From: Desulfuromonadales bacterium
Lineage (GTDB): Bacteria; Desulfobacterota; Desulfuromonadia; Geobacterales; Pseudopelobacteraceae
Assembly (NCBI GenBank): GCA_016650295.1
Contig: JAENWA010000031.1
Span: 1-38,020 of the forward strand
Direction: 5' to 3'
DNA: 38,020 nucleotides
Shown: positions 1 to 38,020 of the stretch, piece after piece
Layout: every line of letters begins with the position of its first letter
Numbering within the stretch: the stretch's first letter is position 1
Translations under genes and position numbers: made by a program
Notes under the pieces: model-generated
The model's input: the letters and a program-made list of their open reading frames with translations, nothing else
What the model was told of the DNA's origin: nothing
The model's database searches: none

Positions 1-63
1 ACGGGCTTAACAATACGTACGGCCATAGTCTAAAACCTCCCCGCCTTCTACTCTAATTAAATG

Positions 64-112
64 GGAGGTAAATGTCTCAGCTATATTGGCACAGAGGGCT
101 ACCTCCTTTTTT
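64..112 (+). terminator. Intrinsic terminator for a gene left of the window
   Basis: Arms GGAGGTA (64-70) and TACCTCC (100-106) are perfect inverted repeats followed by six T residues on the plus strand. The loop is long (29 nt), so efficiency is uncertain. It would end a plus-strand transcript entering from the left edge and face the end of the minus-strand membrane-protein gene. Confidence 0.5.
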
Positions 113-120
113 GTTAAACA

Positions 121-873
121 TCAAATTTTATCGCAAGCGCGAAGCAGTGTCTCCGCGTAAGTGAATGCTGCGTTTCGTACTGTATTCTCGGTAAAGTACG
201 ATACCCATACCAGCAGCATCGCCATTGAAACTGCCAGTGAGATATTTGACGCAGTTGAAGCGCTTGCTGGGTTAAAAAGAATGCCGCTCTCATTTCCAAC
301 TTTGACAATCCCTTCAGTAATCAAGACCCAAGCTGACGTGGCAAGGCAAATGCTTATTCCGATAGATTTGAGACCGTAGGCGTTTCTACGGAAGCCGTAG
401 GCGATATTTTCTTCAAATAACATCTTGTGCTTACTCTTGTCCCTTGTATGGTTCAGTAACCACCGCACTGCCGATTGGTAAATCTCGTCCGCGTTGACAG
501 GATCACTTTTTTCCTCGATCTCGTTGGGGAACTCCAGATTTATCATACGTGACAAAAACGTATGATAGCGGCGTTTTGTGGGACCTTCTATGTTCCGGTC
601 ACTATGCCGAAGAAGTTGTGTGGTTGGTTTACCTCCCCAAGCTGAATATAGGATTGGTTCCAGACACCTCCCACGTTCCCGCGCAATGCTTGCAAGAAGG
701 TAGAGTCCGCCACATGAAGCGGCTACAGTGCTCGCAGCAGTAACAACAGAATTCGAGCTGTAAAGTACCGTTGCCATCACAATTACTGGCATCCCTGCCA
801 ATAGTGCGGGATACAGTCTTGCCTGTCTTTCGTATGGGTCCGTGACCTTTGACAGAATATCGGTTAGTCCCAC
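121..873 (-). CDS. Four-helix membrane protein of unknown function
   Basis: This 250-aa protein begins with GTG at 873. I do not recognise a named family. Two hydrophobic segments lie near the N-terminus (about residues 20-40 and 45-64) and two near the C-terminus (about 170-190 and 205-228). A charged cytosolic-looking region of about 100 residues separates the pairs. Its start overlaps the stop of the upstream metallo-beta-lactamase-fold gene by 10 nt, so the two were probably translationally coupled. The pairing of a soluble MBL hydrolase with a small membrane protein resembles accessory or defence-type gene pairs, but that is inference from arrangement. The partner is truncated, so this gene may no longer be expressed or useful. 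Composition is less GC-rich than the nif genes. Confidence 0.65.
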   Translation of the reverse strand: MGLTDILSKVTDPYERQARLYPALLAGMPVIVMATVLYSSNSVVTAASTVAASCGGLYLLASIARERGRCLEPILYSAWGGKPTTQLLRHSDRNIEGPTKRRYHTFLSRMINLEFPNEIEEKSDPVNADEIYQSAVRWLLNHTRDKSKHKMLFEENIAYGFRRNAYGLKSIGISICLATSAWVLITEGIVKVGNESGILFNPASASTASNISLAVSMAMLLVWVSYFTENTVRNAAFTYAETLLRACDKI

Positions 874-1265
874 GCTTCCACCTCATTTGAAAATGGTATT
901 GTCGAAGCTGAACCCCATCCACGAGAATCCATGTTGTACAAGTGGCATTTTGTCTCGCCCCTTGTCTCGACAACATTCCCGCCGCGCCTGATGAAGGCGT
1001 TCGTAACTGTCTTTCTGGGGTGAGTAGTGGACTCCTTTCCCACCGATACAAATGAGGAAAACGATTGAACGCCATCGTTCACTGCCTTCCGCGGGCCAAG
1101 AATCCGGTCCAGAGCGGCCGTCGAGACATTATTGCGGCTACCGTGATGGGGAATCTGGCTGAATTTCAAGCCGCTAGGAATAGATATCCCCTGAGCTTCT
1201 GCATAAACCCTGCATGCATTCTTGAATACCGCACCCACCCGCCCGCCGCATTTTTCAGCACTTGA
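864..1265 (-). pseudogene. 5'-truncated metallo-beta-lactamase-fold hydrolase (ComEC/Rec2-like)
   Basis: The remaining reading frame gives about 124 residues from a GTG at 1238; the frame upstream is closed by a TAA at 1266-1268. It keeps the C-terminal half of a ComEC/Rec2-type MBL domain: an IPHHGSRNN segment with the paired His seen in this family, then a SVGKESTTHP segment carrying a later metal-ligand-type His, then a short beta-rich end. The N-terminal HxHxDH metal site that such enzymes need is absent, so this is a non-functional remnant. Its stop overlaps the start of the membrane-protein gene by 10 nt. The break lies within the promoter region of the modE gene, suggesting that the left border of the mod-nif segment cut into this gene. 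Family assignment rests on motif recognition only. Confidence 0.6.
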
Positions 1266-1306
1266 TTAATTGTTGTCCAGTCGTTATATAATTTGAAATA
1301 TAAGGA
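1262..1306 (+). promoter_or_regulatory. Candidate modE promoter overlapped by a ModE-type Mo-box
   Basis: TCGTTATATA (1281-1290) and AATATAAGGA (1297-1306) form an inverted repeat with 8 of 10 symmetric positions and a 6-nt spacer. This closely matches the known ModE box, two TATATAACG-like half sites 6-7 nt apart. A TATAAT -10 element lies inside it at 1287-1292. A possible -35, TTGATT, is at 1262-1267 with a long 19-nt spacer. ModE bound here would cover the -10, which fits autorepression of the mod operon when molybdate is plentiful. Confidence 0.6.
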
Positions 1307-1415
1307 CATAATTAGTATTATTGTAACATGCCGTAAACAAAGAATGTTTGTTGTATTGTTTTTTGGCATACATTGTGTAATCTGTTGATGAATAAACGCT
1401 TCAGGAGAGTTGGGC

Positions 1416-2231
1416 GTGAGAAAATCAAAATCCACACCTGATACCGGCATTTCAGGGAGTTTATGGATACATCGCCGGCAGAGTGAGTTTCTGGGGGGCG
1501 ACCGCATCAACCTGCTGGAAAAGATCGACGAACTCGGGTCGATTACCAAGGCCGCCAAGGCGGTCGGCGTAAGCTACAAAACCGCCTGGGATACGATCAA
1601 CATGATCAACAACCTGGCGGAAAAACCGCTGGTTGACCGTCTGACCGGCGGCAAGGGTGGCGGCGGCACCAGTCTCACGATAGAAGGTAAAAAGGTAATC
1701 AACCAATTCAAAACCATCCAGGAAGAGCACAAAAAATTCCTGAAAAACCTGGAGGACAGGCTCGGCGACACCGACAGCCTGTACCAGTTTCTGAGGAGGA
1801 TTTCCATGAAAGTCAGCGCACGTAATACATTTGCAGGCAGTGTAACTACCATCACCAAAGGCGTCGTTAATGCCGAGGTTTCACTGTCACTTAAAGGCGG
1901 CATCCCGCTTACCGCCGTAGTCACCAATGGCGCCATCGACAACCTGGGACTGAAGGTCGGCGCTGAAGCCTACGCCATCATCAAGGCCAGCTCGGTCATC
2001 ATCGGCACCGACCTTCACGATGCCAAGGTCAGCGCCCGCAACGTATTTTGCGGAACCATCGCTAAAATCATTGAGGGACCGGTCAATACCGAGGTGGATG
2101 TGGAGATCGGCGGCGGCAATACCGTCAGTGCCGTCATTACCCATGAAAGTTCAACCCGCCTCGGTCTGAAAGTCGGCGGCCACGCCTGCGCCCTGTTCAA
2201 GGCCTCCAGCGTTATCATCGGCGTCAGTTAA
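1416..2231 (+). CDS. modE: ModE-type molybdate-responsive transcriptional regulator
   Basis: Full-length ModE architecture. An N-terminal winged helix-turn-helix of the LysR-like ModE type spans about residues 18-85 (GSITKAAKAVGVSYKTAWD recognition region). Two molybdate-binding Mop/TOBE repeats follow at about 131-197 and 204-270, each starting with KVSARN and ending with KASSVIIG. Molybdate binding by the Mop pair is known to switch ModE to its DNA-binding form, repressing mod genes. I prefer the GTG at 1416 (271 aa) because AGGAG at 1403-1407 lies 8 nt upstream; the TTG at 1410 would be only 2 nt from it. It is the first gene of modE-modA-modB-modC and probably controls itself through the candidate Mo-box at 1281-1306. 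It may also tie molybdate supply to the adjoining nif genes. Confidence 0.93.
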   Translation: MRKSKSTPDTGISGSLWIHRRQSEFLGGDRINLLEKIDELGSITKAAKAVGVSYKTAWDTINMINNLAEKPLVDRLTGGKGGGGTSLTIEGKKVINQFKTIQEEHKKFLKNLEDRLGDTDSLYQFLRRISMKVSARNTFAGSVTTITKGVVNAEVSLSLKGGIPLTAVVTNGAIDNLGLKVGAEAYAIIKASSVIIGTDLHDAKVSARNVFCGTIAKIIEGPVNTEVDVEIGGGNTVSAVITHESSTRLGLKVGGHACALFKASSVIIGVS

Positions 2232-2240
2232 GGAGGGTTC

Positions 2241-2972
2241 ATGCGTTTTTTTCTGTCTATATTACTTGTGGTACTGTTCGCTGCGCCCGTCCTGGCCGGT
2301 GATGTCAATCTCTCTGTTGCCGCCAGCCTGAAAGAGGTTCTCAATGAATTGTCCGACAGCTATACCAAGACTCATCCCGGCGTGAAGTTCGTCAAGAACT
2401 ATGGCGCATCCGGAGCGCTGGTCAAACAGATCGAGAGCGGCGCCCCATCCGACGTATTTATCTCCGCTAACCAGGAGTGGATGGATTACCTGAAAAACAA
2501 GAATCTGGCAGACGTCGCCAGCATTGGAACCTTTACCTACAACACCCTGGTATTTGCAGGCACACCTGGCAAAGCATCATCCATGCAGGATCTGGTCAAG
2601 CTGGAGAGGATCGCCATCGGCAGCCCCAAGAGCGTTCCGGCCGGGGAGTATGCCAGTGAAGCCATCAAGAAGTCCGGTTTCAACAAACAACTGTGGAAAA
2701 AACTGGTCATTGCCAAGGATGTGCGCGAATGCCTGATGTATGCCGAGCGGGGTGAGGTTGACGGCGCCTTCGTGTACAGGACCGATGCCCTTCTGGCGAA
2801 ACAGGCCAGGATTCTCTTTACCGTGCCCCAGGAGCTTTATTCGAGGGTAACCTACCCCATGGCGCTGACGGTTGCGGGTGCGAAGAACAAGGATGCCGAG
2901 GCGTTTTTTGCCTATCTGCATGGTGATGAGGCGAAGGCGGTGTTGAGCAAATACGGGTTTGCGGCCCGGTAA
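2241..2972 (+). CDS. modA: Periplasmic molybdate-binding protein ModA
   Basis: Substrate-binding protein of the molybdate ABC importer, 243 aa, the usual size for ModA. A clear Sec signal peptide (MRFFLSILLVVLFAAPVLAG) ends near residue 20, so the mature protein is periplasmic. The mature start (NLSVAASLKEVL), the YGASGALVKQIESGAPSDVF block, the PKSVPAGEYA segment and the GEVDGAFVYRTDA segment are typical of ModA and contribute to oxyanion binding. The ATG is preceded by AAGGAGG just after the modE stop, and modB starts 3 nt after its stop, so the genes are co-transcribed and tightly coupled. Molybdate delivered by this system supplies FeMo-cofactor synthesis for the nitrogenase encoded next door. 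Tungstate-binding WtpA/TupA is a less likely alternative, given the flanking modE, modB and modC. Confidence 0.95.
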   Translation: MRFFLSILLVVLFAAPVLAGDVNLSVAASLKEVLNELSDSYTKTHPGVKFVKNYGASGALVKQIESGAPSDVFISANQEWMDYLKNKNLADVASIGTFTYNTLVFAGTPGKASSMQDLVKLERIAIGSPKSVPAGEYASEAIKKSGFNKQLWKKLVIAKDVRECLMYAERGEVDGAFVYRTDALLAKQARILFTVPQELYSRVTYPMALTVAGAKNKDAEAFFAYLHGDEAKAVLSKYGFAAR

Positions 2973-2975
2973 CCC

Positions 2976-3659
2976 ATGACTCCACTCTCCCCCACAGATT
3001 ACGATGCCATCCGGCTTTCTGTTCAGGTTGCGATCGCGGCAACCCTGCTGTCACTGCCGTTCGGCTTTGCCTTCGCCTATTTGATTACCTTTGTCAAATT
3101 CCGTGGCAAGGTGCTGCTGGAGGTGCTGGTCAACCTGCCGCTGACCCTGCCGCCGGTGGTGGTGGGCTATTTCCTGCTGTTGCTGCTGGGCAGGCATGGC
3201 TGGCTCGGTTCCCTGCTCAACGAAGCCGGTATCCGGCTGATCTTCACCCTCAAGGCGGCGGTAATCGCCTCGGCGGTGGTCGGGTTTCCGCTGCTGGTGC
3301 GCTCCCTGCGCATCGGCATGGAATCCATTGATCCGCAACTGATCAACGCCTCCCGCACCCTGGGGGCACGCTGGCACGACACGCTGCTGACCGTTATCCT
3401 GCCGCTTTCGGTGCCCGGCCTGGCGGCCGGTTCATCCCTGATGTTTGCCCGCAGCCTGGGTGAATTCGGTGCGACCATCATCGTGGCCGGCAACATCCCC
3501 GGTGTCACCCAGACCATCCCGCTGGCCATCTATGAGTATGCCAGCTCACCCACCAGCGAAAGCATGGCGCTTTCGCTCTGCCTGGTATCGGTTGTTATTT
3601 CATTGGTCGTGCTCTTCCTGCACGAGATGATGGCTAAAAAAATGGCACGGAGGCGCTGA
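2976..3659 (+). CDS. modB: Molybdate ABC transporter permease ModB
   Basis: Inner-membrane permease, 227 aa, of the size and topology of ModB, with about five to six hydrophobic segments. The cytoplasmic EAA-type loop, which docks on the ATPase, is visible in the region ASRTLGARWHDTLLTVILP, followed by the GLAAGSSLMFARSLGEFGAT block that is highly conserved in molybdate and sulfate permeases. The ATG lies 3 nt after the modA stop and the stop is immediately followed by the modC ATG at 3661. The protein would form the transmembrane dimer that carries molybdate handed over by ModA into the cytoplasm, energised by ModC. Confidence 0.95.
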   Translation: MTPLSPTDYDAIRLSVQVAIAATLLSLPFGFAFAYLITFVKFRGKVLLEVLVNLPLTLPPVVVGYFLLLLLGRHGWLGSLLNEAGIRLIFTLKAAVIASAVVGFPLLVRSLRIGMESIDPQLINASRTLGARWHDTLLTVILPLSVPGLAAGSSLMFARSLGEFGATIIVAGNIPGVTQTIPLAIYEYASSPTSESMALSLCLVSVVISLVVLFLHEMMAKKMARRR

Positions 3660-3660
3660 C

Positions 3661-5884
<2,224 letters not shown>

Positions 5885-5888
5885 AGGC

Positions 5889-5922
5889 ATCAGACCAGTC
5901 TGACAAGTCGGACTAGTCTGAT
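5889..5922 (+). promoter_or_regulatory. Intercistronic hairpin between nifH and nifD
   Basis: ATCAGAC (5889-5895) pairs with GTCTGAT (5916-5922), with a further inner AGTC/GACT stem across one C-A mismatch. No T-run follows, so it is not a standard terminator. In several diazotrophs a structure here stabilises nifH mRNA and raises NifH over NifDK; the same role is inferred. Confidence 0.6.
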
Positions 5923-5949
5923 AAAATCACCAAAACCAAGGAGCCAATC

Positions 5950-7395
5950 ATGTCAGATAAAATACGAAAAATAGAAGGCATCACCAAGGAATCCACTCAG
6001 GCCATGATCGATGAGGCCCTGTCGGTGTATCCCGAGAAGGCCAGAAAGAAACGCGCCCCGCATCTGGCGCCCAACGATGCAGCCTCCGGCTGCGCCAGCG
6101 TCAAGTCCAACAAGAAGACCGTTCCGGGTGTCATGAGCGCCCGTGGTTGTGCCTATGCCGGCGCCAAGGGCGTTGTCTGGGGCCCGATCCGCGATATGGT
6201 CCACGTTTCCCACGGTCCGGTCGGCTGCGGCTGGTACTCCTGGGGCACACGCCGTAACCTGATGAGCGGCATCACCGGCGTTACCAGCTTTCCGATGCAG
6301 TTCACCTCCGATTTCCAGGAAAAGGACATCGTCTACGGCGGCGACAAGAAGCTTAAGACCCTGCTGGAAGAGGCCCACGAGCTGTTCCCGCTGGCCAAGG
6401 GGATCTCGGTTCTGTCCGAGTGTCCGGTCGGCCTGATCGGCGACGATATCAACTCAGTCGCCAAGTCCTCCGCCAAGGATCTGGATATCCCGATCATCCC
6501 CTGTAACTGCGAGGGTTTCCGCGGTGTATCCCAGTCGTTGGGTCATCACATCTCCAATGACACCATTCGAGACTACATCATCGGAACCCGTGAATTTGCA
6601 GAGCCGGAAAGCCCTTATGACATCTCGCTGATCGGCGATTACAACATCGGCGGCGACGTCTGGTCGGCCAAATCCCTGCTGGAAGAAATCGGCCTGAACG
6701 TAAAATCGGTCTGGACCGGCGACGGCGAACTGGAGAAGATTGCCGCCACCCACACTGTCAAGCTGAACCTGATCCACTGCTACCGCTCCATGAACTACAT
6801 GTGCAAGGTTATGGAAGAGAAGTTCGGTATCCCCTGGCTGGAATTCAACTTCTTCGGCCCGACCAAGATCAGGGAGAGCCTGCGTGCCATCGGAGCCCGC
6901 TTTGATCAGAACATCCAGGACAAGGTCGAACTGGCCATCGCCAAGTACGAGCCGATCATGCAGGCCATTATCGACGAGTACCGTCCGCGCCTGGAAGGCA
7001 AGAAAGTCATGCTGCTGGTAGGCGGTCTCCGTCCGCGCCACACCATCGGCGCCTATGAAGACCTGGGCATGGACTGCGTCGGCTCCGGCTACGAATTCGC
7101 CCATACCGACGACTACGACCGTACCGCTCCGGAGATGCCGGATGCCACGGTGGTCTACGATGACCCCTCCGAGTACGAGTTTGAAAAGTTTGCCGACGCG
7201 CTCAAGCCGGACCTGATCGGCAGCGGCATCAAGGAAAAATACGTCTTCCAGAAGATGGGCATTCCTTTCCGCCAGATGCACAGCTGGGACTACTCCGGCC
7301 CCTACCACGGCTACAATGGTTTCGAGATCTTTGCCCGCGACGTGGATATGGCGGTGAATAGCCCGACCTGGAAACTGGTAAAAGCGCCATATTAA
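5950..7395 (+). CDS. nifD: Nitrogenase MoFe protein alpha chain NifD
   Basis: Alpha subunit of the molybdenum-iron dinitrogenase, which binds FeMo-cofactor and shares the P-cluster with NifK. P-cluster ligands Cys67, Cys93 and Cys158 are present in the contexts [22 protein letters not shown] and [11 protein letters not shown]. FeMo-cofactor ligands are Cys277 ([11 protein letters not shown]) and His444 ([13 protein letters not shown]). The active-site Gln195/His199 block SQSLGHH is intact. Length is 481 aa, normal for the Mo type; the absence of vnf/anf features and the adjoining mod operon support a Mo-nitrogenase. The start has AAGGAG just upstream. It is co-transcribed with nifH, but a 186-bp gap containing a repeat separates it from nifK, which is longer than usual in nifHDK operons. 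Confidence 0.98.
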
Positions 7396-7581
7396 CGGCG
7401 CCCGCTTTTGCGCCATCTCGGCGGCGGGTTTCGGATTATCGTTGTGCGACGTAGCGCTGCTACGCCTCCGCCGAAATCCTCACCCGCCACCGACCTGGCA
7501 TCAAAATCGAACGCCGCTTGGAACTGCTTATAAAAACTCGGTTGTGCGACAGATTGGTCGCCAACCCAAAAGGAGTAAATT
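7396..7581 (+). repeat. REP-like palindromic element in the nifD-nifK gap
   Basis: The gap carries an imperfect long palindrome (about 7420-7491) with GGCGGCGGGT...TTTCGG-type arms and a central GTAGC-GCT-GCTAC hairpin (about 7451-7463). A smaller GGCGC/GCGCC hairpin follows nifD (7397-7414). The 10-mer GTTGTGCGAC occurs twice, exactly 100 bp apart (7441-7450 and 7541-7550). The nifK ribosome-binding site AAGGAG lies at the right end. No T-run follows the stems, so read-through into nifK is expected. It resembles dispersed intergenic repeats of Geobacter-type genomes; that is recognition, not a search. Confidence 0.6.
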
Positions 7582-9051
7582 ATGTCAAACTTACTAAACC
7601 TTGAAGTTAAAAAGATTGTCGAAACCCCGCCGGAAGAGATCGAGCGCGTCAAAGAGTGGATCAACACGGATGAGTATAGAGAAAAGAACTTTGCCCGCCA
7701 GGCTCTGGTGATCAACCCGGTTCACGCCTGTCAGCCGCTGGGCGCTCAGCTGGTCGCACACGGTTTTGAAGGAACCCTGCCGTTCGTACATGGTTCACAG
7801 GGCTGTGCATCTTACTACCGTTCGACCCTCAACCGCCATTTCCGCGAGCCGGCCCCGGCAGTATCCGACTCCATGACCGAGGACGGCGCGGTATTCGGCG
7901 GCCAGAACAACCTCCATGAAGGGTTGGAGAATGCTTATTCGATCTACAAGCCCAAGATGATCGCGGTCTTCACCTCCTGCATGCCGGAGGTCATCGGCGA
8001 CGACCTGACCGCCTTCATCAAGAATGCCAAGCAGAAAGCTATTGTTCCCAAGGAACTGCCGATTCCCTACGCCAACACCCCCAGCTTCAACGGCACCCAT
8101 ATCCATGGCTACGACTCCATGCTGCTTTCGATCCTGCAGAACCTGACCGAGGGGAAACAGATCGAAGGACGCTGCACCGGCAAGCTGAACCTGATCGCCG
8201 GCTGCGACTTCAATACCGGTGACTACCGCGAGTACAAACGCATCCTGAAAGAATTCGGCATCCCTTATACTGTCCTGGCCGACATCTCCGACACCTTTGA
8301 TTCGCCCTGCGACGGCACCTATAATATCTACGCCGGTGGAACCAAGCTGGAGGATGCCGCCGACTCGATCAATGGCAAGGCCACCATCTCACTTGGTCCC
8401 TATGCCACACCCAAGACCTTCGGCTGGATCAAGGACAACTACTCCGGCAAGCATGTATCCATGCCGATGCCGATCGGTATCGAGAAGACCGATGCCTTCA
8501 TCATGAAGGTGGCCGAACTGTTCGGCAAGGAAGTGCCGGCTTCACTGAAGAACGAGCGCGGTCGCGCCGTGGATGCCGTCACCGACTCTCACCAGTACAT
8601 GCACGGCAAGAAGTTCGCAGTCTACGGCGACCCGGACTACCTGATGGGCTATGTCTCCTTCCTGCTGGAGATGGGCGCCCGTCCGCACCACATCCTCTGC
8701 AGCCGCGGCAGTAAGAAGGTCGAGAAAGAACTGCAGGCTCTGCTGGATGGCTCCATGTACGGCAAGGACTGCACAATCTACATGAACAAGGACCTCTGGC
8801 ATTTGCGTTCGCTGCTGATGACCGATGCGGTCGATGCCGTGATCGGCGACAGCCACGGCAAATTCGCCACCCGCGACGCCAAGGTACCGCTGTTCCGCTT
8901 CGGTTTCCCGGTCTTCGATCGCGTCAACAAGCACCGTTACCCGCTAATCGGCTATCAGGGCACCGTCAACATGGTGACCGAGATCTGCAACAAGTTTATC
9001 GATATCAAGGATGAGACCTGTGAGGATCGGTTTTTTGAATTGATGAGGTAG
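7582..9051 (+). CDS. nifK: Nitrogenase MoFe protein beta chain NifK
   Basis: Beta subunit of dinitrogenase, forming the alpha2-beta2 tetramer with NifD and contributing half of the P-cluster. Ligands Cys50 (NPVHACQPLG), Cys75 (GSQGCASYYRS) and Cys133 (FTSCMPEVIGDD) are present. At 489 aa it lacks the roughly 30-residue N-terminal extension of the Azotobacter-type protein, so it belongs to the shorter NifK type. The ATG at 7582 follows AAGGAG (7570-7575). It is the last gene of nifHDK: a strong terminator starts 36 bp after its stop. Expression should be coupled to nifHD by read-through across the repeat-containing gap, since no promoter is obvious before it. Confidence 0.98.
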   Translation: MSNLLNLEVKKIVETPPEEIERVKEWINTDEYREKNFARQALVINPVHACQPLGAQLVAHGFEGTLPFVHGSQGCASYYRSTLNRHFREPAPAVSDSMTEDGAVFGGQNNLHEGLENAYSIYKPKMIAVFTSCMPEVIGDDLTAFIKNAKQKAIVPKELPIPYANTPSFNGTHIHGYDSMLLSILQNLTEGKQIEGRCTGKLNLIAGCDFNTGDYREYKRILKEFGIPYTVLADISDTFDSPCDGTYNIYAGGTKLEDAADSINGKATISLGPYATPKTFGWIKDNYSGKHVSMPMPIGIEKTDAFIMKVAELFGKEVPASLKNERGRAVDAVTDSHQYMHGKKFAVYGDPDYLMGYVSFLLEMGARPHHILCSRGSKKVEKELQALLDGSMYGKDCTIYMNKDLWHLRSLLMTDAVDAVIGDSHGKFATRDAKVPLFRFGFPVFDRVNKHRYPLIGYQGTVNMVTEICNKFIDIKDETCEDRFFELMR

Positions 9052-9086
9052 ATTTTTCGTAACGGGATGTTACTGATGAATGAAAG

Positions 9087-9121
9087 AAAAGGGCGCTTCC
9101 CGGTGGGTTGCGCCCTTTTTG
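9087..9121. terminator. Bidirectional terminator after nifK
   Basis: AAGGGCGC and GCGCCCTT flank a 13-nt loop; the plus strand ends in a run of T (9114-9120) and the minus strand in TTTTC. It lies between the convergent nifK and nuclease genes and can serve both. Confidence 0.85.
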
Positions 9122-9122
9122 A

Positions 9123-9836
9123 TTAGCGTATGAGGTTGATCCAGAGATGCGTCAAATGAAGCTTGCTTTTGGTGCGATTTACTACAGACGTGCATTTGGT
9201 AATACGCCCATCGGTTTCCGGAGGTGTCAGTTGCTCCCGTTCCGACCAGGCAGGTTCAAAAGTCTGGATGCTCAAATCGGAAACCCAGGAGTTGATTTTC
9301 TCGCACCAGATTTCCGGATTCTCTTCCTGAAGATAGCCGATCATGCCAGCGTGTGTGAACTCTCTGCCATGAATTGAGCATTTGAAACGTTCGATGCCAC
9401 CACAAGAGATATGCTTTCCGTCTTTTTCAGGACCAATTACATATTCTTGACGCCGCTCACGGCCTAGAGTTGATGTCAGACGCTTTCCTTCAAAAACAGT
9501 GATTTTTGGAGGGTCGGTCGCGATATCTTCGATCTTGAGATGAATACCAATATCTGCTGCTGGACTGTTACCGCGCGTTTCGTCTTCCATACTTTCGTTA
9601 TGAGCAAAAAAAGGAAAGCCTTGTTTGTCGGCAACATTGGTAATGAAACGCGCCAAGCGTCTGTTTAAGCCATTTTCATTGACAATGTTCTCTTGCAGAG
9701 CAGATTCGGCGAATAATGGAAGGGAAAGTGTGATGACCTCAACAACGCTGTTGAATTGGGCGTTGTGAAGCGGCCCGATTAAAGTACCGGCGCCGCCGAG
9801 CATGCGTCTGGAGGAGAAGATCGTCACGGTGCTCAA
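9123..9836 (-). CDS. PD-(D/E)XK nuclease-like protein paired with a DNA methyltransferase
   Basis: This 237-aa protein carries a convincing PD-(D/E)XK nuclease pattern. An acidic N-terminal helix (NENGLNRRLARF, Glu54) is followed by Asp95 in AADIGI and then Glu116-Gly-Lys118 in ITVFEGKRL. A QEYV motif (Gln130, Tyr132) and the block CGGIERFKCSIHG...GMIGYLQ come next. Such a D...ExK...QxxxY-like layout is typical of restriction and DNA-repair nucleases. Its ATG overlaps the stop of the upstream 1025-aa methyltransferase by 4 nt (ATGA), so the two are co-translated. Together they look like a two-protein restriction-modification or anti-phage module. No named family is recognised. The gene converges on nifK and shares its terminator. 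AT content is higher than in the flanking nif genes, consistent with acquisition. Confidence 0.7.
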   Translation of the reverse strand: MSTVTIFSSRRMLGGAGTLIGPLHNAQFNSVVEVITLSLPLFAESALQENIVNENGLNRRLARFITNVADKQGFPFFAHNESMEDETRGNSPAADIGIHLKIEDIATDPPKITVFEGKRLTSTLGRERRQEYVIGPEKDGKHISCGGIERFKCSIHGREFTHAGMIGYLQEENPEIWCEKINSWVSDLSIQTFEPAWSEREQLTPPETDGRITKCTSVVNRTKSKLHLTHLWINLIR

Positions 9837-12800
9837 TATCCTTGACCCAAGAGATCGATCAAAGTTTCGTCGGCATCACGGAGGGCAATGGAGCGAAGCC
9901 AGTAACGCTTTTGGTTTGGCTTGATCATGAAAATAACATTCTGCTCGTACAGGCGAAGAATGCGGTTTATGAACAAGCGACTGCCCGGTTGGTGATGGAG
10001 CAATTCCTCAAGATAGGGAACAACTGTGTCTTCTTGAGGCAATTTCAATTGCGGTGTATCGCCGAAGCAAAATGGGAAGCAGATGAAAGAACCCATTGGA
10101 ATTGGCGATAGCGGACGGAACTGTTTGTACACGGGATTGAGGATGTTGCAGTACATTTCACCGAAGCTGCGTAAATCTGAATCATCCGCTTTTGTTAGTA
10201 CAGAGGATGCTTCGCCATTTCGTCGAAAATCGATAAGGTAATTTCCGATATCTTCAACAAGAGCTTGTTCCCAGAAATTTAGATCAATATCTTGCTCATC
10301 GTCAGGATATGGTAGTTCCATAATGTCGCTTTTGAGAAGTGCTGTAGCACGACCAACTAACATTTGGTTACTTATAATGGCAGCAAGAATTCCAAACAAG
10401 CCTGAATCGTTTAGATTGCTAGCAAGCTTTTGCAATTTTGCCTTGTCATCTTCTGGTGCGTAGACTCCAACAAATCGATTAGTAAAAACAAGATATTTAT
10501 CGATGAATGCCGCAGGGATAGCCAATCCATCTACCTTCTCGCTGATAAGCACGTGTGGTGCTGAAAAAATAGCCCGGCTATTACTACACGTTCTTTGAAA
10601 GAAAACGTCCTCACACGTTTTAACATCTTTCCAGTCAATCCCATGTACTGTTAATGCTTTTGGGGGAACTTGTTTCTTTCCAGTTATCCAATCGGCTGTT
10701 ATTGGTGGAATTTTTAGCTTAAACAACTTCATTCGCTCTACTGGAGAAAGCTTCACCAATTCCTGTATGTTAGGTTGATCATTTAAATAGCTTCCACACC
10801 CTACGCTATACCCTTCACCAAACTGCCAGCCATTACTTACTCTCTTTTGCTCCAGATATTCTCCCAACTTAAGAGTATCAGTAAACAAGCGATCCAACAT
10901 CCGGTGAAGACGGCCACCGCCAAGCAAATTAGCTTTCCAGACATACTGACGCTTCGCAATAGAGCTGCGGGCTATCCAGTGAAAATCATAGGGATCCAGC
11001 TCAAACAGTAGCTTCTCCTTGATCGCCCTGGTTCTGCGGAAAGTTACATGAAGGATTTTATCTTCTGTCACTGGGGCATTACGTCCGACTATCGCTGCCG
11101 CAGCAACTTGCGCCTTTGAAAAAAGCGATCCTTCCAGCGGAGTAAAATCAAAGACCTGATTAATGGCGAATTGCTCGAACAGGTAGCCACGGAATGGCAG
11201 TGCGTTGCCGTTGTAGAGCAGAGGTCCGGCTGGTTGAATCAGGCACACCGCCGCATCTTTGCGGGCAAGCCGGAATGATTGCTCAAGGAAAAGGAGAGCC
11301 AGCTGGGTATCCGGAAGTTTGGGACGATTAGTTGCGTTGGCCGCTTCAACTCTCTTTGCAGCTGGTGTCGTCAGCTTACTTTCAAAAGGTGGGTTCCCGA
11401 CAATCAGGTCAAAGTGATTGTCAAATTTTCCTGACTCAATAATTTCAAAGAAATCCTTGGCCAGCAGATTGCGATTTTGCAGGTTGTCGAATTTGAGTTC
11501 CTTCCAGATAACCAGCGGTTCCAATTCATCACAGAGCGCCACACAGAGGCTAAATGCCGTAATCAAGACCGCTTCAGGCTTTTCATCAAACCCGAAAATG
11601 CTGTTTTTCAGGATTTCCTTTAAATCTAGATGGGTTGGCTGTCTCCAGTCATTGGCAATACGCCAGCACTGAATGAGACGTTTGAATGCGCCCACCAAGA
11701 AGATGCCCGAGCCGCATGCCGGGTCGAGGATCTTCCAGGAAAGGGTTTCCGCCTTAAGAGGCAGGCACTGATCCAGCAGAAAATCGACCAGCATGGGAGG
11801 GGTGTAGACAACTCCCTTGTCGCTTGAATGGCCTTCTTTGTTTGTGTCTTTTGTCTCCAAGCCCTTTTTCTTTGTCTTGGCATCTTTCTTTGCAAGGAAC
11901 TCTTCATAAATATTGCTGATTAACTCAACCGGGAGGTCCTGAAACGAATAGAGCGGCCAGAACAGCATCTGACCGTTGTTCGGGTCCAGATCGCCCTTTA
12001 AAAAGTCAGCAATAGGCGAAAGATCAGCTTGCCCTAACTCAATTTTTTCATTGTCGTTTAATTCAAAGATGCCGCCGTTGAATTGTCCGCTCAGGTGGTA
12101 AAACAGCCTGATGCAGCTCCCTTTTTCGCGGAAAAGCGCTTCGAGATCATCATTGTTTGCATGGGAAAAGCGGCGCAAGAAGCCATGTTCAAAAACCCGA
12201 TTCTCGGCTGAGTCCTTCCGGTCATTCAAGTACTTGACGAGTATCGCCATGACCAGAATACGATTGACGGTTGGCTCTGACAGTATGTCAAGCTTAAGCA
12301 GTTTTTGCCTGAATGTATTAAGATGGCTGAGTAGTTTGTAGTATGCGGTATTCTCAAGCGAAAAATCGTTTTTGAATTTGGGGTTTTCCCAAAGAGTTCC
12401 GGCGGCGACTTCGCGAGCAACAAACGCCCGATTGGCGGCCACTATTTTTTCTAGTATGTGGAAAGGAGTGTAGACGGGGCCATTCGTGGTCTTGTCAATC
12501 GCAGGCTCTTGTCTGCAATTGATAATCTTTACCTGTCCGGCAGTCAGAATAAACACCAAAGGAACAACACCGGCATTCCAGAGGCGGAGATGTATCCTGG
12601 CGTAGCGCGCCTCATTCAGGAAAAGATCATTGTCGTGATAGATATAAATCTGGGGGATTGGCGAACGTTTGTCTCCTTCGGGAAACATACGGAAAAAAAC
12701 TGCATTGGCTTCATAGGATTCTGCTTGTTCCAGCGCAATCCGGATGTGCGCTTCGGCGTCTTCCTTGTTTGCAACAAAAAAAAGACTCGTCGGCTCACCA

Positions 12801-12910
12801 TCGGCGGGGAGCATTTCCAAACAGTTCAACTCGTCTTTGAATTTGTTGTCGCTCAAACCGCTCATATTGCTTCTGTCCATAGTTGGATTGACTGAAAACA
12901 CCCGTATCAC
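9833..12910 (-). CDS. Large Eco57I/type IIG-like N6-adenine DNA methyltransferase
   Basis: Class I SAM-dependent DNA methyltransferase of 1025 aa in the gamma motif order. A motif X-like segment GVVYTPPMLVDFLLDQ (about 367-382) precedes motif I DPACGSG (396-402) and the catalytic NPPF (506-509), as in N6-adenine enzymes. The C-terminal half (about 640-1025) resembles a target-recognition region of Eco57I/PglX-like proteins. The N-terminal 210 residues contain a block around WNAGVVPLVFI reminiscent of type IIG N-termini, but I see no clear D...ExK nuclease site there; the nuclease is instead encoded by the overlapping downstream gene. The start is uncertain: GTG at 12910 has a TATAAT-like box only about 10 nt upstream on the minus strand, so ATG at 12880 or 12865 may be the real start. 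The gene splits the nif cluster. Confidence 0.85.
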   Translation of the reverse strand: MIRVFSVNPTMDRSNMSGLSDNKFKDELNCLEMLPADGEPTSLFFVANKEDAEAHIRIALEQAESYEANAVFFRMFPEGDKRSPIPQIYIYHDNDLFLNEARYARIHLRLWNAGVVPLVFILTAGQVKIINCRQEPAIDKTTNGPVYTPFHILEKIVAANRAFVAREVAAGTLWENPKFKNDFSLENTAYYKLLSHLNTFRQKLLKLDILSEPTVNRILVMAILVKYLNDRKDSAENRVFEHGFLRRFSHANNDDLEALFREKGSCIRLFYHLSGQFNGGIFELNDNEKIELGQADLSPIADFLKGDLDPNNGQMLFWPLYSFQDLPVELISNIYEEFLAKKDAKTKKKGLETKDTNKEGHSSDKGVVYTPPMLVDFLLDQCLPLKAETLSWKILDPACGSGIFLVGAFKRLIQCWRIANDWRQPTHLDLKEILKNSIFGFDEKPEAVLITAFSLCVALCDELEPLVIWKELKFDNLQNRNLLAKDFFEIIESGKFDNHFDLIVGNPPFESKLTTPAAKRVEAANATNRPKLPDTQLALLFLEQSFRLARKDAAVCLIQPAGPLLYNGNALPFRGYLFEQFAINQVFDFTPLEGSLFSKAQVAAAAIVGRNAPVTEDKILHVTFRRTRAIKEKLLFELDPYDFHWIARSSIAKRQYVWKANLLGGGRLHRMLDRLFTDTLKLGEYLEQKRVSNGWQFGEGYSVGCGSYLNDQPNIQELVKLSPVERMKLFKLKIPPITADWITGKKQVPPKALTVHGIDWKDVKTCEDVFFQRTCSNSRAIFSAPHVLISEKVDGLAIPAAFIDKYLVFTNRFVGVYAPEDDKAKLQKLASNLNDSGLFGILAAIISNQMLVGRATALLKSDIMELPYPDDEQDIDLNFWEQALVEDIGNYLIDFRRNGEASSVLTKADDSDLRSFGEMYCNILNPVYKQFRPLSPIPMGSFICFPFCFGDTPQLKLPQEDTVVPYLEELLHHQPGSRLFINRILRLYEQNVIFMIKPNQKRYWLRSIALRDADETLIDLLGQGY

Positions 12911-13379
12911 GTTAACTAAATTATACTGCTAATTATATCAAAGTTCTGTGTCAGAATAAGTCGTAATTAGAATCATCCTTGCCGTCGATACCAAATTTAT
13001 GGTTGTCTCAGAAGCTTTCCGCTGGCCATGTTCGTCTCTCCGGCTTCTTTGGTTGCTGTGCTTGTATAAACAATCACAAGCATTTTCGCAAGGTTATTCA
13101 TAAGTATAGCGTATTTATACCGTTATGAATTATGTATTTGGCTGATAAATACATAGCAGAATTTATACAGATTTGTTGTACAACAAATTTGTATTATTAC
13201 TACATTTCAACTCCGATTCTGCCTGTTTTTTGATCTCCAGGGCAGCCTTGCACGGCATGAGTCTGTTATGACGTCAACCATCAACAGGCTGCACATAATT
13301 TAAGCAAACAGATGCCTGGAGTGGTGAGGCCATAAAAATAAAACCTATTATTACTGATAGTTATATATTTATTTCAACT
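12911..13379. other. 469-bp regulatory gap between the methyltransferase gene and nifEN
   Basis: No coding sequence is supported. The gap is AT-rich and holds three palindromes: CATAAGTATA paired with TATAC-CG-TTATG (about 13099-13127), TATGTATTT/AAATACATA (13131-13155) and the perfect 18-mer ATTTGTTGTACAACAAAT (13171-13188). It also holds the TTATTACTG motif (13348-13356) shared with the nifH upstream region. The palindromes lie about 190-280 bp upstream of the nifEN sigma-54 promoter and about 190-280 bp upstream of the divergent methyltransferase gene, so they could be enhancer sites for either. Confidence 0.55.
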
Positions 13380-13395
13380 TGGCACAGCACATGCT
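13380..13395 (+). promoter_or_regulatory. Sigma-54 (RpoN) promoter of nifEN
   Basis: TGGCACAGCACATGCT fits the -24/-12 consensus and differs from the nifH promoter at a single base. The -24 GG is at 13381-13382 and the -12 GC at 13393-13394, giving a start of transcription near 13405. Confidence 0.85.
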
Positions 13396-13429
13396 AACAA
13401 CAATGATACAAAAGCATTTATTACGTGGC

Positions 13430-13476
13430 AACGGCGCCATCCTGATTCATCCCGTATGAAATGGAGCGCCGTTTTT
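13430..13476 (+). terminator. Terminator-like hairpin inside the nifEN leader
   Basis: AACGGCGC (13430-13437) and GCGCCGTT (13466-13473) are perfect 8-bp arms ending in a T-run; an inner TTCAT/ATGAA stem-loop lies at 13446-13460. It sits between the sigma-54 promoter and the nifEN start at 13519, as in nifH, and both leaders share GGCAA-N-GGCGCC at the left arm. This supports common attenuation/antitermination control. Confidence 0.75.
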
Positions 13477-13518
13477 CGTTACCGGCAGAATAAACGAAGA
13501 GCCGACGAGGATATGATT

Positions 13519-16293
13519 ATGGCAAAACCGGACTGGTACGATGCTGATAACTGCGAAACCCACGACAAAGGCGCACCCAAGTTCTGCAAAAAATCCGAAC
13601 CGGGCGAGGGGACCGAGCGATCATGTGCCTATGACGGCGCCCGCGTTGTTTTGATGCCGATCACCGATGTGATCCACCTGGTGCATGGCCCGATCGGCTG
13701 CGCCGGGAACTCCTGGGATAACCGCGGCGCCCGCTCTTCCGACTCGCAGCTCTACCGGCGCGGTTTTACCACCGAGATGCTGGAGAACGACGTCATCTTC
13801 GGCGGCGAGAAGAAACTCTACAAGGCCATCCTTGACCTTGCCGAGCGCTACAAGGAGCAGGCCAAGGCAATTTTCGTCTATGCCACCTGCGTGACCGCCA
13901 TGACCGGCGACGATGTAGAGGCGGTCTGCACGGCGGCCTCAGAAAAAGTCGCAATTCCCGTGATCCCGGTCAATACTCCCGGCTTCATCGGCGACAAGAA
14001 CATCGGCAACCGGCTGGCGGGCGAGATCATGTTCAAGTACGTGATCGGAACCACCGAACCCCCATTTTTGGGTGAATACCCGATCAACCTGATCGGCGAG
14101 TACAACATCGCCGGTGACCTGTGGGGCATGCTGCCGCTCTTTGACCGGCTGGGGATTCAGGTCCTGTCCTGCTTCAGCGGCGATGCCAAGTTCGAGGAAC
14201 TGCGCTACGCCCACCGGGCCAAGCTTAATATCATTATCTGCTCCAAGTCCCTGACCAATCTGGCCAAGAAGATGCAGAAAACCTACGGCATGCCCTACCT
14301 GGAGGAATCCTTCTACGGCATGACCGATACCGCCAAGGCGCTGCGCGACATCGCCCGCGAGCTGGACAACATCGTCAACGGCCTGGAGAAGCGGGTCATG
14401 CAGGATCGGGTGGAGCGGTTGATCGAGGAGGAAGAGGGCAAATGCCGGGATGCCATCGCGCCCTACCGGGCCAGGCTGGAGGGCAAGACCGCAGTACTGT
14501 TCACCGGCGGAGTCAAGACCTGGTCGATGGTTAACTCCCTGACCGAGCTGGGCGTAGAGGTGCTGGCAGCCGGGACGCAGAACTCGACCCTGGAGGACTT
14601 CTACCGCATGAAGGGGCTGATGCACGCTGATGCCAAGATCATCGAGGACACCTCCACGGCCGGCCTGCTGGCGGTCATGCGTGAAAAAATGCCCGACCTG
14701 ATCGTTGCCGGCGGCAAGACCAAGTTCCTGGCTCTCAAGACCAAGACCCCTTTTATGGACATCAACCATGGCCGCTCCCATCCCTATGCCGGTTATGAGG
14801 GGATGGTGACCTTTTCCCGACAGCTGGATATGACGGTCAACAACCCGATCTGGGCGACCCTGAATGCCCCGGCACCCTGGGAAAAATGTAGGGGCAACCG
14901 GCCGGTCGCCCCTACGGAAGATTATGTTGCAATGGCATTAAATCATGCCGAAATATTTCTATCCGAGGACATATCGGCTTCGCGGGTCAAGGTCTCCACC
15001 AAGGCCGCCACGGTCAACCCGCAGAAGAACTCACCCGCTCTGGGGGCCACCATGGCCTACCTGGGGATCGACAACATGCTGGGCCTGCTGCACGGCGCCC
15101 AGGGCTGCTCGACCTTCATCCGCCTGCAGCTCTCAAGGCATTACAAGGAGTCCATCGCCCTGAATGCCACCGCCATGAGCGAGGACAGCGCCATCTTCGG
15201 CGGCTGGGACAATCTGAAAAAGGGCATCGGCAGGGTGATCGAGAAGTTCAGTCCCCAGGTGGTGGGGGTCATGACCACCGGCCTGACCGAGACCATGGGC
15301 GATGATGTCAGCAGCGCCATCAAACAGTTCCGCGAGGAACATCCGGAACATGATTCAGTGCCGATCATTTGGGCCTCCACCCCGGATTACTGCGGATCGC
15401 TGCAGGAGGGATACGCCGCGGCTGTTGAGGCGATTGTCTCCAGCCTGGCGGAGGTCGGCGAGAGAGTGCCCGGCCAGGTCAACCTGCTGCCCGGCGCACA
15501 TCTTACCCCGGCCGATGTGGAAGAGTTGAAAGAACTGGTTGAGTCCTTCGGCCTAACGGTGCTGACGATCCCGGATATCTCCAATGCCATGGACGGCCAT
15601 ATCGATGACGTGGTCTCGCCGCTGTCAACCGGCGGCATAACGGTGGAGGAGATCAGAAAGGCCGGGCGCAGTGTTGCGACGTTGTATGTCGGAGATTCAC
15701 TGGTCAAGGCCGGGCTCAAGCTGAAAGAGAAATTCGACATCCCGGCCTACGGTTTTACCTCGCTGACCGGCCTGGCCGAGACCGACCGTTTCATGGAGGT
15801 CCTGTCTGCCATCAGCGGCCGCCCGATCCCGGACAAACACCGCCGCTGGAGGAGCCGCCTGATGGATGCCATGGTGGACAGCCACTACCAGTTCGGCACC
15901 AAAAAGGTGGCTATCGCCCTGGAGTCGGACAACCTCAAGACCCTGACCCGCTTCCTGGCCGGCATGGGCTGCGAGATCCAGGCGGCGCTGTCCGCCACCC
16001 GCACCAGGGGACTGGACGGTCTGCCCAGCGCGAACGTCTTCGTCGGTGACCTGGAGGATCTGGAGAGTGCGGCCGTGGGGGCCGACCTGATCGTGGCCAA
16101 TTCCAACGGTCGTCAGGCAGCCGGCAAACTGAAGATCGGCGCCCACCTGCGGGCCGGCCTGCCGGTCTTCGACCGACTGGGTGCCCATCAAAAGGTCTGG
16201 GTCGGCTATCGCGGCACACTGAACCTGGTGTTCGAGACCGCCAATTTGTTTCAGGCTAACGCAAAAGAGGCGCAAAAACTGGCGCACAATTAA
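13519..16293 (+). CDS. nifEN: Fused nitrogenase cofactor scaffold NifE-NifN
   Basis: A single 924-aa reading frame joins NifE (about residues 1-452) to NifN (about 475-924). The NifEN complex is the scaffold on which NifB cofactor is matured to FeMo-cofactor. NifE Cys36, Cys61 and Cys124 match the ligands of its P-cluster-like [4Fe-4S] site. The NifN half keeps GAQGCSTFIRLQLSRHYKE, SEDSAIFGG and the VDSHYQFG block. NifEN fusion is known in Geobacter, so it is not a sequencing artefact. The linker contains a 28-bp palindromic repeat translated in frame (14888-14915, about residues 457-466). I chose ATG at 13519, with GAGG at 13507-13510 at 8-nt spacing; an ATG at 13456 would lie inside the leader terminator and is rejected. 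It starts a second nif unit with its own sigma-54 promoter. Confidence 0.97.
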   Translation: MAKPDWYDADNCETHDKGAPKFCKKSEPGEGTERSCAYDGARVVLMPITDVIHLVHGPIGCAGNSWDNRGARSSDSQLYRRGFTTEMLENDVIFGGEKKLYKAILDLAERYKEQAKAIFVYATCVTAMTGDDVEAVCTAASEKVAIPVIPVNTPGFIGDKNIGNRLAGEIMFKYVIGTTEPPFLGEYPINLIGEYNIAGDLWGMLPLFDRLGIQVLSCFSGDAKFEELRYAHRAKLNIIICSKSLTNLAKKMQKTYGMPYLEESFYGMTDTAKALRDIARELDNIVNGLEKRVMQDRVERLIEEEEGKCRDAIAPYRARLEGKTAVLFTGGVKTWSMVNSLTELGVEVLAAGTQNSTLEDFYRMKGLMHADAKIIEDTSTAGLLAVMREKMPDLIVAGGKTKFLALKTKTPFMDINHGRSHPYAGYEGMVTFSRQLDMTVNNPIWATLNAPAPWEKCRGNRPVAPTEDYVAMALNHAEIFLSEDISASRVKVSTKAATVNPQKNSPALGATMAYLGIDNMLGLLHGAQGCSTFIRLQLSRHYKESIALNATAMSEDSAIFGGWDNLKKGIGRVIEKFSPQVVGVMTTGLTETMGDDVSSAIKQFREEHPEHDSVPIIWASTPDYCGSLQEGYAAAVEAIVSSLAEVGERVPGQVNLLPGAHLTPADVEELKELVESFGLTVLTIPDISNAMDGHIDDVVSPLSTGGITVEEIRKAGRSVATLYVGDSLVKAGLKLKEKFDIPAYGFTSLTGLAETDRFMEVLSAISGRPIPDKHRRWRSRLMDAMVDSHYQFGTKKVAIALESDNLKTLTRFLAGMGCEIQAALSATRTRGLDGLPSANVFVGDLEDLESAAVGADLIVANSNGRQAAGKLKIGAHLRAGLPVFDRLGAHQKVWVGYRGTLNLVFETANLFQANAKEAQKLAHN
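14888..14915 (+). repeat. 28-bp palindromic repeat within the nifE-nifN linker
   Basis: GTAGGGGC and GCCCCTAC form the outer arms and ACCGGCCGGT-like bases the centre; 13 of 14 base pairs are complementary (one A-C mismatch). It lies in frame between the NifE and NifN domains. The sequence type resembles dispersed intergenic GTAGGGGC...GCCCCTAC repeats seen in environmental proteobacteria. Confidence 0.75.
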
Positions 16294-16295
16294 AA

Positions 16296-16381
16296 GGCAG
16301 GTAGAGAAAGAAAAGGTAAAGGTAAAAAAATAAGCACAAGATTTTTCTCTACCTCTACCTCTACCTTCACCTTTACCTGCC
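16296..16381. repeat. Inverted array of 6-bp tandem repeats, nifEN-nifX gap
   Basis: The left arm starts GGCAGGTA (16296-16303) and continues purine-rich with GGTAAA-like units; the right arm ends TACCTGCC (16374-16381). Read on the reverse strand the right arm is GGTAAA, GGTGAA, then three GGTAGA units, a 6-bp period. The whole can fold as a long imperfect stem before the nifX ribosome-binding site (AAAGGAG, 16385-16391). Confidence 0.7.
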
Positions 16382-16396
16382 TCCAAAGGAGTCCTT

Positions 16397-16783
16397 ATGA
16401 AAATCGCATTTACCACATCAACCGGCGAAACCATTGATCAGCATTTCGGTCAGTGCCAGAGTTTCCACATCTGGGAGGTGGGCCCGGATGAGGCCTCGTT
16501 CCTGGAGGCCGTCAGCGTAGGAGAACATGGGGACGACGAGGAGGATCGCATTGCAGCCCGGGCAAAGCTGCTTTCCGATTGCGCCATCGTCTATACCATG
16601 CAGATCGGTGGTCCGGCTGCAGCAAAACTGGTGGCGCAGAGAATTCATCCCATGAAAACCAATGCCGAGGTAAATCTGAAGGAGACCGTGGAGCGATTCC
16701 AGGAGGTGTTGCGCGGCAATCCGCCACCCTGGTTGAGGAAAGCGATGAACAAGGGCACAACACCGTCGTTTCTGGAAGACTGA
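16397..16783 (+). CDS. nifX: NifX, FeMo-cofactor precursor carrier
   Basis: A 128-aa protein of the dinitrogenase iron-molybdenum cofactor (NifX/NafY/NifB-C) domain. The start MKIAFTTSTGETIDQHFGQCQSF carries the conserved QHFG motif, followed by an IGGPAAAKL block typical of NifX. The C-terminal extension ending in PPWLRKAM is also seen in NifX proteins. NifX is known to bind and shuttle NifB-co and the VK-cluster between NifB, NifEN and the apo-MoFe protein in the cytoplasm. Position directly after nifEN is canonical. The ATG is preceded by AAAGGAG at good spacing. It is the first of two NifX-domain genes in this operon. Confidence 0.92.
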   Translation: MKIAFTTSTGETIDQHFGQCQSFHIWEVGPDEASFLEAVSVGEHGDDEEDRIAARAKLLSDCAIVYTMQIGGPAAAKLVAQRIHPMKTNAEVNLKETVERFQEVLRGNPPPWLRKAMNKGTTPSFLED

Positions 16784-16819
16784 ACAAAAGCAACATCAAA
16801 ACAATTGGAGGATATGAAC

Positions 16820-17083
16820 ATGGCTTACATCACAGGATTAACACGCGACAAACAGGAATGGACCCCCCAGTTTATCAAGTCTATCGACGAAGAGCTTTGT
16901 ATCGGTTGTGGGCGCTGCTACAAGGTCTGCGCACACGATGTGCTGGCTTTTGAAGAACTGGATGGCGAAGACTCCGCCAAGATGTACATGCGGGTAGCCA
17001 ACCCCGGCAACTGTATCGGCTGTCAGGCATGTGAGCGTACCTGCTCGAAGAAATGTTTCTCATTCGAACCGGTCGTGGCGTAA
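16820..17083 (+). CDS. fdxB: nif-specific 2[4Fe-4S] ferredoxin (FdxB/ferredoxin III type)
   Basis: An 87-aa ferredoxin with two cluster motifs: CIGCGRCYKVC at about residues 27-37 and CIGCQACERTC near residues 66-76, the second followed by an extra Cys (SKKC). The spacer between them and the start TGLTRDKQEWTPQF match the nif-associated ferredoxin III family, which supplies electrons for nitrogenase or cofactor assembly. I chose ATG at 16820, with GGAGG (16807-16811) 8 nt upstream; an ATG at 16814 and a TTG at 16805 are in frame but badly spaced. It lies between the two NifX-type genes and is probably co-transcribed from the nifEN promoter. Confidence 0.9.
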   Translation: MAYITGLTRDKQEWTPQFIKSIDEELCIGCGRCYKVCAHDVLAFEELDGEDSAKMYMRVANPGNCIGCQACERTCSKKCFSFEPVVA

Positions 17084-17092
17084 CAAAAACAT

Positions 17093-17156
17093 GTGAAAGG
17101 TGAATGGTGAAAGGGGAATTACCGCCTTTATTCACTATTCACCCTTCACTTTTCAC
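17093..17156. repeat. Inverted array of 7-bp GTGAANN repeats, fdxB to nifX-like gap
   Basis: Four GTGAA-type heptamers run on the plus strand (17093-17120) and four on the minus strand (17129-17156), so the arms pair as a stem of up to about 28 bp with mismatches. The two outer units are GTGAAAG and, on the reverse strand, GTGAAAA. The element ends directly before the GGAGG ribosome-binding site of the next gene. Confidence 0.75.
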
Positions 17157-17167
17157 GGAGGTGGAGC

Positions 17168-17497
17168 ATGCTCATCGCAGTCGCATCCAAGGTTGGCAGG
17201 GAGATCAACCAGCACTTCGGTCACGCCGAACGTTTTCTGATCTATGATGTTGAGGACGGCGATGCCGTGCTGGTAGACGAGAAGAAAGTCGAGCGCTACT
17301 GTAGCTTCGACCCGGAACATCCTCTGCGCGGTCATGTTCTGAAAGGGATTGCCGAGGCTCTGGACGGCTGTCGGGCGGTAGTTACCGCCCAGATGGGGGA
17401 GCATCCCAGGGGAGAGCTAGAAAAACTGGGGGTTGAACCGTTCGTGATCTGCGGCCCGATCAAGATTACGCTGGTGGAGCTGGCGAAAATATTATAA
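17168..17497 (+). CDS. Second NifX/NafY-domain FeMo-cofactor binding protein
   Basis: A 109-aa protein made of a single dinitrogenase iron-molybdenum cofactor domain. It starts MLIAVASKVGREINQHFGHAERFLIYDV, with the QHFGH motif, then has a CSFDPEHPL block and ends with a LGVEPFVICGPI segment. It is closer in look to the C-terminal NifX-like domain of NifB or to NafY core domains than to the 128-aa NifX upstream. A role in holding or delivering FeMo-cofactor intermediates is inferred; which of NifB-tail, NafY or VnfX function it performs cannot be decided. The start is preceded by GGAGGTGGAG. It lies in the nifEN operon, flanked on both sides by inverted tandem-repeat elements. Confidence 0.88.
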   Translation: MLIAVASKVGREINQHFGHAERFLIYDVEDGDAVLVDEKKVERYCSFDPEHPLRGHVLKGIAEALDGCRAVVTAQMGEHPRGELEKLGVEPFVICGPIKITLVELAKIL

Positions 17498-17499
17498 AG

Positions 17500-17571
17500 A
17501 CAGGTTGAGAGTTGAGAGATGAGATGAATGTTTTGATTTTCTCATCCCTCAACTCTCATCTCTCATCCTGT
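17500..17571. repeat. Inverted array of 7-bp WTGAGAG repeats, nifX-like to draT gap
   Basis: ACAGG (17500-17504) and CCTGT (17567-17571) cap the element. Inside, TTGAGAG-type heptamers run on the plus strand and ATGAGAG/TTGAGGG heptamers on the minus strand. The arms pair imperfectly around an AT-rich loop (about 17528-17540). It is built like the preceding GTGAANN element but from a different unit. Confidence 0.75.
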
Positions 17572-17606
17572 TTGAAAGCTTCTTCACAACGAGGTGATGA
17601 CCCGTC

Positions 17607-18401
17607 ATGCACAATGGTTCCTTCAATAACTGCAACCTGCCGCCCTGGGTCATCGCCTCGCGCCATTTCAACGAAAATCCGCAACCACTGGAGATTCAGG
17701 GCGTAAAGGAGGGTAATCGCTTTCTCTTTGAGAAGTTGGCGGCAATTGCCTCCCAGGAAGAGCGTGCCCTGATCTTCAATGACTTCATGTCGGTCAAGTT
17801 TCAGTTACACCATTGGCAGGACCAGACCGACAGTGCCAGGAAGAGTATCAAGAACAGTTACCTGCGCTTTCTGCGCGGCTGGATGATGGACTCCAACTCT
17901 GTCGAGGGGGCGGTTCTCAAACGCTGGGTGGAAAGCCGTATGGGCATCACCCCCACCTACCATCGCGCCCGCATATCCGGCATCCACAGTCAGGCTTATT
18001 TCGATTTTTCCGTGGATGTCATGAAGGGGAGCGCCCGCACCAACGCTATCCAGTCGCAACTGGATATCCTTTATGAATACTGCCAGTTCGAGCTTCTCCG
18101 CACATACCCCTCAGAAGCCTCAATTCCTCTGTATCGCGGCACATATGATGCCAATGAACACGATGTCATCGAGCAAATCGGCAAACGTGAACAGATCGTA
18201 CGGCTGAACAATTTGGCATCATTTACCTCTGATGAGGAGCGGGCCTGGGAGTTCGGTTCAACTGTCTGGGAGACGCGGGTGCCGCTCGGCAAGATTTTTT
18301 TCTACAACGACCTGCTGCCCGGCAGCATCATGAAAGGCGAGGGGGAATACCTGGTCATTGGCGGAGAATACAAGGTCCGGCAGGTAATGTGCACGGTGTA
18401 A
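17607..18401 (+). CDS. draT: NAD(+)-dinitrogenase-reductase ADP-ribosyltransferase DraT
   Basis: DraT transfers ADP-ribose from NAD to the NifH arginine (Arg99 here), shutting off nitrogenase after ammonium or energy changes. The 264-aa protein has the family start NLPPWVIASRHFNENP. Its R-S-E type catalytic elements are visible: IPLYRGTY (Arg177), LNNLASFTSDEERAWEFG (Ser205) and MKGEGEYLVIGGEY (Glu245/Glu247). The ATG at 17607 has GAGGTGA at 17592-17598. It is the last plus-strand gene of the nif block and may be read from the nifEN promoter, though a 109-bp gap with a stem-forming repeat precedes it. The reversing glycohydrolase draG is not in this window. Confidence 0.93.
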   Translation: MHNGSFNNCNLPPWVIASRHFNENPQPLEIQGVKEGNRFLFEKLAAIASQEERALIFNDFMSVKFQLHHWQDQTDSARKSIKNSYLRFLRGWMMDSNSVEGAVLKRWVESRMGITPTYHRARISGIHSQAYFDFSVDVMKGSARTNAIQSQLDILYEYCQFELLRTYPSEASIPLYRGTYDANEHDVIEQIGKREQIVRLNNLASFTSDEERAWEFGSTVWETRVPLGKIFFYNDLLPGSIMKGEGEYLVIGGEYKVRQVMCTV

Positions 18402-18494
18402 CTGTTAGTGGTAGGGGTTCGTAAGACACGCTGTGGGAGCGAAGGCTGCGGCAGGCAGAGGCCTTGTTACGTAAAAAGCCTCATGACGCTGTGG

Positions 18495-18513
18495 ATGCCT
18501 GAGGGACAGGCAT
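18495..18513. terminator. Weak hairpin in the draT / GGDEF convergent gap
   Basis: ATGCCTG and CAGGCAT are perfect 7-bp arms around a 5-nt loop. No T-run follows on either strand, so it may be a weak or factor-dependent terminator for the converging genes. A second small GAGGC/GCCTC stem lies just upstream (about 18458-18482). Confidence 0.35.
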
Positions 18514-18526
18514 TGCACATAATTTC

Positions 18527-19828
18527 CTAAAATGCAGTAGGAGGTTTGGTGTTGGGTTCCCAGTATCTGTAAGTGTTGCGTCCGGCTTTCTTGGCGGCGT
18601 ACATGGCTCTGTCTGCTGTAATTTCCAACTCCTCCGCTTCCGTGCCGTTGTCAGGAAACGTGCTGATGCCGAGGCTCGCTGTCACCGTTATCTGTGACTC
18701 TCCAAGCTGAAACGGTCGTGCGAACTCCGACAGCAGCTGATGTGCAATAACGGACAATTGTTCTCTGTCACCGCAGTCAGCGCAGATGATGCAGAACTCG
18801 TCACCCCCCAGACGGCTGATGGTGTCCAGATCGCGTTTGCAGCAGGCCCTGATTCTGTCGGCGGCTTCACGCAGCACCTGATCTCCGGGATCGTGACCAA
18901 GGGTATCGTTGACATCCTTGAAATGATCCAGATCCAGGATCAGCAGGGCAAACTGAGTGCCATAGCGCCTGGACTTGGCAATGGCCTGATCAAGGCGGTC
19001 CTCGAAGAGCCGCCGGTTGGCAAGCCCCGTAAGCGGATCAAGAAAGGCCTGCTCGCGGATGTGCTTCTCATTTTCGATCCGTTCGCTGATATCGCGGATG
19101 ATCTCGACGGTTCCGGTGACAACACCTCGCGAATTGCGTAACAGTGAAGCGGTGCTCTCGACGTGGATCGTGGATTCATTAAACGTAAAACTCCGGCATG
19201 ATAAATGGCGCTGACCATCTTTCAGGGCAAGAATCGTCGGACAGTCCTGACAGGGTTCATTATTCCCGAAAACTTCGTAACAGTAAGATCCTATCCGGTC
19301 TCCGATCATCTCGATCAGTGCCCGGTTCTGATACTGTATCCGGTAGTCCAGATCATTGATGGAAACCCCTTCTCCCATGGAATCGACCATGACCTTGAAT
19401 TTATTCCGTTCATCTTCCAGACGTTGCCGGGAGTTGACCACATCAACGCATTTTTTTACACTCCACAACAGTTTTTCGATCTTGACCGGTTTGATGAAAT
19501 AATCACTGAAACCCAGTTCGATTGCTGAAACAAGGCAGTCGGTTTCGCTGCTGGCTGATATGGCAATGATCTGGGTGTCCTGATTCAGCGCCTTGATTCT
19601 GCCGACCAGATCCAGGCCGGACATACCCGGCATGTAGATATCGGTGATGATGATTGGAAAACGGTGCTGCTCAAACATGCGAAGCCCTGCGCTGCCGTTG
19701 GTCGCGGTTTTCACGCGCGCGCCGTATTGGGAGAGTGTACGGGAGACCAGCAGTAACGAGATTGGATCGTCTTCTACGACGAGTACATCAAGATCCGAAA
19801 GATTGATGTCGAGTGCAGCTTTTATCAT
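18527..19828 (-). CDS. Response regulator REC-PAS-GGDEF diguanylate cyclase
   Basis: A 433-aa cytoplasmic signalling protein. The receiver domain (about 12-130) has the acidic pair Glu19/Asp20, phospho-acceptor Asp63 (ITDIYMPGMSG) and a Lys in FIKPV. A PAS domain (about 140-255) carries Cys183, Cys193 and Cys196 in a C...CQDCP pattern, common in Geobacter-type PAS domains and possibly redox- or metal-sensitive. The GGDEF domain (about 262-425) has the intact active site RLGGDEF (341-345) and an RDLD inhibitory I-site (332-335), so it should make c-di-GMP with product inhibition. The cognate kinase is not adjacent. It is transcribed convergently with draT, and no functional link to nitrogen fixation can be shown. 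Confidence 0.93.
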   Translation of the reverse strand: MIKAALDINLSDLDVLVVEDDPISLLLVSRTLSQYGARVKTATNGSAGLRMFEQHRFPIIITDIYMPGMSGLDLVGRIKALNQDTQIIAISASSETDCLVSAIELGFSDYFIKPVKIEKLLWSVKKCVDVVNSRQRLEDERNKFKVMVDSMGEGVSINDLDYRIQYQNRALIEMIGDRIGSYCYEVFGNNEPCQDCPTILALKDGQRHLSCRSFTFNESTIHVESTASLLRNSRGVVTGTVEIIRDISERIENEKHIREQAFLDPLTGLANRRLFEDRLDQAIAKSRRYGTQFALLILDLDHFKDVNDTLGHDPGDQVLREAADRIRACCKRDLDTISRLGGDEFCIICADCGDREQLSVIAHQLLSEFARPFQLGESQITVTASLGISTFPDNGTEAEELEITADRAMYAAKKAGRNTYRYWEPNTKPPTAF

Positions 19829-19916
19829 GGATTGTCTTCTTTCTCTGAATCACACCATCATGAAAGAGTTCGGCGCTTTTCTCAACGGGGCAGGTTATTT
19901 CTATTCATAACGGAAA

Positions 19917-20714
19917 TCAGGGCCGGGCCGGCGCCGGATCTTCGATCAGCAGCACCTGGCTCAATGCCGCGTCGATCTTGCTCACATCGACAACGGTGTT
20001 GAAGCAGGGGCCGAAAGGTCGTTCGTTGAGGATACCGATCACCGGCAAGGGGTAGCAGTCCTTGATGCCGGAGGTCAGGTCGCGCTCGCAGGCCACGGCC
20101 AGCACCAGTTTGGGACGTTTTTCCACGATGACCTTGCGTGCCAGGGTGCCGCCGGTGGCAACGGAGATATCGATGTTGTATTTCCGGCCGAGATCTACCA
20201 GTCCCTTGATGTCGCAACGCCCGCAGAGCACACACTTGTTGATGTCGCCGGTAACCTTGATCTCACAGTCGAAGAGCTGGATGCAGTGAGGAAGCAGCAC
20301 CAGGATGCGGTCCGGGCTGATTTTCTGACGCTGGGAAATAACCAGGCTGTTGTTCATGGCAATGAACGACTGGCGGATTTTGTCCTTGTCGAGGCCGATC
20401 ACGCGACCGACGAACTCGATCACCGGCAGCAGAAACTTGATCACCACCAGCCGCATGAAACGGGTAAAGAAGATGTCCTTGCCGAGTGCGGTCGTCAGCA
20501 CCAGCAGACCGGTGCCCAGGATGGCGGCCCCGGAGAGTACGGCCATGATAATGCCGACAATATGCGGCAGATCGGGGTGGATGTTGGCCAGCCCGCGGTT
20601 GGGAATCCACCAGGCCAGGAAGATCAGCCCCACCAGAATCAGGCAGGTGACCCCCATCAGCGAGATGAACAGTCGCTTGCGGGGCGGTGATGTCTTCTCT
20701 TCAATACCGCTCAT
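19917..20714 (-). CDS. DUF116 membrane-associated metal-binding-like protein
   Basis: A 265-aa DUF116-family protein. Two or three hydrophobic segments lie in the first 110 residues (about 15-36, 51-75, 88-106), followed by a soluble domain with a Cys cluster: Cys144 and Cys150, then CVLCGRC at 161-167. The arrangement suggests an iron-sulfur or zinc site, which is inferred. The start overlaps the fmt stop by 4 nt (ATGA), so it is translationally coupled to def-fmt. The same def-fmt-DUF116 order is familiar in Geobacter-like genomes, but the biochemical role is unknown to me. Confidence 0.85.
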   Translation of the reverse strand: MSGIEEKTSPPRKRLFISLMGVTCLILVGLIFLAWWIPNRGLANIHPDLPHIVGIIMAVLSGAAILGTGLLVLTTALGKDIFFTRFMRLVVIKFLLPVIEFVGRVIGLDKDKIRQSFIAMNNSLVISQRQKISPDRILVLLPHCIQLFDCEIKVTGDINKCVLCGRCDIKGLVDLGRKYNIDISVATGGTLARKVIVEKRPKLVLAVACERDLTSGIKDCYPLPVIGILNERPFGPCFNTVVDVSKIDAALSQVLLIEDPAPARP

Positions 20715-21661
20715 ACCGTGACCTCTTCCCCGGAAAGGTGCGTTCCCGGCGGAATCACGTATCCGGCCAGAAAACTGGCGGCATCCAGACGCTTCTTTCC
20801 CGACAGCTGCAACTCTTCAATAATCAGGCTTCCCTTCAAACAAGCCACCTCGATGCCCTGTTTGTCGGCCCTCAGCACGGTGCCCGGCTGGCCGCTGCCT
20901 GCCCCGATCCGGGCACGGCAGACCTTGAGAACCTGTCCATCCAGCATGGTGCTGGCCCCCGGCCAGACCGCCAGACCGCGCACCTGGTTATGTATGCTGC
21001 GGGCATCTCGCTGCCAGTTGATCCGGCCGTCTTCCTTCTTCAGCATCGGAGCGTAGCAGTTCCGGGAGCCATCCTGCTCCCGCGGTATGATCGTGCCTGC
21101 AGCCAGCCCGTCCAGGGTAACTGACAGAAGCTCGGCCCCCATGACCGAAATACGGTCATGAAGGGATACGATATCTTCGTTCTCATCGATTGGCGTTGAT
21201 TGTGTGAGCAGCATCGGCCCGGTATCCAGGCCGACGTCCATCAGCATGGTGGTGACACCGGTCTCGGTCTCGTCGTTGATGATGCACCAGTTCAGCGGAG
21301 CAGCGCCCCGATAGCGCGGCAGCAACGAGGCATGCACATTGATACAGCCTAGAGGGGGGATGTCCAGCAGCGCCTTGGGGAGAATCTGACCGAACGCGAC
21401 AACTACGATCACATCGGGCGCCAACGTGCGGATGATCTCGACAACCTCCGGATCGCGCACCTTGAGCGGCTGATAGACCGTGATGCCGTGCTGCTGCGCC
21501 AGTTCCTTGACCGGCGGCGGCATCAGTTTCTGCCCCCGCCCCTTGGGCCGGTCCGGCTGGGTCACCACCGCCACAACCTGTTCACCGCGATCAATCAGCT
21601 TTTGCAGGGTCGGACAGGCGAATTCCGGCGTCCCCATGAAGATGACCCGTCGGCCATTCAC
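20711..21661 (-). CDS. fmt: Methionyl-tRNA formyltransferase
   Basis: Fmt formylates initiator Met-tRNA using 10-formyl-tetrahydrofolate. The 316-aa length is standard. The N-terminal catalytic domain starts RRVIFMGTPEFACPTL and holds the formyltransferase block HASLLPRYRGAAPLNW...GVTTMLMDVGLDTGPML, with the catalytic Asn-His-Asp region. The C-terminal OB-like domain follows after about residue 205. It begins with GTG at 21661, overlapping the def TGA by 4 nt, with GGAG upstream. It forms an operon with def, whose enzyme removes the formyl group again. Confidence 0.96.
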   Translation of the reverse strand: MNGRRVIFMGTPEFACPTLQKLIDRGEQVVAVVTQPDRPKGRGQKLMPPPVKELAQQHGITVYQPLKVRDPEVVEIIRTLAPDVIVVVAFGQILPKALLDIPPLGCINVHASLLPRYRGAAPLNWCIINDETETGVTTMLMDVGLDTGPMLLTQSTPIDENEDIVSLHDRISVMGAELLSVTLDGLAAGTIIPREQDGSRNCYAPMLKKEDGRINWQRDARSIHNQVRGLAVWPGASTMLDGQVLKVCRARIGAGSGQPGTVLRADKQGIEVACLKGSLIIEELQLSGKKRLDAASFLAGYVIPPGTHLSGEEVTV

Positions 21662-22173
21662 GGTTTATCTCCTTCCGACTCGGCCATCCGGCGGGCACGG
21701 CGTTTGAAAAGATCCCGTTTCAGCGGCGAGAGGTGGTCCACAAACAGGATGCCGTCCAGATGGTCTATCTCGTGCTGGAATGCGATGGCCAGAAGTTCAT
21801 CGGCGCGCCAGGTAAGTTCATTGCCCTCCAGATCGAGCGCCTTGACCACCACCTGGGCATGCCGACGAACGTTGGCGGCATAGTTCGGCACGGACAGGCA
21901 GCCTTCTTCCTCGTAGGCTTCACCTTCGGCATGGACTATGACCGGATTAATAGCCACGATCAGGTCAGGGATCTCGTCCTTGCCGGACACGTCAATCACG
22001 ATAACACGCTGATGCACGCCGATCTGAGGCGCTGCCAGGCCGACACCCGGGGCGTGGTACATGGTTTCGGCCATATCCCGCACAAGATCTCTGACACTGT
22101 CATTAATAACAACCACGGGAACGGATTTCTTCTTAAGCTCCGGATTGGGGTACGTGAGGATGGTACGGATCAT
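21658..22173 (-). CDS. def: Peptide deformylase
   Basis: Metal-dependent enzyme that removes N-formyl groups from nascent proteins. All three signature motifs are present in 171 aa: GVGLAAPQIG, EEGCLSVP with the metal-binding Cys, and QHEIDHLDG with the two His ligands and the catalytic Glu. The ATG at 22173 has AAGGA at about 6-nt spacing. It is the promoter-proximal gene of def-fmt-DUF116 and diverges from the TPR-protein gene. A C-terminal basic tail (FKRRARR) is usual for this subgroup. Confidence 0.97.
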   Translation of the reverse strand: MIRTILTYPNPELKKKSVPVVVINDSVRDLVRDMAETMYHAPGVGLAAPQIGVHQRVIVIDVSGKDEIPDLIVAINPVIVHAEGEAYEEEGCLSVPNYAANVRRHAQVVVKALDLEGNELTWRADELLAIAFQHEIDHLDGILFVDHLSPLKRDLFKRRARRMAESEGDKP

Positions 22174-22385
22174 GATATTCCTTGCAGCGTGGTTTTTTAG
22201 TAAGTTACAAATTATTTTCCGGACTTTTCCGGCAGAAAATAATTGTGCTGACGCACTATCCGTTTATCAGGATCAGGGCTGCCGCCTGGACAGTCGACCT
22301 ATGATACGGGCGGCATGTCGAGCATTCAATCAGTCCATTATTATCTACATACTGAGAGAAATAATCAAGAACTTCGCCTAAATAA

Positions 22386-22414
22386 TTGAAACTTTGTCGG
22401 AGGGCATGTATAAT
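22386..22414 (+). promoter_or_regulatory. Sigma-70 promoter of the TPR-protein gene
   Basis: TTGAAA (22386-22391) and a perfect TATAAT (22409-22414) are separated by exactly 17 nt, 38 nt before the ATG of the TPR gene. The rest of the 279-bp gap to def shows no further clear signals. Confidence 0.75.
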
Positions 22415-22452
22415 CCCCCACCACTAACGCGCCAATCAAGGATACACGCTCT

Positions 22453-24351
22453 ATGAGGAAGCTCTGGACATACTCAATGCTGTTATGCGCGCTCCTCCTG
22501 CTGACAGGCTTCAGCTGGGGATTAGGCGGCACCGACCCCTGCAGAAAGGCACTCGAACTGACCGGCACCCTGGAAACCAATCGTGATGAAGCTCAGCTGC
22601 GTCAGGCCGAGGCCAGGATACTATCCCTCTGCCCCGATGGCGGCGCCGGGCATTATGTCTCGGCCGTGCAGCTCGAACGGATCGGTAATTTTGACGGCGC
22701 TATCAACGAGTATCGCAAGGCGCTGCAGCAGGAAAAGTCTTTCCCTCTGGCCAGCGGCAACCTGGGCCTGCTCTATGCGCAGAAAGGCATGAACGACAAT
22801 GCCATGATCGAGTTGGCCCGCGGCCTCGCTTCGGTTCCCAACCCCAGATACCACAAGGCCATGGCACGTATTATGGCAGAACGCAAAGTCTATCCCCTGG
22901 CGATCTACCACTACGATGAAGCAGCCCGTGAACTGCCGCGTGATTCAGCTGTGTTCAACGGCCTGGCGGATGCATATGCCGCTGCCGGCCAACCCGAAAA
23001 GGCCCTGGAGGAATATCGACGGGCGCTGACAGCCGACCCCAACTCCGAGGCGGCCTACATCGGCATGGCCACCATCCATCTTTCACGCAATGAACCGGAC
23101 AAGGCCCTGGACCTTCTCAAGAAAGCCGAAACCAACAGTCCCCAGAACCGCGACATTCACCTGATGATGGCCTCGATCTATGAAAAAAAAGGAGATGCCA
23201 AATCCGCGGAATATCAGTCTCTGTTGGGGGGCAAGCCCAAAACCGCACCTGCTGCGGCACAACAGCAGAAGCCGGCTGGAGAGGTAGCTCTCACCGGCGA
23301 TTCGGCCAGGGATATCGACGCGCTCAAAACCGCCCTCAAGGACAATCCGACCTCGGCGGCACTCTATGAAAAGCTTGGTAACCAGTACCGCTCGGGCGGG
23401 ATGGAGACCGAAGCCATCGCCGCCTACCGGGAGGCCGTCCACCTCAACAGTACCAGCCCTGATGTTTACCTGAATCTGGGCATCCTTCTCGAAAAACGCT
23501 CCCTGCCGGATGAAGCTGTCGTTGCCTACAAGCAGGCCATCCGCATCAAGCCCGACAGTGCGGATGCCCACCTGCGACTGGCCGACCTCCGTTACAGCCG
23601 CGGCCTTTACCAGGAAGCGGTGACACACTACGGTGAGTTTCTCAAGCTGAAGCCGGACAGCCCGGATATACAGCTGAAACTTGCCCGGATCTTCGCCCGC
23701 AACAAGGAGAACGGACTGGCCATCGATGCCTACACCGCTTTTCTGAAACACTCGCCGGACAACGTGGAAGCCAACCGTGAAATTGCAGCGCTTTATCGGG
23801 CCAAAGGCGCCAATGACCAAGCAGTGGCGCATTACACCAAGGTGCTGGCACAGCAGAAAGATGACATGGAGACCCGTAACGCCCTGGTATCCATTTACGT
23901 AAAAAATAAGCAGTACGACGAGATCACCGGCTTGCTCAAGGGCACGGCGGAGCTCTTTCCCGACGACCCCAACAACCATTACAAGCTTGGACTGATTTAC
24001 GAATTCAAGAAAGATTACGAAAACGCCATCGCAACCTACAAGAAGGCAATCGAGGTTAAAGCCGACCATGCCCGCTCACTTAACGCGCTCGGCCGACTGT
24101 ACATGAAAACCGGCCGGATCAGTGAAGCCAAAGAGATGCTTGAGGCTGCCAAGAAGGCTGATCCAACCCTTGAGGAAACCGCCGTTCTGCTCAACAATAT
24201 CCGGGACGAGTTCAATCCTGAACCCCGCAAGATTTCAAAAGCGAAAAAGGGCAAGTCCAAAAAAGTCAAAAAAAGTTCCAAGAGCAAAAAGAGTTCAAAA
24301 ACCGGGAAATCTTCCCAAAAAAAATCAGCTGCTTCCAAAAAACATCAGTAG
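22453..24351 (+). CDS. Exported tetratricopeptide-repeat protein with a lysine-rich tail
   Basis: A 632-aa protein with a signal peptide or N-terminal anchor (residues about 6-24, LCALLLLTGFSWG). It is followed by roughly ten to twelve TPR units, for example around LYEKLGNQYRSGGMETEAIAAYREAV and YLNLGILLEKRSLPDEAVVAYKQAI. A Gln/Ala/Pro-rich linker near residues 255-275 splits the array in two. The last 40 residues are almost all Lys, Ser and Ala, a strongly basic tail that could contact nucleic acid, anionic polymers or the cell wall. TPR arrays are protein-interaction scaffolds; no enzymatic domain is seen, so the function is unknown. It has its own sigma-70 promoter. A 7-bp CCCCGCT/AGCGGGG stem after the stop (24356-24381) may act as a weak terminator. 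Confidence 0.9.
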   Translation: MRKLWTYSMLLCALLLLTGFSWGLGGTDPCRKALELTGTLETNRDEAQLRQAEARILSLCPDGGAGHYVSAVQLERIGNFDGAINEYRKALQQEKSFPLASGNLGLLYAQKGMNDNAMIELARGLASVPNPRYHKAMARIMAERKVYPLAIYHYDEAARELPRDSAVFNGLADAYAAAGQPEKALEEYRRALTADPNSEAAYIGMATIHLSRNEPDKALDLLKKAETNSPQNRDIHLMMASIYEKKGDAKSAEYQSLLGGKPKTAPAAAQQQKPAGEVALTGDSARDIDALKTALKDNPTSAALYEKLGNQYRSGGMETEAIAAYREAVHLNSTSPDVYLNLGILLEKRSLPDEAVVAYKQAIRIKPDSADAHLRLADLRYSRGLYQEAVTHYGEFLKLKPDSPDIQLKLARIFARNKENGLAIDAYTAFLKHSPDNVEANREIAALYRAKGANDQAVAHYTKVLAQQKDDMETRNALVSIYVKNKQYDEITGLLKGTAELFPDDPNNHYKLGLIYEFKKDYENAIATYKKAIEVKADHARSLNALGRLYMKTGRISEAKEMLEAAKKADPTLEETAVLLNNIRDEFNPEPRKISKAKKGKSKKVKKSSKSKKSSKTGKSSQKKSAASKKHQ

Positions 24352-24397
24352 TCCTCCCCGCTGAACAGTGAATTAGCGGGGTATGACGAACATACTA

Positions 24398-24517
24398 CCG
24401 ATTTCAAATCAGGGATGAAATCAAGGCGGCGAGGATTGAGGCGACGCAGGCGTACCAATCAGTACGCTGAGAAGCCGAAGACGAGCCAACGAAGATAGCG
24501 CCTTGATCTGGAATCGG
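24398..24517. repeat. 120-bp nested palindromic (REP-like) element
   Basis: Three nested inverted repeats share one centre: outer CCGATT/AATCGG (24398-24403, 24512-24517), middle ATCAAGGCG/CGCCTTGAT (24420-24428, 24499-24507) and central GCGTAC/GTACGC (24450-24455, 24462-24467). It fills most of the gap between the TPR and GH13 genes and looks like a dispersed intergenic repeat. Confidence 0.7.
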
Positions 24518-24548
24518 AGTACACTGTTTCAGACCACCGGGTATTCAC

Positions 24549-27500
24549 ATGACTGAAAACAGCACCTCGGCACCTTATTTCCCCCACGTCATTCAGATAA
24601 ATGCACAGCATTGGCGTTCCCTCGACCTGGGGGCGCTGTCGCGCCAGATCTCCGAACGCTCCATTCCCGACATAATCTTCTACCGCCAGCTGGCGCTGCG
24701 CCTGAACCGCAAACGATCAGGCAGCGGCCAGACCGTCCATGCCGGGCAGATCAACATGTATGCCACCCTGCTCAAGGTATTTCATCACCTGATCGACGAT
24801 CTGGCAGAGAAACAGATACCGGACGTGCTGACCGATGCCCTGCAGCGGTCCGGGCATGATCCGTCCGGGCCGGAGACAAGCCGGACAACAGAGGCCTTTA
24901 CCAGGTTGTTTCCGCCGAGTGGCCAGCTTCCTGGTGAAGACACGCAATGGCTGAGGACCCCTGCCGGGCGGCGGGCGGTTCTGCGGGAAATCCTGTTGCT
25001 GCGCCTGGCAGCCGAAAACCCGGCCCTCGACAGCTTCCGTGAAATCCTGGACGACCGCCGGCTGGCATCCGCATCCCCCGCTTACCGGCAGGTTGTTTCC
25101 GGTATGGAGCAGGCGCTGGCCCGCACCCCGCTGCTGCCGGGACTGGAAATGACCCTGGCCGAGGCATTGCGGGCTCCGATCATGGCCAGCCCCGATTCAC
25201 TCTCCGGCCAGGTGGGCTACATCCAGGAGCACTGGAACAGTCTGCTCCCGCCCGACCTGTTGGAGGAGGTGCTGGTTTCCTTCGACATCCTGCTGGAGGA
25301 GGAACGCGCCTGGGGAGGCGGCGGTGAACCGGGGCCACCACCGGTGATGGAGTTCAGGCGGCCCGGGAAGGCAGACGGCAAAACTGCCGGAGCAGTCGGC
25401 GGCGGGCATGCGGATGGCTTCAGCGCCGACGGCAGCTCGGTCTTCGGCGGCTATGAGTATCCCGAATACGAACATTTCTCGGCTGACGCCGACTGGATGT
25501 CCAATGTTGTCCTGATGGCCAAGATGGTTTACGTCTGGCTTCACCAGCTTTCAGTACAGTATGCGCGGCCCATCACCCGCCTCGACCAGGTGCCGGACGC
25601 CGAGCTTGACCGCCTGGCAGCCGGGGGCTTCACCGGCCTGTGGCTGATCGGAATATGGGAACGCTCTCCGGCCTCCCAACACATCAAGCGCTTATGCGGC
25701 AATCCCGAGGCCATCGCCTCGGCCTATTCACTTTACGATTACGAAATCGCGGAAGACTTGGGCGGCTGGGAAGCTCTGCATAACCTGAAGGGGCGTGCCG
25801 CCGGACGCGGCATACGCCTGGCAAGCGATATGGTGCCCAACCACACCGGCATTTATTCGCGCTGGGTTATGCAGCACCCGGACTGGTTCGTCCAGACCGA
25901 CTATCCCCCCTTCCCTACCTACCAGTTCAACGGCGAGGACCTCTCCTGCTCAGCTGACGCCGTGATCCAGGTCGAGGACGGTTACTGGACCAAGACCGAC
26001 GCGGCTGTCGTCTTTCGCCTGATCGAACGCAGCACGGGCCGCATTCGCTACATCTATCACGGCAACGACGGGACATCGATCCCCTGGAACGACACCGCCC
26101 AGCTCAACTACCTGATCCCCGAGGTGCGCGAGGCGGTCATCCAGACCATCCTGCACGTAGCCCGCAGCTTTCCGATCATCCGTTTCGATGCCGCCATGAC
26201 CCTGGCCAAAAAACACTTTCAGCGGCTCTGGTTCCCGGTGCGCGGTCTGGGCGGCGGTATCCCCTCCCGGGCCGGGGCCGGCATGAGCCGCGAGGAATTC
26301 GATACCGTTTTCCCGGTAGAGTTCTGGCGCGAGGTGGTCGACCGGGTGGCGGCCGAGGTGCCCGGCACCCTGCTATTGGCTGAGGCCTTCTGGATGATGG
26401 AAGGATACTTCGTCCGCACCCTCGGCATGCACCGGGTCTACAACAGCGCCTTCATGAACATGCTCAAGAAAGAGGAGAACTCCAAGTACCGCCAGACGAT
26501 CAAGAATGTGCTGGAGTTCAACCCCGAGGTACTCAAACGCTTCGTCAACTTCATGAACAACCCGGATGAAAAAACCGCCGTTGAGCAGTTCGGCCAGGAA
26601 GGCAAGTATTTCGGGGCCTGTGTCCTGATGGCAACCATGCCGGGCCTGCCCATGTTCGGCCATGGCCAGATCGAAGGTTACCATGAAAAGTACGGCATGG
26701 AATACAAGCGCTCCTACTGGAATGAAGATCCTGACGGTCATCTGGTCTGGCTGCACGAGCAGCGCATCTTCCCGCTCTTGCGCCATCGCTGGCTCTTTTC
26801 CGGCTCCGAGAATTTCGTACTGTATGACTTCTATGCCGGTGATAGCGTCGATGAAAACGTCTTTGCCTATTCCAACCGGACCGGCAATCAGCGCGGGCTG
26901 GTGCTGTATCATAATCGCTATGCAGCAACCGCCGGCTGGATCAGGGAATCGGCCGCCTTTGCGGTAAAAACCGGGAGCGATGTTCCCGAGTTGCAGCGTA
27001 CGACCCTGTCCGAGGCTCTGGGTCTGGTCAATGATGAACTGGTCTACTACTCGTTCCGCGATCACATACTGGGACTGGTATTTCTGCGAAACAGCCGGGA
27101 ACTGGCGGTTAAAGGACTCTACGCCGAACTGGGTGAATACGAGTTCCATGTGTTTACCGACTTCCGCGAAATCAGGGATGATGCCGGCGGCGAGTGGGGA
27201 CGGCTCTGTACGGCCCTGAACGGCCGCGGCGTTGAAAATCTGGAAGATGAGCTCAAACAGCTGCGCTATGCCGCACTCAATACATCTTTCCGGGCCGTAC
27301 TGGAGACAGCGCCCTTTATCGTCGGCACCTCCGCCAGACAGGGCAAGGCCCTCCTGGCCGCCTGCCGGAGCTTCCTGACGATCCTGGCCGCGCAGACCGG
27401 TCACGCCGCACCCAAGCAGCATCCCGTTCTGGAGGATCTTCCCGGCCAACGGACCTTTTTGACAACCCTGCAGACAATCAAACCGGCAGCCAGACCGGCA

Positions 27501-28121
27501 GCCACCCTGCTGGCCCGGCTGAACGCCCTGCTGCAGACACCGGCCGGAACCCGGCATCTGCTGACATGGCTGCTGCTCAAAGGCCGGCAGGTTGAGCTGG
27601 ACAGGTTCGGGCTCGACTACAGCCTGAGACAGGCGGACGCTGTTGAAGCGGATTCCGGCAGCCAGTACACCGTCCAGCTTCTGCAGGCGCTCCTGGCGTG
27701 TGAGAACATCGGCGCAGAAGCGGATTGTACGGCGGCCGTCAGAAGCGCTTTCAGCACTCCCGCCTGCTGCACTTTCATGCTGGTACACGAAAGCGGGGGG
27801 AAGGAATGGTTCAACAAGGAGCGCTATGAAGAACTTCTGGATTGGTTCTCGATGATAGCCCTGCTGGAGCTTGCCTCCCGTAAACCGGCACCGCGTACAA
27901 TTTCAGTCCGGCTGGGGCGATTGGCCGCTGAAAACCGGCAGCTGGTCGAGTTGGCGGAACATGCAGGCTACCACACAAAGCTGCTGCTGAGTCTGCTGGA
28001 ACCGGTCACAATCGGGAACGATGCGGTCGTTCCGAAGAAAAAAACACGGAAGAAAGCTGATGCTCAAAATAGTACTCGAACGCATACGGCAAAAACACCG
28101 CACAACAAAGTATCCCGCTGA
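24549..28121 (+). CDS. Large GH13 alpha-amylase-family protein
   Basis: A 1190-aa protein whose middle (about 320-750) is a GH13 (beta/alpha)8 barrel. Conserved regions are recognisable: DMVPNHTG (region I), IIRFDAAMTLAKKHF with the likely nucleophile Asp (region II), LLAEAFW with the acid/base Glu (region III) and FVNFMNNPDE with the third Asp (region IV, unusual NPD in place of NHD). The first 300 residues form a helical domain I do not recognise, ending in a Gly-rich linker (about 255-300). The C-terminal 350 residues are mostly helical, and the last 25 are basic. There is no signal peptide, so it probably acts in the cytoplasm on storage glucan, maltooligosaccharide or trehalose; substrate is unknown. 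It is much longer than ordinary amylases (about 450-650 aa). Confidence 0.85.
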   Translation: MTENSTSAPYFPHVIQINAQHWRSLDLGALSRQISERSIPDIIFYRQLALRLNRKRSGSGQTVHAGQINMYATLLKVFHHLIDDLAEKQIPDVLTDALQRSGHDPSGPETSRTTEAFTRLFPPSGQLPGEDTQWLRTPAGRRAVLREILLLRLAAENPALDSFREILDDRRLASASPAYRQVVSGMEQALARTPLLPGLEMTLAEALRAPIMASPDSLSGQVGYIQEHWNSLLPPDLLEEVLVSFDILLEEERAWGGGGEPGPPPVMEFRRPGKADGKTAGAVGGGHADGFSADGSSVFGGYEYPEYEHFSADADWMSNVVLMAKMVYVWLHQLSVQYARPITRLDQVPDAELDRLAAGGFTGLWLIGIWERSPASQHIKRLCGNPEAIASAYSLYDYEIAEDLGGWEALHNLKGRAAGRGIRLASDMVPNHTGIYSRWVMQHPDWFVQTDYPPFPTYQFNGEDLSCSADAVIQVEDGYWTKTDAAVVFRLIERSTGRIRYIYHGNDGTSIPWNDTAQLNYLIPEVREAVIQTILHVARSFPIIRFDAAMTLAKKHFQRLWFPVRGLGGGIPSRAGAGMSREEFDTVFPVEFWREVVDRVAAEVPGTLLLAEAFWMMEGYFVRTLGMHRVYNSAFMNMLKKEENSKYRQTIKNVLEFNPEVLKRFVNFMNNPDEKTAVEQFGQEGKYFGACVLMATMPGLPMFGHGQIEGYHEKYGMEYKRSYWNEDPDGHLVWLHEQRIFPLLRHRWLFSGSENFVLYDFYAGDSVDENVFAYSNRTGNQRGLVLYHNRYAATAGWIRESAAFAVKTGSDVPELQRTTLSEALGLVNDELVYYSFRDHILGLVFLRNSRELAVKGLYAELGEYEFHVFTDFREIRDDAGGEWGRLCTALNGRGVENLEDELKQLRYAALNTSFRAVLETAPFIVGTSARQGKALLAACRSFLTILAAQTGHAAPKQHPVLEDLPGQRTFLTTLQTIKPAARPAATLLARLNALLQTPAGTRHLLTWLLLKGRQVELDRFGLDYSLRQADAVEADSGSQYTVQLLQALLACENIGAEADCTAAVRSAFSTPACCTFMLVHESGGKEWFNKERYEELLDWFSMIALLELASRKPAPRTISVRLGRLAAENRQLVELAEHAGYHTKLLLSLLEPVTIGNDAVVPKKKTRKKADAQNSTRTHTAKTPHNKVSR

Positions 28122-28815
28122 AGCGGCGGTACTCCCGGAGCTGTTCCGCGGCTATCCCCGCCTCGATCAGACCCTCTGTCCTGACGGTTGCAGGGCCTGT
28201 ACCGCGGTCTGTCCGACCGGCGCAATCAGCTGTTCCGGCGGACTGGCGCTGGACATGGGAAAATGCCTGTTCTGCCCGGAATGCCTGCGGGACTGCCCGA
28301 CCGGTGCCGTTGTCTTTGAACGTGATGAAAAACTGGCCGCCTCAAGCCGTACGGACCTGGTGGTCCGTACGGGACAGGAACACCGACTGGCGCAGGTCAT
28401 GGGCAAGGAACTGGTTTCGCTCTTCGGCCGGTCGTTCAAGCTGCGCGAGGTCAGCGCCGGCGGCTGCAATGCCTGCGAGGCCGACACCAATGTGCTCTCC
28501 ACCGTCGGTTTCGACCTGGGGCGCTTCGGTATCCAGTTTGTAGCCTCACCCCGTCATGCCGACGGGATCTACGTCACCGGCCCGGTTACCGGGAACATGC
28601 GCATTGCACTGCTGAAAACCTGGGAAGCCATCCCCGGCCCCAAGCTGGTCATTGCAGCCGGGGCCTGCGCCATCAACGGCGGGCCGTATCAGGGGCACGA
28701 TGAGGTCCATGACGGTGTCGATACATTCCTGCCGGTGGACCTGTATATCCCCGGATGCCCTCCCCACCCTCTGACCATCCTCGACGGCCTGCTGCGGCTT
28801 TTGGGGAGGGTTTGA
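28060..28815 (+). CDS. Ferredoxin-NuoB-like fusion (HycF/HycG- or EchC-type hydrogenase subunit)
   Basis: A 251-aa iron-sulfur protein. The N-terminal part has two [4Fe-4S] motifs: Cys40, 44, 47, 51 and Cys69, 72, 75, 79, each followed by PTGA. The C-terminal part (about 105-251) is a NuoB/small-subunit domain with all four proximal-cluster ligands: Cys136 and Cys139 (GGCNACEADTN), Cys203 (GACAIN) and Cys233 (PGCPPHP). Such subunits pass electrons in group 4 membrane hydrogenases and complex I relatives. No large subunit, membrane subunit or maturation gene is adjacent, so it is an orphan here. I chose ATG at 28060, which overlaps the GH13 gene by 62 nt; an ATG at 28021 would lengthen the overlap and add a basic stretch copied from the other frame. 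Confidence 0.85.
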   Translation: MLKIVLERIRQKHRTTKYPAEAAVLPELFRGYPRLDQTLCPDGCRACTAVCPTGAISCSGGLALDMGKCLFCPECLRDCPTGAVVFERDEKLAASSRTDLVVRTGQEHRLAQVMGKELVSLFGRSFKLREVSAGGCNACEADTNVLSTVGFDLGRFGIQFVASPRHADGIYVTGPVTGNMRIALLKTWEAIPGPKLVIAAGACAINGGPYQGHDEVHDGVDTFLPVDLYIPGCPPHPLTILDGLLRLLGRV

Positions 28816-28917
28816 CCTGCTCGTCGCCCCGTCTGGCGGAGCGGCGAATGCCTTCCTGATGTATGCTGCACATCGGTTCAGTTTGAGATGATATCAATTT
28901 CGAGGAGGCTCGTTGCC

Positions 28918-30561
28918 GTGCCTGAATCGCTCATTTCCCGTACCCCTTCCGCCTATGATTACCCCCTGCTGATCAAGAATCTGCTCTTTTGCCCGGTGGT
29001 TGACAACCCGGAACAGGAGATCGTTTATCGCGGCTCGTTCCGTTATACCTACCGCGCCCTGAAAGAGCGGATCCAACGGCTGGCCAATGCCCTGACCGAC
29101 CTGGGGGTCAAGCCCGGCGATACCGTGGCGGTCATGGACTGGGACTCCCACCGCTATCTGGAGTGTTTCTTTGCCGTGCCGATGATCGGCGCCGTGCTGC
29201 ACACCATCAACGTGCGCCTCTCGCCGGAACAGATCCTCTATACCATCGACCATGCCGAGGATGATTTCCTGCTGGTCAACAGCGAGTTCCTGCCGATCCT
29301 GGAGCAGATCCGCGGTCGCATGGACACGGTCAAGGGTTTTGTGCTGCTGAATGATGAACCGCAACCACCCGCCACTGGCATCCAGTTCTGTGGAGAATAT
29401 GAGGCATTGCTGGCGGACGCCGCGCCCGTTTTTGCGTTTGCCGATTTCGACGAGAATACCCGCGCCACCACGTTCTACAGCACCGGTACTACCGGCATGC
29501 CCAAAGGAGTCTACTTCAGCCACCGTCAGCTGGTGCTGCATACCATGGGAGTACTGGGAGTGCTCGGTTCCGCCCTGGGTCATGGCCGTTTCCACTGTCA
29601 GGACGTCTACATGCCGATCACTCCCATGTTCCACGTTCACGCTTGGGGCCTGCCTTACGCAGCTACAATGCTGGGAGTAAAACAGGTCTATCCCGGCCGC
29701 TACGTACCGGATTTGCTGTTGGAGCTGGTGGAAAAGGAAGGGGTCACGTTCTCCCACTGCGTACCGACCATCCTGCATATGCTGCTGAAACATCCCCATT
29801 CCCAACGCATTGACCTTTCAGGCTGGAAGCTGATAATCGGCGGGGCCGCCATGTCGCGCGCTCTGTGCCTGGAGGCCATGGGCCGCGGGATTGACATTTT
29901 CACCGGTTACGGCATGTCCGAGACCTGCCCGATCCTGACTGTGTCCCATCTGACACCGGAGATGCTTGAACTTTCAGCGGAAGAACAGGCCATCATTCGG
30001 TGCAAGACCGGCCGTTCCCTGCCACTGGTGGATCTGAAGATCGTAGACGCCGCCCTCAACGAACAGCCGCGTGACAACGTTACGGTCGGTGAGATCGTGG
30101 TACGTGCGCCCTGGCTGACTCAGGGATATCTCAAGGACTATAAGGCATCGGAACGGTTGTGGGAAGGCGGCTGGCTGCACACCGGTGACGTGGCGGCACG
30201 CGATGAACAGGGATATGTACGGATTACCGACCGCACCAGGGATGTCATCAAGGTGGCTGGTGAATGGGTCTCTTCGCTCGAACTGGAGGACATCATCGCC
30301 CACCATCCGGCTGTCGCCGAAGTGGCGGTGATCGGGACTCCGGACGAGAAATGGGGTGAACGGCCGCTGGCGCTGGTCGTTCCACGCCCGGACAGCGGGC
30401 TGACCGAAAAGGACGTCAGCCACCACGTCAAGCAGTACGCCGACAAGGGGTTGGTCAACAAACAGGTGGTACTGCTGCGGATACGTTTCGTGGAGGCCAT
30501 CGACAAGACCAGCGTGGGCAAGGTCAGCAAGGTAACACTGCGCGAGAAGTTTTCAATCTGA
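28918..30561 (+). CDS. Fatty-acyl-CoA ligase (AMP-forming acyl-CoA synthetase)
   Basis: A 547-aa ANL-superfamily enzyme that activates a carboxylic acid with ATP and CoA. Adenylation motifs are present in order: the P-loop STGTTGMPKG, GYGMSETCPILTVSH, and WLHTGDVAARDEQGYVRITDRTRD, then a C-terminal catalytic Lys in SVGKVSK. The A8 hinge reads KVAGEWVSS, slightly unlike the usual KxGGExIS. Overall it matches medium/long-chain FadD-like ligases of Geobacter-type bacteria; exact chain length cannot be read. GTG at 28918 is chosen because GAGGAGG (28902-28908) lies 9 nt upstream; the in-frame ATG at 28888 precedes that ribosome-binding site. Its stop directly abuts the stop of the convergent PBP gene, with no intervening terminator. 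Confidence 0.9.
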   Translation: MPESLISRTPSAYDYPLLIKNLLFCPVVDNPEQEIVYRGSFRYTYRALKERIQRLANALTDLGVKPGDTVAVMDWDSHRYLECFFAVPMIGAVLHTINVRLSPEQILYTIDHAEDDFLLVNSEFLPILEQIRGRMDTVKGFVLLNDEPQPPATGIQFCGEYEALLADAAPVFAFADFDENTRATTFYSTGTTGMPKGVYFSHRQLVLHTMGVLGVLGSALGHGRFHCQDVYMPITPMFHVHAWGLPYAATMLGVKQVYPGRYVPDLLLELVEKEGVTFSHCVPTILHMLLKHPHSQRIDLSGWKLIIGGAAMSRALCLEAMGRGIDIFTGYGMSETCPILTVSHLTPEMLELSAEEQAIIRCKTGRSLPLVDLKIVDAALNEQPRDNVTVGEIVVRAPWLTQGYLKDYKASERLWEGGWLHTGDVAARDEQGYVRITDRTRDVIKVAGEWVSSLELEDIIAHHPAVAEVAVIGTPDEKWGERPLALVVPRPDSGLTEKDVSHHVKQYADKGLVNKQVVLLRIRFVEAIDKTSVGKVSKVTLREKFSI

Positions 30562-32595
30562 TCAGCGATTTTCCTCAGCGCCGGCAGCAGGCGGTTGTTC
30601 GTTGGCGTCCGGCGCCAACGGGGCTGGAGTCGGAGTCGGGGGCGGGGTGGGCGGTGGAGAGGGGACAGCGTCGTGTTTGGGGCAATACTCCGTCGGCTCG
30701 GTCCCGGCGATGTAGAACTCGTCCCGTTTCTGCGGACAGTCCGCTGTTGCCAGATAGCCGGTGGCAGGGTCGATGGATACGGTGACGACCGTGTCCGGTC
30801 TCGGGAAATCGAAGACCGGTTTTCCGGCCAGGGCCGGGCGCATGAATTTTCCCCAGATCGGGGCGGCGACCGCCCCGCCGGTAAAACCTTTTCCACCGGG
30901 TCGGGGCTGATCATATCCTACCCAAATCCCGGTCACCATCTGCGGGGTGTAGCCGATGAACCAGGCATCCCGATAATCGTTGGTGGTGCCGGTTTTCCCG
31001 GCCGATGGCCGTTCTTGGCTGAATTTTTTCAAACTCTTGGCAGTGCCGTAGGTCAGGACGTCTTTCAGCATCTGGGTGGTGACAAAGGCACTGGCCGGGG
31101 CCAGGGCCGGTGCGAGCGCCGGGGCGTTTTCCGTCCATGTGCGGCGGTTGCGGTCATAGATGCGGATGATGGTCCGCGCTTCGGGGCGCGAGCCGCCGTT
31201 GGCGAGGGGGGCATAGGCCAGGACCAGCTCGCTCAGGGTGACCTCTTCGGTGCCCAGGGCCAGGGAGAGATCGTTGCGGGCACGCAGCTGCAGTCCCAGC
31301 TTGGCGGCAAAATCAGCAAAGGCGGGCACCCCGACCGTTTCCAGCAGCTTGACCGCGATGATGTTATTGGAATGGGCCAGTGCCTGCCGGAGGCTCAGCT
31401 CTCCATACGCTTTCCCGTCGTTGTTCTGCGGTCGCCAGACCTCACCATTACCCCGATTGTAGCTGACTGGCGTATCGTTCCAGATGCTGCCGGCGGTTAT
31501 ACCCTTTTCCAGGGCCGCGGCATAGATCAGCGGCTTGATGGCCGAACCGGGCTGGCGCTTGGCTGAGAAGGCCCGGTTATAGGCATTCCGGGCAAAATCG
31601 ATTCCCCCGACCGCCGCCAGGACATCGCCGGTGGTCGGGTCCAGGCAGACCAGGGCGCCCTGCAGCTTCGGTGAAATCAGTTTGACCCCTTCAGCCAGGG
31701 TCTTTTCCGCCAGCTTTTGCAGGTTCAGATTCATCGCTGCGGTCACTTCCAGCCCCCCCTGCTCGATAACGCCAGCTCCATAGCGCTCAATCAACTTGAC
31801 GCGGATATGAGCCAGGTACTGGGGAGACTGGCCGGTCTGCACCACCGACGGGGGGTGGTCTCGCAGCTGTTTCTGCTGGCGGGGGGTGATTATCGAGAGA
31901 TCCACCATCCGCTTGAGAACCACGTCCCTGCGTCTGCCGACTTCGACGGATTTTCCCAGCGGGTTGTAGCGCCCAGGATTTTTCTGTACGCCGGCCAGCA
32001 GGGAACATTCGGCCTCGCTCAGTTCTTCCGGGGCTTTATCGAAATAGAGCCGGGCGGACTGGGCAATGCCCCAGGCCCCGTTTCCGTAATAGATTTCATT
32101 GAAATACATTTCCAGGATCTGCTGCTTGCTGTATTTCTTCTCGAACTCCATGGCCATCATGCCTTCCTGGAGCTTGCGGTCGAGGGTCTTCTCCCCGGAG
32201 AGGTAGCGGTTCTTGATCAGCTGCTGGGTTATGGTCGATCCGCCTTCAGCCATTCTGCCCTTGATCACATCCTTAACTATGGCCCGCGCGATTCCACGGA
32301 CATCGATCCCGCCATGTTCATAAAAACGGGAGTCTTCAACAGCGACCACCGCCTTTTGCAGGAAGGCGGGAATGCGGTCGATGGAGACCCAGTAACGCTG
32401 CTCCGGCAATATCCGGCCGGCAAAGCGCCCCTGATTGTCAAAGACCCGGATGGAACTGTAGCCGACCGGCAGCGGGGGATAGGTGGCAAACTGTTCCAGG
32501 GCCCGGGCCGGCGAGGCAAGGCTCAGGGCCAGCACACACAAGACAGCAAAAAGGCAAACGAAGTTTTTAACAGGCGAGGAAACATGAGAATTCAC
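30562..32595 (-). CDS. Class A penicillin-binding protein (PBP1A-type)
   Basis: Bifunctional peptidoglycan synthase of 677 aa. A signal-anchor (about 10-32) places it in the inner membrane facing the periplasm. The GT51 glycosyltransferase domain (about 60-230) has AVEDSRFYEHGGID with catalytic Glu87, EGGSTITQQL, RKLQEG and the ILEMYFNEIYYGNGAWGI block. The transpeptidase domain (about 310-600) has Ser351-x-x-Lys354 in RQPGSAIKP, Ser409-Asn-Asn, and Lys534-Thr-Gly. The C-terminus is a Pro-rich tail after two Cys (about 623 and 641). It ends exactly where the convergent acyl-CoA ligase ends. The gene is probably expressed from the 131-bp gap downstream of the XRE-cupin regulator gene. Confidence 0.95.
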   Translation of the reverse strand: MNSHVSSPVKNFVCLFAVLCVLALSLASPARALEQFATYPPLPVGYSSIRVFDNQGRFAGRILPEQRYWVSIDRIPAFLQKAVVAVEDSRFYEHGGIDVRGIARAIVKDVIKGRMAEGGSTITQQLIKNRYLSGEKTLDRKLQEGMMAMEFEKKYSKQQILEMYFNEIYYGNGAWGIAQSARLYFDKAPEELSEAECSLLAGVQKNPGRYNPLGKSVEVGRRRDVVLKRMVDLSIITPRQQKQLRDHPPSVVQTGQSPQYLAHIRVKLIERYGAGVIEQGGLEVTAAMNLNLQKLAEKTLAEGVKLISPKLQGALVCLDPTTGDVLAAVGGIDFARNAYNRAFSAKRQPGSAIKPLIYAAALEKGITAGSIWNDTPVSYNRGNGEVWRPQNNDGKAYGELSLRQALAHSNNIIAVKLLETVGVPAFADFAAKLGLQLRARNDLSLALGTEEVTLSELVLAYAPLANGGSRPEARTIIRIYDRNRRTWTENAPALAPALAPASAFVTTQMLKDVLTYGTAKSLKKFSQERPSAGKTGTTNDYRDAWFIGYTPQMVTGIWVGYDQPRPGGKGFTGGAVAAPIWGKFMRPALAGKPVFDFPRPDTVVTVSIDPATGYLATADCPQKRDEFYIAGTEPTEYCPKHDAVPSPPPTPPPTPTPAPLAPDANEQPPAAGAEENR

Positions 32596-32726
32596 AGGGA
32601 TTGATTACTCCTTCAGCGAGTAAAGACCGGTTTACAGCAGAGGTAAAGTGAACGTAGTCGAGTTGTTGACGTGTAACGAAAGACAGGCTGTAATGATACG
32701 ACAACCTTGCAGTTGACAGTACACGG

Positions 32727-33329
32727 TTATTCTTTTGAATACAATACCGCCACGGCCTTGGCCGGCTTGTCCCCCACCGCAACCCAGCCGTGGGGCTGGC
32801 TTGAATCATAATAGATGCTATCGCCCGCATGCATGCTGATGGTCTCGCTGTTGTAATGAAAATCGAGCTCCCCCTCGGTGACATAGACAAATTCCTCATC
32901 ACCTTCATGTTTGAAAAACAGCTTCTCATCCCACGCACGATTTTCGAATTCAACCAGGAACGGCTCCATGTGCTTGTGGCGCAGTCCCTGAGCCAGCGAG
33001 TGATAGACGTACGGGCGGGAAACCTCGTTGGCGACCAGGCGGGGCGCGTCTTCGTCATCCCTGACATCCTCGCGCCTGGTCAGCACGTATTTCTGGCGGT
33101 TGCCTTCATCCTCGAAAAAGAAATGAATGCCGACCTTGAGCCCCTTGGCGATTTTGAGCAGGGTGGCCAGCGGGGGGACGACCTGTTGATTTTCAATCTG
33201 CGACAACAGCGGTTTTGACAGGGCTGTCAATACGGAAAGTTCCTGCAAGGTCAGACGTTTTTGCTGTCGAAGACCCCTGATTTTTTCCCCGATACGGAAT
33301 TCCCTGATCTGTGCCTTGATATCGCTCAT
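32727..33329 (-). CDS. XRE-family regulator with C-terminal cupin sensor
   Basis: A 200-aa transcription factor with an N-terminal XRE helix-turn-helix (about residues 10-65, RLTLQELSVLTALSKPLLSQIENQQVVPPLATLLKIAKGL). A cupin_2 domain follows (about 110-198) with its two motifs around FFKHEGDEEFVYVTEGELDFHY and HAGDSIYYDSSQPHGW. Such XRE-cupin proteins bind a small ligand or metal in the cupin and regulate nearby metabolic genes. The ATG at 33329 is preferred, with GGAG 5 nt upstream; an in-frame TTG at 33341 would add four residues. It diverges from degP across a 200-bp gap with two palindromes that could be its operators. It may regulate the acyl-CoA ligase region, but that is only a guess. 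Confidence 0.9.
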   Translation of the reverse strand: MSDIKAQIREFRIGEKIRGLRQQKRLTLQELSVLTALSKPLLSQIENQQVVPPLATLLKIAKGLKVGIHFFFEDEGNRQKYVLTRREDVRDDEDAPRLVANEVSRPYVYHSLAQGLRHKHMEPFLVEFENRAWDEKLFFKHEGDEEFVYVTEGELDFHYNSETISMHAGDSIYYDSSQPHGWVAVGDKPAKAVAVLYSKE

Positions 33330-33378
33330 CGCCTCTCCCAAGCTGTCCGTATAATTACTGTTGCCTTATATTGTATAT

Positions 33379-33454
33379 GGTTACATAAATAACCTTGCTA
33401 TTCAATAACATTATTATGCTGGATAAAACATGGGTGCCCGGCCATGGCCCGGCA
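33379..33454. promoter_or_regulatory. Candidate operators between the XRE-cupin and degP genes
   Basis: GGTTACATAAATAACC (33379-33394) is an inverted repeat close to the XRE-cupin start. TGCCCGGCCATGGCCCGGCA (33435-33454) is a 20-bp near-palindrome with 18 symmetric positions. Either could be an operator for the XRE-cupin protein; the second could also fold as an RNA hairpin. Confidence 0.4.
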
Positions 33455-33465
33455 GATGAATTCCG

Positions 33466-33494
33466 TTGACATAACGTGTAAATGTAGCTAGTCT
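33466..33494 (+). promoter_or_regulatory. Candidate promoter of the DegP gene
   Basis: A perfect TTGACA (33466-33471) is followed after 17 nt by TAGTCT (33489-33494), a weak -10 with three of six consensus bases. It lies 52 nt before the ATG. An alternative sigma factor is possible because of the poor -10. Confidence 0.45.
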
Positions 33495-33545
33495 TTTGCT
33501 TCTTTCAGGATGGATTATGCCAACAGTTTCCGGTAACGGATTGCC

Positions 33546-34973
33546 ATGATAGTTCGACTTCATTCAATACAACGTGTAATCATCTGCTCCCTGGTTTTTG
33601 CCTGCCTGGCCGGTTGTTCCGGCAAAAGCGATTCACCACTCTTCCTGGAATCGAAACGGAAGTCGGGCGAGGCGGAAGCTCCGGTCAAGGATGTGCCGGC
33701 AGATCTCCTGTCTACCCAGAAGGCATTCAGCGCGGTAGCCAGTAAGGTCACTCCCTGCGTCGTCAACATATCCACTATCGGTAAAAAGAAGATTATTCAG
33801 CCGTTCTTTGAGATGAATCCCTTTTTTGAGGATTTTTTCGGCGCTCCCCAGACCAGGCGGGACAAAAGCCTTGGCTCAGGCTTCATCATCAGCAAGGATG
33901 GTTATATCGTCACCAACGACCATGTGGTGCGGGATTCCGAGAGTGTCCGGGTCAAGCTCTCCAACGACAAGGTCTATGACGCAAAGGTTATTGGCGGTGA
34001 TCAGAAAACCGATATCGCGGTCATAAAGATCAATGCCTCTGACCTTCCTGTGGCTGTTCTGGGCAATTCTGAAAAACTGGAGGTCGGCCAGTGGGCCATT
34101 GCCATCGGCAACCCCTTCGGGCTTGAGCGATCCATGACGGTCGGTGTGGTCTCTGCCACCGGTCGATCAAATATGGGTATCGAAACCTACGAAAACTTCA
34201 TCCAGACGGATGCCTCCATCAATCCCGGCAACTCGGGCGGTCCGCTCCTGAATATTTACGGAGAGGTTATCGGCATCAATACGGCAATCGTGGCGGCGGG
34301 GCAGGGCATCGGCTTTGCCATCCCGATTTCCATGGCCAAGCCGATCTTCACACAACTTCTGCAAAAGGGTACGGTCAGTCGCGGCTACATGGGGGTAACG
34401 ATTCAGCCGGTCACCGAGGAACTGGCCCGCTCTTTCGGCCTGAAACAGTCGCGGGGCGCCTTGGTCAATGATGTCCTCAAAGGCGGGCCGGCCGAAAAGG
34501 CTGGAATCCATCAGGGCGATGTGATCATGACCTTCAACGGCTCGGAGGTCAAGGACCCCGCCCAGCTGCAACGGCTTGTCGCGGAGCAGGGAGTCGGCAA
34601 GATCGCCAAGGTGACCATATTTCGCGACGGCAAGTCACTGGAGTTGGGCATGACGCTTGCCAGTGCGGACAGCGCGCCACGGCAACGCCGCGAATCAGTC
34701 GGAGACAACGAACAGCAGGGGCAGTCAGACCCGCTCGGCCTTGCTGTTGAAAATGCCAAAGAGGGCGTCGTCGTGGTTGACATCAGCCGCGGCAGTGTTG
34801 CTGCCGAAGCGGGAATCCGGCGGGGCGACATCATTGTCTCGGTCAATCGGAAAAAGATATCCAACAGCAGTGAATATCAACGAGTTATTCAGCAGACTGG
34901 TCGCGGTGGAAATGTGATCATTCTTGCGCGGCGCGGTGACGCAACTCTCTATTTTGCCTTGCGGATTAAATAA
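33546..34973 (+). CDS. Lipoprotein DegP/HtrA-family serine protease with two PDZ domains
   Basis: A 475-aa envelope protease/chaperone. A lipoprotein signal ends in LAGC (Cys24); residue 25 is Ser, which favours sorting to the outer membrane. The trypsin-like domain (about 55-265) has His126 (TNDHVV), Asp156 (TDIAV) and Ser230 (PGNSGGPL). Two PDZ domains follow (about 275-365 and 385-470), with GYMGVTIQ and GVVVVDISRGSVA carboxylate-binding regions. Length and layout match DegP/DegQ-type Do proteases that degrade misfolded periplasmic proteins. Lipidation is unusual for classical E. coli DegP, which is soluble, but is seen in some deltaproteobacterial members. It is followed 23 nt later by a small gene, probably in the same transcript. 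Confidence 0.94.
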   Translation: MIVRLHSIQRVIICSLVFACLAGCSGKSDSPLFLESKRKSGEAEAPVKDVPADLLSTQKAFSAVASKVTPCVVNISTIGKKKIIQPFFEMNPFFEDFFGAPQTRRDKSLGSGFIISKDGYIVTNDHVVRDSESVRVKLSNDKVYDAKVIGGDQKTDIAVIKINASDLPVAVLGNSEKLEVGQWAIAIGNPFGLERSMTVGVVSATGRSNMGIETYENFIQTDASINPGNSGGPLLNIYGEVIGINTAIVAAGQGIGFAIPISMAKPIFTQLLQKGTVSRGYMGVTIQPVTEELARSFGLKQSRGALVNDVLKGGPAEKAGIHQGDVIMTFNGSEVKDPAQLQRLVAEQGVGKIAKVTIFRDGKSLELGMTLASADSAPRQRRESVGDNEQQGQSDPLGLAVENAKEGVVVVDISRGSVAAEAGIRRGDIIVSVNRKKISNSSEYQRVIQQTGRGGNVIILARRGDATLYFALRIK

Positions 34974-34996
34974 CTACGATTAAGGAAAGAGCGACC

Positions 34997-35260
34997 ATGA
35001 GCCTTATTGATAATCCTGATCTTGCAAAACGTCTGGCCCGTGCCATTTTATCCGATGTTGCCATGTATAATCCGGAAAAGGTTGAGAACGGCATCAAGAA
35101 TGACAATATTTTTGATATCCTGAAGGAAGAGCTGGAAGAAGGGCGTCAGCACTTCTATTCACGGGTCGCGACAGACCTTGATCGGGAAACCATCTACGAC
35201 ATAGCAGTGGTGGACGTGCTCATCAAGCGGGCCGGAAAGATAGAATCCTCCATCTGGTAG
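34997..35260 (+). CDS. Small acidic helical protein of unknown function
   Basis: An 87-aa protein that I cannot assign to a named family. It starts MSLIDNPDLAKRLARAILSD, with GGAAAGAG upstream of the ATG. The sequence is rich in Glu, Asp and Lys and predicted to be largely helical (for example IFDILKEELEEGRQHFYSRV), with no signal peptide or membrane segment. It lies 23 nt after the DegP gene and before a strong terminator, so it appears to be the last gene of that unit. Good coding composition and codon use like its neighbours support it as real. Confidence 0.75.
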   Translation: MSLIDNPDLAKRLARAILSDVAMYNPEKVENGIKNDNIFDILKEELEEGRQHFYSRVATDLDRETIYDIAVVDVLIKRAGKIESSIW

Positions 35261-35280
35261 TCGCATAAATCACCATACAC

Positions 35281-35328
35281 AAACGGCAAGGGCACTCTTT
35301 CATGTGAAGGCGGCTCTTGCCGTTTTTT
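35281..35328 (+). terminator. Strong intrinsic terminator after the DegP unit
   Basis: AAACGGCAAG (35281-35290) pairs perfectly with CTTGCCGTTT (35316-35325), followed by a T-run to 35328. The remaining gap to 35480 is AT-rich and shows no further signals. Confidence 0.9.
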
Positions 35329-35480
35329 ATGTAATCCTGCCTGTTCGATGTTGAGCATCAGTAAGGATAACCGAAGAATTTCCGCCCTCCCCACCTCAAA
35401 CAACCCTCACCTTCTGGATTTTTCCTTGATTTGAAATTAGTATAAGGCATTGGTCACGGGCGTATCTAGATAAGCCCTGA

Positions 35481-35756
35481 TTATTTTGGATATTCGTAAA
35501 AAGCTGTGTTTGAAGGTTCATGACTTTCCTGCTTCAAGCAGTTGTAAAGTGTTGATGTGTCCACACCAGAGTTAATTTCTCGTGCAAAAGTTTCTGTTGG
35601 TGTGAAGTAAGCTATTCGCTCAAATGGGTACGGGTCGCGTCTCTCAAATTTTGGCGTTGGCTTGATAACTTTATGAGCACCTTTCATGATAAGTATTTTG
35701 GCTCTGATAGATTCAAACGAATAGCCCCGACCTACACGGACACTCCAGTTTCTCAA
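35481..35756 (-). CDS. Doubtful 91-aa ORF downstream of the hybrid kinase
   Basis: The frame starts with TTG at 35756 and overlaps the kinase stop by 4 nt (TTGA), which would allow coupled translation. The protein is basic near its N-terminus and matches nothing I recognise. There is no good ribosome-binding site and the region is more AT-rich than the kinase gene. It may be a small accessory gene, a remnant of a larger one, or not coding. Confidence 0.3.
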   Translation of the reverse strand: MRNWSVRVGRGYSFESIRAKILIMKGAHKVIKPTPKFERRDPYPFERIAYFTPTETFAREINSGVDTSTLYNCLKQESHEPSNTAFYEYPK

Positions 35757-37885
35757 TCACCGACCGCCGCCGGGTTGTTTTTGAGGGTTTCCGCTATCAC
35801 CTGCAGAGTATTCTGAAAGTTGATCGGCTTGGAAATATAGGCGTCCATGCCGGCGTTAAAACACCTATCCTCAGCCTCTTTGCGGGCATGGGCCGTCATC
35901 GCGACGATGGGGATATGACCGCCACGAGTGCGCTCTTTCTCCCGTATGGCGGCGGTGGCCTCGAAACCGTTCATGAGCGGCATCTGCACGTCCATCAGGA
36001 TCAGGTCGAATTTCTCGCTCTCCCACATCTCGACCACTCTCTGACCGTTCTCGGCGAAGTCGGTTTCATATTTGGACATCCTGAGCATCATTCCAAGAAC
36101 CTGCTTGATTGTAGGATCGTCTTCGGCAACGAGGAGGCGCGCTTTTATTGCCTCTTCAGCGCCGGGGACGGTCTCTGTCGTCGCTGTTTTTCCCAAGGCG
36201 AGGCCGTTGCCCTGCTCCGCTTCGGTCACACCGAAGGGGATGGTACAGGAAAAAATGCACCCTTTCCCATCAATGCACGTGAAGCCGATTGTTCCCCCCA
36301 TACATTCCACGATCTCCTTGCTGATGGCAAGCCCCAAACCGGTGCCGCCGTAACTGCGGGTATGCGATTCGTCCACCTGGCTGAAAACGCGAAAGAGGCG
36401 GTCTTTCTTGTCGTCAGGAATGCCGATGCCGGTGTCGCTGACGGTGAAGGTGACCTCCCGTTTGCCGTCTGCTGCAGGGCCGCCCGCTGTGACGCGCAGC
36501 TCCACAAGCCCTTGTTCGGTGAACTTGACCGCGTTGCCGGCCAGGTTTATCAGGACCTGGTTGAGCCGTGTCTGGTCGCCTAACAGGGTCTCCGGCACAT
36601 CGTCAGCCACTGTGAAAACAAAATCAAGCCCCTTGATCTTCGCGGCGGGAAAAAAGGTGTTGTACGTACTTTTCACACAGTTCCGCACAGAGAACGGCTT
36701 CGCTTCCAGCGATATTTTACCCGCCTCTATTTTTGCCATGTCAAGGATGTCGTTGAGGATCCGGACCAGGGAGCGGGCCGATGTCTGGGCTGTTTCGATA
36801 AATTCCCGCTGTTTCGCCTCCAGGTTGCCGGATAGGACAAGATCGAGCATGCCGAGGACGCCAGTCATCGGGGTGCGCAGCTCATGGCTCATGTTGGCCA
36901 GGAACTGGCTCTTGGCTTGGGTGGCAGCATCAGCCACCTCTATCTCCTTGCGAAGCGATTCAGTTGTAATTTTCACACTCCGAAGCATCTCTGCTGTCTT
37001 TTCCACCTTCAATTGCGCTGCCTCAGCAGCTTTTTCCACTATTGTACGCGCTATCTCAGCCGCCAAATCCAGCTTTATAGTCGCATTTACCGCACCATAT
37101 ATATCCTTAGCTGCCACTTCCACCTGTAGACGCGCTATTTCAACTGACTTTTCCACTTTTTGGCGCGCCACATCAGCTGCCTTTTCCACCATAAGAGGTA
37201 AATTTTCTGCCTCTCCGACAATACGAAGCGCTTCCTCGGCTGCCTCTTCGACAATACGAAGCGCTTCCTTGGCTGACTCTTCCACCTTTAGAAGCGCCTC
37301 CTCGGCGCTTTTGCGCTCTGTGATGTCGCTCAACAAGACGCGGATCACAGGTGCGCTGTCGGCATCAGTCGAAGGGTCCTGCTCGGCGGTGGCCGCCATA
37401 TGCGCCCAGAACGCCGTCCCGTCCACTTTCACCAACCGCAGCTCGCACGCCTGCGGCTTACCGGCCTTAATGAGCTGTTTGCGGTACAGATAGTAGATGT
37501 CCTGGTCTTCTTTGAAGATGATCCGGCTGATCGGCTGGTTGACCAGCGCGCCCCGTACCATGCCAAGCATGGTAGCGGCAGCAAGGTTGGCCTCCTGGAT
37601 CAGCCCCTGTTCGTTGAGGGTCAGATAGCCGACAGGCGCCAGGTCATACAGGTCGAAGTAGCGTGTCCGTGAGTCCTCCAGCTCATGCTGCGTACGGCGC
37701 AACTCCTCGTTCTGCATCTCAAGCTCGATCTGATGCACCCGCAGTTCATGGAGGAGCTGATTCGTCTCTTTGGTTGTGAGCGTTTCCGGGGTTGCGGTTT
37801 CGATTGCCCGGAACTTTTCTTCGGCGCGCTGGCGTAGAGACGCAAAATCTTGCGTCTCTACTGATTCGGTTGGTGTGTCTGTCAT
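35753..37885 (-). CDS. Hybrid histidine kinase PAS - long helical linker - HisKA/HATPase - REC
   Basis: A 710-aa soluble hybrid sensor kinase with no membrane segment. An N-terminal coiled coil (about 15-72) leads into a PAS domain (about 75-190). A long helical linker (about 194-325) is built from degenerate 11-residue repeats such as AKEALRIVEEA and AEAAQLKVEKT. HisKA follows with phospho-acceptor His334 (MSHELRTPM), then a HATPase domain (N box NLAGNAVKFTE at about 447-457, DTGIGIP, GGTGLGLAI) and a C-terminal receiver with Asp632 (LILMDVQMPLMNG). Output probably passes to a partner not in the window. It starts 40 nt after the stop of an upstream PAS-containing protein, so the two are likely co-transcribed. 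Confidence 0.95.
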   Translation of the reverse strand: MTDTPTESVETQDFASLRQRAEEKFRAIETATPETLTTKETNQLLHELRVHQIELEMQNEELRRTQHELEDSRTRYFDLYDLAPVGYLTLNEQGLIQEANLAAATMLGMVRGALVNQPISRIIFKEDQDIYYLYRKQLIKAGKPQACELRLVKVDGTAFWAHMAATAEQDPSTDADSAPVIRVLLSDITERKSAEEALLKVEESAKEALRIVEEAAEEALRIVGEAENLPLMVEKAADVARQKVEKSVEIARLQVEVAAKDIYGAVNATIKLDLAAEIARTIVEKAAEAAQLKVEKTAEMLRSVKITTESLRKEIEVADAATQAKSQFLANMSHELRTPMTGVLGMLDLVLSGNLEAKQREFIETAQTSARSLVRILNDILDMAKIEAGKISLEAKPFSVRNCVKSTYNTFFPAAKIKGLDFVFTVADDVPETLLGDQTRLNQVLINLAGNAVKFTEQGLVELRVTAGGPAADGKREVTFTVSDTGIGIPDDKKDRLFRVFSQVDESHTRSYGGTGLGLAISKEIVECMGGTIGFTCIDGKGCIFSCTIPFGVTEAEQGNGLALGKTATTETVPGAEEAIKARLLVAEDDPTIKQVLGMMLRMSKYETDFAENGQRVVEMWESEKFDLILMDVQMPLMNGFEATAAIREKERTRGGHIPIVAMTAHARKEAEDRCFNAGMDAYISKPINFQNTLQVIAETLKNNPAAVGD

Positions 37886-37925
37886 GGTTGTGTCTCCATC
37901 GTTCTCATATCACATCATTCAACCA

Positions 37926-38020
37926 TTATTCTATCCCGCTCACCCGCTCAGTCGTTGAAATCGCATACACCTTCCCATCCCTATCCAGCAGAGCGGTTGC
38001 GGTCAGCCACACTTCCACGA
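37926..38020 (-). CDS. C-terminal end of a PAS-containing signalling protein (partial)
   Basis: Only the last 30 codons are in the window, ending at TAA (37926-37928). The readable end, VWLTATALLDRDGKVYAIST followed by a TERV segment, matches the final strands of a PAS domain of the kind found at the C-terminus of CheB/CheR-type fusion proteins. The rest lies beyond the right edge. It is immediately upstream of, and in the same direction as, the hybrid kinase, suggesting a shared signalling operon. The family call is tentative. Confidence 0.55.
   Translation of the reverse strand, partial: VEVWLTATALLDRDGKVYAISTTERVSGIE

Follow-up and report, generated by a model that had tools for sequence, protein, structure and literature searches.

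Type IIG restriction enzymes such as Eco57I, BpuSI, DrdV and MmeI combine a gamma-class methyltransferase with a recognition domain in ~1000 aa and, according to the available part of PMC3874165, carry a PD-(D/E)XK domain at their own N-terminus, with R joined to M in each of the 17 organisations of its Table 4. A split type IIG-like layout is already known: as described in an excerpt of PMC4752239, AchA6III, OspHL35III and MexAMORF1192P, reported in 2016, have a methyltransferase with a recognition domain, no N-terminal PD-ExK and an endonuclease on a separate peptide (MexAMORF1192P having separate methyltransferase and endonuclease), and their nucleases are of the PLD, GIY-YIG or HNH type, together with translocases. 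Within the excerpts covered by our literature search for a named system matching the pair described here, this report was the only close one. Two further systems invite comparison: AhdI, whose M and S subunits are distinct and whose restriction enzyme is type IIP-like (partial texts of PMC4081073 and PMC3874165), and HVO_A0006 of Haloferax volcanii, a free-standing PD-(D/E)XK protein related to the type IIG nuclease end, whose deletion changed adenine methylation (partial text of PMC4389544).

The pair analysed here lies in the window, i.e. the whole stretch of 38,020 nucleotides under study. Like AchA6III, OspHL35III and MexAMORF1192P, it consists of a methyltransferase/recognition protein devoid of PD-ExK and a separate endonuclease peptide; unlike in these systems, the nuclease resembles PD-(D/E)XK enzymes, and translocase genes neither recur among the nearest ORFs (136 ORFs, 77 loci) nor lie beside the window pair. 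This PD-(D/E)XK-like, translocase-free form is a new variant of the split layout. As far as the excerpts describe them, type IIH or AhdI-like ("Type 1 1/2") systems also associate a gamma-class methyltransferase with a separate restriction enzyme, but the window pair differs from AhdI in having M and S in one chain and a nuclease that seems not to read the site; likewise, HVO_A0006 is described as a rare fragment between transposition genes, whereas pairs of the window type are conserved.

The locus and its setting between nif genes

Features of the locus, in window coordinates:

9123..9836, minus strand: nuclease gene, 237 aa, starting at a TTG that shares the tetranucleotide TTGA with the methyltransferase stop
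9833..12910, minus strand: methyltransferase gene, 1025 aa as called from GTG (ORF and family matches)
9833..9836, minus strand: 4-nt overlap of the two genes
9552..9554, minus strand: nuclease D95, just ahead of the second core strand (model)
9483..9491, minus strand: nuclease E116-x-K118, third core strand (model)
12518..12784, minus strand: methyltransferase N-terminal domain, residues 43-131, the region where type IIG enzymes carry the nuclease; no D...E-x-K
11705..11725, minus strand: motif I, DPACGSG, residues 396-402 (alignment)
11384..11395, minus strand: motif IV, NPPF, residues 506-509 (alignment)
10301..10990, minus strand: target-recognition domain, residues 641-870 (our own delimitation), the portion exchanged between some close relatives
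9869..9922, minus strand: conserved C-terminal motif K-P-x-x-x-R-Y-W...A-x-R-D-A-D
9087..9119, no strand: inverted repeat (arms of 15 nt) located where nifK and the nuclease gene converge, resembling a terminator on visual inspection
12911..13455, no strand: divergent intergenic region towards nifEN, 37% GC
13158-13201, within the 12911..13455 region: inverted repeat with 22-nt arms

Both ORFs, their lengths and their overlap are as given in an earlier note on this DNA. The pair lies between two genes that we take to be nifK and a fused nifEN; the nif assignments draw on similarity and, for nifD, on a nitrogenase component 1 family match. The earlier note held that the pair interrupts the nif cluster; its position between nifK and nifEN stands, but the spot is itself a variable one, since six of seven relatives, hand-picked out of 52 with a nifEN match, carry 1.3-13 kb with other genes in the nifK-nifEN spacer, which is ~170 nt long in the seventh. 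The pair was also said to be AT-richer than its surroundings, and indeed its GC content (46.5%, vs 56.0% in the rest of the window) falls below the range of 134 mutually overlapping segments of the same length elsewhere in the window (51.8-61.1%). The repeat at 9087-9119 is absent from the list of the terminator scan, and scans for sigma-70 promoters and for terminators found no more than in shuffled sequences.

The methyltransferase and its predicted nuclease partner

The large protein matches the Eco57I (8.8e-17) and N6_Mtase (3.5e-12) families and a PADLOC type IIG model (4.4e-46). DPACGSG precedes NPPF, which we take to be the gamma order, hence the assignment to the gamma-class N6-adenine methyltransferases. 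Both motifs are intact, and D396-P397, C399-G402 and N506-F509 belong to the invariant columns of a 66-row alignment. Structural matches include CamA, DrdV, BpuSI and M.TaqI, with DrdV and BpuSI aligning over most of the protein (Z 19.4 and 18.2). Motif order, invariant columns and structural matches thus describe a gamma-class m6A methyltransferase with a C-terminal target-recognition domain, as in type IIG enzymes. Unlike in these enzymes, there is no active N-terminal PD-(D/E)XK in the same chain: the earlier note saw no clear nuclease site in the N-terminus, and by eye D...E-x-K is likewise absent ahead of the methyltransferase domain in the window protein and in 14 relatives bearing the partner gene, whereas two single-chain proteins, L149 and L160, do have an N-terminal D...E-x-K (also by eye). 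A broader search for single-chain comparators found few, with 33 plasmid matches lying outside the comparison. The N-terminal domain may be a decayed nuclease domain, an idea prompted by visual comparison with L149 and L160 and by how far the DrdV structural alignment extends; hhalign did not back it, with a probability of 0.1 that does not exceed those of two control regions (0.1 and 0.2). Note that the annotated GTG start probably sits too far upstream, the true start probably being the ATG at 12880 or 12865, since the alignment with relatives 71 and 78% identical to the protein begins only at residue 10 and in-frame ATG codons occur at residues 11 and 16.

The 237-aa protein is probably a PD-(D/E)XK-like nuclease, with cleavage predicted. 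It contains the D95, E116 and K118 residues singled out in the earlier note, and in its AF2 model (pLDDT 81) the elements run a-b-b-b-a-b and D95 and E116/K118 sit on the strands where they are expected, as in the PD-(D/E)XK superfamily. This site is kept across the family: the D residue precedes E-x-K in 73/73 aligned homologues, at 20-30 residues in 72 and at 19 in one, the invariance of E-x-K in the scanned loci being partly by construction as E-x-K-R-L belonged to the scan pattern. (The 73-row alignment is without duplicates, four loci from family genomes and the truncated or odd L057, L068, L077, L114 and L118.) Fold-library matches are weak and mixed, namely McrC (Z 5.7), SwaI (4.8) and NucC (4.6), along with an unrelated Rep15 chain (5.6); Foldseek returned nothing at E<=0.001 and PDB sequence searches nothing convincing. 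The window nuclease has no matching family in Pfam, NCBIfam or PADLOC, and the 73 family members none in Pfam or PADLOC.

Pairing across bacteria and recognition-domain exchange

Small-protein homologues that never pair with such methylases would have counted against the earlier note. Instead, a genome scan for the nuclease placed a methyltransferase directly upstream in 78 of 80 loci (kept out of 88 confirmed), spread over many phyla: the two genes are a real unit, conserved as such. A same-strand methyltransferase was found for 83 of the 85 nuclease genes scored, and 82 of these 83 junctions fall between -32 and +15 nt (69 between -1 and +12 nt; eight at -4, as in the window). Taken with the conserved D/E/K residues and the lack of a known family for the nuclease, this supports the idea of a poorly described restriction-modification or anti-phage system made of a methyltransferase and a separate PD-(D/E)XK nuclease. 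Nine plasmid matches were obtained, and the pair is present in all six that were opened; the methyltransferase frame is broken near its end in the plasmid locus L005, frames are also broken in L109 and L166, and L068 has a fragment of the nuclease but lacks a methyltransferase in its vicinity. The phage genomes searched gave no match and the viral contigs two loci. Distant methyltransferases, two of them in the window's own genome, carry diverged homologous nucleases in the same place: five partner groups compared with the nuclease gave hhalign probabilities of 98, 97, 95, 82 and 36 (shuffles <=2.1). By the same method the distant partner in L153 showed no supported homology to the nuclease, and the viral relative L159 has no partner gene within the available sequence.

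Of 100 loci searched, 39 have a gene for a 62-70-aa protein immediately ahead of the methyltransferase gene, a count including the four small plasmid genes that built the profile; the window locus lacks this gene. Three of four such proteins match Pfam ribbon-helix-helix models, below cut-offs (best E 0.011). Since this third gene recurs, the system may in some loci comprise more than the two genes; the odds of the mechanism proposed below are unaffected. Among the nearest ORFs (>=100 aa; 136 ORFs at 77 loci, without L122-L124, duplicates of L121), no Pfam family exceeds 3/136, DEAD and Helicase_C domains reaching 2/136 each and the GIY-YIG-type T5orf172/MUG113 3/136. These ORFs matched 203 PADLOC models, vs 45 for 136 farther ORFs drawn from 180 at the same loci, a tally of models rather than proteins as one large enzyme can match many. 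The farther ORFs also hold defence models (type I R, LmuA, IetA).

Pair comparisons were made on the 64 loci common to both alignments, for which nuclease and methyltransferase identities are correlated (Spearman 0.82-0.92, 2016 pairs). In three of the 26 close pairs (loci with nucleases 75-99.5% identical), representing two independent events, the recognition core is 44-49% identical while the nuclease and the methyltransferase core are 85-92% identical. This core is at or below 60% in nine close pairs, whose methyltransferase cores are 86-92% identical; exchange is not frequent, since the other 17 keep it above 60%. In L072/L076 and L094/L102, identity drops sharply over ~180 aa, to window values of 37-65% and 30-67%, and windows along the nuclease are at 72-97%. 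Since the recognition core has been exchanged while the nuclease changed little, the nuclease probably depends on the methyltransferase for its site, and the three pairs argue in favour of one recognition module shared by methylation and cleavage.

Proposed mechanism and alternative readings

We think it quite probable that the pair is a type IIG-like restriction-modification system that is split and has no translocase. Using its own target-recognition domain, the large protein would find its DNA site and methylate an adenine there, thereby marking host DNA. The small PD-(D/E)XK protein would not read sites itself: it would dock on the methyltransferase, possibly through the C-terminal K-P-x-x-x-R-Y-W...A-x-R-D-A-D motif, and cut DNA at or near the unmodified sites located by its partner. 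Both proteins would be needed, and the system would presumably protect against phages. The computational basis of this reading is the tight gene pair, the nuclease-like element order and catalytic residues, the intact methyltransferase motifs and the exchange of the recognition domain with a nuclease that is little changed.

It is this exchange that makes an ordinary type II system, in which an independent restriction enzyme reads the same site itself as in types IIP and IIH, an unlikely reading: such an enzyme, faced with an exchanged recognition core, would either attack host sites left unprotected or become useless, yet the nucleases of the three exchanged pairs are still 85-87% identical. 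Moreover, methyltransferases of many phyla share a single nuclease family, while restriction enzymes that act independently and differ in specificity are usually unrelated. Adjacent but separate R and M genes are nonetheless the classical type II layout, R.SwaI figures among the nuclease fold matches (Z 4.8), and many type II enzymes are accompanied by gamma-class methyltransferases, according to the available part of PMC4081073.

The odds are poorer still for a BREX- or abortive-type defence, where the methyltransferase would mark self and the nuclease would be triggered by infection or target different substrates (modified DNA or RNA) instead of cutting at the methyltransferase's sites. PglX models occur among the weaker methyltransferase matches, PglX/BrxX structures align with this protein (Z up to 19.8), and the best nuclease-type fold matches include McrC and NucC, two nucleases that serve other kinds of defence; but the window neighbours are nif genes, not PglZ, BrxC or McrB genes, and no Pfam family exceeds 3/136 among the nearest ORFs. 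Membership of BREX or DISARM was rejected given weak PglX/DrmMI scores (47.9 bits vs a cut-off of 400 for the BREX-2 PglX model), the nif neighbours and the lack of clustered PglZ, BrxC and further BREX genes. We give the least credit, and very little of it, to an epigenetic switch without a defence role, or a selfish addiction module, whose nuclease would be a regulator or no longer active. That the pair stands alone in the nif cluster, that the frames of copies such as L109 and L166 are broken and that a small DNA-binding-like protein often precedes it would suit this idea, at odds with which are the catalytic residues kept in aligned members and the excess of PADLOC models matched by the nearest neighbours over farther genes.

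Beyond the split type IIG-like system itself, we see an even chance that the pair exemplifies a phylum-spanning superfamily of translocase-free split systems, a distinct restriction-modification subtype in which the methyltransferase, its own N-terminal nuclease decayed and its C-terminal motif serving as the dock, would guide a single PD-(D/E)XK nuclease acting in trans and could itself be exchanged, with a dedicated ribbon-helix-helix regulator in one large branch. PADLOC type IIG models cover the methyltransferase, and neither PADLOC nor Pfam covers its partner; annotation would therefore show a complete type IIG enzyme next to a hypothetical protein. If the proposed mechanism is true, methylation and cleavage would be separable by omitting one protein, and new cutting specificities would arise from the exchange of one domain. 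Separate R and M genes have been proposed, in the accessible part of PMC6158711, to arise by duplication of a type IIG gene; a split enzyme with one shared recognition domain would be another intermediate on the path from type IIG enzymes to separate R and M genes.

The methyltransferase–nuclease pair in the nifK–nifEN spacer

The genes for the gamma-class N6-adenine methyltransferase (1025 residues; 12910-9833, minus strand) and the separate PD-(D/E)XK-like nuclease (237 residues; 9836-9123, minus strand) lie where the earlier note had placed them, with the four bases 9833-9836 common to both ORFs. The pair is indeed AT-richer than its surroundings, as had been claimed: its GC content is 46.5%, against 56.0% in the remaining window and 51.8-61.1% across 134 other segments of the same length, which overlap one another. 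On one side it is bordered by nifK and on the other by a fused nifEN gene; the near ends of these two (9045 and 13360) are 4.3 kb apart in the window (spacer 9046-13359). In G312, a genome of the same genus, the homologous flanks are approximately 170 nt apart, and in six other relatives the spacer measures 1.3 to 13 kb and holds different genes (by eye, regulator-like, HipA-like or toxin-antitoxin-like genes and others). The length and content of the nifK–nifEN spacer thus vary within the family; the seven relatives were chosen by us and so do not show how often. Two further features of the region are:

13158-13201, two 22-nt arms forming an inverted repeat without a spacer, within the 37% GC stretch that separates the divergent methyltransferase and nifEN genes; a possible operator
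17607-18398, dinitrogenase reductase ADP-ribosyltransferase (DRAT) gene (match 3e-113), downstream of nifEN

Given the DRAT gene, the nitrogenase of the window is probably also switched by ADP-ribosylation.

Pairing and surroundings across genomes

The methyltransferase and the nuclease are a unit. Scanning the genome collection with a profile of the nuclease gave 88 confirmed loci; the best 80, which were kept, come from Geobacter/Pelobacter, Desulfobulbaceae, Planctomycetes, Verrucomicrobia, Nitrospirae, Spirochaetes, Acidobacteria, Tannerella and many Proteobacteria (names as recorded), and the methyltransferase is present at 78 of them. The two exceptions are a contig that begins at the nuclease (L077) and a nuclease fragment (L068). 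When these 80 loci were scored with the window and four family genomes (85 nuclease genes), a same-strand methyltransferase was found for 83, with a junction of -32 to +15 nt in 82 of the 83, the outlier being L109, where the methyltransferase is split into two frames. Nine plasmid records match, and the pair is present in all six that were opened, the methyltransferase frame being broken near its end in one (L005). Conversely, in 60 family genomes the nuclease sits beside all five methyltransferase homologues with E ≤ 1e-120, to which a contig-end fragment in genome G333 is to be added. Copies with a broken methyltransferase or nuclease frame (L109, L166, L167, L005) reflect decay or assembly error.

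The arrangement extends to distant methyltransferases (24-36% identity), whose end is overlapped or touched by an ORF of 210-250 residues with D...E-x-K visible in most; for L159 the available sequence shows no partner, and L156 runs to the end of its contig. Profile comparison of these partners with the nuclease family of the window gave probabilities of 98 (L155/L158), 97 (L157), 95 (L138), 82 (L146) and 36 (L137/L139/L152), versus at most 2.1 for shuffled controls (20 shuffles each); homology is unsupported for the L153 partner (2.1). Nine distant partners had no match better than E 0.014 in Pfam/PADLOC. Two of the distant methyltransferases come from the genome that holds the window itself (G000, contig C36):

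G000:C36:25428-29232, pair L137, deep family
G000:C36:51000-54889, pair L138, deep family

By eye, the L138 pair comes after a type III-type methyltransferase/helicase-like pair (44378-49024 of C36), and Mu-type prophage-like genes (G000:C36:11926-23508) lie just before the genome's second pair.

Neighbouring ORFs of at least 100 residues were surveyed at 77 loci with PADLOC (E ≤ 1e-10), the tally being of models, not proteins. The 136 nearest proteins matched 203 models, including GajB, HamB, LmuB and RM proteins, versus 45 for farther ORFs (136 of 180), which also include RM and LmuA proteins; the excess of defence models beside the pair is suggestive only. No Pfam family occurs in more than 3 of the 136 nearest ORFs of this size, and hence no recurring translocase. 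At 39 of 100 loci (including the four used for its profile), a same-strand gene for a protein of 62-70 residues immediately precedes the methyltransferase ORF or overlaps it; under a stricter distance rule the count is 37 of the 89 loci whose upstream sequence exceeds 600 nt:

L003:4886-5080, small third gene, upstream of the methyltransferase
L004:4831-5043, same
L006:4874-5062, same
L007:4811-5005, same
35 further loci, same

This gene, mostly recorded in Proteobacteria (names as recorded), is absent from the window and from its near relatives. Since its product resembles ribbon-helix-helix proteins (Pfam, below cut-off), it is perhaps a regulator or control protein of the operon.

Architecture of the two proteins

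The methyltransferase matches the Eco57I and N6_Mtase families and a PADLOC type IIG model (4.4e-46). Its DPACGSG and NPPF columns are invariant across 66 aligned relatives, A398 excepted, and follow each other as is usual in gamma-class enzymes; its true start is likely the ATG at residue 11 or 16 rather than the GTG. The AlphaFold model (pLDDT 86) aligns with CamA (Z 23), type I M subunits (Z about 20), PglX/BrxX (Z up to 19.8) and the type IIG enzymes DrdV (Z 19.4, residues 21-873) and BpuSI (Z 18.2). Residues 43-131, covered by the DrdV alignment, correspond in position to the nuclease of type IIG enzymes, and neither D nor E-x-K was found there by eye. That this segment is a decayed nuclease is only a hypothesis, because profile comparison of the N-terminus with the few single-chain N-termini gathered did not support common descent. 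At the C-terminus, a K-x3-5-R-[YF]-W motif is present in 74 of 76 methyltransferases, with a variant form in the other two, and is missing from L160 and L181, the two single-chain proteins with intact ends that were examined; it may be a dock, two comparators being too few.

Pfam, NCBIfam and PADLOC hold no family matching the nuclease of the window, and a search of 73 members against Pfam and PADLOC gave no family with a match to more than a single member (best E 0.0054). Its AlphaFold model (pLDDT 81) comprises helix 54-71, strands 76-82, 96-102 and 115-120, helix 147-152, strand 162-169 and helix 174-189, which is the usual element order of PD-(D/E)XK enzymes; the third strand carries E116/K118, and D95 directly precedes the second. 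Structure-library matches are weak (McrC Z 5.7, SwaI 4.8, NucC 4.6), unrelated chains scoring similarly (Rep15 5.6), and Foldseek gave nothing at E ≤ 0.001. The search pattern contained E-x-K-R-L, the invariance of which is thus by construction; independent of it are a D 19-30 residues before the E in all 73 members, and R128, E131 and Y132 in all 85 nucleases.

Site recognition and relation to type IIG systems

Were the nuclease to recognise its site by itself, altering the recognition domain of the methyltransferase would be expected to do harm. Comparison of 64 loci gives 26 pairs whose nucleases are 75-99.5% identical; the recognition core is at most 60% identical in 9 of them and above 60% in 17. 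In three (L072/L076, L076/L082 and L094/L102, representing two independent events) it is 44-49% identical, versus 85-92% for the nuclease and the methyltransferase core. Because recognition cores average 41% identity over all 2016 pairs, these three look like replacements. Along the sequence, identity drops over about 180 residues to 37-65% (L072/L076) and 30-67% (L094/L102), nuclease windows staying at 72-97%; L137/L139, of the distant subfamily, is a weaker case with a broader drop (30-77%, nucleases 75% identical). Methylation and cleavage shift specificity together in type IIG enzymes, according to the relevant passages of PMC4081073; were both to shift together here too, the methyltransferase would direct the nuclease, as we infer from these comparisons. 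The replacements would also be compatible with a nuclease that itself has little specificity, or that acts on different DNA.

In PMC3874165, a type IIG enzyme is a methyltransferase whose cleavage domain sits at the N-terminus, R being joined to M in all organisations tabulated there. The corresponding part of PMC4752239 already reports type IIG-like systems whose endonuclease is a peptide of its own. In one of these a PLD nuclease is fused to a translocase, in another a GIY-YIG nuclease is accompanied by a translocase, and in a third, unrelated to MmeI, an HNH nuclease is found with two translocases. The pair studied here differs from the split systems described in that part in that its nuclease is PD-(D/E)XK-like and no translocase accompanies it, and a literature search, separate from REBASE and the tables of PMC4752239, gave no published name for it. 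The pair would accordingly be a new form of an already known, split type IIG-like layout. In outline, we hold with fair confidence that the pair would work as a split, translocase-free type IIG-like RM system.
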